Source of the DNA: Carboxylicivirga sediminis
GTDB taxonomy: Bacteria; Bacteroidota; Bacteroidia; Bacteroidales; Marinilabiliaceae
Direction: 5' to 3'
Assembly (NCBI RefSeq): GCF_018156225.1
Contig: NZ_JAGTAR010000003.1
Coordinates: 62,001-126,000, forward strand
DNA length: 64,000 nt
The notes beneath the pieces are model-generated. The model saw only the letters and a program-made list of their open reading frames with translations, was not told where the DNA came from and made no database searches. The translations under genes were made by a program, and so were the position numbers. Positions 1 through 64,000 of the stretch are shown here, in pieces (position 1 is the stretch's first letter; every line of letters starts with the position of its first letter).

Positions 1-40
1 CACCCCATAACGAGGTGGTTCTGTATATTTAACTAATTAT

Positions 41-652
41 TTATTGCTCCAAATAGGTCACTTCCAACTCAAATATATGAGTATTATACTGATTATCTGC
101 AATTAATGATGGAAGAACAAGCTTAGCTTTGCCAAATAAATTCATGTGTAACACAGCTTCATTAACACCAGGAAAGACATTTGAACCAGCTCCGGGTACG
201 CCACCAACCGGATAAGTTGTAAACGTAAACGGTGAAATGGCGTATTCATTACTCTCTCTAAAAACTTCTACTGTTTTTTCTACAAATGTTGTATCTACAC
301 CATCTACGAGGGTATCCATTTGTAAGGCTATTGCATAATTTGTGTATCTGAAACCTACCGTCTTATAGGCTTCAACAGGCTGTTCTTTTTCACCTAATTT
401 TGTGTGAAACATCATCAAACCTGATTCAAAACGATGATCAACTGTATCTATCGCCGCAGCTGTCAATGAGTCTAATCTACTCAAGCCATTATCCATCTCT
501 TCGTCATAATAGCGTTCCAACAACTCCTGTTCAGCAGCTAATGCTTCCTTTACATTAAAGTAATTGTAAGAATCATTACAAGCAGCAAATCCAATTAAAA
601 ATGTAATTGCGATAAGTATAGTCAGGTTAAAATATCTATTTCCAGTCTTCAT
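41..652 (-). CDS. Degenerate FKBP-like lipoprotein
   Basis: A 203-residue protein with a lipoprotein signal: a hydrophobic stretch ending FAAC, with the lipidated Cys near residue 25. It is probably periplasmic or outer-membrane. The C-terminal 50 residues keep the shape of an FKBP prolyl isomerase core: an FPG-(V)NEAV segment, then a KLVLPS strand, then a final LEVTYLE strand. The usual aromatic pocket is not obvious, so activity is doubtful. It follows the FKBP lipoprotein gene on the same strand, 68 bp away, and probably shares its transcript. The family resembles paired FKBP-like lipoproteins of Bacteroidota. The fold call is inference from motif spacing only. Confidence 0.7.
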   Translation of the reverse strand: MKTGNRYFNLTILIAITFLIGFAACNDSYNYFNVKEALAAEQELLERYYDEEMDNGLSRLDSLTAAAIDTVDHRFESGLMMFHTKLGEKEQPVEAYKTVGFRYTNYAIALQMDTLVDGVDTTFVEKTVEVFRESNEYAISPFTFTTYPVGGVPGAGSNVFPGVNEAVLHMNLFGKAKLVLPSLIADNQYNTHIFELEVTYLEQ

Positions 653-720
653 TAATTATTTTTTATGTCAGTTTGACAAGCACACAAAGAAAATCATTTT
701 TATGCAATCTTCAAACCTTA

Positions 721-1254
721 TTATGGCAATGATTGGCTTGTTTGCACCTCCAACACCTCAATATCCATTACTATTATCGCCAATTTAGGAATCTTATTAC
801 CATCGCCGGCAATACCATGGGCCAGATAAGGTGGTAATATTAGTTTAGCAATTGCACCTTGCTGCAAGTGCTGAACAAATTGCTCAAGCCCAGCTTCCAC
901 CTGCGCCTTCCCAACCGTAAATTGCATAAATCCATCAGTTGCCGAAGAATAACAGATAGTTCCATCAAGCAAACTGGTTGTGTAAGCTAGTTTCACTGCA
1001 TCCTGATGGCGTATTGAATCTCCAACACCCGGCTTATTAATCTGATAATAGTAACCAGTCCCTGACTTGGTCATATCCAAATGATTATCGGCAATGTACT
1101 GCTCAATCACTTTCACCTCGGCACTAACCATCTTTTTATTCATCTCCAAAAGCATGTCCTTTGTCACCTGCTTTTTTTCTCTGGGTTTTTCTTTACACCC
1201 ATTAAAAAAACCGATGGTCACTAATACAACAACCAGTATTCTAATTAAAGCCAT
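721..1254 (-). CDS. FKBP-type peptidyl-prolyl isomerase lipoprotein (GldI-like)
   Basis: About 178 residues with a signal ending FFNGC, so a probable lipoprotein. The C-terminal half is a recognisable FKBP domain: GDSIRHQDAVKLAY, then GLEQFVQHLQQGAIAKLILPPYLAHG, then a final IVMDIEVLEV strand. It would catalyse proline cis-trans isomerisation and help fold exported proteins. An in-frame ATG at 1263 is also possible. The 1254 start is chosen because it begins a compact signal peptide. Either start overlaps the 3' end of the DHH phosphoesterase gene, implying co-transcription. The same neighbour order (DHH phosphoesterase then FKBP lipoprotein GldI) is known in Flavobacteria. No gliding function is claimed here. 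Confidence 0.8.
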   Translation of the reverse strand: MALIRILVVVLVTIGFFNGCKEKPREKKQVTKDMLLEMNKKMVSAEVKVIEQYIADNHLDMTKSGTGYYYQINKPGVGDSIRHQDAVKLAYTTSLLDGTICYSSATDGFMQFTVGKAQVEAGLEQFVQHLQQGAIAKLILPPYLAHGIAGDGNKIPKLAIIVMDIEVLEVQTSQSLP

Positions 1255-2269
1255 TGGCATCACAAAATTCTTTTAATACTTTTTTAAATCGTTCAACTGT
1301 TTCATCCAGCTTTAGTTTTGATTCGCCACCGGCAGCATTAAAATGTCCTCCGCCATTAAAATAGGTTTCACTGAACTTATTAGCCGGAAAACCACCGCGC
1401 GAACGGAATGATATCTTTATTAAATCCTTTTTCTCGGTAAACAAAGCCGACAAATTAACGCCTTCAATCCAAAGTGCCTGATTAACGAATCCCTCAGTAT
1501 CACCCGGCTTAAAGCTAAAACGTTTTAACTCATCCTGACTTAAAGATATATAGGCCGTTTTCAACTCAGGTAAACGCTCCATCTTCTCACCCAGTGCATG
1601 CCCCAACAGGCGCATCCGATCAAATGAATTGTTATGAAATATCATGTGGTGAATATGCTCTTTATCGATACCCATACGCAGTAACTCAGCCACAATCAGA
1701 TATGTTTCGGGGCGGTTAGAATTGTAATTGAGCGAGCCAGTATCGGTCATGATACCGGCATAAATACACTCGGCAGCTTCTTTGGTCACAGCATCTTTTA
1801 AGCCAGCCTCATTCAACACATGAAAGAGCAACTCACAGGTTGACGAAGCTTCAGGTACACTTATCTGTAGTTGTGCCACATTAGCATCAGGAAATGGATG
1901 GTGATCAATCATGATACGGGGCGTATCATCCTGCTCAAACAGCTCACCCATCAGTTTGATACGCGTCAATGAATTGAAATCAACAAAAATAACCAGTTCA
2001 CTCTCTTTAATTAGTTTGGTCGACTTCTTGATGCTCTTATCGTAAATCAATACCTCATTCACGCCGTGCATCCAATTTAGAAAATCAGGAAATTCATTTG
2101 GAGATATCACTGTTACCTCCTTGTCCATATTCCTCAATGTATTATATAGGCCCAATGCGGCACCTAAAGCATCTCCATCGGGATTATTATGCGGAACAAT
2201 TATGACTTTCCGACTGTTATCTATCTTAGTTTTTAATAAATCTATTTGTGTCTTGTCTTGAATATTCAT
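1241..2269 (-). CDS. DHH/DHHA1 phosphoesterase (NrnA-like oligoribonuclease/pAp phosphatase)
   Basis: A cytosolic protein of about 342 residues. The N-terminal DHH domain shows VPHNNPDGDALG, a VDFNS motif and DHHPF, the metal-binding signature of the family. The C-terminal DHHA1 domain shows RSRGGFPANKFS and the GGGHFNAAGG motif. Family members degrade nanoRNA or dephosphorylate 3'-phosphoadenosine 5'-phosphate. The ATG at 2269 is preferred over a TTG at 2293, because the TTG would sit on a TATCTTTG promoter box (2291-2298). It is divergent from ndk and overlaps the FKBP gene downstream. Confidence 0.9.
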   Translation of the reverse strand: MNIQDKTQIDLLKTKIDNSRKVIIVPHNNPDGDALGAALGLYNTLRNMDKEVTVISPNEFPDFLNWMHGVNEVLIYDKSIKKSTKLIKESELVIFVDFNSLTRIKLMGELFEQDDTPRIMIDHHPFPDANVAQLQISVPEASSTCELLFHVLNEAGLKDAVTKEAAECIYAGIMTDTGSLNYNSNRPETYLIVAELLRMGIDKEHIHHMIFHNNSFDRMRLLGHALGEKMERLPELKTAYISLSQDELKRFSFKPGDTEGFVNQALWIEGVNLSALFTEKKDLIKISFRSRGGFPANKFSETYFNGGGHFNAAGGESKLKLDETVERFKKVLKEFCDANGFN

Positions 2270-2290
2270 TGTAATTTTTTGTTGAATTGA

Positions 2291-2298
2291 CAAAGATA
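2291..2298 (-). promoter_or_regulatory. Promoter -7 box of the DHH phosphoesterase gene
   Basis: On the minus strand the sequence is TATCTTTG, matching the Bacteroidota TAnnTTTG box. Transcription would start near 2284, about 15 nt before the ATG at 2269. No clear -33 TTG was seen. Confidence 0.5.
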
Positions 2299-2303
2299 TA
2301 GAT

Positions 2304-2332
2304 TTTGAAAGACTATTTTTTTTGTATTTTCG
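2304..2332 (+). promoter_or_regulatory. Possible ndk promoter
   Basis: TTTG at 2304-2307 and TATTTTCG at 2325-2332 (one mismatch to TAnnTTTG) are separated by 17 nt. They lie about 40 nt before the ndk ATG. The match is imperfect and the call rests on position. Confidence 0.4.
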
Positions 2333-2373
2333 GAATATTAAGTTTTACCCTTACACTAAATTAATCAGCTAAT

Positions 2374-2805
2374 ATGGCAGGACTGAAAACACTTACCATG
2401 ATTAAGCCGGGAGCCGTAAAAAACAGGCATATCGGCGCCATTCTCAATATGATTGAAGAAGCCGGATTTCGCATCTCGGCTATTAAATCCCTAAAATTAT
2501 CGAAGGAAGATGCCGAAAACTTCTATGAAGAGCACAAAGAGCGTCCATTCTTCCCCGAACTGGTTGACTTTATGTCATCAGGACCTATTGTGGCTGCTAT
2601 TCTTTTGAAAGAAAATGCAGTGGAAGACTTCAGAAAACTGATAGGCAGCACCGACCCGGCTGAAGCGGAAGAAGGCACCATCCGAAAGCTTTTTGCTGAA
2701 AGTAAAGCTCATAATGCGATTCATGGCTCAGACAGCGATGCCAGCGCCGAACGTGAATGCCACTTCTTCTTTAGCTCGAAGGAATTACTGGAACGTCACC
2801 CGTAG
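2374..2805 (+). CDS. ndk: Nucleoside diphosphate kinase
   Basis: A 143-residue cytosolic enzyme that moves the gamma-phosphate from ATP to nucleoside diphosphates through a phosphohistidine. The family signature NAIHGSDS is intact, with the catalytic His at residue 117. The N-terminus LTMIKPGAV and the internal [16 protein letters not shown] are typical. The length is standard. It is a single-gene unit, divergent from the DHH phosphoesterase and followed by an intrinsic terminator. Confidence 0.98.
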
Positions 2806-2826
2806 ACAAAAGTTAAAATTACAGAG

Positions 2827-2853
2827 GCCTCTTGCATTGCAAGGGGCTTTTTT
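2827..2853 (+). terminator. Intrinsic terminator after ndk
   Basis: GCCTCTTG (2827-2834) pairs with CAAGGGGC (2840-2847), with one G-U pair and a 5-nt loop. Six T residues follow. It lies 22 nt after the ndk stop. Confidence 0.8.
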
Positions 2854-2947
2854 AGTTCAAAAAAGCTGATAGCTTTTGGCGGTTAGCTATTTCCACAGCG
2901 ATGTTATCCAAAGCACTTTGTCATTCGTCTCCTGTTATCCATCTCCT

Positions 2948-3238
2948 CTATCGAAACACTATATCCTGAACAATATTATCGCCTATAGCCTGATTCAGGT
3001 TTTCAATGATTTTATCCTTCCACATCAATAATTCGTTGCGCAACACGCTGGATGTCATTTCCACATAAAGTATTCCATTACGAATGTAGATACGATGTGT
3101 TGCCCGTGCCACCGATGGACCAAGTACTTTTGCCCAATAATGCACAGCCCGGTTCTCCAGCATGCCTTTATTGAGATTCTGCTGTTTTAGCACCTCCTTT
3201 ATTACATCACTTATGGCTTGTGTTTTGCGTCGACGCAT
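2948..3238 (-). CDS. DUF721 / DciA-like protein
   Basis: A 96-residue basic protein matching the DUF721 family: an N-terminal helix (AISDVIKEVLKQ), a central WAKVLGPSVARAT segment, then a beta strand with GILYVEMTSSVLRNELLMWKD. DciA members act in loading the replicative helicase, and DUF721 genes are often found next to recF in Bacteroidota. Here it lies 64 bp downstream of recF on the same strand. Function is assigned by family and context only. Confidence 0.85.
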   Translation of the reverse strand: MRRRKTQAISDVIKEVLKQQNLNKGMLENRAVHYWAKVLGPSVARATHRIYIRNGILYVEMTSSVLRNELLMWKDKIIENLNQAIGDNIVQDIVFR

Positions 3239-3302
3239 ACTTTAAGTTATTAGTTGGCAGGCGGTAGCCAGTGGTTTAAAAATTACATTGCATATAATGT
3301 GA

Positions 3303-4409
3303 TTATGAGCTCGCAGCAATTTGTCCATTTGCGACGTCAAACACCTTATATGCTTTACCTGTTCGTTTAACTATATCAACCAAATATGGCTTATTGGTAT
3401 CGGTTATAAAAATCTGATTAAACACATCTTCGGCAACCAGCTGAAGCAGGCGATTGCTGCGTGCATCATCCAGCTTATCAAATATATCATCGAGCAACAA
3501 AATAGGCTTAATACCATTGTGCTTATGTATAAACTCATATTGAGCGAGCTTTAGTGCAATCAAAAACGTCTTCTTCTGCCCCTGCGAAGCTATTTTTTTG
3601 ATTGAGTAACCTCCCAACAACAATTCAAGATCGTCTTTATGAACGCCTTTTGTGGTGTAACCCAACACAATATCCTTGGAGCGCACTGCTGCCAGCTGTC
3701 CCTTTAAATCACCCTCATGTAAATGGGATTTATAAGTGAGTGCAATCTCTTCCTTACCATCCGATATATAGGCGTAATATTTTTGAAAAACAGGTACCAA
3801 CTCCTTAATAAAATCAACACGACGTATATAAATCCTGTTGGCTAGCTGCTCCAGCTGCTCATCCCATAAATCGAGCATAGAGTAATCCCCTGAACGACTA
3901 TCCTTCAATTGCTTAAGGGTAGCATTTCGCTGCATCAGCGAGCGGTTGTAACGCATTAAATCATCCAAAAAAGGCTTATCATACTGCGATATCACCCCAT
4001 CGATGTATTTACGGCGCTGCTCACTTCCTTCATTAATCAGTTGCTCATCCGATGGCGATATCATCACCAATGGCAATAATCCAATATGTTCTGAAAGTTT
4101 GCTGTATTCCTTTTTATTGCGCTTAAAATGCTTCTTCTGTGACTTCTTCAAGCCGCAATAAATATGTTCCTCCTCGTCGTGGCGCAAATACTGCCCTTGT
4201 ACCACAAAGAACTCCTGCTGATGATTAATATTCTGGCTATCAACAGCGTTAAAGTAGCTTTTACAAAAGGACAGGTAATACAGCGCATCCAGCACATTGG
4301 TTTTACCCGAACCATTATCGCCCACCAGGCAATTAATGCCAGGTGAAAAGGCTATTTCGGCCTGTTCAATATTTTTAAAATTGATAAGATTAAGGTGCCT
4401 GATGTGCAT
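3303..4409 (-). CDS. recF: DNA replication/repair protein RecF
   Basis: A 368-residue SMC-like ATPase of recombinational gap repair that helps RecOR load RecA at gapped DNA. Walker A is GDNGSGKT at residues 30-37. The Walker B/signature region has a SQGQKK segment and LLLDDIFDKLD near residues 302-313. Length and the N-terminal HLNLINFKNI are typical. A strong promoter lies just upstream, giving a leader of only about 10 nt. It probably shares a transcript with the DUF721 gene. Confidence 0.97.
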   Translation of the reverse strand: MHIRHLNLINFKNIEQAEIAFSPGINCLVGDNGSGKTNVLDALYYLSFCKSYFNAVDSQNINHQQEFFVVQGQYLRHDEEEHIYCGLKKSQKKHFKRNKKEYSKLSEHIGLLPLVMISPSDEQLINEGSEQRRKYIDGVISQYDKPFLDDLMRYNRSLMQRNATLKQLKDSRSGDYSMLDLWDEQLEQLANRIYIRRVDFIKELVPVFQKYYAYISDGKEEIALTYKSHLHEGDLKGQLAAVRSKDIVLGYTTKGVHKDDLELLLGGYSIKKIASQGQKKTFLIALKLAQYEFIHKHNGIKPILLLDDIFDKLDDARSNRLLQLVAEDVFNQIFITDTNKPYLVDIVKRTGKAYKVFDVANGQIAASS

Positions 4410-4425
4410 GTAAAATGGTTTTGTG

Positions 4426-4457
4426 CAAAAGTAACTAACCTGCAGGATTGTTCAAAA
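4426..4457 (-). promoter_or_regulatory. recF promoter (Bacteroidota consensus)
   Basis: Read on the minus strand: TTTTG (4457-4453), 19 nt, then TACTTTTG (4433-4426). Both boxes and the spacing match the Bacteroides -33/-7 consensus. The expected start is near 4419, 10 nt before the recF ATG at 4409. Confidence 0.75.
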
Positions 4458-4582
4458 ATGCCTTTCAATATTTTTAGCACTTATCGACCAAACAAACACC
4501 ATAAGTATATCGCAGCATTGATTACTTGACGGCCTCGACCTTAAAATATTTATCAGGAAGCCACAAAAAGTAATAATCCATC

Positions 4583-4613
4583 TTTTGTTTTTTGGTCAAA
4601 AGGATTACTTTTG
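4583..4613 (+). promoter_or_regulatory. Promoter of the TPR protein gene
   Basis: TTTTG at 4583-4587, an 18-nt spacer, and TACTTTTG at 4606-4613 match the Bacteroidota consensus. Transcription would start near 4619. This rules out the upstream in-frame start at 4585 and supports the ATG at 4639. Confidence 0.75.
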
Positions 4614-4638
4614 GCATTCGAATAAAAATTTACTTACA

Positions 4639-5325
4639 ATGTCAAAAGAGAAACATACGCATCAAGATGATAGCTTCGAGAATGTAGAAAGCGCATTGAG
4701 TAAGACGGAGCACTTTATTGAAGAGAATCAGAACAGAATAAGTATGATTGCTTTGGCAATCATCATCATAGTAGCCGGATACTGGGGATTAAAGAAATTC
4801 TATTTCTTACCATTGGAGCAAGAAGCTCAAAAGCAGGTGTTCTATGCTCAGCAGTATTTTGAGCAGGATTCATTTAAGCTGGCTTTAAATGGCGATGGAC
4901 AGAATTATGGTTTCATCGAGATAATGGATGAATATGGCTCAACTAAAGCGGGTAAGCTGGCCGCATATTACGCAGGTGTTTCTAACCTTCATTTAGGTAA
5001 TTACAACGAAGCTGTTGACTATTTGTCAGGCTTCTCATCAAGTGAAGAAATGGTGGCAGCCACTGCAGCTGGTGCATTAGGTGATGCTTACGCTGAATTG
5101 GGAGAAAACGATAAGGCTATCTCTCAGTACAAAACTGCAGCCTCTTATGATAATTCATTGACGGCTCCTACTTATCTGATGAAACTGGGAGTAATGTATG
5201 AGGCAAAAGGCGACTACTCAGCAGCTGTTGAAGCTTATCAAAAAATCAAAGATAAGTATGCTACATCTGCCGAAGCTCGTCAGATTGACAAGTACCTGAC
5301 ACGTGCAAAGCTACAAGCGAAGTAA
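4639..5325 (+). CDS. Membrane-anchored tetratricopeptide repeat protein
   Basis: About 228 residues. A charged N-terminal segment (MSKEKHTHQDD) is followed by one transmembrane helix near residues 37-55 (MIALAIIIIVAGYWGLKKF). The rest is an alpha-helical region with TPR-like repeats, such as AGVSNLHLGNYNEAVDYL, LGDAYAELGENDKAISQY and LGVMYEAKGDYSAAVEAY. The layout resembles YfgM-type proteins, with a cytosolic N-terminus and periplasmic TPRs, and suggests an envelope scaffold or chaperone role. The start is set by the promoter at 4583-4613. It is upstream of ribH but separated by a terminator. Confidence 0.85.
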   Translation: MSKEKHTHQDDSFENVESALSKTEHFIEENQNRISMIALAIIIIVAGYWGLKKFYFLPLEQEAQKQVFYAQQYFEQDSFKLALNGDGQNYGFIEIMDEYGSTKAGKLAAYYAGVSNLHLGNYNEAVDYLSGFSSSEEMVAATAAGALGDAYAELGENDKAISQYKTAASYDNSLTAPTYLMKLGVMYEAKGDYSAAVEAYQKIKDKYATSAEARQIDKYLTRAKLQAK

Positions 5326-5343
5326 TTTTGAACTAAAATATTA

Positions 5344-5380
5344 AAAAGAGGTTGTCTATGTAGGCAACCTCTTTTATTTT
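5344..5380 (+). terminator. Intrinsic terminator between the TPR gene and ribH
   Basis: AAAAGAGGTTG (5344-5354) pairs perfectly with CAACCTCTTTT (5365-5375) around a 10-nt loop, followed by ATTTTT. Its right arm and T-run overlap the ribH promoter. Confidence 0.8.
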
Positions 5381-5382
5381 TG
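5352..5382 (+). promoter_or_regulatory. ribH promoter embedded in the upstream terminator
   Basis: TTG at 5352-5354, 20 nt, then TATTTTTG at 5375-5382. The boxes lie inside the terminator stem and T-run. The predicted start is near 5389, leaving a leader of about 10 nt before the ATG at 5399, so there is no room for an FMN riboswitch. Confidence 0.6.
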
Positions 5383-5398
5383 CACAAAACTGAAAACA

Positions 5399-5893
5399 AT
5401 GGCAACAAGTCTTAAAAACTTATCAGATTACAATATAGCTGATGTACCATCGGCCGCTGAAATGAAGTTCGGCATTGTGGTGTCGGAGTGGAACACCGAG
5501 ATAACTGAAGCATTATACGAAGGAGCTTATAACACCCTTATTAAGCATGGTGCTTCAGAGGACAACATCATTAAAAAATATGTACCAGGCAGCTTTGAGC
5601 TGACCGCCGGTGCCAAATACCTGGCTGAAATGACAGATGTTGACGCTGTTATTTGCCTGGGGTGTGTGATACAAGGTGATACACCACACTTCGATTTTGT
5701 TTGTCATGGTGTGACACAAGGTATGACCCTTTTAAATGTGCAGTACCCAATACCGTTTATTTTTGGCCTGCTGACAACACTGAATCAGCAACAGGCGCTG
5801 GACCGTGCCGGTGGCAAACATGGCAATAAAGGGGATGAAGGAGCTGTAACAGCCATTAAAATGGTACACCTTAATCGCTCGCTTAAGAATTAA
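5399..5893 (+). CDS. ribH: 6,7-dimethyl-8-ribityllumazine synthase
   Basis: A 164-residue enzyme that condenses 5-amino-6-ribitylaminouracil with 3,4-dihydroxy-2-butanone 4-phosphate in riboflavin synthesis. It forms icosahedral or pentameric shells. Signature segments are visible: [26 protein letters not shown] and [17 protein letters not shown], with the catalytic His in the last. Length is normal. No other rib gene is adjacent, so it is transcribed alone between two terminators. Confidence 0.97.
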
Positions 5894-5917
5894 AACATTG
5901 TAAGAGATAGCATATAA

Positions 5918-5950
5918 ACAAAGCCCGGCCATAAGGCCGGGCTTTGTCGT
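5918..5950 (+). terminator. Bidirectional terminator between ribH and the SulP gene
   Basis: ACAAAGCCCGGCC (5918-5930) pairs perfectly with GGCCGGGCTTTGT (5935-5947) around a 4-nt ATAA loop. The 13-bp stem lies between convergent genes and can serve both. Confidence 0.85.
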
Positions 5951-6127
5951 ATAGTATAAAAATTTAATAGTATATATTAGTCTCAAAACTATTCCTGCAT
6001 AATACACCCATCTTATACCAAATGAATAACAAAATGATTGATAGAGCATTTTGCTTATATCATGGGTTAATGCCGAAACCGAATCACAGATTGTTTTTAA
6101 ATCAATCGTTTTGATTCGTAATCGGTA

Positions 6128-7768
6128 TTACTCCTTCAGTAGCTCAACAGCTTTCTGAGTGGCGTCATTAAAGCTATCAAAGATGAAGGCATCTGGCACA
6201 AACTTAGTCAGTTCAAATTGCTTGATTTCCTCCTTAATCTCCGCATTACCCCCCGACAGCAATATGGTAATGTTCTTGTTGCTCAGCATCCGGAGCGTAT
6301 CTTTCAGGTTATGCAGCCCGGTCTGGTCAATAAATGACACATGACGCATCCTGATAATCAATACCTCACAACGCAAACCTATTTCCTCAATAGCCTCGGA
6401 ATAGCGCCTGGCCGAAGCAAAAAACAGGGGCCCGCTGATTTCATAAATCTTCAATGCGGCAGGTAAATCGGAGTAGTTCTCAATCACATCACTGTCTACA
6501 ATATTATCAATGCGTTTATCGCTGATGTCAGCCATCCGCTTCATAAATAAAAGGGCCGACAGCACCACACCAATTTCAATGGCTAGTGTCAGGTCAAAAA
6601 ACACGGTAATAACAAAGGTGGTTAACAGGATAAGGATATCGAAGTAGCGACCTTTGAGGATGGCCACAAAACTGCGCCACTCACTCATATTGTAGGCTAC
6701 TACCATTAGGATACCGGCCAGACAGGCCATGGGAATCAGTTTGGCCCATTGCCCCAGAAAAAGCATTATCAGCAGCAGAGTAACAGCATGTACCATACCG
6801 GCAATCGGGGTACGTCCCCCGTTTTTAACATTTGTGGCTGTGCGCGCTATGGCACCAGTTGCTGGTATACCGCCAAAAAATGGCGTAACAATATTGGCTA
6901 TTCCCTGGGCAATAAGCTCGGTATTGGAGCGATGTTTACCACCTATCATACCATCGGCCACAACCGCCGATAACAAGGACTCAATCCCTCCAAGCAATGC
7001 AATGGTGATGGCCGGCCCAATGTAATGTTGCAGCTGTCCAATCTCAATAGACGGAACAGTGATACTAAAGCTGGACGGAATAGAACCAAAAGCTGATTCG
7101 ATGGTAGTAACATCCAGTTTGAGGAAATAGACCAGTGGTGTGATGATGACGATGGATAGAAATGCCCCCGGTATTTTAGATGTAAGGCGTCTGGCAAAAA
7201 CCGTAATCAGAATGGTAGCTACTGTAACAAGTACAGCTGTATAGTTAATGCTGTCAATGGCTGAAAAATAGGTCAGCCATTTGGCATGAAATTCAGAAGG
7301 CACCTTGGTGACTGATAATCCAAATGCGTCTTTAATTTGGGTGGAGAAAATAACCAGCGCAATACCACTGGTAAAGCCCACCACCAAAGAATGCGGAAAG
7401 AACTTGAGCAAAGTACCCAACTTTAGTAAACCAAAAAGCACCAAAAACACGCCTGCCATAATGGTGGAAATAATCAGTCCATCAACACCATACTGCTCAA
7501 TAATACCATAAACAATAATGATAAAAGCTCCGGTAGGCCCGCCAATCTGCACGCGGCTGCCGCCCAGCAATGAAATAATAAAACCGGCTACCACGGCCGT
7601 AATAAGGCCTTTGTCGGGCGATACACCAGATGCCACCGCAAAAGCAATGGCTAAAGGTAAAGCTACCAGGCCGACTACAACTCCTGAGAATACATCATTG
7701 GTCAACTGCTTCCTGTCAATGCCCGATCGAAGAACAGTGAAGAACTTTGGTTTGAATATATTTTCCAT
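6128..7768 (-). CDS. SulP-family anion transporter with STAS domain
   Basis: About 546 residues. The membrane part (residues 10-400) carries the SulP signature: DVFSGVVVGLVALPLAIAFAV and the GGSRVQIGGPTGAFIII segment. A C-terminal STAS domain (about 440-545) includes VLIIRMRHVSFIDQTGLHNL. Members carry sulfate, bicarbonate or other anions across the inner membrane. The substrate cannot be read from sequence. The ATG at 7768 is used because the longer frame to 7825 begins at a non-ATG codon and adds residues with no family match. Sulfate export after desulfation of glycans is conceivable, but the gene is far from the sulfatases. Confidence 0.92.
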   Translation of the reverse strand: MENIFKPKFFTVLRSGIDRKQLTNDVFSGVVVGLVALPLAIAFAVASGVSPDKGLITAVVAGFIISLLGGSRVQIGGPTGAFIIIVYGIIEQYGVDGLIISTIMAGVFLVLFGLLKLGTLLKFFPHSLVVGFTSGIALVIFSTQIKDAFGLSVTKVPSEFHAKWLTYFSAIDSINYTAVLVTVATILITVFARRLTSKIPGAFLSIVIITPLVYFLKLDVTTIESAFGSIPSSFSITVPSIEIGQLQHYIGPAITIALLGGIESLLSAVVADGMIGGKHRSNTELIAQGIANIVTPFFGGIPATGAIARTATNVKNGGRTPIAGMVHAVTLLLIMLFLGQWAKLIPMACLAGILMVVAYNMSEWRSFVAILKGRYFDILILLTTFVITVFFDLTLAIEIGVVLSALLFMKRMADISDKRIDNIVDSDVIENYSDLPAALKIYEISGPLFFASARRYSEAIEEIGLRCEVLIIRMRHVSFIDQTGLHNLKDTLRMLSNKNITILLSGGNAEIKEEIKQFELTKFVPDAFIFDSFNDATQKAVELLKE

Positions 7769-8432
7769 GTGTTTAAAAATTGTGTTCCACTTCACACTAT
7801 CTACCCACCTGAGGGGAAGGCACAATTCTGTAGTGTCATTTCAGATGTGTGGATGCATTTTTCAAGGGCTGCTCATAACTACCCCTCATAAAATCGCTGC
7901 AAATGTAAGCCTAAAACGCTACCATTATCCTCCAATCAGCGTTTTTTTGTTTAAACCACATGGCACATTCATAAACATTTAGTGTGTAATGCCCTGATCA
8001 ACTATTTATAAGAAGCAGTTATTTTTTTTCGATCCGAAGTAGCAAAGTGATGAGTATACTATCCGTTTTTATGGGCAAGGACAGCGGAAAGGAACATAAA
8101 GCCTGGCATAACGAAACTATGCAAAAAGCTTACTTCACTTGAGCATATTATATTCTAACCACATAAAAAACATAAGTAGCAATATACAGAAACCTACTTT
8201 CAAACAAATTCTAAATAATTTTGATTGATATAAACTAAGTACCACTATCAATAGTCACTCAAATTATTAGCTAATCAACTGTTTTATATGCAATATATCA
8301 CATCACCACATGTATTTATTTTAATTAGATAGTTAGGATAACGCTTTATCCATCATTCGCATTATCAACACTTGGTAATTAATCAATAATTATTATCTTG
8401 CATTAAGCGTTTAACCCATAAACCCTAAAATT
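7769..8432. other. Intergenic stretch with no convincing gene
   Basis: About 660 bp, AT-rich towards the right. On the minus strand TACATTTG (7907-7900) matches the -7 box and would give the SulP gene a leader of about 125 nt. AAAACGCT (7913-7920) and AGCGTTTT (7938-7945) form an inverted repeat with a 17-nt loop followed by T residues. A 30-codon frame at 8050 has no supporting feature. Confidence 0.5.
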
Positions 8433-8603
8433 ATGACTGAATCTGGCCAGACAGGACCATACATTTCTATCAGTCCTTACGCAACTTACCCAACAGCCAA
8501 TCATCAATTGGCTGTATCACCTGTACAACATTCACCAACAAACATCTTAAGGCCCGGCAAAACCCTTGTAAAGTATGCCTGGCCTGTATTTTCTGAACAA
8601 TAG
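8433..8603 (+). CDS. Possible 56-residue small protein
   Basis: An ATG frame of 57 codons ending TAG at 8601-8603. The product is polar and rich in Pro, Thr, Tyr and Ser, beginning MTESGQTGPYISISPYATYP, with no membrane segment or known motif. It precedes the palindrome array and the DUF6261-like gene on the same strand. It could be a real small gene of this locus, a leader peptide, or chance. The A-rich stretch before the ATG is compatible with weak Bacteroidota ribosome binding. I do not recognise it. Confidence 0.3.
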   Translation: MTESGQTGPYISISPYATYPTANHQLAVSPVQHSPTNILRPGKTLVKYAWPVFSEQ

Positions 8604-8648
8604 CAGAAGTATAAAAGCACAAGGGCTTACTGCCGGCAGGTTCAACAT

Positions 8649-8866
8649 TCCCACCATGGGAAAATGTACTTTTTCCGCCAGACAGCCTTTCCTACCGTAG
8701 GAAAACCTGTTTTGCACGCCAGAGAAGCTATCCCACCATAGGATGTAATAGCATTTACGCCAGTCACTCTTTCCCATGGTAGGAAAGGCTGTCTTTTCAA
8801 AAAAACATGGTTTCCCATCATGGGATTAGGCATTATTTCAGGCAGGCACAATTTCCTGTGGCAGGA
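8649..8866. repeat. Six 13-bp dyads at exact 41-bp period
   Basis: Dyads start at 8649, 8690, 8731, 8772, 8813 and 8854. Units 1-6 read TCCCACCATGGGA, TCCTACCGTAGGA, TCCCACCATAGGA, TCCCATGGTAGGA, TCCCATCATGGGA and TCCTGTGGCAGGA. Four of the six have perfect 5-bp arms, using three different arm sequences with matching changes on both sides. The 28-bp spacers are diverged but share a TTT-N-CGCCAG-like core in several copies. The period is not a multiple of 3, so a coding repeat is excluded. The array lies 100 bp before the DUF6261-like gene, in its probable leader or regulatory region. Confidence 0.9.
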
Positions 8867-8966
8867 TCGACGGATTTCTGCAAAGCCTAATTAAAGTTGC
8901 TTTTACACATAGCAAATCACTAATCAGTAAATAACAATATTCTTTATCACCAATAACTTAAATCTT

Positions 8967-9689
8967 ATGCTAATAGAAAAAGTCCTTAAACATATGCGGG
9001 TTGCCGATACCGTTCATTTAGGAAATGTAATACTGGATGAGCTTGAGAAAACAACCATTGAAGATGCATATATTACCGCCATAAAAAGCGAAATGAGCAC
9101 CATCTGCATTGGTTTGGCCGGCGCAGTTAACGATACAAAAGTGCTGTCGATGCTTGAAAAATACGATGCACTGCGCGATAACACCTATCGCTCATTACTA
9201 TACCTCAACAAAGGTTTCCTACTGCATCCCGATGCAAAAATACGAGCAGCTGCCAGTGAAGTACAGCAGGTACTTGATAAATATGGCTTTAGCCTGGTTA
9301 ACCACAACTATGCATCCGAATCCACCCTAATAGATGCCTTTATCAGGGATATGAAGATGCCATTGATAGCACCCAATGTAACGGTTTTGCCTGGTTTATC
9401 AGCAATATTGAGTCAGTTGCAAACCGACCAGGACCTGTTTAAAAGTGCCGAGAGAAGCTGGCACGAGGCACGCGCCGAAGACGGCAAAACCCTTAATGCT
9501 ACAGCCCTTAAGCACGAGCTGATGAAGGTGATAAATGACAAACTGGTGCTTTACCTGCGAGCCATGGCACAGCTCAATCCGGCCACCTTTGAGGCCTTAA
9601 GTAATAATATCTCCATGCACATCAGAAGGGCCAATGAGCTGGTTAAAAGGCGTAGCAGCAGTGAAGAGGAGGTAGAAATTGGTAATTAA
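8967..9689 (+). CDS. DUF6261-like protein of unknown function
   Basis: A 240-residue, mostly helical protein without signal peptide or membrane segment, so likely cytosolic. It resembles the Bacteroidota DUF6261 family in overall pattern; this is from memory, without a search. There are no recognisable catalytic motifs. The C-terminus is charged (RRANELVKRRSSSEEEVE). It is a stand-alone gene closed by a terminator, with the 41-bp dyad array in front of it. The array may control this gene or be bound by its product; both are speculation. Confidence 0.75.
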   Translation: MLIEKVLKHMRVADTVHLGNVILDELEKTTIEDAYITAIKSEMSTICIGLAGAVNDTKVLSMLEKYDALRDNTYRSLLYLNKGFLLHPDAKIRAAASEVQQVLDKYGFSLVNHNYASESTLIDAFIRDMKMPLIAPNVTVLPGLSAILSQLQTDQDLFKSAERSWHEARAEDGKTLNATALKHELMKVINDKLVLYLRAMAQLNPATFEALSNNISMHIRRANELVKRRSSSEEEVEIGN

Positions 9690-9719
9690 TTATTCATCCG
9701 GTTGATAAAGGATTATTTA

Positions 9720-9750
9720 GGGTGCCGTTTAGTGGCACCCTTTTCTTTTA
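9720..9750 (+). terminator. Terminator after the DUF6261-like gene
   Basis: GGGTGCC (9720-9726) pairs with GGCACCC (9734-9740), 7-nt loop, followed by TTTTCTTTT. It sits between convergent genes. Confidence 0.85.
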
Positions 9751-9763
9751 GTCAGGCAGTTCA

Positions 9764-11563
9764 TTAGCCCTTTTTTTGAAGCATAATAACCGTTTCGCCC
9801 TCCTCCATAATATCACCGGAAGCGAAAGTACGCACTTTACCCTGAGGGTTCTGAACCAGTATTGGCAGGGTGTGGTTTAAATCTTTAACATGCTGTTCCA
9901 CCCATTTTTCACAAACCATCTCTTTAACTACAGGTGTTTTGATTTCTTCGGTTTTATCATTCCCAATATCCATAAACCATTTAGCCAAACGCGGATGACT
10001 GGCAAACAAGAGAGAAGCTTCAAAGCGTTTAAGCAACTCTGCGCCCGCCTTTGCCTCTTGCTGCACAATGGCCACATGCACATTGGGTACCAGGTATGAA
10101 TCTTTTGACATTTGGCCGGCCAGCAGGTTCACCTGGCTATTGGTGGTAAGCCCGATAAAGGTATGAATGTGCTCCATCGACAGTTCATCCTGTGTTTCTT
10201 TATTCAAGGCATTTCCCAGGATACAGTTAAAGCCCTGCTCACGGGCTTTAGTCACGTGGGTACGGTTATTATCCACCATTGTTACTGGCTTGTGTGGCGC
10301 CAGGTATTTAGCCATCAACAAGCTTAGCGAGTTAACACCCAGAAATAGAACCCCATCGCGCTGTTCCATGTATACCAGTTCATTGCGTTTACGCAGCCAT
10401 TTCGTAGTCCAGTTGAGCAAAACCGGCACTGTCAGCGTGGTAAAAATGGCCATGAATACCAATATGGAAAAGATGGTTTGGTCTATAATACCCATCTTCA
10501 GGCCTATCTCGGCAATAATGATTTCAACAGCTCCACGCCCGTTCATTCCTGTACCAATGGTAATGCCTTCGCGCCAGCCATTGCCCGAGGGCATGTAAAA
10601 CAAGGCCGTGCCTACTATCTTACCCACCACGGCCAATCCGGTAATAAGCAACAACAAGCCTAAATCGGTCTGAAATACGGTGATATCTACAAAAAAGCCA
10701 GCCGAAACGAAGAAAACAGGCGCCATAAAGCCAATAGACACATCGTAAAACGCCTTGTTCAGCTCCTTTGAAATCGTTTTGGAAAAGAGTTTATCCTTCA
10801 GAAACAGTCCGGCCATAAAAGCTCCCAATATACTGTGCATACCCGCCAGTTCGGCCAGTTCGCAATAGCCAAAGGTGACAATTAGAATAAGCGTAAAATA
10901 GGCAGTGCTGTTTTTAAGGCCTGAGCGCGACAAGTAACTACCAACACGTGGCAACACAAACAAGCCAATGCTGATGGTGATACCAAAAAAGAGAATAATT
11001 TTACCCCCTATCATCAGGAGGTTAGTTAGGTTCAATGAGCTCGATTCAGCAAAATTGGTGATGCCCGAAAAAATGACCAGAGCCAGCACATCTGATATCA
11101 ACGCCCCTGCCATCAGTACATAAGCAATGCGTGTATTTAGCAGTTTAAGGTCGATCAATATGCGGCTTTTGGTGGCCAGTGAAGTGACCCCAATGGCAAT
11201 GGCTACAAATAAACCAGAAATAGGCGTACCACCCGTCCACACAATGGCATAATAACCAAGTGCGAAGGGCACCAGGAAACCACCCAAGGCAGCCAGTAAG
11301 CCTGGCCACGAGGCCTTTTTTAAATCATGAAATTCTATCTCCATACCGATGTATACCATCAGCAGGATAATGCCTATTTCGGCCAGTACTTTAATGGATT
11401 CGGTGCTCTCGATAACTCCAAGTAAGCTAGGACCTAGTATGATACCGATCAGCAATTCGCCGAGGATAGCCGGATAACCTATTTTGCGGATTAATGCCCC
11501 GCCAATATAAGCCGACAGCAGTACCAACGATATATTCAGGATATTAAGGTGAAAAACTTCCAT
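9764..11563 (-). CDS. KefB/CPA2-type cation:proton antiporter with RCK domain
   Basis: A 599-residue inner-membrane protein. About 12 membrane helices fill residues 1-390, with family segments such as GYPAILGELLIGIILGPSLLG and HSILGAFMAGLFL. A cytosolic TrkA-N/RCK domain follows at about 400-510 (FLGVNSLSLLMAKYLAPHKPVTMVD). It then ends with a TrkA-C-like tail (ASGDIMEEGETVIML). It would exchange K+ or Na+ for H+ under nucleotide control. It lies upstream of no obvious partner and is convergent with the DUF6261-like gene. Confidence 0.92.
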   Translation of the reverse strand: MEVFHLNILNISLVLLSAYIGGALIRKIGYPAILGELLIGIILGPSLLGVIESTESIKVLAEIGIILLMVYIGMEIEFHDLKKASWPGLLAALGGFLVPFALGYYAIVWTGGTPISGLFVAIAIGVTSLATKSRILIDLKLLNTRIAYVLMAGALISDVLALVIFSGITNFAESSSLNLTNLLMIGGKIILFFGITISIGLFVLPRVGSYLSRSGLKNSTAYFTLILIVTFGYCELAELAGMHSILGAFMAGLFLKDKLFSKTISKELNKAFYDVSIGFMAPVFFVSAGFFVDITVFQTDLGLLLLITGLAVVGKIVGTALFYMPSGNGWREGITIGTGMNGRGAVEIIIAEIGLKMGIIDQTIFSILVFMAIFTTLTVPVLLNWTTKWLRKRNELVYMEQRDGVLFLGVNSLSLLMAKYLAPHKPVTMVDNNRTHVTKAREQGFNCILGNALNKETQDELSMEHIHTFIGLTTNSQVNLLAGQMSKDSYLVPNVHVAIVQQEAKAGAELLKRFEASLLFASHPRLAKWFMDIGNDKTEEIKTPVVKEMVCEKWVEQHVKDLNHTLPILVQNPQGKVRTFASGDIMEEGETVIMLQKKG

Positions 11564-11729
11564 GGCGATGAGATTAAGTTGCTAGTGCTTTAATTTAGCA
11601 AAATTCCTGACAATAAACGATAGTCGGGTCTTTTATTTCAGCATTACGCTGACCAAGCATTGACAACTCTCAACCTATACCATTATCCTTCTCACTCCAA
11701 TAAAGCCCGGCAACTAGCCTAACGCTTAA

Positions 11730-13607
11730 CTATTCCTTGCTATCCCGTGTTATGTGCACATTAAAGCCAGGTGCCTTGTAGTCTTTAGGCAAATAATCTG
11801 CAGGAATCGTACTCATGTTGCCATCTCTGGCGGCGCGGTAATGTGGCGACAGTATCTCCACGCCACGCTCACTGCATACATCCTGTATGTGCTGATGCAA
11901 AGCCGAATAGATAAGTGCCTGCTTACTGGCCTCACGTGTATAGGCATTCAGCTGATACGACACATAAAAGTCATCAAGGCTGGTTTGCAACACAAAAGGC
12001 TGTGGTTGTTCCAGCAGCATATCGGTTCGTGCAGCGGCTTCCAGTAATACCTCGTGCATCAGTTTCCAGGGCACATCGTAACCAATGGTCACGGTGGTGT
12101 GTATAATTAATCCCCTCTCCTGGGCTTCGGCACTGTAGTTAGTGGTATTGCCGGTAAGCACCGATGAGTTAGGAATGGTGATGATTTCATTTTTAATGGT
12201 TCTTACCCGCGTCACCAACAAGGTTTTCTCAATAACATCCCCCGATATATCGGCAATTTTAATACGGTCGCCTATCTTAAACGGACGCATGTAGGTAATC
12301 ACCAAACCAGCCACCATATTGGCAATAGCCGATGATGAGCCCAGCGAAAACAGGATACCAATAAAGACCGAAACACCTTTAAATATATTGGAATCAGAGC
12401 CCGGCAGATATGGAAAAATCAGCACAAACATAAATGCATAAAGCAAAAACTTGACAATGCTGTAGGTAGGCATGGCCCAATCGGCATGAAAGCCCGATAT
12501 CTTTAGTTTCTCTGTCTGTATTTCCCGAAAAATATACTTCACAAAACGAATCACATACTTCATCACAAAGAATATGACCAGGATGCTAAACAGGTTGGGC
12601 AAATAATTCCATACAGCTAACAGGACGCTTTTAAAAGGCGACCACACCAGATGAAACAAGGCATTGGCCCAATCGCGTGAAAACGGAAAGATACTGAAAA
12701 TGATGGGCAGCGTGATGTAAAGCAATATAATGTAAACCACCCAGCGAACAACCCTTACCAGAAACAGAATCCCGGTTAATTCCTGATCAGCCGTAAGGAA
12801 CGTATAGTCTTTATAAGATAAGTCCTTTAACCATACACCCTTCTTTTGCTCAATGAAGTTCAGCAGTTTGGCATAGCCCTTTCCAATGAGCCATATAATC
12901 AGCCAGGCAATGGCCATCACCAAAAGCACCCAGCCCAGCCGTGCAGCAAACTTAAACAGGCTGTTTTCCTTCTTGGCATTCACAATAGAATGGGTGATAG
13001 CTTCCCTGTATTCATTGGCCAGCTGGTGCATACTTCGACCATACCACAAAGCATCATTTTCGGATACACTCATGATAATCAGTTCGCCATAGACAATATC
13101 AAACGTATTTTCAGCCTTAACTACCTGTATTGAGTCTACTTTCAGAAAATCATCTTCATACAGCTGCCTGATTTTACGATTAGTACTGTTTGCCCGTTCA
13201 TTGGGGGTAGCTGCCCCAATTTTAGAGTATACAATAAGCAAAGTATCTTTCATAACCCCTACCACAGGGTAACCTTTAGCTGTAGCACGTAAGGCATTTA
13301 TCTGTGCTTTTTTATCAGACAAGCGCTTTTGCTCATTTTCATCAATAGCTTGCAGCTGCTTTTGAAGGTCTTCCTTCTGCAGGTTATCGGTGGTTTTAAG
13401 TTTCAGCAACTGCGCCTCCAGCTCAGATTTTTTAAGCGAATCAGCCTTACGCTGAGCATCAACCTCCATAAGGCGCTGACGGTACTCATTCAGTATTATC
13501 CGGTTAAGCGAGTCACTCACTTGTATAACACTATCTTCCTGCCCCATAACCAGCATACTGCTTAGAGCAAAAACGAGCACTAAACCAATTCTCAAAGACT
13601 TTATCAT
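11730..13607 (-). CDS. Mechanosensitive channel of the MscS family
   Basis: About 625 residues. A signal peptide (ending VMGQ) precedes a charged coiled-coil region rich in K, E and Q (residues 30-110). Four or more membrane helices fill about 220-440. The MscS pore and beta domain follow, seen as LGSSSAIANMVAGLVITYMRPFKIGDRIKIADISGDV. It releases solutes during osmotic downshock. The ATG at 13607 is preferred to an upstream TTG. The long periplasmic N-terminus places it with large MscS homologues. Confidence 0.92.
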   Translation of the reverse strand: MIKSLRIGLVLVFALSSMLVMGQEDSVIQVSDSLNRIILNEYRQRLMEVDAQRKADSLKKSELEAQLLKLKTTDNLQKEDLQKQLQAIDENEQKRLSDKKAQINALRATAKGYPVVGVMKDTLLIVYSKIGAATPNERANSTNRKIRQLYEDDFLKVDSIQVVKAENTFDIVYGELIIMSVSENDALWYGRSMHQLANEYREAITHSIVNAKKENSLFKFAARLGWVLLVMAIAWLIIWLIGKGYAKLLNFIEQKKGVWLKDLSYKDYTFLTADQELTGILFLVRVVRWVVYIILLYITLPIIFSIFPFSRDWANALFHLVWSPFKSVLLAVWNYLPNLFSILVIFFVMKYVIRFVKYIFREIQTEKLKISGFHADWAMPTYSIVKFLLYAFMFVLIFPYLPGSDSNIFKGVSVFIGILFSLGSSSAIANMVAGLVITYMRPFKIGDRIKIADISGDVIEKTLLVTRVRTIKNEIITIPNSSVLTGNTTNYSAEAQERGLIIHTTVTIGYDVPWKLMHEVLLEAAARTDMLLEQPQPFVLQTSLDDFYVSYQLNAYTREASKQALIYSALHQHIQDVCSERGVEILSPHYRAARDGNMSTIPADYLPKDYKAPGFNVHITRDSKE

Positions 13608-13743
13608 GAACAACAATATAACTGATAATTATAGGAAAAGAAAGGCCTGATTTAAACGTCTGACATGGTTGATTGTTTTAGGTTTCATTACAAAAGAGCA
13701 TTCATTATAGGGCATTCGCTTTGAAAGATTCTCCCTAAAGCTC

Positions 13744-13812
13744 GTGCGAAGAAAATTCTGGAGCCTCGCGAAGAATAAACTGAGGCTTCGCACAGAAAAA
13801 TCTGTACTTTTG
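13744..13812 (+). promoter_or_regulatory. addA-like gene promoter with upstream repeats
   Basis: TACTTTTG at 13805-13812 matches the -7 box, 21 nt before the ATG at 13833. Upstream, GCGAAGAA is repeated at 13746-13753 and 13768-13775, 22 nt apart. GAGGCTTCGCAC (13782-13793) is complementary to GTGCGA (13744-13749) plus AGCCTC (13762-13767), giving a bulged dyad. This may be an operator. Confidence 0.5.
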
Positions 13813-13832
13813 ATAGCAAACAAAAATCGTTC

Positions 13833-16800
13833 ATGTCAGAATTAAAAATATATCGTGCATCAGCGGGCTCCGGTAAAACGTTTACCTTGTCCTTTGAGTT
13901 TATCAAACTACTGTTTCAAGAGCCACAAAGCTACAAAAGCATACTTGCCGTGACTTTTACCAATAAAGCCACTGCTGAGATGAAAAGCCGTATACTGGAT
14001 AAACTTTATGCCTTATCGGTCGCTGAGGCCCCCGATTACCTGCCCGAGCTGATGAAACTACTGGATAAACCAGAAGCTTATATTCGAAAAGTAGCCAGGA
14101 ACCTCTTGATTAATATACTGAACGATTTCTCCAAGTTCTCCATCAATACCATCGATAGCTTCTTTCAGAAGGTGATACGCTCATTTGCCTATGAAGCGAA
14201 CCTGCCGGCCAACTTCAAAGTGGAGCTCGATTCAGACAGGATACTGGCACAGGCAGTGGATAACCTGCTGCGCGAACTGGAACTAAAAGGCAACGAGGAC
14301 CTAAAGGAATGGCTGATTAAGCACACTTTGTCGAAGATAGAAGAAGGTAAAGACTGGAATATTGCCAATGAGCTAAACTCCCTTGGCCGCGAGGTGTTTA
14401 AAGAGGAGTTTCAGAGCCTGAAGCCGGAGGTGTTGCAAAAGCTGCGTGACAAAAAAGCCCTGAACAGCTACCGCCTGCAATTGAAGCAGATGGCAGATGA
14501 TTTTGAGGCAAGCATTCAGTCTGCTGCTCAAAAAGGCCTTGATGCGCTTAAATCGCATGGCATCAGCTGGGATATCCTGCAAGGTAAATCGCGCTCGCCA
14601 CTTAAGAAGCTCGAAAAACTGGCGAATGTGACTAAGGCGGCTGATTATCTGGAAATCTTAAAGCTGGAACCCTTAGTGAATAATCCAGAGGCAGCTGGTC
14701 ATAGTAAGAACAGTGAATCGGACAACAGCCTGATTATTGACTGCTATAACAACGGCCTTAACGATTCATTGCAGCAGCTTTGGAACACTCTGGAAGAAAA
14801 TAAAACCAACTACTTTACAGCGAAAGCTATCCTGTCGAACCTCAATGCGCTGGGCATTATTACTGACATAGCCCTGAAGGTGAATGAGCTGGCACGTAAT
14901 GAAAACCTGTTTCTGCTGGCCGATGCCAACCGCCTGCTTCACCAGATTATTGATGAAAATGAGGCCCCGTTTATTTACGAGAAAACAGGTACCCGTTTTC
15001 AGCACTACATGATTGATGAATTCCAGGACACCTCGCGTTTGCAGTGGGACAATTTCCGACCACTGTTGCAGAATAGTGTAAGCGATGGGCATACAGCACT
15101 AATTGTGGGCGATGTAAAACAATCAATCTATCGCTGGCGTAATTCGGACTGGAAACTACTGAGCGACCAGGTGAATAAAGACTTTCTGTCGCACGGGCTT
15201 ACCAACCTGACGCTGGATACCAACTGGCGTAGTTCGGAGCATGTTATCACCTTTAACAATTGCATATTTGCCGGAGCAGCCCGTATGCTGCAAACCGAAT
15301 TTATCAATTCGTCCAAAGAGGCCATTGATGAAGCCGATATACCCGATGACCTTCAACAAAAGATTAGTACAGCCTATAGCGACACCGTTCAGCAGGTGGC
15401 TGCCAAATCAATTGGTTCGGGTGGTTTTATCCATGTTGATTTTCTGGAAGGTAAAAACGCTGAGTTCAGAAGCAATGCCACCAAGGCTGCGGTGTTGCAA
15501 ATCGAACGCCTGATTGATGAAGGGTACAACTACCGTGATATATGCATTCTGGTACGCAAAAAAAGTGAAGGCACCGAAATAACTGAAGCTTTGCTGTCAG
15601 GCAGCTTCTCACCCACCGAACGGAAACATCCGGTAATTTCCAATGAAACACTGCTTCTTAGCAGTTCGCCGGCCGTTAATCTGGTTGTGCAACAGATTAA
15701 GTACATCCAGGAGCCCGATAATGAGGTGTTTGAAGCCTTCATCAGGCTATACAGCCATTTTTATAACACTCAGCAAGCCCATGAAGTAAACTACTGTGAT
15801 ACAACAGTGCTCCATGAGAATAAAGAACACTTTGATGAACTGTCTGCTCAACTGCTTGAACTAAAAGGTCAGCCTCTTTTCGAGATGACCGAGGCACTGG
15901 TTCGCCGCCTGCCCGATGAACTGCATCAAAACCAGTTTGTATTTCTGCAGGGTTTATTGGATGCCGTGCGCGATTATGTGACCAACTACTCGGTAAATGT
16001 GCATGATTTCATTAACTGGTGGAATGACAAGGGACAAAATACGGCCATCTCTGTGCCCGAGAATCAGGATGCCATTAATGTGATGACCATCCATAAATCA
16101 AAAGGACTGGAATTTAAAGCGGTTGTGGTACCATATTGCAACTGGGATTTGGATGACAAAGGCCATGGCAGCCTTATCTGGTGTCAGCCCCGGGTGGCTC
16201 CTTTCAATCAACTTGATTTGCTCCCGGTTAACTATTCATCCACCTTGCTGCACACCCAGTTTGTTGATGAGTACCTGAATGAACGCCTGCATCAGTTTGT
16301 TGATAACCTCAACCTGCTGTATGTTGCTTTAACCCGCGCCGAGGAGAGCCTGGTGATAATGGCTGAGCAACCGGCCAAAACAGGCGGCTTGAAAAATGTT
16401 TCGCACCTGTTATTCCGCATCATCAGCCAGTTTAATATGCTATCGGGACTTGACGAACGGCTTATTCAGCAGTTAACCGAAGCCTGGGACGACACAGAAA
16501 AAAGCTATGAATTTGGCAGTATACCCAAACAAGCTCAAAAAGCAGTACCGGAACAAACGGTTTCTGTTCCTTTCAAAACCACAGAGCTGGGCAAGCGCAT
16601 TAAAATACATCCCGAAAGCGTGGCCCTTAGCTCACCTGAACATTTGAAACACCTGAAACATGGTAAAGTTATGCACCGCCTGTTTGAACTTATTATCACC
16701 AAAGATGATGTTGAATCAGCTATTACCAAACTTATTCTAAATGGCCAGATTAAAACTTCAGATAGGCATAGTCTTCTGGATTTTGTGACCGATAAAATTA

Positions 16801-17102
16801 ATCAGGACCAGGTCAAAGAGTGGTTCAAATCCGATAAACATATCATCAATGAAGGAACCATTTTGGTACCAAGCGACACCTATCGCCCCGACAGAGTGAT
16901 TGTGACAGATACAAAAGTAACCGTAGTGGATTATAAGTTTGGCGAATTAAAGGATGATAAACATGCCATACAGGTGAAACGCTACATGGATTTACTTAGG
17001 AAGATGGGCTACAATAATATAGAAGGCTACTTGTGGTACCTTCGTGAGAAAGATGAAGTGATAAAAGTAGGTGATCAGCATGTTCAGGGAAGCTTGTTTT
17101 AA
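13833..17102 (+). CDS. AddA-like UvrD-family helicase/nuclease
   Basis: A 1089-residue cytosolic SF1A helicase with a C-terminal nuclease, of the RecB/AddA type, for processing double-strand breaks. Walker A is ASAGSGKT at residues 9-16. The motif II region reads MIDEFQDTSRLQWDNF, motif III GDVKQSIYRWR, motif V MTIHKSKGLEFKAVV and motif VI LLYVALTRAEESL. A PD-(D/E)XK-type nuclease motif VVDYKFGELK lies near residue 1045. The usual AddB-like partner is not adjacent in this window. It is divergent from the mscS gene. Confidence 0.92.
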   Translation: MSELKIYRASAGSGKTFTLSFEFIKLLFQEPQSYKSILAVTFTNKATAEMKSRILDKLYALSVAEAPDYLPELMKLLDKPEAYIRKVARNLLINILNDFSKFSINTIDSFFQKVIRSFAYEANLPANFKVELDSDRILAQAVDNLLRELELKGNEDLKEWLIKHTLSKIEEGKDWNIANELNSLGREVFKEEFQSLKPEVLQKLRDKKALNSYRLQLKQMADDFEASIQSAAQKGLDALKSHGISWDILQGKSRSPLKKLEKLANVTKAADYLEILKLEPLVNNPEAAGHSKNSESDNSLIIDCYNNGLNDSLQQLWNTLEENKTNYFTAKAILSNLNALGIITDIALKVNELARNENLFLLADANRLLHQIIDENEAPFIYEKTGTRFQHYMIDEFQDTSRLQWDNFRPLLQNSVSDGHTALIVGDVKQSIYRWRNSDWKLLSDQVNKDFLSHGLTNLTLDTNWRSSEHVITFNNCIFAGAARMLQTEFINSSKEAIDEADIPDDLQQKISTAYSDTVQQVAAKSIGSGGFIHVDFLEGKNAEFRSNATKAAVLQIERLIDEGYNYRDICILVRKKSEGTEITEALLSGSFSPTERKHPVISNETLLLSSSPAVNLVVQQIKYIQEPDNEVFEAFIRLYSHFYNTQQAHEVNYCDTTVLHENKEHFDELSAQLLELKGQPLFEMTEALVRRLPDELHQNQFVFLQGLLDAVRDYVTNYSVNVHDFINWWNDKGQNTAISVPENQDAINVMTIHKSKGLEFKAVVVPYCNWDLDDKGHGSLIWCQPRVAPFNQLDLLPVNYSSTLLHTQFVDEYLNERLHQFVDNLNLLYVALTRAEESLVIMAEQPAKTGGLKNVSHLLFRIISQFNMLSGLDERLIQQLTEAWDDTEKSYEFGSIPKQAQKAVPEQTVSVPFKTTELGKRIKIHPESVALSSPEHLKHLKHGKVMHRLFELIITKDDVESAITKLILNGQIKTSDRHSLLDFVTDKINQDQVKEWFKSDKHIINEGTILVPSDTYRPDRVIVTDTKVTVVDYKFGELKDDKHAIQVKRYMDLLRKMGYNNIEGYLWYLREKDEVIKVGDQHVQGSLF

Positions 17103-17170
17103 GCATAGCTATATGGCAATTACAAGCCATTCAGCTATTACATAAAACAACTAATAAGACTATGGCAAAA

Positions 17171-17227
17171 GCACAAAGCATTATCAAAAACCCACCAATT
17201 TAATTGAGAGTAAGAATAGCTTTGTGC
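17171..17227. repeat. Inverted repeat between the addA-like and GH5 genes
   Basis: GCACAAAGC (17171-17179) and GCTTTGTGC (17219-17227) are perfect 9-bp arms with a 39-nt loop between convergent genes. No T-run follows, so it is a weak terminator candidate. Confidence 0.4.
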
Positions 17228-17247
17228 GTATTGCCTGTTTATTGACC

Positions 17248-18825
17248 TTATTTCATCAGGCGTTCATTTAGAGAAATAGAAATGGAACGTTGTTTCTGTT
17301 TACCTAGCGGCTGAATGACCAGCCAGCCATGTTCGGTACCCTCCAATTTATTAATATGAGCTTCAAATGGCAGCTCTTGTATGGATAGGCGCTTTACATC
17401 AGGCACAAACACCATGGTAGGTGCATCTGTTAATCCATCTTCCTGCCACGTCATGCTAAAAAGACTACTTTCTTGCTCAAACTGATAGTTCAATAGCCTC
17501 CCGTTTGTGCAAACCGGATAAGGCCGCAATATTGCTTGCTGGAAATAGCCCAGCTTCTCAGTTCCTTCATTATAGGACCAATAAGCCTGACCAAACTTGT
17601 ACTGTTCAATCAAAGAAACTGCATGCTGCGCAACCGGAACGATATCTTCTGAATGATTGTAAAAGGCACCCCACTCTCCCAGCCAAACAGGCATGTCTAA
17701 CTGCTCACCCTTCTCTTGAATCCGGCGGTAAATAAAATTAACACGCTCATTACTGGCCGCTGCTGCATCATGTGTATCTGTCACCAGATCATAACCATGC
17801 GGCGCATAAGCCACTTGCGAATCGGGTGTGCCATCCTCCAATACAACCCGCTGAATACTGCTTCTCACCCCCATATTACCAAAGTAACTGTGCTCAAGAA
17901 ATAAAACTGACCTTTGATCCACCTGCCTAATAGCACTGGCCACTTTTTGATACATGGCCTGCAAATGTGTCGACTCAAATTGTTGATTCACCTCCTGCAA
18001 TGCGTCAATAACAGAAGCATAACTGGCTTCATCAGCTAGTTCCTTTAAGGCTTCAGTCCGCTTTTGTTCATTACCCCAGGTTAATGCCAATTCTTCTTCC
18101 GACATCACAACACCATGCTTTTGATACATCATTGTACCATAGGCATTCAATAGTGCTGGCATGGCCAGTTGCGCAGAAGAGCCAGAAAAGGGCTCATTCA
18201 TGATATCATAGCCAATCACGTTTGCATGGTGAGCATACCGTTTGGCAACATGCTGCCAAAGGTCTGCATAATGGTCCTGAATACCTATCCCATCGCTTGC
18301 AGTTGAATTATTCCAGAAATGATCGAAAGCTGTTTGAACAGCATCACTTAAAAGGTAGGCATCACTCCAGATGGCACCTGTGGTATGTGGCTTACCATCA
18401 GTAATGGTTGCCCACTCTGGCGCTCCATCGGCTTATTTAACGCTGTACAAATCCTGATGCATATCAAGGACCACAAACAGACCATTATCGGCCGCCCATG
18501 CAATGCGCTTATCCAGTTCCTTTAGGTAGGCTTCGTTATATACACCCGGCTGAGGTTCCAACCCATCCCATATAATCCCCAAACGAATACAATTAAAACC
18601 CTGCTGCTTTAACAGCTTGTAGAATTCCTGACCACCTTTATACAGGTAGTTGTCATCTTTGTTTTTATTCACCACATTAATACCATTCAATATAACCTGA
18701 CGACCATACTGATCAATAAAGATGTCGCCCTTAACTGTAATTTTTGAAGGCATTGGCACACCACGCTCATTGGTACACGACCAAAACAACAAACCAACCA
18801 ATAGAACTATTGCAACTTTTTTCAT
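17248..18825 (-). pseudogene. GH5 endoglycoceramidase-like gene with one in-frame stop
   Basis: A single reading frame from ATG 18825 to the stop at 17248, interrupted only by TAA at 18435-18433. The upstream part has a lipoprotein signal (LLFWSC) and the first GH5 strands (LNGINVVNK, RLGIIWDGLEPQPG, VVLDMHQDLYS). Past the stop the same frame runs on with DGAPEWAT, then YDIMNEPF and WLGEWGAF. The acid/base Glu codon is at 18195-18193 and the nucleophile Glu codon at 17676-17674. A GH5_C-like beta domain with RPYP ends the protein. Intact relatives release glycan from glycosphingolipids. The frame still looks conserved, so the mutation seems recent, unless it is a sequencing error or read through. 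Confidence 0.85.
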
Positions 18826-18849
18826 ATAATATGTCATTCTGTAATGCAT

Positions 18850-19101
18850 TAAATAAATCCTTTCTCAACCATTTCTATAGCTTAAAACCATTAAGCCAAT
18901 AATGGTTCAAACATAGCTATTCAGTCATTATTATGAATTGAAATCAAAAGCTTTGGGATAAAATGCACCTATTTGGGATGAATGATACCAGTTGAATTAG
19001 CTGCAACTGGAAAGCCCTTCTGTCTAAAAATTGTTAGGCAGAGGAAGTGAGAGAAACCGAATAAAATAAAGCCAGGAATTTACCAAAGCATTAGGTCATA
19101 A
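18850..19101. promoter_or_regulatory. GH5 upstream region with -7 box and dyads
   Basis: On the minus strand TATGTTTG (18915-18908) matches the -7 box. It directly adjoins a dyad AACCATT (18886-18892)/AATGGTT (18901-18907) covering the expected start point. A second dyad, CCAGTTG (18988-18994)/CAACTGG (19004-19010), lies further upstream. No gene was seen here. Confidence 0.4.
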
Positions 19102-19136
19102 AAAAAGAGATGGTTACAAAACTACCATCTCTTTTT
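19102..19136 (-). terminator. Terminator at the end of the long enzyme operon
   Basis: AAAAAGAGATGGT (19102-19114) pairs perfectly with ACCATCTCTTTTT (19124-19136), 9-nt loop. On the minus strand the stem ends in a T-run. It lies 36 nt beyond the sulfatase stop and separates the GH5 unit. Confidence 0.8.
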
Positions 19137-19171
19137 CCTTTGCATTAACACTACATCCAAAATGGCAGATT

Positions 19172-20608
19172 CTAACTGTTTGGCTCAAACACAAACACCT
19201 CTGAGTCGTTTCGTACCGGAATGAACAGCTGTTCAAAATGTTTCACTATATGCGGAAACTGCGTAGCTATGTTGTTTTGTTCGCCAGGATCGCTTTCCAA
19301 ATCATATAATTCAAGTGTTGCTTTCTCCGGAGTGAGCACATTGTATTTCACACATTTCCAATTCCCCATCCGGATGGCTTGTCTACCATTTAACTCATGA
19401 AATTCCCAATAAAGGTACTCATGCTGCTGTTGTGAGTCTTTTCCAAGTAATGTGGGAACCATCGAAATGCCATCGATCTGCCAGGGAACATTTGCACTGG
19501 TTAATTCTGCCAGGGTGGGCAGCCAGTCCCAAAATGCCGAGATGTGTTCCGTTTGTCTTCCCTCCTTTATAACGCCTGGCCAGCTTGCAATTAATGGCAC
19601 GCGGATTCCTCCTTCGTACAAATCTCTCTTGTAACCTCTATAAGGTCCGTTACTATTGAAATAATCGGGCTGTGCACCACCTTCCTTATGTGGTCCGTTA
19701 TCCGATGTAAAGATGATTAACGTATTATCGGCAATACCCAGCTCATTTACTTTATTCATGATGTCTCCTACCTGTTCATCCAAAAGGTGAACCATGGCAG
19801 CAAAAGCCGCATGCGACTCCGGTTGTGAACCATATCCACCATTGCGATACGCAGGTCCGTCATCAACGCCTTTGTAGTTATGCTCAGGTTCATATTTACC
19901 ACGATACAAGGCCATGTATTCTTCCGGAACCAGCAGTTCAGCATGCGGAATAATCGTTGGTACGTAACAAAAGAATGGTTCATCGTGATGGGTTTCTATA
20001 AACTCAATTGTTTTCTCATGTATTAACTGAGGAGCATAGGTACCAGCGGCTTTCCCTGCATTGGCTTTTAGCACCAGGCTATCCTGATTATTGCGCAAAA
20101 AATAGGGATAGTAGTTATGGCCTATGCGCTGACAGTTATAACCGAAAAAGGTATCAAAACCCTGATTATTCGCATCTCCTTCTGAGCCCGGATAGCCCAG
20201 CCCCCATTTACCGAATGCTCCGGTAGCATATCCTTTTTCTTTCAATAGCTCAGCCAATGTCACCACCTCTGCGCTCATTGGATACTGGCCTTCTGGCAGC
20301 ACCTCTTTATTGCCCCGTATAAAGGTATGGCCTGTATGCTGGCCGGTCATCAAAGCTGAGCGTGATGGTGCGCACACGGTACTGCCCGAATAATGCTGCG
20401 TAAACAACATCCCCTGCTGAGCCAGTTTATCAATATTTGGTGTTGCAAACTTGGTTTGTCCGTAGCAACTTAAATCACCATACCCCAAATCATCGGCCAA
20501 AATAAAGATGATGTTGGGAGATTTTACTTTATCCGCATCGCCGCAACCTGTCAACAACGCAATCCCGGCACATATCATCATTATTACTTTGCCTGGTTTT
20601 AACTTCAT
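19172..20608 (-). CDS. Family S1 sulfatase (lipoprotein)
   Basis: 478 residues with a lipoprotein signal ending LLTGC (Cys 22). The formylglycine motif CAPSR has its Cys at residue 79. The metal-site segment FILADDLGYGDLSCYG and the later FTSDNGPHKEGG are intact, as is a GKWGLGYPG segment. Sulfatases of this family remove sulfate from carbohydrates after Cys is converted to formylglycine by a maturase, which is not in this window. The exact S1 subfamily and linkage cannot be set without comparison; sulfated Gal or GlcNAc of mucin is a reasonable guess. Last gene of the long operon, 11 bp after GH16. Confidence 0.92.
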   Translation of the reverse strand: MKLKPGKVIMMICAGIALLTGCGDADKVKSPNIIFILADDLGYGDLSCYGQTKFATPNIDKLAQQGMLFTQHYSGSTVCAPSRSALMTGQHTGHTFIRGNKEVLPEGQYPMSAEVVTLAELLKEKGYATGAFGKWGLGYPGSEGDANNQGFDTFFGYNCQRIGHNYYPYFLRNNQDSLVLKANAGKAAGTYAPQLIHEKTIEFIETHHDEPFFCYVPTIIPHAELLVPEEYMALYRGKYEPEHNYKGVDDGPAYRNGGYGSQPESHAAFAAMVHLLDEQVGDIMNKVNELGIADNTLIIFTSDNGPHKEGGAQPDYFNSNGPYRGYKRDLYEGGIRVPLIASWPGVIKEGRQTEHISAFWDWLPTLAELTSANVPWQIDGISMVPTLLGKDSQQQHEYLYWEFHELNGRQAIRMGNWKCVKYNVLTPEKATLELYDLESDPGEQNNIATQFPHIVKHFEQLFIPVRNDSEVFVFEPNS

Positions 20609-20619
20609 AATTCCGCTTC

Positions 20620-21393
20620 TTATTTATTTTGAAATGGTTTATATACTCTCACATAGTCAAACAACACCTGATCCGGAAAATCCGCCGTTCGGTAATCACC
20701 TCCCCATCCGGTGAGTTCAGCACTTAATATCATGTATTCCTCAATATTTGATACAGCCTCTTGGGTGCGCCAGGTTTCTATACCGTCTACATAAAAGATA
20801 TATTCATCTTTGGTCCACTCCACACCAAATGTATGAAATCCCCTATTAATGCCATCCACCTTTACCTTTGTTCCCGCATGCTGATGCTTTTGCTTATAGC
20901 CATTCCAGTGCAGGTTATGATACACATTGTTGAGTCCTTCAGCAATATGGTATTCAAAAATATCAATCTCGGTTCCATATTGTTGTGGGTTGTCCTTCTC
21001 TTCATGTATAGTTGGCGATTGCAACCAGAATGCTACATGCGGCCCAGGCTGCACATTCATCTGCGCCCGGCATTCAAAATAACCATACTTCGTCATAAAA
21101 GTATTTTGTGTGCCAATCTGGCCAATGGTGTACATAGTGTCGACCTGCATTACCTCAATAACCAGATGCCCTTTGCCATCTACAAAACAATTATCGGTTC
21201 TAACATACCCAACGTTTCGCTTATTTCCCGTATCCCGGTAGTTCCATTTAAGCGTATCGATAGCTTTTCCATTAAAATCATCACTCCATACCAGTTCATA
21301 ATTTTTTAAAATATGCTCTGGCGTCTGAGCTTTTATGGCTACTAACCTTAAGGCAATAAACGCCAACGTTGCTGCTATCTTTATCTTTTTCAT
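20620..21393 (-). CDS. GH16 family endo-glycosidase
   Basis: 257 residues with a cleavable signal (VAIKAQ). The GH16 signature EIDIFE has nucleophile Glu 142 and acid/base Glu 147. The beta-jelly-roll segments LVWSDDFNG, YGYFECRAQM and VAFWLQSP are present. GH16 enzymes cut beta-1,3 or beta-1,4 glycans. In gut Bacteroidota some act as endo-O-glycanases on mucin poly-LacNAc, and the neighbours fit that role. It differs clearly from the second GH16 at 34016. The substrate is inference. Confidence 0.9.
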   Translation of the reverse strand: MKKIKIAATLAFIALRLVAIKAQTPEHILKNYELVWSDDFNGKAIDTLKWNYRDTGNKRNVGYVRTDNCFVDGKGHLVIEVMQVDTMYTIGQIGTQNTFMTKYGYFECRAQMNVQPGPHVAFWLQSPTIHEEKDNPQQYGTEIDIFEYHIAEGLNNVYHNLHWNGYKQKHQHAGTKVKVDGINRGFHTFGVEWTKDEYIFYVDGIETWRTQEAVSNIEEYMILSAELTGWGGDYRTADFPDQVLFDYVRVYKPFQNK

Positions 21394-21454
21394 ATGAATT
21401 GTAACAATGCCATGCCAACAGCCAATTTTATAGCTGATGGTTTGGCAATAATCG

Positions 21455-23764
21455 TTAATGACTCAAATACTCACTTAATTGCATCTTATCTCCGTCTACA
21501 TTCATCATCTCCAACCTGAGACCTTCGCCGCCACCACCTTCAAAGAACAGCACTTTAACAGGATATGTACCTTTCTTCAAAGCCAAACTTGCTTTTTTGT
21601 AAATCATCCCGTGAAAACCATCGTTATCAATTACCAAACGATCGTTTAAATACAATTGCGAGCCATCGTCTGATCCCAAGGCAAATTGATACAGGCCATC
21701 CTGCTCAATGGATAAGACCCCCTCAAGGCTTAAACCAAAATTATCATGTGGTGCTTCTGAGGGAATCATCACATCAGTAACTACAAGTCTCTTCCCATTG
21801 GCCTCATCAACCTCACTGCATTTTTCAAATTTGCCAGTAGCAAGTTTACAAGCAAGTCCTTTGTTTTCTCCAGGTTCTGCAATACCTTCAATAAACGAAA
21901 GTTTCTGAGCCTGTACTTCCAACACATCACTTGCCCGGCCTCTTGAATCAATGGCCACAGCTTTAATGGTACATTCCTCTTTAACAGTAATGGCGCTCTG
22001 ATACAGGGTTGATTTATCCGTTGGAATGCTACCATCACTAGTATAATAGAGCTTGGCTCCAATGGCATTGTCAAACAGCTCTAGCTTCGCCTGGTCAATA
22101 AACTCAACTTTATCAACAGACGGAGAAGGCATCAGCACCTTATCAAAGTAGTTCACTCCCATCACATCAAATCGTTTAAAATGGATTTGCAATCGTCTGG
22201 CAAAAGCCTCGTAATCACGCTTGGAGAAATCGAGCCAACCCACTTCGGCAATGGCGCAGGCCCTTGGATAGGTCATGTACTCTACATAATCGCTCTCGGG
22301 CATATACTCGGTCCACACATTACCCTGCACCCCAATGATGTGCTTTGCTTCTTCTGCAGTTAGATCACCAGCCATAGGATTATATGAATACACCTTACTT
22401 AAAGTCAGATAACCTCCAATAGCCAAAGGTTCTTTCTGTGGGTTATTCTGATAATAATCGAGGTAGAAATGCGTGTTAGGTGTCATAATCACGTTATGGC
22501 CCTGTTTGGCAGCTTCTTCACCACCTTTGATGCCACGCCACGACATTACGGTCGCATTAGGTGCCAAACCACCTTCCAGAATTTCGTCCCATCCAATGAT
22601 ATCACGACCATTTGCATTCAGGAACTTTTCGATGCGGTGAATAAAGTAGCTCTGCAGCTCATGGGCATCTTTACAACCTTCTGCCTGCATACGTTTCTTA
22701 CATTTAGGACATTCTTCCCAACGCGCTTTAGGGCATTCATCACCTCCAATGTGAATGTATTTGGATGGAAAAATATCCATCACCTCTACAAGTACATCTT
22801 CCAAAAAAGTAAATACCTCTTCGTTACCGGCGCAATACACCTCTTTAAACACACCCCATTCATTAGCCACTTCATACGGACCACCCGTACAACCTAACTC
22901 AGGATAAGCAGCTAAAGCCGCCTGGGCATGGCCCGGCAGTTCAATCTCAGGAATAACTGTAATAAACCGATCGGCTGCATACTGAACAATTTCACGCGCT
23001 TCTTCCTGAGTATAGTAACCACCATAGCGCTTGCCATCGTATTGGCGTTCGCCCACACCCAGATGACCAACCAATGTCTCATCACGAAAAGCGGCAATCT
23101 CGGCCAACTTCGGGTATTTTTTAATTTCCAGACGCCATCCCTGATCCTCTGTCAGGTGCCAGTGAAATACATTCATTTTGTGTAAAGCCAGCAGGTCGAT
23201 GTATTTTTTTATGAAATCCATCGGGAAGAAATGGCGTCCCACATCCAGGTGCAAACCTCGGTATGAAAAATTAGGTGCATCTGTAATTTCTACCGCCGGA
23301 ACTGTCCAATCAGTATTCTTAACCAGTTCTTTTGATTCAACCTCAGCCGGCATTAGCTGACGAATGGTTTGGAAACCATAAAATAAACCAACCGGATTGT
23401 TGGATTTCACCAATATACCATCCTTGGTAACAACCAATTGATAACTTCCTTCAACACCTTCAAGGCTGGCATCTTCTATAAAGCACACTGTATTTTTGAC
23501 CAACCCACCTTTTTCAGTTGCTTCAACCTGCAGCTGAAGCCCAGAAGCAGGCTCAATGAAATCGGCAAAGGCTTGTGCAACAAACCGGCTGTTTTCGCTG
23601 CCTTGATAGCTTACTATTGTAGACTCATTTATTGTAAAGCTTCCTTGTTGTGCCTTTAGTTGTTGCGGGTAAGGCACCAGGTTATACTCATTGCTTTTTT
23701 GCTCACAGCCTGACGCAAGTAAAACTACTATGGCAACTAGGAGCGTACTCAGTTGTTTCATCAT
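21455..23764 (-). CDS. GH20 beta-N-acetylhexosaminidase with PA14-like domain
   Basis: 769 residues, lipoprotein signal ending ASGC (Cys 20). An N-terminal GH20b domain (about 25-160) precedes the catalytic barrel, with FHWHLTEDQGW at 200-210 and the catalytic pair Asp 342-Glu 343 in HIGGDECPKARW. After the barrel come a chitobiase-like C-terminal piece (LYYTSDGSIPT) and a PA14-like module (LYQFALGSDDGSQLYLNDRL). It removes terminal beta-GlcNAc or GalNAc. The PA14 region may bind sugar. It is in the long operon. Confidence 0.94.
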   Translation of the reverse strand: MMKQLSTLLVAIVVLLASGCEQKSNEYNLVPYPQQLKAQQGSFTINESTIVSYQGSENSRFVAQAFADFIEPASGLQLQVEATEKGGLVKNTVCFIEDASLEGVEGSYQLVVTKDGILVKSNNPVGLFYGFQTIRQLMPAEVESKELVKNTDWTVPAVEITDAPNFSYRGLHLDVGRHFFPMDFIKKYIDLLALHKMNVFHWHLTEDQGWRLEIKKYPKLAEIAAFRDETLVGHLGVGERQYDGKRYGGYYTQEEAREIVQYAADRFITVIPEIELPGHAQAALAAYPELGCTGGPYEVANEWGVFKEVYCAGNEEVFTFLEDVLVEVMDIFPSKYIHIGGDECPKARWEECPKCKKRMQAEGCKDAHELQSYFIHRIEKFLNANGRDIIGWDEILEGGLAPNATVMSWRGIKGGEEAAKQGHNVIMTPNTHFYLDYYQNNPQKEPLAIGGYLTLSKVYSYNPMAGDLTAEEAKHIIGVQGNVWTEYMPESDYVEYMTYPRACAIAEVGWLDFSKRDYEAFARRLQIHFKRFDVMGVNYFDKVLMPSPSVDKVEFIDQAKLELFDNAIGAKLYYTSDGSIPTDKSTLYQSAITVKEECTIKAVAIDSRGRASDVLEVQAQKLSFIEGIAEPGENKGLACKLATGKFEKCSEVDEANGKRLVVTDVMIPSEAPHDNFGLSLEGVLSIEQDGLYQFALGSDDGSQLYLNDRLVIDNDGFHGMIYKKASLALKKGTYPVKVLFFEGGGGEGLRLEMMNVDGDKMQLSEYLSH

Positions 23765-23884
23765 TTTGGATTAATTTTATTAATATAATGTGATATAATC
23801 TTCTTTGTGCTGTTCCTGTCCTTATCCAAATTGCGAAAAGTCAGAAACAATACGCATAATATTGCTTGTTTATATTTAAGACCT

Positions 23885-25744
23885 TTAAAATTTGAAAAAC
23901 TCCTCCGAAGGCATTTTCACCTCTTTAGGATTCATATCGATAACTTCCACCTTTTTACCCAAAACATCCCCTTCAATCTCATTTCCGTTAATCGTTACAT
24001 TTTTGCAAGCATCCAAGGTAATCCCTGCCTGGCGTTTGTGAAATGGTTCAATCTTATTACTGCGAATCAGTGTATTATTCGTGAATTGAAGCCCATCAAC
24101 AGATTTGGCATACAAAATTGGATAGTCAAAAGGATGAAACGTATTGTTTGTAATGGTGATATTGCGATGAAAAGGATACTCTGAATCCGGTTCTGGAATC
24201 TCAGGCAGAATGCTGATAATGGCTTCACAGAACTGATACATCGACGACATACAAGGATACTCAAAAACATTATTGTGGATGGTTACATCTCTTACTGCAC
24301 CTGATTCATACCAATAATTGGCATCGCCTGCAATTAGAATGGCCGAACCGCTAGACTGAAACCGGTTGTTCTCAACCACTATCTTTCCGAGGGTTGATAA
24401 CAATAAGCCCCTTGCCCGGCAACTGCCAAACAAACTGTTGCGTATTGCCACATCAGGTGTCCAGGTGAGGTTTTCCAGCGCTGCACCGGCTTTTATTTCC
24501 CCGGGAATCGGGGCACTTAACTGAACTGTAAACTCCTCCTTGTTAATGACCTCATACGCTTCAATAGTCCCAAAACCAACGGTGCGCATGCTTTTGTTTT
24601 CGATGAAACCCACTTGTTCACCTGGCTGGCCCCAGACCATTCCGGCACTCATATCGTGCATAAAGCGACACTTGATTTTTTGCGGAGAAAGAATCTCGGT
24701 GATGCGCACACAGGTCCCATGCACATTAATCGGATCGTCCATCAGTCCGGCCCACTCGCAATTATCAACTGTAATCTGGCCCTTGCAGCCCATAAAGTGA
24801 AAGCCGTCATCATGACCGCTTAAAAAGCGCCCCTTAGCTTTATTGGGAACTACTTTTACATCTTTCAGCGAGATGTTTTCGCTGTACTGCGACAAAACAC
24901 CCAAACCAGCCGTGTGATAAATGCGCACGCCCTCAATGGCTATATCCTTACTATTCACTAGAAACATGCCGGCATGATCGCGCGTACTATGACGCAACAC
25001 CAGCCAATTGCCTACTTTAGGATGACGCTTGAAACCACCTTGCCGGTAAAGCTTCACCAGACCAGGTGTTACCTCTTTTGCCATGTAATTCTGCCAGCCA
25101 TGTCCTAAAGCCTGTGCATCACCTGTATAAGGTTCCACAAAGCGGGTATCTGATTGAAACTCCATCACCTCCCACAAAGCGGACTTCCAGCCTTCACCTA
25201 CAAAAACCAACTTATGGTTTTCAATAATGTAGGGCGATTCATTGGTATTAATACGAATGGTAAAACCTTCCGCATCAGAGCTAATTACCTCCCCCTGTGC
25301 CGTTAACGGAATATCCCAATCGACGCTGAAATTCTTGAGACTCACATTTGATGAGCCATCCACAGTAACTGGCTGCATGCGATCGTGAAAAATGAATTCA
25401 GAACCATTGCCTTCAAGCGTTACATTCGTCAGACCATCCACTACAATACCTAATCGCTTTGGATTGATATCATAGGTGTTCGACTCAAAATACTCTTTTT
25501 CGATACAATGGTGCGGCCAAAAATCGTAACGTCCTTGTGGAAAGTACAGAACCCTATTTTGCTGCCCTTCCATCATCGCCATTGCCTTATTTACAAAAGG
25601 GGTGGCATTTTCGCGCGTGTTTGGCAATAAGCCTAAATCGGCAACAGAAATAGTATCTTGAGCTTCAAGTGTTTGAAAAGCTATCCAAAGGAATGCAACT
25701 ATCAGTAAATTAAGTAAAAATGCAGACTTCATGTTATCGTTCAT
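23885..25744 (-). CDS. GH110 alpha-1,3-galactosidase
   Basis: 619 residues, signal peptide, then a right-handed parallel beta-helix. Family segments are clear: GRYDFWPHHCIEKEYFESN, a VTLEGNGSEFIFHDRM stretch, GHDDGFHFMGCKGQITV and GLMDDPINVHGTCVRI. GH110 enzymes hydrolyse alpha-1,3-linked galactose, with subgroups acting on blood group B or linear Gal-alpha-1,3-Gal. Which one applies here is open. The ATG at 25732 also fits, giving a cleaner signal. The ORF start at 25744 overlaps the BNR gene stop by 11 nt, suggesting coupled translation. Confidence 0.9.
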   Translation of the reverse strand: MNDNMKSAFLLNLLIVAFLWIAFQTLEAQDTISVADLGLLPNTRENATPFVNKAMAMMEGQQNRVLYFPQGRYDFWPHHCIEKEYFESNTYDINPKRLGIVVDGLTNVTLEGNGSEFIFHDRMQPVTVDGSSNVSLKNFSVDWDIPLTAQGEVISSDAEGFTIRINTNESPYIIENHKLVFVGEGWKSALWEVMEFQSDTRFVEPYTGDAQALGHGWQNYMAKEVTPGLVKLYRQGGFKRHPKVGNWLVLRHSTRDHAGMFLVNSKDIAIEGVRIYHTAGLGVLSQYSENISLKDVKVVPNKAKGRFLSGHDDGFHFMGCKGQITVDNCEWAGLMDDPINVHGTCVRITEILSPQKIKCRFMHDMSAGMVWGQPGEQVGFIENKSMRTVGFGTIEAYEVINKEEFTVQLSAPIPGEIKAGAALENLTWTPDVAIRNSLFGSCRARGLLLSTLGKIVVENNRFQSSGSAILIAGDANYWYESGAVRDVTIHNNVFEYPCMSSMYQFCEAIISILPEIPEPDSEYPFHRNITITNNTFHPFDYPILYAKSVDGLQFTNNTLIRSNKIEPFHKRQAGITLDACKNVTINGNEIEGDVLGKKVEVIDMNPKEVKMPSEEFFKF

Positions 25745-26933
25745 TTTTAAGTAATATTGAATTGTCTGTTTGTTTATTCAGCAATTTATCGATATCGTCT
25801 ATCTGAAATCGAAAGCTTAATATAAATGGTGCTTCATTGTTTTTCCAATGACCGTAAGTGGTGCATACAAGTGTACCATCGGGCAGCACTTCAGCAGCCG
25901 GATATGCAGCATCCCAGCCTTTGGTATTATCTTTAAACCGGATGCGATATTGGCCTTCGTAACCATTCTCAAGATCCTCCCAGGTACCTATCCAGCCTAC
26001 CCAGTCACCTTCTGTTGGACTGATCTGATTACCCGGACGATTCATTGGTGTTATGTCGCGAAACTGAACCAGCAAACGTCCATCGGGCAAGTAAACAGCT
26101 TGATGGCGATCGCCGCACAAAGCTCCAGGCATAGGTCTGGGCGCACTCCATGATTGCCCTTCATCACATGTTATCATTATCTGACTGTTATAATTGCGGG
26201 CATTCTCTCGCAACAGCATGGCTATCTTCGTCCCGTCCGGGCTGTGTATTAAGCCGCCCTCACACAAATGAGCCCTCGACGAGCGATATAATTCCTGTGG
26301 CTCGCCCCAAGTCACACCACCATCGAAACTGTAAACCTGGTACAAAACCATTGTATCTTCGGCTCCTCGAGTATGAAAAGTAGCCAGGTAATGTCCCGGC
26401 GTTGACAGCGGCACACAAACGGCCATCGCTACTATGCCTTTAAAGTCGCCAATAGGTGCTAACTCACTCCATGTTTGGCCTTCATCCTCAGATATGGACA
26501 TGCGGATGGCTCCTCCCACATAATCCTGTGAACCGCTAAAAAGTATTAAGCGTTCTACGCCCTTTTGATCTTTGACACTGTAAATAGTGGGCACTTCTTT
26601 GCTGCTGGCCCAACTTTCGGGTGTTGGCAATCGATCCGACCAGGTTTGTCCTCCATCAGTCGATTGCTTATAAACAATGCCTCCCTTGCCATGTCCTTTG
26701 GGATATACACACAAGATGGTTTGTCCATCGGGTAATAATACGGTGGTAGGATGGCCAAGGTATTGGCCTGATTCCTCATCAACAACCACCTGCATACTTG
26801 TCTCCTTATCGAGATCAATCACAGGTAAATCAAAACCTTGCTTACCCCAAACTGCCTGCTTTGTCAATGACGGTGACTGACAAGCCTGCACCAGAATCAA
26901 TGCTGCAAAACATAAATAACGTACTATCATCAT
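25734..26933 (-). CDS. BNR/Asp-box protein of the sialidase superfamily, atypical
   Basis: 399 residues, lipoprotein-like signal (LVQAC). Four Asp boxes are visible: STDGGQTW, SEDEGQTW, SFDGGVTW and CDEGQSW, so a six-bladed sialidase-type propeller is expected. A Glu followed by an Arg-containing strand (CEGGLIHSPDG to LLREN) and a late Tyr (AAYPAAEVLPDG) fit the sialidase pattern. The usual N-terminal FRIP arginine motif is missing; that position reads YLGHPTT. It may be a diverged sialidase or another exo-glycosidase. Its start-stop overlap with GH110 hints at a paired substrate. Confidence 0.75.
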   Translation of the reverse strand: MMIVRYLCFAALILVQACQSPSLTKQAVWGKQGFDLPVIDLDKETSMQVVVDEESGQYLGHPTTVLLPDGQTILCVYPKGHGKGGIVYKQSTDGGQTWSDRLPTPESWASSKEVPTIYSVKDQKGVERLILFSGSQDYVGGAIRMSISEDEGQTWSELAPIGDFKGIVAMAVCVPLSTPGHYLATFHTRGAEDTMVLYQVYSFDGGVTWGEPQELYRSSRAHLCEGGLIHSPDGTKIAMLLRENARNYNSQIMITCDEGQSWSAPRPMPGALCGDRHQAVYLPDGRLLVQFRDITPMNRPGNQISPTEGDWVGWIGTWEDLENGYEGQYRIRFKDNTKGWDAAYPAAEVLPDGTLVCTTYGHWKNNEAPFILSFRFQIDDIDKLLNKQTDNSILLKNER

Positions 26934-26942
26934 CTAAAACTT

Positions 26943-27086
26943 TTATTCAACTATTATTTCGTCAACGAATATCCAGGCCGGTTTACCAGCTCCATTATGT
27001 CCCAATGGACACACATTACTATGAGCTTTCACACGGATGAAACGGACTTATGCTTCTTCAAGGGACATATTGAAATTGCATATGAT
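26943..27086 (-). pseudogene. Relic of a GH20 C-terminal tail
   Basis: Between the BNR gene and the GH2 gene, the minus strand encodes VRFIRVKAHSNVCPLGHNG, then AGKPAWIFVDEIIVE and a TAA at 26945-26943. This closely resembles the last residues of many Bacteroidota GH20 hexosaminidases. A TAA directly before the VRF and another some 20 codons upstream (27086 is the last open codon) leave no start for a functional protein. It is a leftover of a deleted hexosaminidase gene. Confidence 0.75.
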
Positions 27087-27097
27087 TCAATTTTAGA

Positions 27098-29776
27098 TTA
27101 CTTCTTCTCCCCAAACGCCTCCTGCTGACGCTCCACTTCTTTTAGTTTCAGATCATTTAACTCACGCTTCAGGGCTTCTACCTCTTTAAGTAATTCCTGG
27201 TCCGATTTTGTAATTTGAGAAGGCGTTGAAGCAGCGTTTCTTGCTTTATCCGCCAATTCGCTGATATTGAAAAGCAGGTGATTAGATGCTCCAACACTTG
27301 AGAAAGTCAGTTCGCCCCTTATTGGTGTTTGACTGCCTTCGAATAAAACTGAAGCTGTTACTTTAATCTCTCCAGGTTGAGTAGTTGCCTGAACCAGAAC
27401 GGGTGCGGTTCCCCAATTGACCGGACGTGGATTGGCCATGATGCTTTCATCGCCCAGCAGTGTACCTTCGCCTTCAACAGTAAACCTGATGAAGTAATTA
27501 TTCAGTCGTTTGATGTTGCCGTTCTTATCGGCCACACCTGCGACAACGGTCACACAGTCAGAACCATCGGCCAGCAGTTCTGTTCCCTCATCGTCGAGCC
27601 ACAGCACCAGCTTCTCAGGACGTCTGGCCGGTTCAATACGGTGGGTGGCGACTTTTTCTCCATTGATGTAGCCATCTGCCTGCATAAACACCTCTTCTTG
27701 TTTGCGTTTGCGCGACAAGGCTTTATCTGCCATAAAATCATATACACCGCTAAATACAACGATCGGATTAGGAATGCCATTCTCTGTTTTTTCTCTTTTG
27801 TACACATACTGCTTGCCCTCTTTAAAAACCTGCAAGCGCACTTCATCACAATTGGAATACACTGTTATATCAGGCGACGAGAAAGGCGTCATTTCATGGG
27901 CAATAAATACCGTTGGCCCTGTTTCGGCCATTAAATCTGTCTGAATTGGGGAGCGCTGCGCCTTAAACAGTTCGTAGGAATATTTAGGTTGACGGAAGAC
28001 ATCCATAATGCCACCATAGAAGGGATCAGGATGATAACCGCGCTGGTGGTCGAAAGAATGCCACAACGCGCCTCCCACATGCTGACGCGATGTACGATAG
28101 AGTGCATCGTAGCACGTGTATTGGTAATCGGGTTTGGCATAATGCTTTGCCTGAATCAGCATAGCTTGTTCCCCCCAGGATTTGTTGACGCGACTTGGTG
28201 AATTATGAGAATTCCAATCATCCACATTATCACCCCATTCACGCGTAAAATACGTTTTATTTGGATCGATGTGTTTCAGTGCCCAGTTTTGATCGCCTGT
28301 TGACGGATGACCGAACAAGATGTCGAAATGCTCATTTCCTTTGGCCTCGGCATCACAGGCACAATAACAGCCCGGATAAGGGAACTCGCTTTCAACAATA
28401 GCCCGTGTATTTTTAGCAAAATAATCGGGATACCAGGTCTCATTCAGAATTGGCTCCCACAGCCAGATGCTGGCATGATTGCGATCGCGACGGACCATGT
28501 TGCGGATATCGCTGTATACGCGCTGTTCGAAAATAGGCTCGTCGTTCCAAAACTGCCAGCCCGGCGTATTCACAATCACAAACAGGCCTAACTCGTCACA
28601 GGCATCCATAAAAGCCGGATCCTGCGGATAGTGCGCATTACGAATCACCTTGAGGCCTACATCGCGCAGCTTTTTGGCGTCGCGCCAGTGTAAACTGTTT
28701 GGCAAGGCATTACCCAATACTGCAAAATCCTGGTGACGGTTGGCACCAATCAAAGGCTGCGGATAGGGCTTTCCATTCAGCCAAAATCCATCCTGACCTT
28801 TAAATTCAATACTGCGGATGCCAATGCGCCTGCGATAGCCATCCACCATCTGATTGTTTTCATCCTTCACCCTCACTACCAGGCGATACAGGTATGGTGA
28901 ATCGGGCGACCAAAGGTTTGGTTTATCTACAGTCAGCTTGTTGGTTACATGTTGAGCTTTTTGTGCTTTCAACCTGAGGGCTGACTCTGATCTCACGACT
29001 ACCTCACCCTTATTATTAATCAGCTCATACTCAATAACACCTCTAAAGCTGCGTTTCAATTCATTACGCAGATGCGCTTTCACTGTCACCTCCGCTGAGA
29101 ATTCAGATACTTTATCTGAAGCAACCAATAAACCTCCTCCGGCTATCTCATCCTCATAGTTTGGATTTGTGATATAAATATTATTGTGGGCCACCAACCA
29201 GCAATCGCGATAAATGCCTCCGAAATAGGCAAAATCCAGAGTCTCCTGTGGTTTCCCGGGAGGATACAAGGGATCGTTACTGTTATCGGCCAATACGGCA
29301 ATCACATTGTCGCCATCCCAATTGATGTATGGTGTTACATCTGCAATAACAGGCAGAAATCCACTGAAATGCTCTTTTACCAATTGCCCATTGATCCACA
29401 CTTTTGACTTGCCCATGATGGCTTCGAAGTGCAGAAACAATTTCTTGCCTTTAAGCGTGTGATCTGGTTCAAAATGCTTTCGGTACCACACTTCACCCTG
29501 ATAATTGACACACCCACTTGCCTCGGTTGGCAAATACTCAATGCCATGTGGCAATGCTACCACAGCCCATTGGCTATCATTAAAATCAGAGGCTTCGGCT
29601 CCTTCCACTGCACCTTTATAGAAGCGCCAGGCTACATTCATTGAATACACCTCGCGTCCACTATCTTTCAATTGGAAAAAGCCGGCAGTAGAAAACTCGG
29701 GCGTGTAATTAGCTAAAGATGCCATCGAAACCAATAGGCCGACAACACCAAAAAGAACTATCCTTATTTTTTTCAT
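27098..29776 (-). CDS. GH2 beta-galactosidase
   Basis: 892 residues with a signal peptide. Domain order: sugar-binding jelly roll (about 45-200), immunoglobulin-like domain (210-320), TIM barrel (about 325-620) and C-terminal Ig-like domains. Acid/base Glu 446 sits in LNETW and nucleophile Glu 513 in FTREWG. The end is a charged helix (LKREL to RQQEAFGEKK). It would remove beta-linked galactose, probably from LacNAc or core structures. It differs from the LacZ-type GH2 at 45850. 11 bp separate it from GH27. Confidence 0.9.
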   Translation of the reverse strand: MKKIRIVLFGVVGLLVSMASLANYTPEFSTAGFFQLKDSGREVYSMNVAWRFYKGAVEGAEASDFNDSQWAVVALPHGIEYLPTEASGCVNYQGEVWYRKHFEPDHTLKGKKLFLHFEAIMGKSKVWINGQLVKEHFSGFLPVIADVTPYINWDGDNVIAVLADNSNDPLYPPGKPQETLDFAYFGGIYRDCWLVAHNNIYITNPNYEDEIAGGGLLVASDKVSEFSAEVTVKAHLRNELKRSFRGVIEYELINNKGEVVVRSESALRLKAQKAQHVTNKLTVDKPNLWSPDSPYLYRLVVRVKDENNQMVDGYRRRIGIRSIEFKGQDGFWLNGKPYPQPLIGANRHQDFAVLGNALPNSLHWRDAKKLRDVGLKVIRNAHYPQDPAFMDACDELGLFVIVNTPGWQFWNDEPIFEQRVYSDIRNMVRRDRNHASIWLWEPILNETWYPDYFAKNTRAIVESEFPYPGCYCACDAEAKGNEHFDILFGHPSTGDQNWALKHIDPNKTYFTREWGDNVDDWNSHNSPSRVNKSWGEQAMLIQAKHYAKPDYQYTCYDALYRTSRQHVGGALWHSFDHQRGYHPDPFYGGIMDVFRQPKYSYELFKAQRSPIQTDLMAETGPTVFIAHEMTPFSSPDITVYSNCDEVRLQVFKEGKQYVYKREKTENGIPNPIVVFSGVYDFMADKALSRKRKQEEVFMQADGYINGEKVATHRIEPARRPEKLVLWLDDEGTELLADGSDCVTVVAGVADKNGNIKRLNNYFIRFTVEGEGTLLGDESIMANPRPVNWGTAPVLVQATTQPGEIKVTASVLFEGSQTPIRGELTFSSVGASNHLLFNISELADKARNAASTPSQITKSDQELLKEVEALKRELNDLKLKEVERQQEAFGEKK

Positions 29777-29787
29777 AGATTTCCTGA

Positions 29788-31026
29788 TTACTTGTATTGA
29801 TAGACATTATAAGGTTTGGACTGTCCCTTTATTCGCAGTACCACAACACCATGAGAAGGAACGTCAAAGCATAGGTTTTCATCCTGTAAGCTATCGGATG
29901 ATTGCCTGGTCCATAAATCGCGATAGGTATAACCTTTAGATGGAAGGATACCAATGTCCTCCAACTTAAACTCGATGGACTGAAGCGTTTCGCTGCGGTT
30001 CAGCAAGGCCACAGCCACCTCTCCGCTCATGGTCGAACCTAAAGGTCTGCCCCACACTTCCAAATCGCCATAATCGATGATCCTGCGGGCCTGATAAGCT
30101 AATGGATCCTGATTTAAGGCAATCACCTCTTGGTTGGTAAGTATATCAAGTGTTTGCTGAGACATGGTGCTTAAATCGTTGCCTGCCATCAATGGCGAGT
30201 TCATCATGCACCACATCGAAAAATGCGTTTTATCTTCTTCGTAACTCATGCCACGTCCTACCTGCAACATATCCATATCGTTAAAATGCCCTGGGGAGGC
30301 ATAGCGCCACAGTTCCGCATTGATATCGATGATGTGTAAAATGGAAGAAAACTTATTGGCAATATCGCCTGAGATACGCCATGAATCAGCAATGGATGTG
30401 GCCCATTTGCCCGGAAACTGCCAGCGACAAATATTATAAACTGTGCCTGGTTTAATTTCGTTAATCAGATTAGCAATTTCAGTATAGCGGGTCTGCTCAT
30501 CCAAATCGAGCCATTGACCACCGCACCAGTCTACCTTAATAAAGTCATAGTTCCAGTCTTTCAGCATGAGGGTTAAATCCTGACGGTCGTGCCCATAGAG
30601 TCCCATGCCGACACCGATGGTATCTTTGTCCCAATAGGATGCGCAGGTATTAATACCGGCATCGGAATAGATGCCAGCCTTCAGGCCTTTACTGTGGATG
30701 TAATCAGCCACAGCTTTCATGCCATTGGGGAAACGCGTCGGATGCGGAATAATATTGGCGTGCGCATCGCGGCCACCAAAAAAACCATCATCAATATTGA
30801 TGAAATTATAACCGGCTTCTTTCAGACCGCTTTCAACCAAGGCATCGGCCTGAGCTTTAATAATGTCTTCAGAGATATTTACCCGGTACTGGTTCCAACT
30901 GGCCCATCCCATCAGTGGTGTTAATGGCTTGGAAACCGGCTCTGAATTGGACTCTCTGTCATTCTTTTGAGCACAACCAGCAACCAATAATAAAGCACTT
31001 ACTGCAAACCAAAATAACTTGTTCAT
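29788..31026 (-). CDS. GH27 alpha-galactosidase / alpha-N-acetylgalactosaminidase
   Basis: 412 residues, lipoprotein signal ending LVAGC (Cys 18). The GH27 pattern is intact: TPLMGWASWNQY, FINIDDGF, nucleophile Asp 166 in FIKVDWCGG and acid/base Asp 221 in SWRISGD. A C-terminal beta domain follows. It hydrolyses terminal alpha-Gal or alpha-GalNAc. With GH110 and GH29 nearby, blood-group-like or alpha-Gal epitopes are likely targets. Confidence 0.93.
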   Translation of the reverse strand: MNKLFWFAVSALLLVAGCAQKNDRESNSEPVSKPLTPLMGWASWNQYRVNISEDIIKAQADALVESGLKEAGYNFINIDDGFFGGRDAHANIIPHPTRFPNGMKAVADYIHSKGLKAGIYSDAGINTCASYWDKDTIGVGMGLYGHDRQDLTLMLKDWNYDFIKVDWCGGQWLDLDEQTRYTEIANLINEIKPGTVYNICRWQFPGKWATSIADSWRISGDIANKFSSILHIIDINAELWRYASPGHFNDMDMLQVGRGMSYEEDKTHFSMWCMMNSPLMAGNDLSTMSQQTLDILTNQEVIALNQDPLAYQARRIIDYGDLEVWGRPLGSTMSGEVAVALLNRSETLQSIEFKLEDIGILPSKGYTYRDLWTRQSSDSLQDENLCFDVPSHGVVVLRIKGQSKPYNVYQYK

Positions 31027-31053
31027 GTATCTGATTTATCTTTTAACAATAAG

Positions 31054-31104
31054 ATGAAACCAACCTATAATGGTACCTATAAACCAATTACAGGCTGGTT
31101 TCAT
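31054..31104. repeat. Inverted repeat between GH29 and GH27 genes
   Basis: ATGAAACCAACCT from 31054 and AGGCTGGTTTCAT ending at 31104 form 13-bp arms with one mismatch. No good T-run follows on the minus strand. It could act as an mRNA-stabilising or attenuating hairpin inside the operon. Confidence 0.5.
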
Positions 31105-31123
31105 TTCTTATAATTTGTGTAGT

Positions 31124-33283
31124 TTACTTCGTTATCACTCCTAGTTCAGCAATGGAAACCCATGGCTCATTAAATGCGCCTTCTTTGCTTTCCAACTTAA
31201 TAAAACGCGCCTGATAGCTTTTATTGAAACGGATATCCTGCTTCACCGGGTTATTTTTGATATTGCTAAACTCACCACTTGTTTTTACAGCTTGCCAAGT
31301 CTTACCATCCTGACTTACGTAAAACACATATTTGAAGATGGTGCCACTCTTATTATGATCGGCACGCGGCGTATAACTAAACCCTATAATATTTAGCTGT
31401 TCACCTAAATCAATTGCGATATAATGTGGGTGAGTTGGTACATTATCGCCCCAAGGGGTGTGCCACATCGTATTGGGATCGCCATCAATTGCATTTATTG
31501 GTTTAAACTGTTCCGTTTGAGCACTCACTCCGGCAATCGTCCATTTTTGCGAACAGATATCGAATTGCTGCGTCACCACACTACTCTGCGATCCGAAGTC
31601 GTTAATAAAAGCTCTGGCTTTAACCGTTCCGCCATCAGGCAAACTAAACGATTGAGAATACCTTGCTGATGCAGCCGTTGGCTCTGTTCCGTCAAGCGTA
31701 TAAGTAATGACCGGATGAGTAGTCTCCGCTTTAATACTTACCAATCCTTCGCGATTTCGTTGGATTACCGGTTCTGATAAAATCTCAGGCGAAGCGAACA
31801 AGCCAATGGCATTAATCAGTGCGCCGTCACGTGCCTGTTCGATGGTTACACGAACTGCATCAGCAATTATATTCGGGAAACGGAGCAAACGCTTGTAGCC
31901 AATGGTTGTTCCTTTTGCCACCTCAGTCCAGGCACCATTAACTCTGGCTTCCACTTTAAACTGTTCCACACGCTGTCCTTTGGCAATGTATTCCTGCAAC
32001 ATTATCACATTTATTTTCTGAGGCTGCGATAACTTAAAGGTAGCCGCAGTCGGCAGATTATCTATTTGCCAGTAAGTATCGTAATCATTATCAATGGCTA
32101 GCTTTGCGGCCGCTTCATTGCTGCACTCTGCATTTAAAATCAGATTATCTTCAAACGTTTCATCCAGGTAAGCCTTAAACTCTTTTAAACGCGCCACATC
32201 ATTTTCGTGAATCAAACCACGTGTATCAGGCGGGATATTTAATAGTAGAACAGCGTTCATTCCCACTGAGTTAAAGTAGATATCCACCATTTTAGTGAGC
32301 GACTTAACCTGATTATCCTCGTGTTCATGATAAAACCATCCGGGCCTGATGGATACATCCACTTCGGCAGGATACCAGAAAAGGTGATTGGCCTTTTCGA
32401 TAATGGAGCGGCTCCCCAGGTCGTTAGAGGTAGCTTGCAATTCCAGCTGTTCATTAATAATTGCCATTTCCGGACGACCACCTGGCGCATAGGCTGTGAC
32501 GCTCCATTCTGTTTCGCGTCCATAGCCGGTTTCGGTACCTACCCAACGCACATCTTCACCCATGATGGCAATCACAGCATCGGGTTGTAGGTTTTTAATT
32601 GTGGCATAATACGATGCCCAGTCATATTCCTGCTTTTTGCCATTAGGTCCTTCGCCGCAAGCACCATCGAACCACACTTCATCCACCTTGCCGTACCATG
32701 ATAACAACTCGGTGAGCTGCTGATTAAACATTTCATTATACTTGGGTGAATCGCCATAACACTCTGCATTACGGTCCCATGGAGAAAGATAAACGCCAAA
32801 CTTAAGGCCGAATTCCTTACAGGCTTCGCTCAGCTCTTTCACCACATCCCCGTTACCATCTTTCCAGGGAGCAGATACAACCGAGTGTTGAGTCGTTTTT
32901 GTTGGCCACAGACAAAAGCCATCGTGATGCTTGGCTGTAAGAATAACCATCTTCATACCTGCATCACTGAGAGTTTTGGCCCACTGGCGGGCATCCAGTT
33001 CCGATGGATTAAATATTTCAGGTGATTCGTCGCCGTGCCCCCATTCCATATTGGTAAAGGTATTGACTGTGAAATGGATAAAAGCTGTCAATTCCAGCTT
33101 TTGCCAATCAAGTTGCTGTTGCGTAGGCACTACATGAGCTGCCATTTTAACCTTTTCATTCAGGCTGGTATGTTCTTCAAATTCAACTTGCTTAAGAAAA
33201 GTCTTATCCTGATTATTTACTGAGCAGCCAATTATAAAATAGCCACAAAGAATACATCCAATTATAGATTTAAATTTCATCAT
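31124..33283 (-). CDS. GH29 alpha-L-fucosidase with F5/8-type C domain
   Basis: 719 residues, lipoprotein signal (FIIGC, Cys 20). The barrel shows FIHFTVNTFTNMEWGHG, ILTAKHHDGFCLWP and GVYLSPWDRN. The nucleophile is Asp 206 in EVWFDGACGEG. These match the GH29-B group, which prefers alpha-1,3/1,4-fucose on LacNAc (Lewis-type). A central F5/8-like domain (about 405-500), a chitobiase-C-like piece (VITYTLDGTEPT) and a second C-terminal F5/8 domain (CBM32-like) follow. First gene of the long enzyme operon. Confidence 0.93.
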   Translation of the reverse strand: MMKFKSIIGCILCGYFIIGCSVNNQDKTFLKQVEFEEHTSLNEKVKMAAHVVPTQQQLDWQKLELTAFIHFTVNTFTNMEWGHGDESPEIFNPSELDARQWAKTLSDAGMKMVILTAKHHDGFCLWPTKTTQHSVVSAPWKDGNGDVVKELSEACKEFGLKFGVYLSPWDRNAECYGDSPKYNEMFNQQLTELLSWYGKVDEVWFDGACGEGPNGKKQEYDWASYYATIKNLQPDAVIAIMGEDVRWVGTETGYGRETEWSVTAYAPGGRPEMAIINEQLELQATSNDLGSRSIIEKANHLFWYPAEVDVSIRPGWFYHEHEDNQVKSLTKMVDIYFNSVGMNAVLLLNIPPDTRGLIHENDVARLKEFKAYLDETFEDNLILNAECSNEAAAKLAIDNDYDTYWQIDNLPTAATFKLSQPQKINVIMLQEYIAKGQRVEQFKVEARVNGAWTEVAKGTTIGYKRLLRFPNIIADAVRVTIEQARDGALINAIGLFASPEILSEPVIQRNREGLVSIKAETTHPVITYTLDGTEPTAASARYSQSFSLPDGGTVKARAFINDFGSQSSVVTQQFDICSQKWTIAGVSAQTEQFKPINAIDGDPNTMWHTPWGDNVPTHPHYIAIDLGEQLNIIGFSYTPRADHNKSGTIFKYVFYVSQDGKTWQAVKTSGEFSNIKNNPVKQDIRFNKSYQARFIKLESKEGAFNEPWVSIAELGVITK

Positions 33284-33521
33284 TATGGTAAACTGATATT
33301 AAAAGAGTAAATCTTACTTTTATTTATCTAAGAAAAAACAATTTATTGGCATTTACATATTATTAGCAACCCGATTTCCTTGTTTTGTAATTAATTCCAC
33401 TAATATTTACATACCTACTATCACGCACTTATACAAAAGGTCCTATTGATTTGTGTAAATATCAACACTGCATAACATGGTTGAGTTATGTTTAAGAAAC
33501 ATCAATTTCAACAAGACATAC

Positions 33522-33812
33522 TTAAAAGTTAAAATTGAAACTATTTGACGGCATGTTGACACCCCAAAAGATTATAGCAAGTCCATTAATAGCCATGCTA
33601 ATACCAAGCACAATTATGCATATCCCAACCCACTTTAAGACTTTATTCAGTGCTTCAAGGTTCTGTGGATGAATCAGATTGTCAGGAAGAGGCTTACGGC
33701 TTATTAAAGCTAAGGTGGATTCAAAATGATTCATTATGATGAAACCCAAACAGATTAATAATCCGGATTTTGCAATCGTAATAATAAATGCATTAAGTAT
33801 AAAAAATTTCAT
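33522..33812 (-). CDS. Small two-helix membrane protein
   Basis: 96 residues. One hydrophobic helix at about residues 3-27 and a second at 63-86 (GICIIVLGISMAINGLAIIFWG), with a polar loop containing SRKPLPDNLIHPQNLEAL. I recognise no family. It lies alone between the GH16 gene and the GH29 operon, all on the minus strand. It could be an inner-membrane accessory of the locus or an unrelated insertion. Confidence 0.6.
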   Translation of the reverse strand: MKFFILNAFIITIAKSGLLICLGFIIMNHFESTLALISRKPLPDNLIHPQNLEALNKVLKWVGICIIVLGISMAINGLAIIFWGVNMPSNSFNFNF

Positions 33813-34015
33813 ATTTGAATTTTGAAGGATTAGTTACTGGTAATTCTTTACAACTTATCACTCTTCTGCCTTTGGGGCTAATCGGTTTATCTCTCTGATT
33901 TAAGTGATAATCATAAAATAAGCATAGTTTAAGATTACTTTTACCTGGACTGTTATAGTTTATAATCTAACCACAAAACAATTACTTCGGACTCTTGAGT
34001 TATCTTACTGGATAC

Positions 34016-34795
34016 CTATTGATACACCCTTACCCAGTCCACCAACATCTCCTGAGGAACATCGTCCGGGTTAATTTCTCCAACCCAATTGCCGCCCAAT
34101 GCCTGGTTAAGTATAATGTAAAATGGCTTATCAAATGGCCACTTTTGAGAATCATCACCTTTACAACGGGGATATGTGAATGTTGATTTATCATTTACAG
34201 AAAAGCACAATGAATCGGGGTACCACTCACAGGCAAATACATTAAATTCATTAACATTATAGGGTGCAGTAACATAGTAACTCACACTATCCTTGCCACC
34301 CTGGTTATCCAAAAATTCACTGTGAATCGTTTGATAGACGTAAACATCGTCATTTAAATGCTCCATGATATCAATTTCACCACTTTTGGGCCATCCGCCA
34401 TACTCACTATTTTCGGGCATCATCCAAATGGCCGGCCAGGAGCCTTTGCCATGTTGCAGCTTAGCACACACCTCTATTTTACCATATAGAAAACTAAATT
34501 TCCCTTTGGTTTGGATGCAGCCCGTTTGGTAATTCATTGTGCCATCTGGCAATTGTTCAACAGTGCCCTTTACATGCAGGTAACCATCAGCCACAAAAGC
34601 ATTCTCAATGCGATCAGAACAATAGCATGCCCAATCCGCCTTATTTTGCCCCGAAAAACTCCAGTTCTTATCACTTGGTAGACCGGCTATGTCAAATTCA
34701 TCGGACCAAATTAACTCCCAATCATGCTGCACCTCCTTTGGGGCATTGCAACTACAAAAAGCGATAAGTATGGGAAATAAAAAATATAGTTTCAT
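34016..34795 (-). CDS. GH16 family lipoprotein, possible endo-O-glycanase
   Basis: About 259 residues. The lipoprotein signal ends FCSC (Cys 16), suggesting a cell-surface location. The GH16 motif EIDIME has nucleophile Glu 140 and acid/base Glu 145, within GSWPAIWMMPENS to SGEIDIMEHLN. It looks like GH16_3, the subfamily that includes mucin endo-O-glycanases and laminarinases. Directly downstream of susD, it is placed like a surface endo-enzyme of a PUL. The ATG at 34795 is preferred over an earlier frame start. Confidence 0.9.
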   Translation of the reverse strand: MKLYFLFPILIAFCSCNAPKEVQHDWELIWSDEFDIAGLPSDKNWSFSGQNKADWACYCSDRIENAFVADGYLHVKGTVEQLPDGTMNYQTGCIQTKGKFSFLYGKIEVCAKLQHGKGSWPAIWMMPENSEYGGWPKSGEIDIMEHLNDDVYVYQTIHSEFLDNQGGKDSVSYYVTAPYNVNEFNVFACEWYPDSLCFSVNDKSTFTYPRCKGDDSQKWPFDKPFYIILNQALGGNWVGEINPDDVPQEMLVDWVRVYQ

Positions 34796-34808
34796 AATTA
34801 AGCGGTAA

Positions 34809-34840
34809 AAGGCCTTGGGCAAACGAGTGCCCAAGACCTT
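34809..34840 (-). terminator. Hairpin between susD and GH16 (attenuator)
   Basis: AAGGCCTTGGGCA (34809-34821) pairs with TGCCCAAGACCTT (34828-34840), one wobble pair, 6-nt loop. On the minus strand only TTTT follows, so partial termination after susD is likely rather than a full stop. Confidence 0.6.
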
Positions 34841-34868
34841 ATTTATAATTAAACTATGTTATATCCTA

Positions 34869-36842
34869 TTAATCAATCGGTTCTCCATTTGCTTCAATAG
34901 GCCAGTTCGGATTCTGATAAATCACCGAATTAGTTGGTTCACCTCCACTTGTCATTAAGAAGTGATCGTATGCAATCGGCGATAAATAGTGCGCCGGGTG
35001 CCAGTTATATCCATTATAAACCAGGTTATTATCTTTCACAATCTGGTAAGGGCGCAAATAATCGCTGTTAGCAGGACTTGATACATTAGAAGTTTTTCCT
35101 TCTGTTCCTTCAGGTATTAATAATGATTCTCCTGAATCTTCGTCAAGATACCAATCTTGCATATCGCCACCCCATAGATTAAAGCCTTCAATCTGATAGT
35201 TGCTCACCTGATCCATAGCGCGCCAGCGCTTTAAGTCCATATAACGCATACCTTCAGCTACAAGCTCACAGCGGCGCTCTCTGCGAATATTATAAAGTGT
35301 TGCATCAACCAGGTTACCGCCAGAATACGCGCCCCAGTCACCCTGAGCTTCCTGTGCCATATCAGTTGCCGCAATAGTCTTATTGAAATCTGTATCAAGA
35401 CCAGCTCTTGTTCTTAAGGCAACCCAACAGTTAGTAGCTGTTGCATCTAAAGAACCATTCAGCACATAAGCAGCCTCGATATAATTCAGGTAAGCCTCTG
35501 CCGCTCTGAATACGATTGAACCGGTATAACTACCTGAACCATCAGCCTGTGAATCGTCACGATTAACACCTTTTTTGATTGCATAACCCGTTACATACTT
35601 CACCTCAGGAATTCCTAAGATATCAGGATAAGGTTCTACATTGGCATCGGTAATCTGCTCACCTGGCGCTTTCATAAATAGCTTTAATCGATCATCGCGC
35701 AGCTCTTTCACATCGCTGATAGTAGCATCACCTGCATAACCCGAACCTGCGGCATAAATTGGCAAGCCATTCTCCATTAGGAAACTCTCTACAAAACCTC
35801 TTGTATAACCTGTATTACCACCATTGCGTTGCAAGTAGTGCTGGTTCTGATGATAGACATTTTCCTGTACATTGTAAGAACGCCAGAACAATACCTCATC
35901 GAAATCAGACATATCGTTGGCAGCAAACATATTATAGTATGGGTTATCAAATATGGCAGTTCCTTCAGAATCACCGTTATTAGCTACCAAACTTACCGCA
36001 TCAATTACTTCTTTTGAAGCTTTCATTGCTTCTCCCAAAAAGTAGTTGATTTCGGCATCTATATCGATGGAGAAACCACTCAGGTAATCAGCATTGGCTC
36101 CTGGCCATCCCGGACCACCTGGCACACGCGCTGTTCCCTTGTGGTATTTCAACCAGCTTCCTTCATGCAAAGCAACACGCGATTTAAACAGTTGCGCTGA
36201 CAATTTTGTCAGACGATTTCTGCTTCCATCCGGCTCATTGTTCATTAACATTATCGCAGAATCTAAATCAGAGATAATGAAACGCGCCACTTCGTTGCGA
36301 GGTCTTCTTTTAGAAGCTTCAGTCAGTGCTTCCTGCTGATCAGGTAAAGTATTTCGGATAATCGGGAAATCGCCTAAAGCCTGCACGCGACTAAAGTATT
36401 CATAAGCACGAATAAAATACATTTCACCAATGTAATGCTCAATATTTGCCGGATTACCTGAGATGCTTCCTGCTTTCCATTTTGGCAATACATCCTCAAG
36501 GAAGTAGTTACACTCGCGGATAGCTGAAAAACTCCATGAACCACCATTTTGGCCAACACGCCATTCGCCTGGCGAAAATCTTGTACTATAACCTGAAGTG
36601 GCCTGATTATCGGTATGATTGTCATAACTAAAAGTTCCATTTCCCCAACCTGAATGCGTTGGGAAATTGTAATGTGCAATGGCGTATGCCGCCAATTGAT
36701 CTTCGGCATTCAAATACACCTCTGGTGTTACCTGATCCAAAGGCTCTCTATCAAGGAAATCATTACAGCTACTAAATGCACCCAAGGCCAATACCCCAAG
36801 TAAGTAGGCGAATAATTTTATATTATTTTTTTTCATTTTCAT
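34869..36842 (-). CDS. susD: SusD/RagB-family surface glycan-binding lipoprotein
   Basis: 657 residues, lipoprotein signal (FSSC, Cys 26), followed by NDFLDREPLDQVTPEVY, the usual SusD opening. Helical TPR segments (YFIRAYEYFSRVQALGDFPII) and the C-terminal RRERRCELVAEGMRYMDLKRW are typical. It forms the lid over SusC and captures oligosaccharides at the cell surface. Slightly long for the family. It lies 69 bp after susC. Confidence 0.97.
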   Translation of the reverse strand: MKMKKNNIKLFAYLLGVLALGAFSSCNDFLDREPLDQVTPEVYLNAEDQLAAYAIAHYNFPTHSGWGNGTFSYDNHTDNQATSGYSTRFSPGEWRVGQNGGSWSFSAIRECNYFLEDVLPKWKAGSISGNPANIEHYIGEMYFIRAYEYFSRVQALGDFPIIRNTLPDQQEALTEASKRRPRNEVARFIISDLDSAIMLMNNEPDGSRNRLTKLSAQLFKSRVALHEGSWLKYHKGTARVPGGPGWPGANADYLSGFSIDIDAEINYFLGEAMKASKEVIDAVSLVANNGDSEGTAIFDNPYYNMFAANDMSDFDEVLFWRSYNVQENVYHQNQHYLQRNGGNTGYTRGFVESFLMENGLPIYAAGSGYAGDATISDVKELRDDRLKLFMKAPGEQITDANVEPYPDILGIPEVKYVTGYAIKKGVNRDDSQADGSGSYTGSIVFRAAEAYLNYIEAAYVLNGSLDATATNCWVALRTRAGLDTDFNKTIAATDMAQEAQGDWGAYSGGNLVDATLYNIRRERRCELVAEGMRYMDLKRWRAMDQVSNYQIEGFNLWGGDMQDWYLDEDSGESLLIPEGTEGKTSNVSSPANSDYLRPYQIVKDNNLVYNGYNWHPAHYLSPIAYDHFLMTSGGEPTNSVIYQNPNWPIEANGEPID

Positions 36843-36911
36843 AAATCTATTTTGTTATTCTTTTCATTAGTCATACTAGTTTATCTCCGAGTAAACAACT
36901 ATTAGTATTTC

Positions 36912-39900
36912 TTAGAAAGTTATGCTACAACCTGCCGAAATAGTTTTTGATAGCGGATAAATCTTACCATCACTCCATCCACCATCAATGGTTTCAGGGT
37001 CAAATATTTTGGTCATATCTGTAAATGTCAGCAAGTTCTCGCCTGACACATAGAAACGCAGCTTCTGAACACCATACTTCTTGGTGAACGTTTGAGGGAT
37101 GGTATATCCTACCTGGATATTCTTCAAACGAATATAGGCCGCATTCTGAAGGTATCGGGTCTGTGTTTTAGTGTTCTTATTAGACTCCCATGACATAATT
37201 GGACGAGGATAATATCCATCCACATTAGCCCCTAACTCATGACCTTCAGGACGGAAATAATCCATGTGCTCTTTGAAGCCGGCAGCTTGCCACATGTTTC
37301 CGTTAGCTCCCCAGAAATAAGGGCCACCCAACGCATAGTCGCGCTTGCCTACTCCTTGCCAAAGCATTCTGAAGTCAATACCTTTCCAGGCTGCATCCAA
37401 ATCTATACTGAATTTATAACGTGGAGTGTTGTTGCCAATGATTGAGTAGTCACCAGTATCGCCAAGTACGCCACTTCCTGAATTGATTTCACCATCATTA
37501 TTGAGGTCTTCATACATGATGTCACCAGCTGCCCAGTTGCTCCCCATCACACTCTGGTCGTGATTAGCCAACCAGTTGTTCATCTCATCATCGCTTTTTG
37601 CAATACCGTGGGTTGTGTACCCCCAAATTTCTCCACCCATGCGACCAGCATACCACATATCAACACGGCCATTCTCATTTGGATAACAGGTTACTTCCTG
37701 TTGGTCGTCCGCTAAAATACCTCTTACACCATAAGACACCTGCCCAATTTTATCGCGCCAGCTAAGCTCTAATTCAAATCCATAAGACTTCATATCCGCA
37801 TTGTTGATTTTTGGAACAGAAGTACCAAGGGTTGCTGGCAACTCCGGTGCAGGTCCTACCATATCTTCAGTAAAGCGCTGGAAGTAGTCAAACACCAATG
37901 TTAAGCGATTATCAAACATCCCTGCGTCTAAACCAATGTTCCATGAGCGAACCGTTTCCCAGGTTAACAATGAACTCACCAATCCAGGGCTAGAGGCTGT
38001 GTTGGGACGCATGCCATTTATCATCCATGAACCATTTGCAGTACCAACAGGCATGGTGGTATAAAATGGATACCAGTTATTAGTATTCTGGTTACCTAGT
38101 TCACCCCAAGACGCACGTAATTTAAAGGTATTGATCTTATCCTCCAGTGGCTGCCAGAAATTTTCTCTTGCGATATTCCATCCTACCGATAAAGAAGGAA
38201 ATAAATTCCAACGCTCTTCTCTTAAGAATCGGCTTGTTCCATCATATCGCGCATTCAACTCAACCAGGTACTTCTCCTGATAGTTATAGTTAATACGTCC
38301 GAAGAATCCAGCTGTTGCCCAGTGTCCATAACCTCCTGAGGTAATTTTATCTTCACCTGAAGCGGTATTGATTGTTGGCAAATCAGGACTGATTAAATCA
38401 TTGCGATAACCACCTAAGTTACGTGTTTTGTTTTCTTCCGACTGAAAACCAGCTAAAGCCGTCAGGTTATGCCCTCCTTCAAATTCCTTAGTGAATTGAG
38501 TGTACAGGTTCGGGCTCATATAAGTCGTTTTTGACGCGTATTCAGATGCTTGCGTACTACCAGGCGACAACCAACCAACACCAACTGCATATGGATTTCC
38601 TGCTACATCGTGCGCGTAAGCAGGCAGATAATTACTGCTGCTAAAGTAAGTATCAGTGCGGTAGTTTAACTCACCAATCAGCTTCCATCCTTTGATTGGT
38701 TCAATATCCAACCTAAATTGCTGGTAGTTTTGATCTTTCTCAGAAATATTGCGACCTCCTTCTCTTAACTGAAGAATTTCTCCTCCATCGGCATAAAAAC
38801 CATTTGGATCATATACAGGGTTAGTAGGCCAGCGACGCGCAATGTTATGATAGAACAAACCAAACTGGTGAGTAGCCTTTTCATAAGTTTCACGGATGAA
38901 CTTAGTGTTGTAGCGAATGCTAGCAAAGTCAGCTAACTTAGCAGTTACATTAGCAGTTACTGTAAACCTGTCGAATGAATCGTTAGCATGACGCAATAAA
39001 CCATTCTGATTCAAATAGTTCGTTGATAAATAATACTGTATTTTCTCCGAACCACCATTCATACTTAAAGCATGCTCCTGCGAAGGTGTCCAGCTTTTAT
39101 AATGCTCTTCAAACCAATCGGTATTGGCATGCGAGCCTGTATACTGCTGCCATCTGTCTCCATTGGTATTAGCTACTGTTCCATAGTCTATTTCTCCTTT
39201 TTGGTAGGCTAGAATACGTTCCAATACTTCATCGGTAAAGGCTGGATTCTGTCCTGCATTGGCACGTGCATCGTTCCAGTACTTGGCAAAAGTGTATGAA
39301 TCCAACATATTTGGCTTCAACAATGGATCGCTCCAACGGAAGTTGTTGTTATAATTGATTTGCATGCGTCCTTCCTTACCTCTTTTGGTCGTAATTAGGA
39401 TGACCCCAAAAGGCGCACGAGAACCATAGATAGCAGAAGATGCTGCATCTTTCAACACAGAGATACTTTCAATGTCCTGTGGGTTAAGCGAGTTCATATC
39501 ACCCTCCATGCCATCAATTAAGATCAGTGGTCCTGAGTTAGAACCATCACCAATTGTACCAGCTCCACGGATATTGATTTTAAGCGGATTGTTTAATTCA
39601 CCACCACCTGAAGAGGTCACATTTAAACCTGGCACGATTCCTTGTAAAGCTTGTGATACATTCTGCACCGGACGTTCCTCAATTTTATCAGAGGTAACAG
39701 CTGATACAGAGCCCGTAACATTTACCTTTTTTTGCGTACCATAAGCAACCACAACTACTTCATCCAATCCGGTAGCTTCCTCCACCATGGTAATATTAAA
39801 GTTGGTTCTGCCAGCCACATTCACAACCTGAGACTCAAACCCAACAAATGAGAAAGTCAAACTGGCATTCTCTGAACTAACACTTATTGAAAAGGATCCA

Positions 39901-40397
39901 TCAATACCGGTGATAACACCAGATGTTGGATTTTCCTGTTCGTACACATTAACGCCCGGTAAAGGCTCACCCATATGATCAGTCACTTTACCTTCCACTA
40001 CATGCTGTTGAACCTGAGCAACCACATCGCTCTGTGTTTTATCAACAATCACATAATAGTTCTCAATTACTTTGTAAGTAAGATTTTTATCCAGTACCTG
40101 CTTAAGCACCTCTTCAACATCGCTGTCCTTAACATTCACCGAAACGATTTGCTGTGGATTAAGCTGAGAATTACTGTAGGCGAATCTACAGTCTGCAGAA
40201 TTTTCAATCTGCTCAAATAGCTCCTGGATTGAAATAGTACTTTCTTGGATGGTCACGCGCTTGTTTTGTGCATAGCCGGCTGCAGAAATGACCATCGAGC
40301 CACAAAACAAGAATACACTCAGTAGCTTCATTATACGATAGATTTTTTTCCTCCGATAATTGTGCAAACAATCCGGATGATTTGTTTTTCTTTTCAT
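36912..40397 (-). CDS. susC: SusC/RagA-family TonB-dependent transporter with STN domain
   Basis: 1161 residues. Order: long n-region and signal (about 1-44), STN domain (45-125), carboxypeptidase-like domain (VVEGKVTDHMGEPLPGVNV, about 132-215), plug (VSQALQGIVPGLNV and VLKDAASSAIYGSRAPFGVILI), and a beta-barrel ending in phenylalanine (SAGCSITF). The STN domain indicates signalling to the FecR anti-sigma factor encoded just upstream. It imports oligosaccharides across the outer membrane with SusD. An antisense terminator and promoter overlap its leader. Confidence 0.97.
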   Translation of the reverse strand: MKRKTNHPDCLHNYRRKKIYRIMKLLSVFLFCGSMVISAAGYAQNKRVTIQESTISIQELFEQIENSADCRFAYSNSQLNPQQIVSVNVKDSDVEEVLKQVLDKNLTYKVIENYYVIVDKTQSDVVAQVQQHVVEGKVTDHMGEPLPGVNVYEQENPTSGVITGIDGSFSISVSSENASLTFSFVGFESQVVNVAGRTNFNITMVEEATGLDEVVVVAYGTQKKVNVTGSVSAVTSDKIEERPVQNVSQALQGIVPGLNVTSSGGGELNNPLKINIRGAGTIGDGSNSGPLILIDGMEGDMNSLNPQDIESISVLKDAASSAIYGSRAPFGVILITTKRGKEGRMQINYNNNFRWSDPLLKPNMLDSYTFAKYWNDARANAGQNPAFTDEVLERILAYQKGEIDYGTVANTNGDRWQQYTGSHANTDWFEEHYKSWTPSQEHALSMNGGSEKIQYYLSTNYLNQNGLLRHANDSFDRFTVTANVTAKLADFASIRYNTKFIRETYEKATHQFGLFYHNIARRWPTNPVYDPNGFYADGGEILQLREGGRNISEKDQNYQQFRLDIEPIKGWKLIGELNYRTDTYFSSSNYLPAYAHDVAGNPYAVGVGWLSPGSTQASEYASKTTYMSPNLYTQFTKEFEGGHNLTALAGFQSEENKTRNLGGYRNDLISPDLPTINTASGEDKITSGGYGHWATAGFFGRINYNYQEKYLVELNARYDGTSRFLREERWNLFPSLSVGWNIARENFWQPLEDKINTFKLRASWGELGNQNTNNWYPFYTTMPVGTANGSWMINGMRPNTASSPGLVSSLLTWETVRSWNIGLDAGMFDNRLTLVFDYFQRFTEDMVGPAPELPATLGTSVPKINNADMKSYGFELELSWRDKIGQVSYGVRGILADDQQEVTCYPNENGRVDMWYAGRMGGEIWGYTTHGIAKSDDEMNNWLANHDQSVMGSNWAAGDIMYEDLNNDGEINSGSGVLGDTGDYSIIGNNTPRYKFSIDLDAAWKGIDFRMLWQGVGKRDYALGGPYFWGANGNMWQAAGFKEHMDYFRPEGHELGANVDGYYPRPIMSWESNKNTKTQTRYLQNAAYIRLKNIQVGYTIPQTFTKKYGVQKLRFYVSGENLLTFTDMTKIFDPETIDGGWSDGKIYPLSKTISAGCSITF

Positions 40398-40477
40398 AAA
40401 TTTGTGTTTTGCTGAATTAATTAGAAATTAGTTCATTGATTAAGCAGACAATAGGCCAATATTGTCTGCTTTTTTTA
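40397..40477 (+). ncRNA. Candidate antisense sRNA opposite the susC leader (DonS-like)
   Basis: On the plus strand, TAAATTTG (40397-40404) matches the -7 box, and transcription would start near 40411. AGCAGACAATA (40443-40453) then pairs perfectly with TATTGTCTGCT (40460-40470) around a 6-nt loop and is followed by six Ts (40471-40476). This is a strong plus-strand intrinsic terminator with no plus-strand gene before it. The T-run overlaps the fecR stop codon. The RNA of about 65 nt would be complementary to the susC 5' leader. Antisense RNAs in this position are known for ECF/anti-sigma PULs of Bacteroides (DonS type). No good -33 box was seen. Confidence 0.6.
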
Positions 40478-41446
40478 GTTGTTAATCCGTTTTTTAGTTA
40501 TTATTAGTTTATCATCATTCAGTCTGTAGTTGAGCTGTAACACCTCACCCATAATCGCCAATAAATTATAAAGTGTCTCTTCTTTTCTCAAGCGCAGAGA
40601 AAAGGTTTTACCTTTAAAGTCAGCCATATTGCAAATCACGTCTACACCATACCAATGCTCAATTTTACGGCAAACATCCTCCATGGTGTCATCCTTAAAA
40701 ATGAGACTCCCATTCGTCCAGGCTAATCCCATTCCTAAATCGAAACGTTTTTTCGTAAGCACCGATGCCGCTTTATTGTATTCCACGCTTTCACCGGGCA
40801 CCAAAACCATTCCCTCATCGGTACTTTCAACCTTTATCTTACCTTCAAGAAGCGAGGAGCGCACAAACGGTTCGTCCAGATAATTTCTTACCATAAACTG
40901 TGTCCCTAATGCTTCAACAGTTATCGAATCTGAAGAGACAACAAAAGGCAAAGACGGATTTTTAAATACATCAAAGTATACTTCTCCTGTCACTTGAACA
41001 TTACGCTGATTCACTCCATAACTTAAGTTATAGCTCAGCGTTGAAAGCGCATTCATATGAACTTCGGTGCCATCAGGTAAAACAAAATGCGCCCTGTCTC
41101 CTAGTTCTGTTCTAACGGTCATCAGTTGAGTATCCGCAACTTTTTGATTAACGATCACAAAAAGCAGTGCTCCTATAAGAGGAAGTAAGAGAATAGCTGC
41201 TACATTTTTATAAAATTGGAGATTCCACCAAGTCGATGTTAGATGTATTCTCTTTCTCTGATTTACCTCTTTAACATCAGATGTTTTGGCAGCTTCCCAT
41301 TTCTCTGAAAAGTACAACGACAATTCCTCTCTTTCAGATTCGTTATCTAACCAGCTTTCCAAATCCTGTATCGCCTCCTTACCCAACATCTTATCGGAAT
41401 ACAAGCGGTTTATCTTTACGTCTATATGTGATTTATTTTCGCTCAT
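40475..41446 (-). CDS. FecR-family anti-sigma factor
   Basis: 323 residues. A cytosolic N-terminus that would bind the sigma factor is followed by one membrane helix (about 81-100, VAAILLLPLIGALLFVIV). A periplasmic FecR domain (about 110-215) includes TELGDRAHFVLPDGTEVHMNA. The C-terminal DUF4974-like domain (FKDDTMEDVCRKIEHWYGVDV) would receive the STN signal from SusC. It sits between the sigma gene and susC, 77 bp before susC. Confidence 0.95.
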   Translation of the reverse strand: MSENKSHIDVKINRLYSDKMLGKEAIQDLESWLDNESEREELSLYFSEKWEAAKTSDVKEVNQRKRIHLTSTWWNLQFYKNVAAILLLPLIGALLFVIVNQKVADTQLMTVRTELGDRAHFVLPDGTEVHMNALSTLSYNLSYGVNQRNVQVTGEVYFDVFKNPSLPFVVSSDSITVEALGTQFMVRNYLDEPFVRSSLLEGKIKVESTDEGMVLVPGESVEYNKAASVLTKKRFDLGMGLAWTNGSLIFKDDTMEDVCRKIEHWYGVDVICNMADFKGKTFSLRLRKEETLYNLLAIMGEVLQLNYRLNDDKLIITKKRINN

Positions 41447-41575
41447 CTACATTAAATACGATTGAAGTCTTTGCATCTATTAGTGCTATTTCTATTTTTT
41501 TCAATAAAAACTACATCATCCTCACCAACTGCACTTTACACACTTACTTTTTTTTTCAAACAACACATAATTAAC

Positions 41576-42151
41576 TTATCCAGCCACCAGTAACACGATT
41601 AACAGGCATATCAATTCCTTCAGATTATTCTTAAGAAACTTTGTAGAATTGTACATATGCGCATTTACGGTATGTTCACTAATACCCAGCATTTGTGCAA
41701 TAGCTCTATAGCTCATGCCTTCAATTTTATTGAGTATAAATATCTCGCGGCCTTTGGCTGGCAATTCATCTATACATTTGAATACCTGCTGCTCAACCTC
41801 TTTATATTCTATAGACTCAACGGTTGAATCATCAATATCCTGACTGCTTGCAATAGTTTCCTCAATATACTTGCGCTGACGAATAAGCTTTCGCATGTGA
41901 TCAATCATCAGATTTCGGGCCACGGTAAAAATGAATGCCTCCAATGAAGCATCCTGTTTCAGGGTTTTCCGTTTATTCCAGATGATGAGAAATACCTCCT
42001 GTACCAGGCTTTCTACATCTTCTTCTTTAGGAAGACTTTGCTGAATAAAATTCAAAAGACGTAATCTATAGTTCGATACGATCCAGGCAACAGCCTTCTC
42101 ATCACCATCGATCAACTGTGAAACTATTAATACTTCTTTATTATCTTTCAT
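41576..42151 (-). CDS. ECF RNA polymerase sigma factor
   Basis: 191 residues. Region 2 (about 20-90) has VQEVFLIIWNKR and AFIFTVARNLMIDHMR. Region 4 (about 125-180) has LPAKGREIFILNKIEGMSYRAIAQMLGISEHTVNAHM. It would direct transcription of the SusCD unit when released by FecR. Unusual: the last 12 or so residues (LICLLIVLLVAG) are almost all hydrophobic. It is 129 bp upstream of fecR. The promoter is not obvious. Confidence 0.95.
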   Translation of the reverse strand: MKDNKEVLIVSQLIDGDEKAVAWIVSNYRLRLLNFIQQSLPKEEDVESLVQEVFLIIWNKRKTLKQDASLEAFIFTVARNLMIDHMRKLIRQRKYIEETIASSQDIDDSTVESIEYKEVEQQVFKCIDELPAKGREIFILNKIEGMSYRAIAQMLGISEHTVNAHMYNSTKFLKNNLKELICLLIVLLVAG

Positions 42152-42280
42152 AGTTCACTCCAACTAATTATACTATTCACTTGAAGAACAGTCTGTCTTG
42201 TTGTTCCATTCTTTTCAATTAGTTTTACTACAGGCTTCAGAATAATAATTCTAATGCCTTAGATATTATGGCTGTTTACT

Positions 42281-44224
42281 TTATTTAGAACCATAAGACT
42301 TCGCAATAACCTCCAGACTTTGGATACTGTTATCCATCCCTCCAATTCTATTTCTGATCAACCATAATTGTCTGAATTGAGCCAGCAAAGCATCCCAATC
42401 TTCCTGCATTGTTTCTTTTACAGAATCACTAGCATGACTCATTTTATGTTCAGGCAACAGTAAGCGTTCTTTTGCCATCAGAGCACTATGACGCGCAAAA
42501 CCAGCGGCCAGTTGAAGTTCCTCAACTAGCAATTGTTGCTCTTCATTATAGGCCGGACAATGTTCTAGTTGCTTCAATAACGTATTTAACTTCAGTAAAA
42601 CAGCTACAGTATTCTCTGCATTGACATGCTCCAATCTAGGAGTGGATAATGGCTCATTGGGAGAACGCAGTATATCATAAAACACATTGACGTACTTTTG
42701 AATATCTCCATCATACAATTTATAGACAGTTCCCAATTCCAATATAAGTTGTGCCAGCTCAGTGTTTGGATGCTCCATGAGTGAATGAGTCAGGTGAGTA
42801 CTTACATCCAATGACTCGTTTGGTTCCACCGCCCAAGATAATCCGGCACCGTATATGATGGCCGGATAACTGATGACAAAGGGCTGCCAATGTCCAAAAT
42901 CGCCCCAATCGGTGATTAAATAACCACTGGCCTCATATTTTCTACCAGCCTTTGCTGCTTTTAAAAGATTTACTTGTGCATTGGGCCAGCGACCAATGAA
43001 CGACTGCCAGCTAGATGTACCCGGACAAACATAGAAAGGCACTCCGGCATCGTGCATCTTGCGACTGTTCTTTTCAAACGGGTACCACGCACGGTAGCCC
43101 CAAACCAAACAAGTCAGATCCTCAGGTAGGCGGTGCAACTGTTTAGGATAGTTGAGTATAATGTCTGCCCACATCTGAGGCTGATACCCATTTGAACTTA
43201 AATAATTTGTTAATTCGGACATGTAGCTGATGTACACTTCGCCTTTCCCTTGTTCATCGCAGGCCTCTTTCGAACGTCCATGTCCCAGTTCCCATGGTTC
43301 ATCACCTCCAATATTGACCGTTTTAGATGAGAAGTTAGGTAACAACTCATCGTATAGGCTTGCCACAAGCTCCATAGAACGCGGATCAACCGGATTCAAA
43401 GTGGTGCGTCGTTGTAAATGATGAGGCCCATCCTTCTGTACTTTTTCCAATTCAGCCAGATGCTGGTAGTCGGCATGCTCCAACCAACGCTCCATATGTC
43501 CTAATGAGTTTTGATTGGCCACTAATTCGATAAAGCGCTCCTGGCAATACTGATTAATTGTAATAATATCTTCGGCAGTATAGGGCGAATAATCCTGCCA
43601 TACTTTTTGATGCTCTTGATAAGCAAATGTATGCTCGGTATAAAGCTGCAGCTGATTGATTTTCCATTCAGCCAAATGATCGATAATCTGAAATAAGGTA
43701 GTTAATGTGGGTACTTTATCACGGCTTACGTCCAGCATAAACCCTCTGTTTTTATAATCGGGGTAATCGGTGATGGATACAAGCGGTAAATACCCAGCCT
43801 CCTCAGCATAGCGAATGATCTGCTTCAACGTTTGGAGGCCATTAAATACGCCTGCCAGATCCACTCCCACTAATTCGATTTGATTAGTTTTAATCTGCAG
43901 TTGATAACCTTGCTCTTTTAGGCCTAAATCTCCATCAATACTTACTTTCATAAGGGGAGATTCGCCTTTGGCACAAGCTCGGGTAATGTTCCAGTTCAGG
44001 CCAATATTCTGAAACGCAGCACGTACCTTCTTGAGTTCGGATAACACGCGGGCATCTTGTATTTCTGCCGATAATTCAATGCGTCCGGTATGACCATCAA
44101 ACGCCCCATCTTCCATCTGGATAGCTTGCGGAAGTGGCAATAAGAAATCTTTAACCGAATTAGTAGCAAAGCCAGTCAGCCCAATGAGCCAACTGGATAT
44201 CATTATTATTAGATGTTTTTTCAT
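42281..44224 (-). CDS. GH20-family hexosaminidase, divergent subfamily
   Basis: 647 residues with a signal peptide (GLTGFA). A GH20b-like N-terminal domain (30-150) precedes a barrel starting DYKNRGFMLDVSRDKVPT. The catalytic pair is Asp 308-Glu 309 in VNIGGDEPWELGHGR. The usual FHWHLTED segment is replaced by LQLYTEHTFAY, as in a distinct GH20 branch. The C-terminal 150 residues are helical. It probably removes beta-GlcNAc or GalNAc. Last gene of a three-gene unit with a sulfatase and a GH2. Confidence 0.85.
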   Translation of the reverse strand: MKKHLIIMISSWLIGLTGFATNSVKDFLLPLPQAIQMEDGAFDGHTGRIELSAEIQDARVLSELKKVRAAFQNIGLNWNITRACAKGESPLMKVSIDGDLGLKEQGYQLQIKTNQIELVGVDLAGVFNGLQTLKQIIRYAEEAGYLPLVSITDYPDYKNRGFMLDVSRDKVPTLTTLFQIIDHLAEWKINQLQLYTEHTFAYQEHQKVWQDYSPYTAEDIITINQYCQERFIELVANQNSLGHMERWLEHADYQHLAELEKVQKDGPHHLQRRTTLNPVDPRSMELVASLYDELLPNFSSKTVNIGGDEPWELGHGRSKEACDEQGKGEVYISYMSELTNYLSSNGYQPQMWADIILNYPKQLHRLPEDLTCLVWGYRAWYPFEKNSRKMHDAGVPFYVCPGTSSWQSFIGRWPNAQVNLLKAAKAGRKYEASGYLITDWGDFGHWQPFVISYPAIIYGAGLSWAVEPNESLDVSTHLTHSLMEHPNTELAQLILELGTVYKLYDGDIQKYVNVFYDILRSPNEPLSTPRLEHVNAENTVAVLLKLNTLLKQLEHCPAYNEEQQLLVEELQLAAGFARHSALMAKERLLLPEHKMSHASDSVKETMQEDWDALLAQFRQLWLIRNRIGGMDNSIQSLEVIAKSYGSK

Positions 44225-44248
44225 ATTTGGTGATTGAAAGTGTAGAGC

Positions 44249-45805
44249 TTAGTAGGTACTTAAATCGGTATCCTCATACTGCTCTTGTAGTTCCTTTAGC
44301 TGCTTTTTCAGCTTGCTAATCAAATCCTGCATCGATGGGTGATCATAAAGGTTAACCATCTCATTAGGATCGTCGACTAAATCGTAAAGCTCCCATTTGT
44401 CAATGTCGTTGTAGAAATGAATTAACTTATAACGGCCGGTGCGTATGCCATAATGACGCTTCACCATGTGTTCGTTGGGGAACTCGTAGTAATGATAGTA
44501 AATAGCCTCACGCCAATCAGCTTCTTTATCATTAAAGAGTTTGACCAGGCTTTCACCTTGCATATCGGCAGGCACTTTCAGGCCAGCAACGTCCAGAAAC
44601 GTAGGCGCATAGTCAATGTTCTGCACTAACTGATGCAATTGCGTTTTTGGCTTAATGACCTTTGGGTAGCGCATCACTAAAGGCGTTCGCAGCGATTGTT
44701 CGTACATAAAACGCTTGTCAAACCAACCGTGCTCACCCATGTAGAAGCCCTGATCGGAAGTATAGACAATCAATGTATTATCCAACTCACCTTTTTCTTC
44801 CAGGTAAGCTAATAAACGCCCGATATTATTGTCAACTGATGCCACACAGCGCAGGTAATCCTGCATGTAACGCTGATATTTGTATAGGGCTAGCTCTTTG
44901 CCTTCGAGGTTTTTCGATTTGAAATCTTCAATAATAGGATCATATTCTTTGTCCCAGGCCTCACGCTGTTCAGGTGTCAGCTGGGCGATCATGCGTTCGT
45001 AATTCTTACGATACTTAGTTTGAATCTCCCCTTCTTCATCCAATAATTTAAGATCGTATACCAGATCCATATCATTGGCGATGTGCATGCGCTGTTCCGC
45101 TGCGGCCTGACGGTTCTGATAATCATCAAAAAATGTTTCTGGCACATCAAACTCCTGGTTTTTAAACAGCTTAAACAAAGCGGTATCAGGCTGCCAGATA
45201 CGGTGCGTAGCTTTATGATGTACCAACAGGCAGAAAGGCTTCTCTGCATCACGATTTTCAAGCCAGTTGATACTTTTATCTGTAATCACATTGGTCACGT
45301 AACCCTCTGAAGGAATAGTATCTCCATTGGCAATAAAGTCAGAGTTATAGTAATCACCCTGACCAATCAACACCTCGTAGTTATCGAATCCCGTAGGCAA
45401 ACTTCTCAGGTGCCATTTACCAATAATACCGGTTTGATAACCATTAGCCTTTAACAACTTTGGGAAAGTCATCTGATTGCCATCAAAGGTTAATGAATTG
45501 TTGATGTGCCCGTTTTTATGACTGTGTTTACCCGTGAGCATAACTGCACGGCTTGGTCCGCAAATCGAATTCGTCACGAAACTATTTCTGAAAATCGCGC
45601 CTTCTTCGCCAATCCTGTCCAAATTAGGTGTTTTAATAAAACGATTATCGTATGCACTAAAAGTCTGCAACGAATGATCATCTGTCATGATGAACAGGAT
45701 ATTAGGTCTCTTCTGCTCTTTAACCGCTTTCCCAGACTGGCAGCCGGCGAATAATAAGCCAACCAACGCTATTACTAAAGCAATCTGGTTATACTGTTTT
45801 TTCAT
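44249..45805 (-). CDS. Family S1 sulfatase, probable N-acetylglucosamine-6-sulfatase
   Basis: 518 residues, lipoprotein signal (LLFAGC, Cys 22). The formylglycine motif CGPSR has Cys 82. Metal and active-site segments are FIMTDDHSLQTFSAY, HKNGHINN, GIIGKWHL and YTSDQGFYMGEHGWFDKR. The overall pattern resembles S1_11 enzymes, which remove 6-O-sulfate from GlcNAc. Placement between GH2 and GH20 genes fits stepwise removal of Gal, sulfate and GlcNAc from 6-sulfo-LacNAc. The subfamily call is from memory of the motif pattern. Confidence 0.9.
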   Translation of the reverse strand: MKKQYNQIALVIALVGLLFAGCQSGKAVKEQKRPNILFIMTDDHSLQTFSAYDNRFIKTPNLDRIGEEGAIFRNSFVTNSICGPSRAVMLTGKHSHKNGHINNSLTFDGNQMTFPKLLKANGYQTGIIGKWHLRSLPTGFDNYEVLIGQGDYYNSDFIANGDTIPSEGYVTNVITDKSINWLENRDAEKPFCLLVHHKATHRIWQPDTALFKLFKNQEFDVPETFFDDYQNRQAAAEQRMHIANDMDLVYDLKLLDEEGEIQTKYRKNYERMIAQLTPEQREAWDKEYDPIIEDFKSKNLEGKELALYKYQRYMQDYLRCVASVDNNIGRLLAYLEEKGELDNTLIVYTSDQGFYMGEHGWFDKRFMYEQSLRTPLVMRYPKVIKPKTQLHQLVQNIDYAPTFLDVAGLKVPADMQGESLVKLFNDKEADWREAIYYHYYEFPNEHMVKRHYGIRTGRYKLIHFYNDIDKWELYDLVDDPNEMVNLYDHPSMQDLISKLKKQLKELQEQYEDTDLSTY

Positions 45806-45849
45806 TAGAAATGTAGTTAGTGTTCAATAATATATTGTTTGCTGTATCT

Positions 45850-49038
<3,189 letters not shown>

Positions 49039-49076
49039 TTATTTTGACTGTTATTTTTATGCGAATACATCAATTA

Positions 49077-49110
49077 CAAATTTATCAGCCTTCGCTGCGA
49101 CCTGGCAGCG
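49077..49110 (-). promoter_or_regulatory. GH2 operon promoter with dyad at -33
   Basis: On the minus strand TAAATTTG (49084-49077) is a perfect -7 box. A GC-rich dyad CGCTGC (49093-49098)/GCAGCG (49105-49110) covers the region where the -33 box should be, as an operator or activator site would. No TTG is found at the right spacing. Confidence 0.5.
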
Positions 49111-49279
49111 GTGAAATCGTCAACAATCAATGGTTTTTCGTGCAGGCATCACATAGACAGATTATTCAATTAATATGGATTAATTAATCAACTCCCAATT
49201 CTTAATGCTGATTACCTGACACTTACAAGACCTCCACTTTCCGCTTATTAAATCAATAAAACAGCTGAATAGATTTTCG

Positions 49280-49287
49280 TATTTTTG
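49280..49287 (+). promoter_or_regulatory. Promoter -7 box of the hybrid sensor gene
   Basis: TATTTTTG matches TAnnTTTG and lies 29 nt before the ATG at 49316. An AAAAGGGG stretch just before the ATG may help ribosome binding. No -33 box was identified. Confidence 0.5.
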
Positions 49288-49315
49288 GACTACAACTATC
49301 TAAAAGGGGCCATCA

Positions 49316-52300
49316 ATGCGTTCAAGACTTCTTGCAATCATTATTTTGGGATACTTCATTCAGTATGTATCTGCCACCGACTACTCCATCAGTGCAGAGT
49401 ACATTACCTTGCAGGATGGTTTATCGGATAACAATGTTAACGCCATCCTTAAAGATCAAGCTGGCTTTGTATGGTTTGGTACTTCAGACGGGCTCAATCG
49501 TTATGATGGATTCCATATTAAATCCTATTATCCTGAAAAAAGTTCGCTTCATGTACTTAGCCTGTACCAATGTCCCGATGGCTACTTATGGATTGGCTCG
49601 CCCAATGGATTGTATGTTTTTGACCCTACTACAGAATCATTTCTGGCCCATCTCAAAATCAATCCTGCCCCTGACGATGCTTTTAGTTCTATCCCGGTAA
49701 ATGGGGTTTCGGGTGATTTTAACAAGGGGTTTATTCTATCCACGTCTTCGGGACTAGCTATTCTAAAGTTTCCTGATTTTGCCAACAGGATTGATGATTA
49801 CAGTGTAGTTTGGCGAAATAAAACGAACAGCAAGGGGCTTCTATACGATACTTTTTCCTGCATTGCTAAAGCTCCTGATAGCCAATTATGGATGGGCACC
49901 AATACCAACATGGTTGTTAGCTATAATCCAACGACAGACACATTTCGCCCCTTTCCCCTTGAACGCTCCAATCCTGAACACCCCATGTTCATCGTGACTA
50001 ACCTGTCATTTATCGACAATCATTTGATCATATCCACCATAGGCCATGGTATCTATATTTTAGATCCATCCAATGGTGAAATAGCTGTCATCGCTCATCA
50101 GCCCAATGACAATACAATTATCAGCCACAAAGATGTTTACGGTGTTGTAAAGGATTACAGTGGGGACTACTGGATTGCCACCTGGGATGGTTTAGACCAG
50201 GTCCACATACTAAATAACAAAACCAGGAGTCAACACTATAATTGGGATCATCCCCTTTTTAAAGATAAACTGGAAAACCGGGTGATTTCTATTTTAGCAG
50301 ATCCTTCGGGTGTTATCTGGATTGGGACACACGGTGGTGGAGCAGTTAAAATCAACCTGGAGAAACAGTTTTTCAGCCGTATCCGTTTTAATAGTCTATA
50401 CGAGGTTAAAAGCTTCAGCACTGATTGGCAGAACAATCTCTATATAGCCCTCTATCATGGGGGAATCAAGAAAACAACTCTGCCACTTTCTCCGGAATAT
50501 AGATCTGCCATCGAACAATTTTCAACCTCCGGCAAAGGCAAGCGATTCATCCCTTCAGACATTGTTCTTTCATCTGTTACCGATGAATCTGGGAATATTT
50601 GGTTTGGTACGCTGGAATCATCGTTATTGTATTATCAACCTGAACGGGATATTGTTAGAGAAATAAAAGTCAAACCTGCAAAAAATGAAAATTGGGAAGG
50701 CCGGATTCAAGCCTTATCCATTGACAGCCAAGGACGTTTTTGGTTAGGCACCAGCAATGGTTTAATCCTTTATGATAGAAATAATAATGAGTTTCATCTG
50801 ACACAGGCTAATCCGAGAATTAAGTATCATCTATCGGGCAACAACATCAGGGCTATACTGGAAGATAAGGATAAAGCCCTCTGGATTGGTGCAGAGAATG
50901 GGCTTAATAAACTCATCTATCAGGAACTTGATTCGTTTCGTTTCAATCAGTTCAACGATTTACACACCTCATCTGATATTTTGGGGAATAAAGAGGTGTG
51001 GGCACTTCATCAGATGCCGGATGGTCGTATCTGGATTGGTTATAGGAGCGCCCTGGGGTATTACGATGCCATGCATTCAACCATTCACTTTTTTGACAAA
51101 CGGGATGGCCTGTGCCATAATTTTGTGGCTTGTTTGACTTCTCAAGCTAATGACCTATGGATAGGGACTAACTCCGGGATTTCAAAACTAAACACGCAAA
51201 CAAATACTTTTACCAACTACTATATTGCCAATAACCTGCGGGCTGTATTTAAAACGCCCGATGGACAACTCATTTTTGGCAATAATAAAGGCTTGTTATA
51301 CTTTCACCCGGATAGTATTCAAAAAAGAGACTATTCAACGCCTGTTTACATCACCGAAATTGAGATACAAAACCATCCTGTCAGTGTGATGGAGACTGTC
51401 AATAAGAGAGTTCTACTGACCAAAGCAGCTCCTTATACCTCTGCCATCGAATTGCATCATCCAATAAATAGCTTTGCGATCAACTTCGTTGGCTTGTCGT
51501 ACCTCAATCAAAAATCCAATAAATATAAATACCGTTTGTCAGGCTTTGAAGAAACCTGGACCACGGTTGATGGAACACAAGGAACTGTGACTTTCAATAA
51601 CCTAAAACCAGGCGACTACCGCTTCGAAGTTATGGCTGCCAACTGCGATGAAGTTTGGAATGAACAACCGGCCCAACTAGCCTTCACAATTTATCCGGCC
51701 TGGTATGCCAGCTGGTGGGGACAACTCTTGATTGCGACTGCTATCATATTACTTTTGACAGGTTTCTACCGCTACAGAATGAAGCAACTCTACCGGACCA
51801 AAGACTTAGAGCTGCAGAGTAAAGAGCTGGAACATGAGTTGAACATTGCCCGAATAGAAAAAGACAAAGAGCATGAGCTGGCCGAGATGAAATCGCGCTT
51901 TTTCACCAATATATCTCATGAGTTACGAACGCCTCTTACATTGATACTGGCACCCATTAAAGATTTACTTAGAAGTTCAGCGCTGCCAGAAATTGCAAAG
52001 AACCAGCTGGAGACAGTTCATCAACAGGCCGCACATTTGTACGATTTAATTTCACAGCTGCTCGATTTACGTAAAGCCGAAGTGGGACAAATGCAGCTCC
52101 AGGCTTCCGAAAATGATATCGTCGGGTTTATTGAGAAACTGACAGAGCGTTTTAAACCTTTTTCGCAAGTGAGAAATGTACAGCTCATTTTTGGTTCTGA
52201 TCAATCCGCCGCTAAAGTTTGGTTTGATGTTGAAAAGCTGCAAATTGTGGTATCTAACCTGCTGTCAAATGCTATAAAATTCTCTCCTGAAAAAACCACC

Positions 52301-53440
52301 GTATCCATACATGTCAAATTCAAGAACGACGAGTGCCTAATCTCTGTTAAAGACAGTGGTCACGGAATTCCTAAATCTGAACACGAGAAAATTTTTGAAC
52401 GCTTTTATCAGCTTCAAAATCAAACAGTCAAAGACGTGAGTGGCTCAGGCATTGGTCTTTCACTGGTAAAAGAGCTTGTGCAACTGCATCATGGAAGCAT
52501 TGCAGTCGAAAGTAAACCGGGCAAAGGAGCGGAATTTACTATAATATTACCATTGGGACATCAGCATTTGAGCGATGCTGAAAAAGGGAAAGGCCAAACC
52601 AATAAAGAGCCTTTGATTCCTGAAGTCAGAAAGCAACCAACAACAACTATTGTACAAAATGAAGAGCCCAATAGTTTTAAAGTACTGATTGTTGAGGACC
52701 ACGAAGAATTGCGTCACTACCTAAGCTCTTTGCTTGGCAGCAAATATGCCATCCACCATACTTCAAATGGAAAAGAGGCCTTAAAACAGATTGAAAAAGA
52801 ACAGCCGGACCTAATCATTACAGATGTGATGATGCCATTGATGGATGGACATCAGCTCTGTGAGACGATTAAAACAAACGAACACCTATGTCACATTCCA
52901 GTGATTATGCTCACAGCTAAAAGTGAAGAAAGTGATATGCTGGAAGGGTTGGAAACAGGTGCCGACGACTACATTACCAAACCATTCACTTCTGAAATCC
53001 TATTAACAAAAGTTGATAATATACTAAAAAACAGAGCTCACTTAAAGCAATATTACAGTCAAAAAGTCACCTTATCACCGTCTAACGTTGAGATAGAACC
53101 ACAAAATGAGCTATTTATCAGACAGGCCATTGAATTAGTTGAGAAAAACCTGACCAATCCAATGTTTAATGCCGCTATGCTGGCTGAAAAGCTTAATATG
53201 AGTCAACCCACTCTTTATCGACGTATTAAAACCTTCACAGGTGATAACATTAACACATTTATCCGTTCCATCCGAATCAGGTCTGCGGCTCAACTTTTGA
53301 AATCGGGGGGTTATTCGGTTAGCGAAACGGCCACCAAAGTTGGTTTTAATGATGCAGCTTATTTCCGCAAATGTTTTGTAGATCAATTTGGGACAACACC
53401 ATCAAAGTATAAAGGAGATAACACATCAAACATGCAATAA
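49316..53440 (+). CDS. Hybrid two-component system regulator (HTCS)
   Basis: 1374 residues in one chain. A signal peptide precedes a periplasmic double propeller of Reg_prop repeats (about 25-680; for example GLSDNNVNAILKDQAGFVWFGT). Next are a Y_Y_Y domain (about 715-790) and a membrane helix (about 800-820). The histidine kinase has phosphoacceptor His 868 in SHELRTPL and an ATPase domain with DSGHGIP and GSGIGLSLV. The receiver has Asp 1170 in ITDVMMPLMDGH. A C-terminal AraC-type DNA-binding domain follows (about 1270-1370). HTCS proteins bind a specific oligosaccharide in the periplasm and switch on adjacent PUL genes. The divergent GH2/sulfatase/GH20 unit is the likely target. Confidence 0.97.
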   Translation: MRSRLLAIIILGYFIQYVSATDYSISAEYITLQDGLSDNNVNAILKDQAGFVWFGTSDGLNRYDGFHIKSYYPEKSSLHVLSLYQCPDGYLWIGSPNGLYVFDPTTESFLAHLKINPAPDDAFSSIPVNGVSGDFNKGFILSTSSGLAILKFPDFANRIDDYSVVWRNKTNSKGLLYDTFSCIAKAPDSQLWMGTNTNMVVSYNPTTDTFRPFPLERSNPEHPMFIVTNLSFIDNHLIISTIGHGIYILDPSNGEIAVIAHQPNDNTIISHKDVYGVVKDYSGDYWIATWDGLDQVHILNNKTRSQHYNWDHPLFKDKLENRVISILADPSGVIWIGTHGGGAVKINLEKQFFSRIRFNSLYEVKSFSTDWQNNLYIALYHGGIKKTTLPLSPEYRSAIEQFSTSGKGKRFIPSDIVLSSVTDESGNIWFGTLESSLLYYQPERDIVREIKVKPAKNENWEGRIQALSIDSQGRFWLGTSNGLILYDRNNNEFHLTQANPRIKYHLSGNNIRAILEDKDKALWIGAENGLNKLIYQELDSFRFNQFNDLHTSSDILGNKEVWALHQMPDGRIWIGYRSALGYYDAMHSTIHFFDKRDGLCHNFVACLTSQANDLWIGTNSGISKLNTQTNTFTNYYIANNLRAVFKTPDGQLIFGNNKGLLYFHPDSIQKRDYSTPVYITEIEIQNHPVSVMETVNKRVLLTKAAPYTSAIELHHPINSFAINFVGLSYLNQKSNKYKYRLSGFEETWTTVDGTQGTVTFNNLKPGDYRFEVMAANCDEVWNEQPAQLAFTIYPAWYASWWGQLLIATAIILLLTGFYRYRMKQLYRTKDLELQSKELEHELNIARIEKDKEHELAEMKSRFFTNISHELRTPLTLILAPIKDLLRSSALPEIAKNQLETVHQQAAHLYDLISQLLDLRKAEVGQMQLQASENDIVGFIEKLTERFKPFSQVRNVQLIFGSDQSAAKVWFDVEKLQIVVSNLLSNAIKFSPEKTTVSIHVKFKNDECLISVKDSGHGIPKSEHEKIFERFYQLQNQTVKDVSGSGIGLSLVKELVQLHHGSIAVESKPGKGAEFTIILPLGHQHLSDAEKGKGQTNKEPLIPEVRKQPTTTIVQNEEPNSFKVLIVEDHEELRHYLSSLLGSKYAIHHTSNGKEALKQIEKEQPDLIITDVMMPLMDGHQLCETIKTNEHLCHIPVIMLTAKSEESDMLEGLETGADDYITKPFTSEILLTKVDNILKNRAHLKQYYSQKVTLSPSNVEIEPQNELFIRQAIELVEKNLTNPMFNAAMLAEKLNMSQPTLYRRIKTFTGDNINTFIRSIRIRSAAQLLKSGGYSVSETATKVGFNDAAYFRKCFVDQFGTTPSKYKGDNTSNMQ

Positions 53441-53509
53441 CAAAATAATGTACCATTGCCTACATTCCTCTTAATGTAAACTTAATTGACAATAGACTCT
53501 TGACAAGAA

Positions 53510-53535
53510 AGGCCGGTAACAACCGGCCTCAAAAA
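53510..53535. terminator. Bidirectional terminator between HTCS and epimerase genes
   Basis: AGGCCGGT (53510-53517) pairs perfectly with ACCGGCCT (53522-53529), 4-nt loop, between convergent genes. Short A/T runs lie on both sides. Confidence 0.75.
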
Positions 53536-53555
53536 TCTATACAATAGAAAAAAAA

Positions 53556-54755
53556 CTATTTCCTATCATTAATCCGTTCCAAAGTTTGTAAACAATACAT
53601 CAAACCTCTCGGTACATGAAAACATCCTTTCCACTTGCCACCTTTTAGTGGCCGTAATACTTTTCCTTCGCGGTTCAGGTACCCAAACCACTCGCCATGC
53701 TCCGGATCTGAAAAGTGATTCCAGGCATATTCATGTACTTTTTCAAACCACTCCCAGCAGGCTTGATTTCCGGTATGGTAATAGCCTTTCAACAACGCTA
53801 CCAAAGTTTCCAAATGCACCCACCAAAGCTTCTGATCCCATTCGAGCTGTTGAGTTGGGTGTCCCTTTAAATCCATGAAATAAAAGATGCCTCCATGTGA
53901 TTTATCCCAACCATATTCAAGTGTATCCAAAGTGATTTTCACGGCTTTCTCAATCAGTTCAGGGCGATTCAGCTTTTCGCCCAAATCCATCATAAACCAC
54001 ATGGCTTCGATGGCATGACCAGGATTCAATAAGCGTCCCTCAAAGCAATCGACAAACTGTCCATCCAGACTCACATTTTCCAGAACAAGCCCTTCTTCAG
54101 GAAAATAGAATACCTCCATTACCTCATGGATGATTTTGTCCAATGTCTCCTGAATCAAGTCTTGTGGTAATAAGGATTCTATTTCCAGTGCCAGGTTCGA
54201 TAAAATCATGGGCAATGCAAAATTCTTTAACTCCCTCGTACCAGGAAATGCTTTATTATATGGCCCTTTAGGATTATCCTGACGCCTTAGAATTGAGTAA
54301 AACGTATCTCGGGCCAGCTGACCATATTCCTCATTTCCGGTAGCTTTATATAACTGACCAAACGCCATTGTTGCAAAGCAATCCGAAAAAATATTGTAAG
54401 GCTGAACCAATGGTTCTCCTTGCTGATTCAGTGAAAAATACCATTGCCCTTTCTCATCTGCGCCATGCTTCTGTAGAAAGCGGGCTCCATGCAGGGCCAT
54501 TTCCAGCCACTCTTCCCGTTGTTCGCAGGTATTGTACAACTTAGCAAACTGCCACACCTCCCGTGCCTGCAACCAGATAAACTTGTCGGTATCATAAACC
54601 TCTCCTTCCTTGGTCAAACAGGTAAAATAACCGCCATGAGTTGTGTCTTTTGAGTGCTTCATCCAGAAAGGAATCACGCTGCCCTCCAATTCATTCCGAT
54701 ATTGGTTGATAAATTGCTCTATGCGTTCTTTACTAACTTTGCTATTATTCATCAC
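53556..54755 (-). CDS. AGE-type N-acetylglucosamine 2-epimerase
   Basis: 399 residues, no signal peptide, cytosolic (alpha/alpha)6 barrel. Histidine motifs of the family are intact: LNPGHAIEAMWF, KLWWVHLETLVALL and CFHVPRGLMYCLQTLE; AREVWQFAKLY is also present. With sialic acid lyase and transporter genes directly upstream it should convert ManNAc to GlcNAc, as in the Bacteroides nanLET route. That avoids the ManNAc kinase/NanE path. Last gene of the sialic acid operon, one base after the transporter stop. Confidence 0.92.
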   Translation of the reverse strand: MMNNSKVSKERIEQFINQYRNELEGSVIPFWMKHSKDTTHGGYFTCLTKEGEVYDTDKFIWLQAREVWQFAKLYNTCEQREEWLEMALHGARFLQKHGADEKGQWYFSLNQQGEPLVQPYNIFSDCFATMAFGQLYKATGNEEYGQLARDTFYSILRRQDNPKGPYNKAFPGTRELKNFALPMILSNLALEIESLLPQDLIQETLDKIIHEVMEVFYFPEEGLVLENVSLDGQFVDCFEGRLLNPGHAIEAMWFMMDLGEKLNRPELIEKAVKITLDTLEYGWDKSHGGIFYFMDLKGHPTQQLEWDQKLWWVHLETLVALLKGYYHTGNQACWEWFEKVHEYAWNHFSDPEHGEWFGYLNREGKVLRPLKGGKWKGCFHVPRGLMYCLQTLERINDRK

Positions 54756-57407
54756 TTAATTCTTTTCCCGGTTCTTTTTAATTCCTTCATAAACTAACTG
54801 ACTATCTACAGTTTTAGCAGGCCAGATATAACTTAATAGCCATCCTACCAACACACTCACTGTAATGCCGGCTGCGCCATACAACAGAAACGACATATCA
54901 GAAGCACTCCGCAAGTAAAGTAAAGCCACCAAACCAACTACAACACCAATTAAGGCTGCCATACCAGAAATACGCTTAAAGAAGATACCCATCATAAAGA
55001 AAGCAGCTAAACCTCCGGTTAATAATCCCAGGAAGGTGTTGAACTGATCCCATAATGAAGCAATGTCCCAGGTAGCCAACACCAGTGCCATACCAATACC
55101 TAATACTCCAACGATGATACCAGACCAACGCGCCACCAGCAAGGTACCCTTCGCTGTTACATTTACTTTCAGTACTTTGTAAAAATCAGACGTAATCACG
55201 GCAGCTACCGAGTTAATGTTGGATGACAAAGTGGACATGGCAGCAGCAAAAACAGCAGCAATTAATAAACCAGCCAGGCCTGCTGGCATCTCACTCACAA
55301 TAAAATGCGGAAAGACAGCATCCAGTTTTGGAATTATAATGGAAATCGCTTCCGGATTAGATGTATAGAAGGCGTATAAACCTGTACCTAACAGGAAGAA
55401 AATAATTGATACTGGCACACTGATAATGCCGTTTAACCAAATGCTACGGGCCGTTGCACGTTCATCTTTTGTTGTCATATAGCGCTGTACCACCGACTGA
55501 TCACTTGTATAGGCAATCAGACTATTGGCAAAGCCGCCTAAAAGTACCACCCACATAACTGGTTTGGACCAATCCAGGCTGGTATCAAACAAAAACAACT
55601 TATCCTGGTCAAGCGATAATTGAATGAATCCACCCAAACCGCCATCCACTCCGGCAATCATAAAAACCATAGCAAACAAAGCTCCTGCCATCAGTATGAA
55701 TCCCTGTATCACATCGCCCCATACAACAGCCTCAATACCTCCACTGGTGCAGTAAACAATAGTTACCACACCCATGATGATGATGGACCAGTAAACACTG
55801 AAGCCTGTGACTGTATGTAAAGCCAATGATGGCAAAAACAATACGATGGCAATGCGCGTGATCATAAACAGGATAAACAGCACCGACGCCACCCAACGCA
55901 CTGTTCGGTTAAAACGCATCTCCAGATATTCATAGGCAGTCCCAATATTTAAACGTCTGAAAAAAGGCAGGTAATAACGAATAATGACCGGTACCACCAT
56001 GATAATCGTAAAGTTGAATATCAGCATACGCCAGTCAGTAGCATAGGCTTTGGCTGGAATGGCAATAAAAGTAATGGCACTTAAGGTAGTGGCAAAAATA
56101 CTGATGCCAGCCGCCCACCAAGGAATACGACCACCAGCTTTAAAAAAGTCCTGATCATCACCTTCCCGCTTCATAAAATAGAAACCAAGTAGCAACATGG
56201 CAATAAAGTACAGGACTAACACCAGGTAATTCAACCAACCAAATCCTCCGTTCGATTCAAAATCCAATGCAATAACCTGGTCAGTACGAATACCCGGACG
56301 AATCTCCCCTGAAGGCACCACTACTTTATTTTTCCAAATGACAGCTGAAGTTACAGCCGGAGCGCTACTCTCCAACTCTCCAGCGCTGAACCAACTGTCG
56401 GTAATGGTATTATAAACCAATATATTTTTATTAAACCCACTGTGATTTAACCATAACTGATTTCGTTCCGATTTAGCCTGCTGACGCACAGAATCATTAT
56501 TCGAAGCCATCTCTCCAATGGCTTTTTCAACTCGATTAAATACACTACCATTGTCACCTCCTACTACAACAATGTGTGAAGCCCCCATCTTTACACCAGC
56601 TGCTGCGGCCAGTTTCAAGGTTGGTTGCCCTGCTATCGTAATCGGATGTTTTTGTTCCCATTTCTGCTGTGATGGAATGTACTTCCAAACTTCGCTACTG
56701 AAGGTGGTGATGAACTCCCCTTCCTGCTTGTACCGACCTCCAATCACATATAAACACTGCTCATTCCCATCCATCTGGCTTTCCACAACGGCATTTGTAA
56801 TACCATGAGGCAATCCGGCTTGACTCCGCCAGCCCTTTTCTGGAGCATCTAGGTTGAACACTAACACTTGCGTGTTGTAGCCTTGAGGGGTCACTCCACC
56901 AATGATGAATGCCTCACGACCTATAACAGCCATCCCGTGGTCTTTCAGCGGAAATGGCAGATTGGTAAAAGGCAAAATTTCAGTAGTTCGATTCGTTACT
57001 TTGATGAGAGATGCATCAGCCAATACCCCCTTTTCATTGGCTCCGCCTGTGCATATAATTCCCTCTGGCAACGACACAGCTGCACCTCCAGCTACTCGTA
57101 CTGGTAACTGATTTTTATCCAAATGCCAGGTGAATTGCCCGTTTTCTTCCCAACCCAGCAATATCTCTTCCGAATATTGCTTTTGACCATCTTCCCAAGG
57201 TTTAGCATCTGGAAAAGCAGAACCTCCAGCCATCACAACTACATCGTTATGTTGACCGATAAAAGCACCGGCCCAACCATGATGTGGATGACCTTTACTA
57301 ATAGCTGGTAAATCATCCAACGCTGACTGAGTCAGATGCTGCTGAGCCTTAACGGACCCAAGCAATACTGATATTAAAAGTATTACAAAAAATGCTGTAT
57401 GTCTCAT
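54756..57407 (-). CDS. Fused kelch mutarotase and sodium:solute symporter for sialic acid
   Basis: 883 residues in one chain. A signal peptide is followed by a kelch-repeat propeller (about 30-375) of the NanM/YjhT mutarotase kind, with GGSAFPDAKPWEDG, ICTGGANEKG, FIIGGVTPQGYN and YVIGGRYK. A membrane part of 13-14 helices follows (about 388-870), with SSS signatures GGRIPWWAAGISIFATTLSAITFIAIPAKAYA split over helices 2-3 and SNINSVAAVITSDFY. The propeller would convert alpha- to beta-Neu5Ac in the periplasm and hand it to a Na+-coupled carrier. Substrate is inferred from the neighbouring lyase and epimerase. Confidence 0.9.
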   Translation of the reverse strand: MRHTAFFVILLISVLLGSVKAQQHLTQSALDDLPAISKGHPHHGWAGAFIGQHNDVVVMAGGSAFPDAKPWEDGQKQYSEEILLGWEENGQFTWHLDKNQLPVRVAGGAAVSLPEGIICTGGANEKGVLADASLIKVTNRTTEILPFTNLPFPLKDHGMAVIGREAFIIGGVTPQGYNTQVLVFNLDAPEKGWRSQAGLPHGITNAVVESQMDGNEQCLYVIGGRYKQEGEFITTFSSEVWKYIPSQQKWEQKHPITIAGQPTLKLAAAAGVKMGASHIVVVGGDNGSVFNRVEKAIGEMASNNDSVRQQAKSERNQLWLNHSGFNKNILVYNTITDSWFSAGELESSAPAVTSAVIWKNKVVVPSGEIRPGIRTDQVIALDFESNGGFGWLNYLVLVLYFIAMLLLGFYFMKREGDDQDFFKAGGRIPWWAAGISIFATTLSAITFIAIPAKAYATDWRMLIFNFTIIMVVPVIIRYYLPFFRRLNIGTAYEYLEMRFNRTVRWVASVLFILFMITRIAIVLFLPSLALHTVTGFSVYWSIIIMGVVTIVYCTSGGIEAVVWGDVIQGFILMAGALFAMVFMIAGVDGGLGGFIQLSLDQDKLFLFDTSLDWSKPVMWVVLLGGFANSLIAYTSDQSVVQRYMTTKDERATARSIWLNGIISVPVSIIFFLLGTGLYAFYTSNPEAISIIIPKLDAVFPHFIVSEMPAGLAGLLIAAVFAAAMSTLSSNINSVAAVITSDFYKVLKVNVTAKGTLLVARWSGIIVGVLGIGMALVLATWDIASLWDQFNTFLGLLTGGLAAFFMMGIFFKRISGMAALIGVVVGLVALLYLRSASDMSFLLYGAAGITVSVLVGWLLSYIWPAKTVDSQLVYEGIKKNREKN

Positions 57408-57408
57408 G

Positions 57409-58332
57409 CTACTCTCCTTTTGAAAACAGCGCTTCCATTTCCAGCGCTTTCACATCCTGAACGAATTGTTGATACGCTTCTTCAGTCATGGCTTTAACGG
57501 GTAAACGAAATCCACCACATTCAATGCCAACATAGCGCATAAAAGCCTTTCCGGTACCTATACCGCCATATTTTCCCAATAAGCGAATCATATCAATAGA
57601 CTGTTGTTGCAATTGACGGGCTTCCTTAATTTCCCCTTTCTCGTATGCAGTCATCAGTTGATGATAAAGCGGAGCTGCATAGTTAAAGGTACTTCCAACG
57701 CTACCTTCGGCCCCCAAAACCAGGGCAGACAGCATATTTTCATCTCGTCCCCACAGCATATCGTACTGGCCATCGGCAAAGTGCAGGCAGGAAAGGTAAT
57801 CCATGAAATCCTCATGAGTGTATTTAATTCCGGCAAAATTTGGAATCTGACCATGCAGTTCTTTCAACAAATCAATCATGGCAAACGCAACGCCTGTCAA
57901 CACCGGAATATGATAGAAATATACAGGTAATTCAGGTACTGCCTGTCCGATCACTTTTACAAATTCAGCCAGCTCCTTAACAGTTGGCGGCTTGAAGTAA
58001 AAAGGTGCCAGAATAGCGATAGCATCAACGCCTACTGACTGTGAATGTTTGGCTAGCTCAATACATTCCTGATAAGACGTTCCTCCCACTAAATTAATCA
58101 GCTTCATAGGCGAAGCATCCTGCTTAATTTCATTGGCCCAGGCTTCAGCCACCTGCTTGCGCTCCTGCGTTGTTTGTGACACCCCTTCACCGGTACTTCC
58201 GTTAATAAACGCCCCGGCCACGCCATTTTTTTTCAAAAATTGGTAGTAAGATGTGATAATATTCAAATTAATGGCACCATCAGCCGTCATTGGCGTGAAA
58301 GGTGCTGCTACAAGTCCTTTAATCTTTTCCAT
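57409..58332 (-). CDS. nanA: N-acetylneuraminate lyase
   Basis: 307 residues, DHDPS-like TIM barrel in the cytosol. The substrate-binding GSTGEG is at residues 45-50, the catalytic Tyr 140 lies in YFYHIP and the Schiff-base Lys 170 in FAGIKYTHED. It splits N-acetylneuraminate into ManNAc and pyruvate. KYTHED after the lysine and the neighbours (sialidase, transporter, epimerase) favour sialic acid lyase over dihydrodipicolinate synthase. One base separates it from the transporter gene. Confidence 0.95.
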   Translation of the reverse strand: MEKIKGLVAAPFTPMTADGAINLNIITSYYQFLKKNGVAGAFINGSTGEGVSQTTQERKQVAEAWANEIKQDASPMKLINLVGGTSYQECIELAKHSQSVGVDAIAILAPFYFKPPTVKELAEFVKVIGQAVPELPVYFYHIPVLTGVAFAMIDLLKELHGQIPNFAGIKYTHEDFMDYLSCLHFADGQYDMLWGRDENMLSALVLGAEGSVGSTFNYAAPLYHQLMTAYEKGEIKEARQLQQQSIDMIRLLGKYGGIGTGKAFMRYVGIECGGFRLPVKAMTEEAYQQFVQDVKALEMEALFSKGE

Positions 58333-58391
58333 CGTTAATTATATCTGTTCGTTTTATCTCTCTTTTTAATAAGCAGCCATTAGCTACATCA

Positions 58392-59072
58392 TTATAAATA
58401 CTGCTTAATAATATTGGCCCACAACAAATAGCCTTCGCCAGTCAGATGCAGCCCATCATTGGTGTAAGAAGGATTCATCAGGTTGTTAGTGGTATTTTTG
58501 AAGTGTGAAAACAGGTCAATAAATTCAGCTGGCTCATGTTCACACCACTTGGCCAGCTGTTCATTGATCCACAAAATATCATCGGTTTTGGAGCAATGTC
58601 CGGTAAACTTTCCAAAATCAGGATTAACCGGCAGGATGCTTTGGATATATACTTTCGTTTTAGGCGATTGCTCATTTATTAGCTGAGCTATCCGACAAAT
58701 ATTAGCGTAAATGGTATCGTTAGAAATGCCACGTGCCAGGTCATTAACACCAATCAGTAAAAACACCTTAGCCGGTTTTGATTCGGTTACTTCCTCCAAT
58801 CGATAAAGCACACCTTCAGTAATATCTCCGCTTATTCCACGGTTTTTCACACGCTTATTCTGCAACAACTCACTCCATTCGCTGCCATCAGTAATACTGT
58901 TCCCCAGAAAGATAATTTCCTTTTTAGTATTCGGAAGTTTTTCAAACAATGTCTTTCGTTGCTGATAATAGGTTCCGAAACGATGCTCCTGTGCCAATCC
59001 CTGCACGGTTGTCAGTAAAATCATGATTCCCATCATGCCGAACCATCGGCAGTTTGTTGTATTGTGTATCAT
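58392..59072 (-). CDS. SGNH/GDSL esterase, probable sialate O-acetylesterase
   Basis: 226 residues with a signal peptide (VQGLAQ); an internal ATG at 59036 is an alternative start. SGNH blocks are clear: GNSITDGSEW with nucleophile Ser 59, ISGDITEG, LLIGVNDLARG, and NDGLHLTGEGY with the catalytic Asp/His. It would remove acyl groups from sugars in the periplasm. Its place inside the sialic acid operon points to O-acetyl sialic acid. It lies 10 bp downstream of the two-domain esterase. Confidence 0.85.
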   Translation of the reverse strand: MIHNTTNCRWFGMMGIMILLTTVQGLAQEHRFGTYYQQRKTLFEKLPNTKKEIIFLGNSITDGSEWSELLQNKRVKNRGISGDITEGVLYRLEEVTESKPAKVFLLIGVNDLARGISNDTIYANICRIAQLINEQSPKTKVYIQSILPVNPDFGKFTGHCSKTDDILWINEQLAKWCEHEPAEFIDLFSHFKNTTNNLMNPSYTNDGLHLTGEGYLLWANIIKQYL

Positions 59073-59082
59073 GGTCAGTTAT

Positions 59083-61200
59083 TTAGTTTATATCAAATGG
59101 CGTATCGATCCGAAAAGTAGAAACCGGAGTTCCGTTTTCATTGGTCAAATTAGCCTGAGAATAAGGCTTCCAGGCATATCGAATCGCTCTAATCGATTTA
59201 TCCTCAGCTTTTATGACAAGCGTATTTCTCTTAAGAGTAGCATCAGCCGGATGAAAAATACCATCCTCACCGGCTACTTCCAGTTCCCTTATATTTTCTC
59301 CATCTGTTGTTTGGAGCTTTTGCGTATGATTAAAAACTATTTCTATTCGATCCTTACTTGCATCCACGCTCTCAATCTCCACATTTCCAAATGGCACATC
59401 ATTTTTTCCATAAACCTCACGTAAAGCTGTATTAGCAAATCGTTCAGCCACCGGATACTTATTCTTAGGATGTACATCTGTTTCATTCCCCCAATCGCTG
59501 GTCACCACCATGGACACATTTGGTAACTGGTGAGACATTCGTCGTTGACTATCGCGAAAATGCGGCCAGCTGGGGCGGTTCAAGGATGATAGTTGCGCAA
59601 ATAAAACAGGTAAATCCGGTTGGTTCCAACGTGCACGCCAGGATTGAACCATTGTGGGAAATAACACTTCATGCAATTCCACATTATGAGCATTGGATTC
59701 TCCCTGGTACCACAATATGCCTTTTATCGCCAGACCTTCAATTTGACTGATTCCTGATTCATATAAATAAGCAGGTTGATACGGATGACGCTGAAAAGTT
59801 GATTTTGCATTCTGAATATTAACTCCTGCACGTTCGCGGCACCATGGCATGGTATGATCATTATTTTGCCAATCATATAGCATATTTAACAATTGCGGAT
59901 GGTGTTCCAATGTTTTCCGGTCAATCCAGGCTTCGGTCGGACTTCCTCCAACAGCCATTTGTATTAATCCAATAGGAACATTAAGCTCTTTCTCCAACTT
60001 GGCTCCAAAGTACCATCCGATAGCTGAAAAATCACCAACCGACTGATTATTTGCCAGCTCCCATTTTCCTGATAGATACTCCAATTGATTCAGATTTTGT
60101 AAGGTGATTGAATCCCAGGCTGTATTATTTGTTTCTGCCAGTGGATGATAATTCATCAATCGGATATTGTCAGGTAATGCTTCATTTAAAGCTTCTGAAC
60201 CTCTATAGGATTGCTTTACCGTAAATGCCATATTAGACTGACCGGAACATAGCCAAACATCACCTAACATGACATCCTTGATAGTAATTTGTTCCGTTTC
60301 TGTTTTAACAGTTAGAGCATAAGGACCACCCCATTGCATTGACGGTAATTCCACTTCCCATTTTCCGTCGAATCCGGCTTCAACGTCTATACTCGTGTCA
60401 TTAAATTGTACTGTAACACGCTCCCCCCTATTAGCCGTTCCCCATATCGGAATCAGTGCATCGCGTTGTAACACCATATGATCGCTGAAGACTGAGGCCA
60501 TTTGCAAACCACCAAAATCGCCTGTAATGTTTTGATAGGCCAACTTGGCCATGATTGTTGCCCCCTCTTTAGTTGGGTGCAAAGCGTCTGGGAACAGATC
60601 AGGTCGTGCATGCAATGGCGTATACCAATCGATAAGCCGCGCATTCCAGTTTTTTGCTACCTGCTCAATAGTTGACTGAATCTGCCAGAACCAATCGCGT
60701 GTTCCAGATTTGAATCGTGAATGCGTATGAAAAATGGGTGTCATACGGCCAATCCATATCTCAGGCATCGAACCATCTGCTTTCCGAAAGCTTTCCAGCA
60801 AGGCGCTATAGTCTTCGATGAAATCGTCACGATAGTTTGGCCAATTGCGTGGGTCCGTATCGTTCAATCCCAATGAAACAATTAATATATCAGGCTGAAA
60901 AGCAACTGCATTCTGAAACGCTATTTGCTCCATATATGGGCGATGCCCTTTACGAAGCAAGGTTGCGCCACTCTTTCCAAAATTACCAACTTCGTAATCC
61001 TCACCCAACAAAGCCTGAAGTTGAGCGGGGTAACTATTCGTTTCACGCTGCTCAATATGGTAGCCAAATGTCACGCTATTGCCTACACAAGCCACTTTGG
61101 TTTTTTGAGCATAGCCGGCTGATTCAAAAATCACTATCAGAATTGCCAGCATACTCAATTCAAGCACCCTATGGATTCTATGCTTATAGCCATTATTCAT
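59083..61200 (-). CDS. Two-domain esterase: SGNH plus sialate O-acetylesterase (SASA)
   Basis: About 705 residues, signal peptide (ESAGYAQ). N-terminal SGNH domain (about 35-228): GNSVTFGY with Ser 42, SLGLNDTDPRNW and PDALHPTKEG. The C-terminal SASA domain (about 230-690) begins QMASVFSDHMVLQRD and has the nucleophile Ser 322 in CSGQSNM, then GILWYQGESNA. Both are esterase folds, so the protein may act on acetyl groups at different positions of sialic acid. The ATG at 61200 is chosen since it overlaps the GH20 stop by 8 nt, a sign of coupled translation; an earlier frame start at 61263 is less likely. Confidence 0.9.
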   Translation of the reverse strand: MNNGYKHRIHRVLELSMLAILIVIFESAGYAQKTKVACVGNSVTFGYHIEQRETNSYPAQLQALLGEDYEVGNFGKSGATLLRKGHRPYMEQIAFQNAVAFQPDILIVSLGLNDTDPRNWPNYRDDFIEDYSALLESFRKADGSMPEIWIGRMTPIFHTHSRFKSGTRDWFWQIQSTIEQVAKNWNARLIDWYTPLHARPDLFPDALHPTKEGATIMAKLAYQNITGDFGGLQMASVFSDHMVLQRDALIPIWGTANRGERVTVQFNDTSIDVEAGFDGKWEVELPSMQWGGPYALTVKTETEQITIKDVMLGDVWLCSGQSNMAFTVKQSYRGSEALNEALPDNIRLMNYHPLAETNNTAWDSITLQNLNQLEYLSGKWELANNQSVGDFSAIGWYFGAKLEKELNVPIGLIQMAVGGSPTEAWIDRKTLEHHPQLLNMLYDWQNNDHTMPWCRERAGVNIQNAKSTFQRHPYQPAYLYESGISQIEGLAIKGILWYQGESNAHNVELHEVLFPTMVQSWRARWNQPDLPVLFAQLSSLNRPSWPHFRDSQRRMSHQLPNVSMVVTSDWGNETDVHPKNKYPVAERFANTALREVYGKNDVPFGNVEIESVDASKDRIEIVFNHTQKLQTTDGENIRELEVAGEDGIFHPADATLKRNTLVIKAEDKSIRAIRYAWKPYSQANLTNENGTPVSTFRIDTPFDIN

Positions 61201-63223
61201 TTTCAACTGTTTTAAAATCCTTATCGGGTGAATAAACAATATTATCAAGAGCCTGATGACCATCTGTCGTCACCAGTACCGCATTAAACATCCACTTCAC
61301 CAATCGCACTTCCGGTGATGTAAATTCGCCTATCGGTAATTTCAGCATTAATTTGTTCCAGCCCTTATTTAACTGCACCTGTATTGGAGGACGTCCCTCC
61401 CAATTTTCATTGCGCAAGGATATCTCGTTCGATTTTACGGCATGTGTGTTTTCCCAAACAGGCGGCTGAATATGTTTGTCATTCAACCAAATACGACTTT
61501 CTTTGTAATCCCATTTCCCCTGAGGTGGTGGCAGGTCTTTTTCAGATCGTCCATAATTCTGGAACCGTACGTAAATACCTGCTTCCTGTTGAATGGGCGA
61601 ATAAACCCAGGTGTAAGCATAAGCCGTATGATTTGGCTGAGGATGAGCATAAAAACCGGGAATTAATGTTCCCCAAGCATGGCGCAGGTAGATTCCGGCA
61701 CCTGTTACCTCATGCGTTGAATAGGCATCATCCTGATATTCAAATGTTTTTTGCAATTTTTTCTCTGGCGGAAATGCCTGTGATAAATCCCCATTATTAG
61801 GAAAAGCATCTGTTATGCGCCATTTGACGTTGGTTTGCTTCACATAGGCAAATGGTTCGTCATAAAAAGTTTGCTCCTTAAAAAAGAGCATGCGCTCTTC
61901 AAAATCCTTAAATGACTTGAATGCTTCACTATCTTCCGGTCCTAATAGTGTACCTTGCTTATAGAAGTACTTGTCTCGCCCTCCTTGCCAAGTAGATTCG
62001 GCCAATGTCAGCATAGCCGGATAAAAGCCATTCTCAGCAATTACCTGCTTTGTTTCATCCACATAGCGGTCATTCCAGATAGCCACTATTGAACCGGCCA
62101 CATCTGCGCTGCCTTCACTAACGCCCGCGACATTACTATTGTATAAAGCTACAATATCAGCGAATGTATCGAAATGGTTGATGTAATGCAGGCGCGAATC
62201 AATGGCCGGAATACCCGGATGTAATTGACCTCTCGAGCTCCACATCTGAATCATGTCAATTTCACCTGGCTTATACTGCCAACCCGGATTCCAGCTGATT
62301 ACTTTCATCCCTTTATCACGTATATAAGCCACCATCTCCGGCACAAAATCCGGGTTAGTAAATTTCACCTCATCCGTACCAATATGCAAATACGGCACAT
62401 CTGCGAACACCTCACACACCTCATCCATCAATTGCTTGAGTAGCTTCATGCCTTCAGCAGATTGCATATCGTGACCTAAAGCACGAGTAAAAGCCGCACT
62501 GTGCCCCGGCATATCAATTTCGGGGATCAATAGCACATGATGTTCCTGACAGAACTTCACCAGGTCTTTGGATTCTCCAATAGTATAATATTTCCCCGCC
62601 TGACGTCCAAAATTGGAACTATCATTCAACTGTGGAAACACTTTACTTTCCAGTCGCCAGGCAATGTCCTCCGTCAAATGCCAATGAAAAACATTAATCT
62701 TAAATTGTGACAGCAATGCAATTTGCTTCTTCAATTCTTCAACAGGAATATAACTGCGCCCCACATCGTGCATAAAACCACGAATCCTGAATGCCGGCCA
62801 GTCAACAATGTGGCAATTAGGTGCGATAAGATCAGCTCCCTGTTTGATCACCAATTGATTTATGGTTTGAAAAGCCCTGTAAACACCTGTTTTTGTAACT
62901 GCCTTAATAGAAATGTTATTCGCATTGATAGTAAGATGATAAGCTTCATCCTGATTAGTTGGAACATCTTTCAATGCTTCAACCATCTTTATTTCAAGAT
63001 ACATATCGCTCTTCTGCTCTATCGTACAACCTAGGTCATTAAGTTGGTGATGTACTATTTTCATCAAAGAATCAGGCACACTCAACCTTGTACTTGCCAA
63101 ATTACCAAATCCATCCTTCCATTCCACTTTTTGAGGGAATGGCAGTAAAGCTGGCCTTTCGTACTGCGCACAAACAAGGTGCAGCACCAACCAGCTCAAG
63201 GTGAATAATAAAGCTCTCTTCAT
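61193..63223 (-). CDS. GH20 beta-N-acetylhexosaminidase
   Basis: 676 residues with a signal peptide (LHLVCAQ). GH20b domain (about 25-140), then the catalytic barrel with FHWHLTEDIAWRLE at 179-192 and the pair Asp 284-Glu 285 in HIGTDEV. A C-terminal region of about 200 residues has a galactose-binding-like fold pattern (YVRFQNYGR, GWNKLMLKLPIGEF). It removes terminal GlcNAc or GalNAc. It lies 14 bp after the sialidase and overlaps the esterase gene, within the sialic acid operon. Confidence 0.93.
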   Translation of the reverse strand: MKRALLFTLSWLVLHLVCAQYERPALLPFPQKVEWKDGFGNLASTRLSVPDSLMKIVHHQLNDLGCTIEQKSDMYLEIKMVEALKDVPTNQDEAYHLTINANNISIKAVTKTGVYRAFQTINQLVIKQGADLIAPNCHIVDWPAFRIRGFMHDVGRSYIPVEELKKQIALLSQFKINVFHWHLTEDIAWRLESKVFPQLNDSSNFGRQAGKYYTIGESKDLVKFCQEHHVLLIPEIDMPGHSAAFTRALGHDMQSAEGMKLLKQLMDEVCEVFADVPYLHIGTDEVKFTNPDFVPEMVAYIRDKGMKVISWNPGWQYKPGEIDMIQMWSSRGQLHPGIPAIDSRLHYINHFDTFADIVALYNSNVAGVSEGSADVAGSIVAIWNDRYVDETKQVIAENGFYPAMLTLAESTWQGGRDKYFYKQGTLLGPEDSEAFKSFKDFEERMLFFKEQTFYDEPFAYVKQTNVKWRITDAFPNNGDLSQAFPPEKKLQKTFEYQDDAYSTHEVTGAGIYLRHAWGTLIPGFYAHPQPNHTAYAYTWVYSPIQQEAGIYVRFQNYGRSEKDLPPPQGKWDYKESRIWLNDKHIQPPVWENTHAVKSNEISLRNENWEGRPPIQVQLNKGWNKLMLKLPIGEFTSPEVRLVKWMFNAVLVTTDGHQALDNIVYSPDKDFKTVENE

Positions 63224-63237
63224 CCTTTTTGCATTAA

Positions 63238-63999
63238 CTACTTTCGAACTACATCCTTACCATCTGTCAGCCATTCGAGTGAGAAGCTGACAAACGGATT
63301 TTCTTTATGCCCATCTTTTTCGAAGAATACGGCGATATCGCCATTTTCGAGTACCGTTAATGATGAATAGGCTGAACCTCCTTCATAGATTGTTTTACCT
63401 TCGGTCCATGTTTTACCTTCATCGTAGCTAACTCTTACGGTCAGATTCACACGCCCATCTTTACTTTTGGCATTACTAAATAACAGACGGTTTTTATCGT
63501 CGCCATTTTTCACCGATGAATAACGAATAATAGAGGCATTACAGGCCGGATCAATGAGTGTGGTATCCGGATGACTCTTCCATGATAATCCCTCATCGTC
63601 AGATATATGCACATAACGATGTCCCAGTTTCTGAACCCGGCTATTAATCATCCAGCGCCCATCGGCCAACTCAACAATCTTTGACTCATCAAAGGGCAGG
63701 ATGGCATTATCGATTACAAACCATGATTTTCCATGATCCTTTGAACCAAATACATGTCCGCCTTTCTGCAGGTTAACAATGGTGTGTAGAAGTGTTCCAT
63801 CGGCAGTTTGAATACCTCTTCCGGAGGTGATGAACTTAAAGTCTTTTTCCCATCCGTCCAATGCTATCTGTGATGTGATGTCTTCAGGTTCGCTCCATGT
63901 TTTTCCGTTATCCGAACTTTTCACCACATGAAAATAGTACACGTCCTTCTCCTTATCCAGGTCCATATAGTTGTAAAACAAGAAGATTTCACCTGTCAC
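63238..63999 (-). CDS. GH33 exo-alpha-sialidase, 5' part outside the window
   Basis: The last 253 residues of a sialidase whose start lies beyond the right edge. Three or four Asp boxes (SSDNGKTW, SKDHGKSW, SDDEGLSW, SYDEGKTW) and the core NAKSKDGRVNLTVRVSYDEG are typical of bacterial GH33. The catalytic Tyr region is GGSAYSSLTVLENGDIAVFFEKDG. It releases terminal sialic acid, giving substrate for the downstream genes. The open frame continues to the window edge, so the GTG at 63999 is not the true start. Confidence 0.93.
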   Translation of the reverse strand: MTGEIFLFYNYMDLDKEKDVYYFHVVKSSDNGKTWSEPEDITSQIALDGWEKDFKFITSGRGIQTADGTLLHTIVNLQKGGHVFGSKDHGKSWFVIDNAILPFDESKIVELADGRWMINSRVQKLGHRYVHISDDEGLSWKSHPDTTLIDPACNASIIRYSSVKNGDDKNRLLFSNAKSKDGRVNLTVRVSYDEGKTWTEGKTIYEGGSAYSSLTVLENGDIAVFFEKDGHKENPFVSFSLEWLTDGKDVVRK

Positions 64000-64000
64000 C

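Follow-up and report, generated by a model that had tools for sequence, protein, structure and literature searches.

Six short palindromes stand at a strict 41-bp interval ahead of a gene of the DUF6261 family in a stretch of 64,000 nucleotides from Carboxylicivirga sediminis, referred to here as the window (contig C67). The question they raise is whether this row is a peculiarity of one locus or one half of a recurring partnership between repeated DNA and a protein. The features concerned are the following, those of the array carrying no strand unless one is given.

8649-8866: array in which 13-bp dyads (TCCYRYNRYRGGA) recur six times, exactly every 41 bp, from the pattern scan
8649-8661, 8690-8702, 8731-8743, 8772-8784, 8813-8825 and 8854-8866: the individual dyads
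8646-8877: block that recurs, at 76% over 232 bp, in an array on contig C54 of this genome
8770-8825, minus strand: units 4-5, the reverse complement of units 1-2 (8649-8704) at 78%
8867-8966, plus strand: 100-bp gap separating the array from the start codon, presumed to be the leader or promoter region
8967-9689, plus strand: DUF6261 gene of 240 amino acids, matching PF19775 and under purifying selection in comparison with C. mesophila

A pattern scan bore out the initial annotation on the exact 41-bp period and the starts of the six dyads, and TRF placed a row of period 41 over 8649-8743. The motif TCCYRYNRYRGGA occurs six times in the window, always inside the array, against 0.17 occurrences expected by chance, and none of 100 shuffles of the 64-kb window reached six. 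All six of the palindromes described are present, but only four have perfect 5-bp arms, the dyads at 8731 and 8772 each carrying a C/A mismatch. The proposal that the arms change together did not reach significance, either in the six window units (one-sided Fisher test on the three pairs of arm positions, p 0.40, 0.17 and 0.95) or in the 18 complete units of this genome's three arrays (p 0.28, 0.41 and 0.97); in a similar Streptococcus array of 16 units, one of the three pairs was nominally significant (p 0.025, 0.35 and 0.66). The spacers, which had been regarded as merely decayed, are identical to those of the C54 array at 101/140 positions, the dyads at 65/78, and with units 4-5 inverting units 1-2 the window array is a partly inverted repeat of itself. 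Preferential conservation of the dyads had also been proposed, and on the recent timescale it was not seen in comparison with the close relative C. mesophila JCM 18290 (G011). Substitutions since the split number 5/78 in the dyads and 7/140 in the spacers, conservation is about that of other non-coding DNA nearby, and the loss of one base in the C. mesophila counterpart makes the first step 40 bp. The 56-codon frame at 8433 could not be upheld as part of the module, since it lies outside the array and differs from C. mesophila by three synonymous and three non-synonymous codon changes, too few to call. A promoter-like site was sought between array and start codon at 8867-8966 and none was found, and the sole Rfam match, a sub-threshold MicA at 9675-9744, was taken as chance.

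The identity of the adjoining gene was confirmed. The window protein matches PF19775 (DUF6261) with an E-value of 8.1e-20 and 71.7 bits against a cut-off of 27, the only Pfam family to pass its cut-off, and the gene has been under purifying selection since its recent divergence from C. mesophila, with 42 synonymous and 20 non-synonymous codon differences. Most DUF6261 proteins are acidic (median pI 5.45, n=93), and family searches detected no DNA-binding family in those scanned. Scans of three of the proteins turned up neither a transposase nor a nuclease family, and known toxin families, including ToxN, CptN and TenpN, were unmatched in Pfam, NCBIfam and PADLOC. PADLOC returned one weak LeoA match (E 1.1e-4) for a Mediterranea DUF6261 protein, taken as helical-region similarity, and none for the window protein. 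A search of solved structures gave a best E-value of 0.044, and an AlphaFold2 model built from four sequences was unusable (mean pLDDT 44.5). The one paper found to name DUF6261 does so for a Streptococcus oralis gene in which a variant is listed (PMC10376253); the literature searched, which was covered in part, described neither a function nor an array partner for PF19775, and gave no account of such 41-bp or phased tandem-repeat arrays.

The family is patchy and multi-copy. It was found in 20/198 genomes of the order, with up to 18 copies scored per genome, in 12/395 genomes of the phylum and in 0/14 named controls. Carriage by plasmids, phages or viruses was considered and rejected: the window array had no match in the plasmid and phage collections, the window protein none in the plasmid collection, one other DUF6261 protein none in either plasmids or phages, and neither the array motif nor two DUF6261 proteins matched viral contigs.

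The link between array and gene proved far wider than the window locus. It was measured by a lag test, in which the lag between 25 and 70 giving the best self-repetition was determined in the 700-bp region upstream of each gene, for DUF6261 genes sampled at the level of genus, order, class and phylum and for those of four additional genomes, including a Streptococcus. The loci taken were the top-scoring matches, and orthologues are present in the genus set. The same-genus set comprised the 70 best of 78 matches, of which 69 genes were located and 65 had 400 bp upstream; the order-level set, the best 28 of 114 matches outside this genome; and the four further genomes, which had been found by the motif, the best 30 of 87 matches, 29 of them with 400 bp upstream. 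A hold-out set covering further classes and families within the phylum supplied 17 of 18 new loci (one gene was not located), one of these from a genome already used.

A lag of 41 or 42 was best in 109/139 DUF6261 upstream regions, hold-out included: 46/65 in the genus, 24/28 in the order, 23/29 in the four motif-found genomes and 16/17 in the hold-out. The remaining 30/139 had another best lag. The same lags were best in 17/138 downstream flanks, 26/500 random windows and 7/120 control windows at ABC genes. TRF reported arrays of period 36-46 upstream of 21/65 same-genus genes, 19/28 order-level genes and 23/30 genes of the motif-found genomes (6/9 in Streptococcus), and upstream of 63/127 DUF6261 genes overall; among the controls, 377,285 bp of random DNA from the genus contained a single poor row, and the 100,119 bp around 30 ABC-gene loci contained none. 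That row (L163:6672-6940, genome G002) is a 63-bp tandem repeat that was also scored at 42 bp. DUF6261 in very diverse bacteria thus usually adjoins an array of fixed period and variable sequence.

No other gene shares this position. Among 1069 frames at 127 DUF6261 loci, no neighbour family recurred at more than four loci, and the largest clusters were frames running through the arrays themselves. At six loci (L096, L102, L106, L115, L126 and L142) an array lies downstream and none upstream, so the array need not belong to a leader RNA. These loci, together with L123, are ones where an array was seen downstream and none was detected or available upstream, and several encode a shorter form of the protein of about 217 amino acids.

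A search of the whole collection with the dyad motif only, which had been suggested as a way to find co-occurrence with DUF6261, retrieved 25 stretches in 18 genomes. Four of the seven motif-found genomes checked carry DUF6261: Streptococcus HF-1907 (12 matches), Mediterranea (21), Parabacteroides (52) and Chryseobacterium (2). The other three, the Loclat MAG, Lederbergia and Myxacorys, gave no match. Both motif-found arrays of Mediterranea lie directly upstream of DUF6261 genes, but those of Streptococcus, Parabacteroides and Chryseobacterium have no DUF6261 gene within the few flanking kilobases sampled. Motif matches also lay in Achromobacter, Bordetella, Bradyrhizobium and Eubacterium, outside the seven genomes checked. 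In Achromobacter, L053, L054 and six further loci have dyad pairs flanked by GACCTTCCC/GGGAAGGTC; the Achromobacter and Bordetella matches were set aside because their context resembles tandem CueR/MerR-type boxes. The Parabacteroides genome (G330, MAG BRZ_ER__bin5, 3.3 Mb) represents an extreme expansion of the family, and arrays of 40-42 bp lie upstream of most of the 10 loci sampled among its 52. In Loclat_bin-17204, an uncultured delta proteobacterium, six to nine TCC..GGA dyads at 40-42-bp steps occur on five contigs (L058, L069, L070, L072 and L073).

Two outcomes named beforehand as damaging to the module were partly encountered, as arrays do occur away from DUF6261 genes, and a strict two-unit dyad pattern had no match in 12/13 other genus members or in the 294 remaining genomes sampled from the order. 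The module withstands this, because most of the same-genus DUF6261 genes tested (the 46/65 above) have another array of the same period.

What these arrays share is length. The period of the 63 upstream TRF arrays is 41 in 31 cases, 42 in 29, 40 in two and 43 in one, and 41-42 bp corresponds to about four helical turns. From locus to locus the units share no sequence relationship. Where DUF6261 proteins are less than 25% identical, the similarity of their arrays hardly exceeds the shuffled null, and it is modest even at 40-60% protein identity, where 9/24 pairs exceed the 95% point of the null; specificity of recognition is thus not evident from these pairs. Inside one genome, array sequences vary as much as the DUF6261 paralogues do.

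The anatomy of the unit suggests double-stranded DNA. The unit consensus is reverse-complement symmetric at p<=0.05 in 29/63 arrays, the symmetric bases lying mostly 2-7 bp from the dyad centres. On the gene strand, mismatches within the symmetric arms are G/T in 47 cases and A/C in 46, compensated cells number five, and sense RNA has the higher stability in 27/63 arrays; this balance of mismatches, with few compensated cells and no advantage of the sense strand, gives no sign of RNA structure. RNA hairpins, the second possibility offered in the initial annotation, were rejected as the main reading on these grounds. Fourier analysis of conservation within the units of 29 arrays, a set that excludes the window array, found four cycles per unit to be the strongest component (power 0.122 vs 0.049, p 0.0005), and under a 3-bp block null it was the sole survivor among ten components (0.122 vs 0.064, p 0.001), although the signal is uneven among arrays, ranging from 0.00 to 0.52. 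Four cycles per unit is one per turn. Taken together, the fixed period, the symmetry of the dyads, the absence of strand bias and the conservation once per turn speak for a protein lying along one face of the duplex, and the earlier suggestion of a site on one helix face is supported, as far as sequence can tell, by the 41/42 period and the four conserved blocks per unit.

Fixed repeat length with free sequence beside DUF6261 genes points to a protein-on-DNA system that appears to be undescribed. With a probability of roughly 0.5, the window array would be the DNA half of a module in which a DUF6261 gene and its adjoining tandem array of about four-turn units belong together, the array being bound and regulatory. 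Under this explanation the arrays would work in duplex form, their half-sites facing the same side of the helix at intervals of roughly one turn, and TCCYR/YRGGA would be the candidate half-sites in the window. Several copies of the DUF6261 product, or of a complex containing it, may bind the array; as DUF6261 is the sole gene that accompanies the arrays, it or such a complex is the likely binder. Bound arrays would most likely regulate the adjoining DUF6261 gene, and related arrays elsewhere in the genome could be further sites marked in trans, in a centromere- or multi-operator-like manner. Several findings count against this explanation, namely the acidity of the proteins, the lack of a recognised DNA-binding family, the failed structure model, the low similarity between arrays of dissimilar proteins, the uneven four-cycle signal, the 30/139 upstream regions with another best lag, the Loclat arrays in a genome where DUF6261 found no match, and the position of one related array away from promoters. 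A Bacteroidetes-type promoter motif was present in full between array and gene at 3 of 39 loci, and its -7 element alone at 7. Control of the own gene combined with action at related arrays is the favoured guess, and a selfish satellite comes next.

The related arrays bear on both. In the same genome, dyads of the window type recur on contigs C54 and C122 (71% over 95 bp for the latter), each array with six complete units at 41 bp and C122 with a decayed seventh. C. mesophila has the window and C122 arrays and lacks the C54 array. Among six arrays queried, those of C67 (relatives C54 and C122), C77 (relative C90) and C45 (relative C50) have same-genome relatives away from DUF6261, the C64 array has a weak relative in C. 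mesophila only, and the C39 and C44 arrays have none in this genome at E 0.01. No DUF6261 gene lies on the contigs of the C54, C122, C90 and C50 arrays; those of C90 and C50 sit no more than 600 bp from where their contigs stop, and a gene may follow past the gap. The C122 array lies between convergent genes. Similarity between C67 and C54 stops at the array edges, and that between C77 and C90 extends about 55-65 bp beyond the array on one side. Unit number also differs from C. mesophila, with 5.0 against 10.9 copies at C64 and seven, one of them decayed, against five at C122. On the evidence of these comparisons, arrays change by whole units and are copied elsewhere. Additionally, two contigs with related arrays (L115:2888-3126 and L243:1946-2184) share a terminal stretch of 97.5% identity, where a repeat probably interrupted the assembly, and an intergenic many-unit 42-bp array of C. 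mesophila (L246:1286-1969, G011:C22) lies upstream of a gltX-like gene, where a frame encoding a 14-residue repeat is probably a by-product.

Such copying (C67 to C54 at 76%, C77 to C90 at 93%, C45 to C50 at 76%) would be expected if DUF6261 were the helper of a selfish satellite, making, expanding or spreading arrays that have no regulatory use for the cell, much as RAYT transposases are thought to make or spread REPs. This account is unlikely, though it fares best among the rivals, and the change of unit number between sister species and the patchy, multi-copy distribution of the family would suit it. Against it stand the three scanned proteins, none with a transposase or nuclease family, and the copied arrays, at which no target duplication was seen; the C54 site measures 88 bp in C. 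mesophila against 484 bp including the array here and is not a clean empty site. Nor would a neutral satellite be expected to show one conserved block per turn.

Alternatively, a transcribed repeat RNA might restrain the DUF6261 product in the style of type III toxin-antitoxin systems. On each strand the window array is predicted to fold more stably than its shuffled versions (z -5.0 and -5.9), as palindromic arrays in general do, and it contains two terminator-like sites where 0.6 are expected. The layout of tandem repeats directly upstream of a single gene resembles type III loci, whose repeats vary greatly in sequence and length in the part of PMC4627078 that describes them. This rival is nevertheless improbable given the strand evidence above, a period that stays at 41/42 across very diverse sequences, the six downstream arrays, the related arrays on contigs where no DUF6261 gene was found, and the unmatched toxin families.

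Least probable of all is that the arrays are sites of a widespread, unrelated host protein near which DUF6261 genes are merely tolerated or attracted: the 41/42-bp array of the same dyad type in the Loclat MAG and the arrays away from DUF6261 in Streptococcus, Parabacteroides and Chryseobacterium would agree with it, but such arrays are rare in random same-genus DNA, and a single host protein would not explain why array variety equals paralogue variety within a genome.

A bolder reading, doubtful as it is, can also be entertained. DUF6261 proteins may be DNA rulers, sequence-specific or nearly sequence-independent, that build and hold bacterial satellites, each paralogue owning a satellite whose monomer length is set by the protein at four turns while its sequence turns over freely, with dozens of such pairs per chromosome. 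Eukaryotic centromere satellites, which keep a length set by the nucleosome, offer an analogy. A candidate DNA target accompanies each DUF6261 gene, which gives a family without a known function a physical partner open to direct testing. Bacterial repeats seldom combine a constant unit length with such freedom of sequence, and many pairs per genome would be possible. If DUF6261 binds its own array, a new kind of DNA-organising or regulatory system would be at hand; otherwise some other ruler would have to be sought for the arrays.

Among known systems, the closest in DNA anatomy is sopC (parS_F) of the F plasmid, which, in the passages of PMC6238139 and PMC9178275 devoted to it, comprises twelve repeats of 43 bp; each contains an inverted repeat to which dimeric SopB/ParB, the product of an adjoining gene, binds. 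DUF6261 arrays likewise have units of about four turns, with dyads in the window array and symmetric units in 29/63. In contrast to sopC, DUF6261 has no ParB family match, no ParB-type protein is encoded beside the window array, and no ParA/ParB gene recurs beside DUF6261 at 127 loci whose neighbours were not named by Pfam; DUF6261 modules also exist in many copies on the chromosome, and the array sequence differs from copy to copy. Type III toxin-antitoxin systems (ToxIN, CptIN and TenpIN) are closest in layout, with varying repeats upstream of one gene in the account excerpted from PMC4627078, whereas DUF6261 arrays have no RNA-like strand bias, a nearly fixed period and reverse-complement symmetric units, occur also downstream or alone, and accompany a different protein family. 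REPtrons (REP/RAYT), as outlined in the relevant section of PMC3733652, combine palindromes beside a gene with dispersed related copies, to which the C54, C122, C90 and C50 arrays compare; DUF6261 is not an HUH tyrosine transposase by the family searches made, and its units stand in long, strictly spaced arrays. CRISPR shares short palindromic units and regular spacing, but it needs unrelated spacers, and the initial annotation rightly set it aside: the conserved unit here is 13 bp, the window spacers are interrelated and partly inverted copies, and no Cas gene is among the recurrent neighbours at 127 loci. Thus sopC, the type III systems and the REPtrons each fail a defining feature tested for the DUF6261 arrays.
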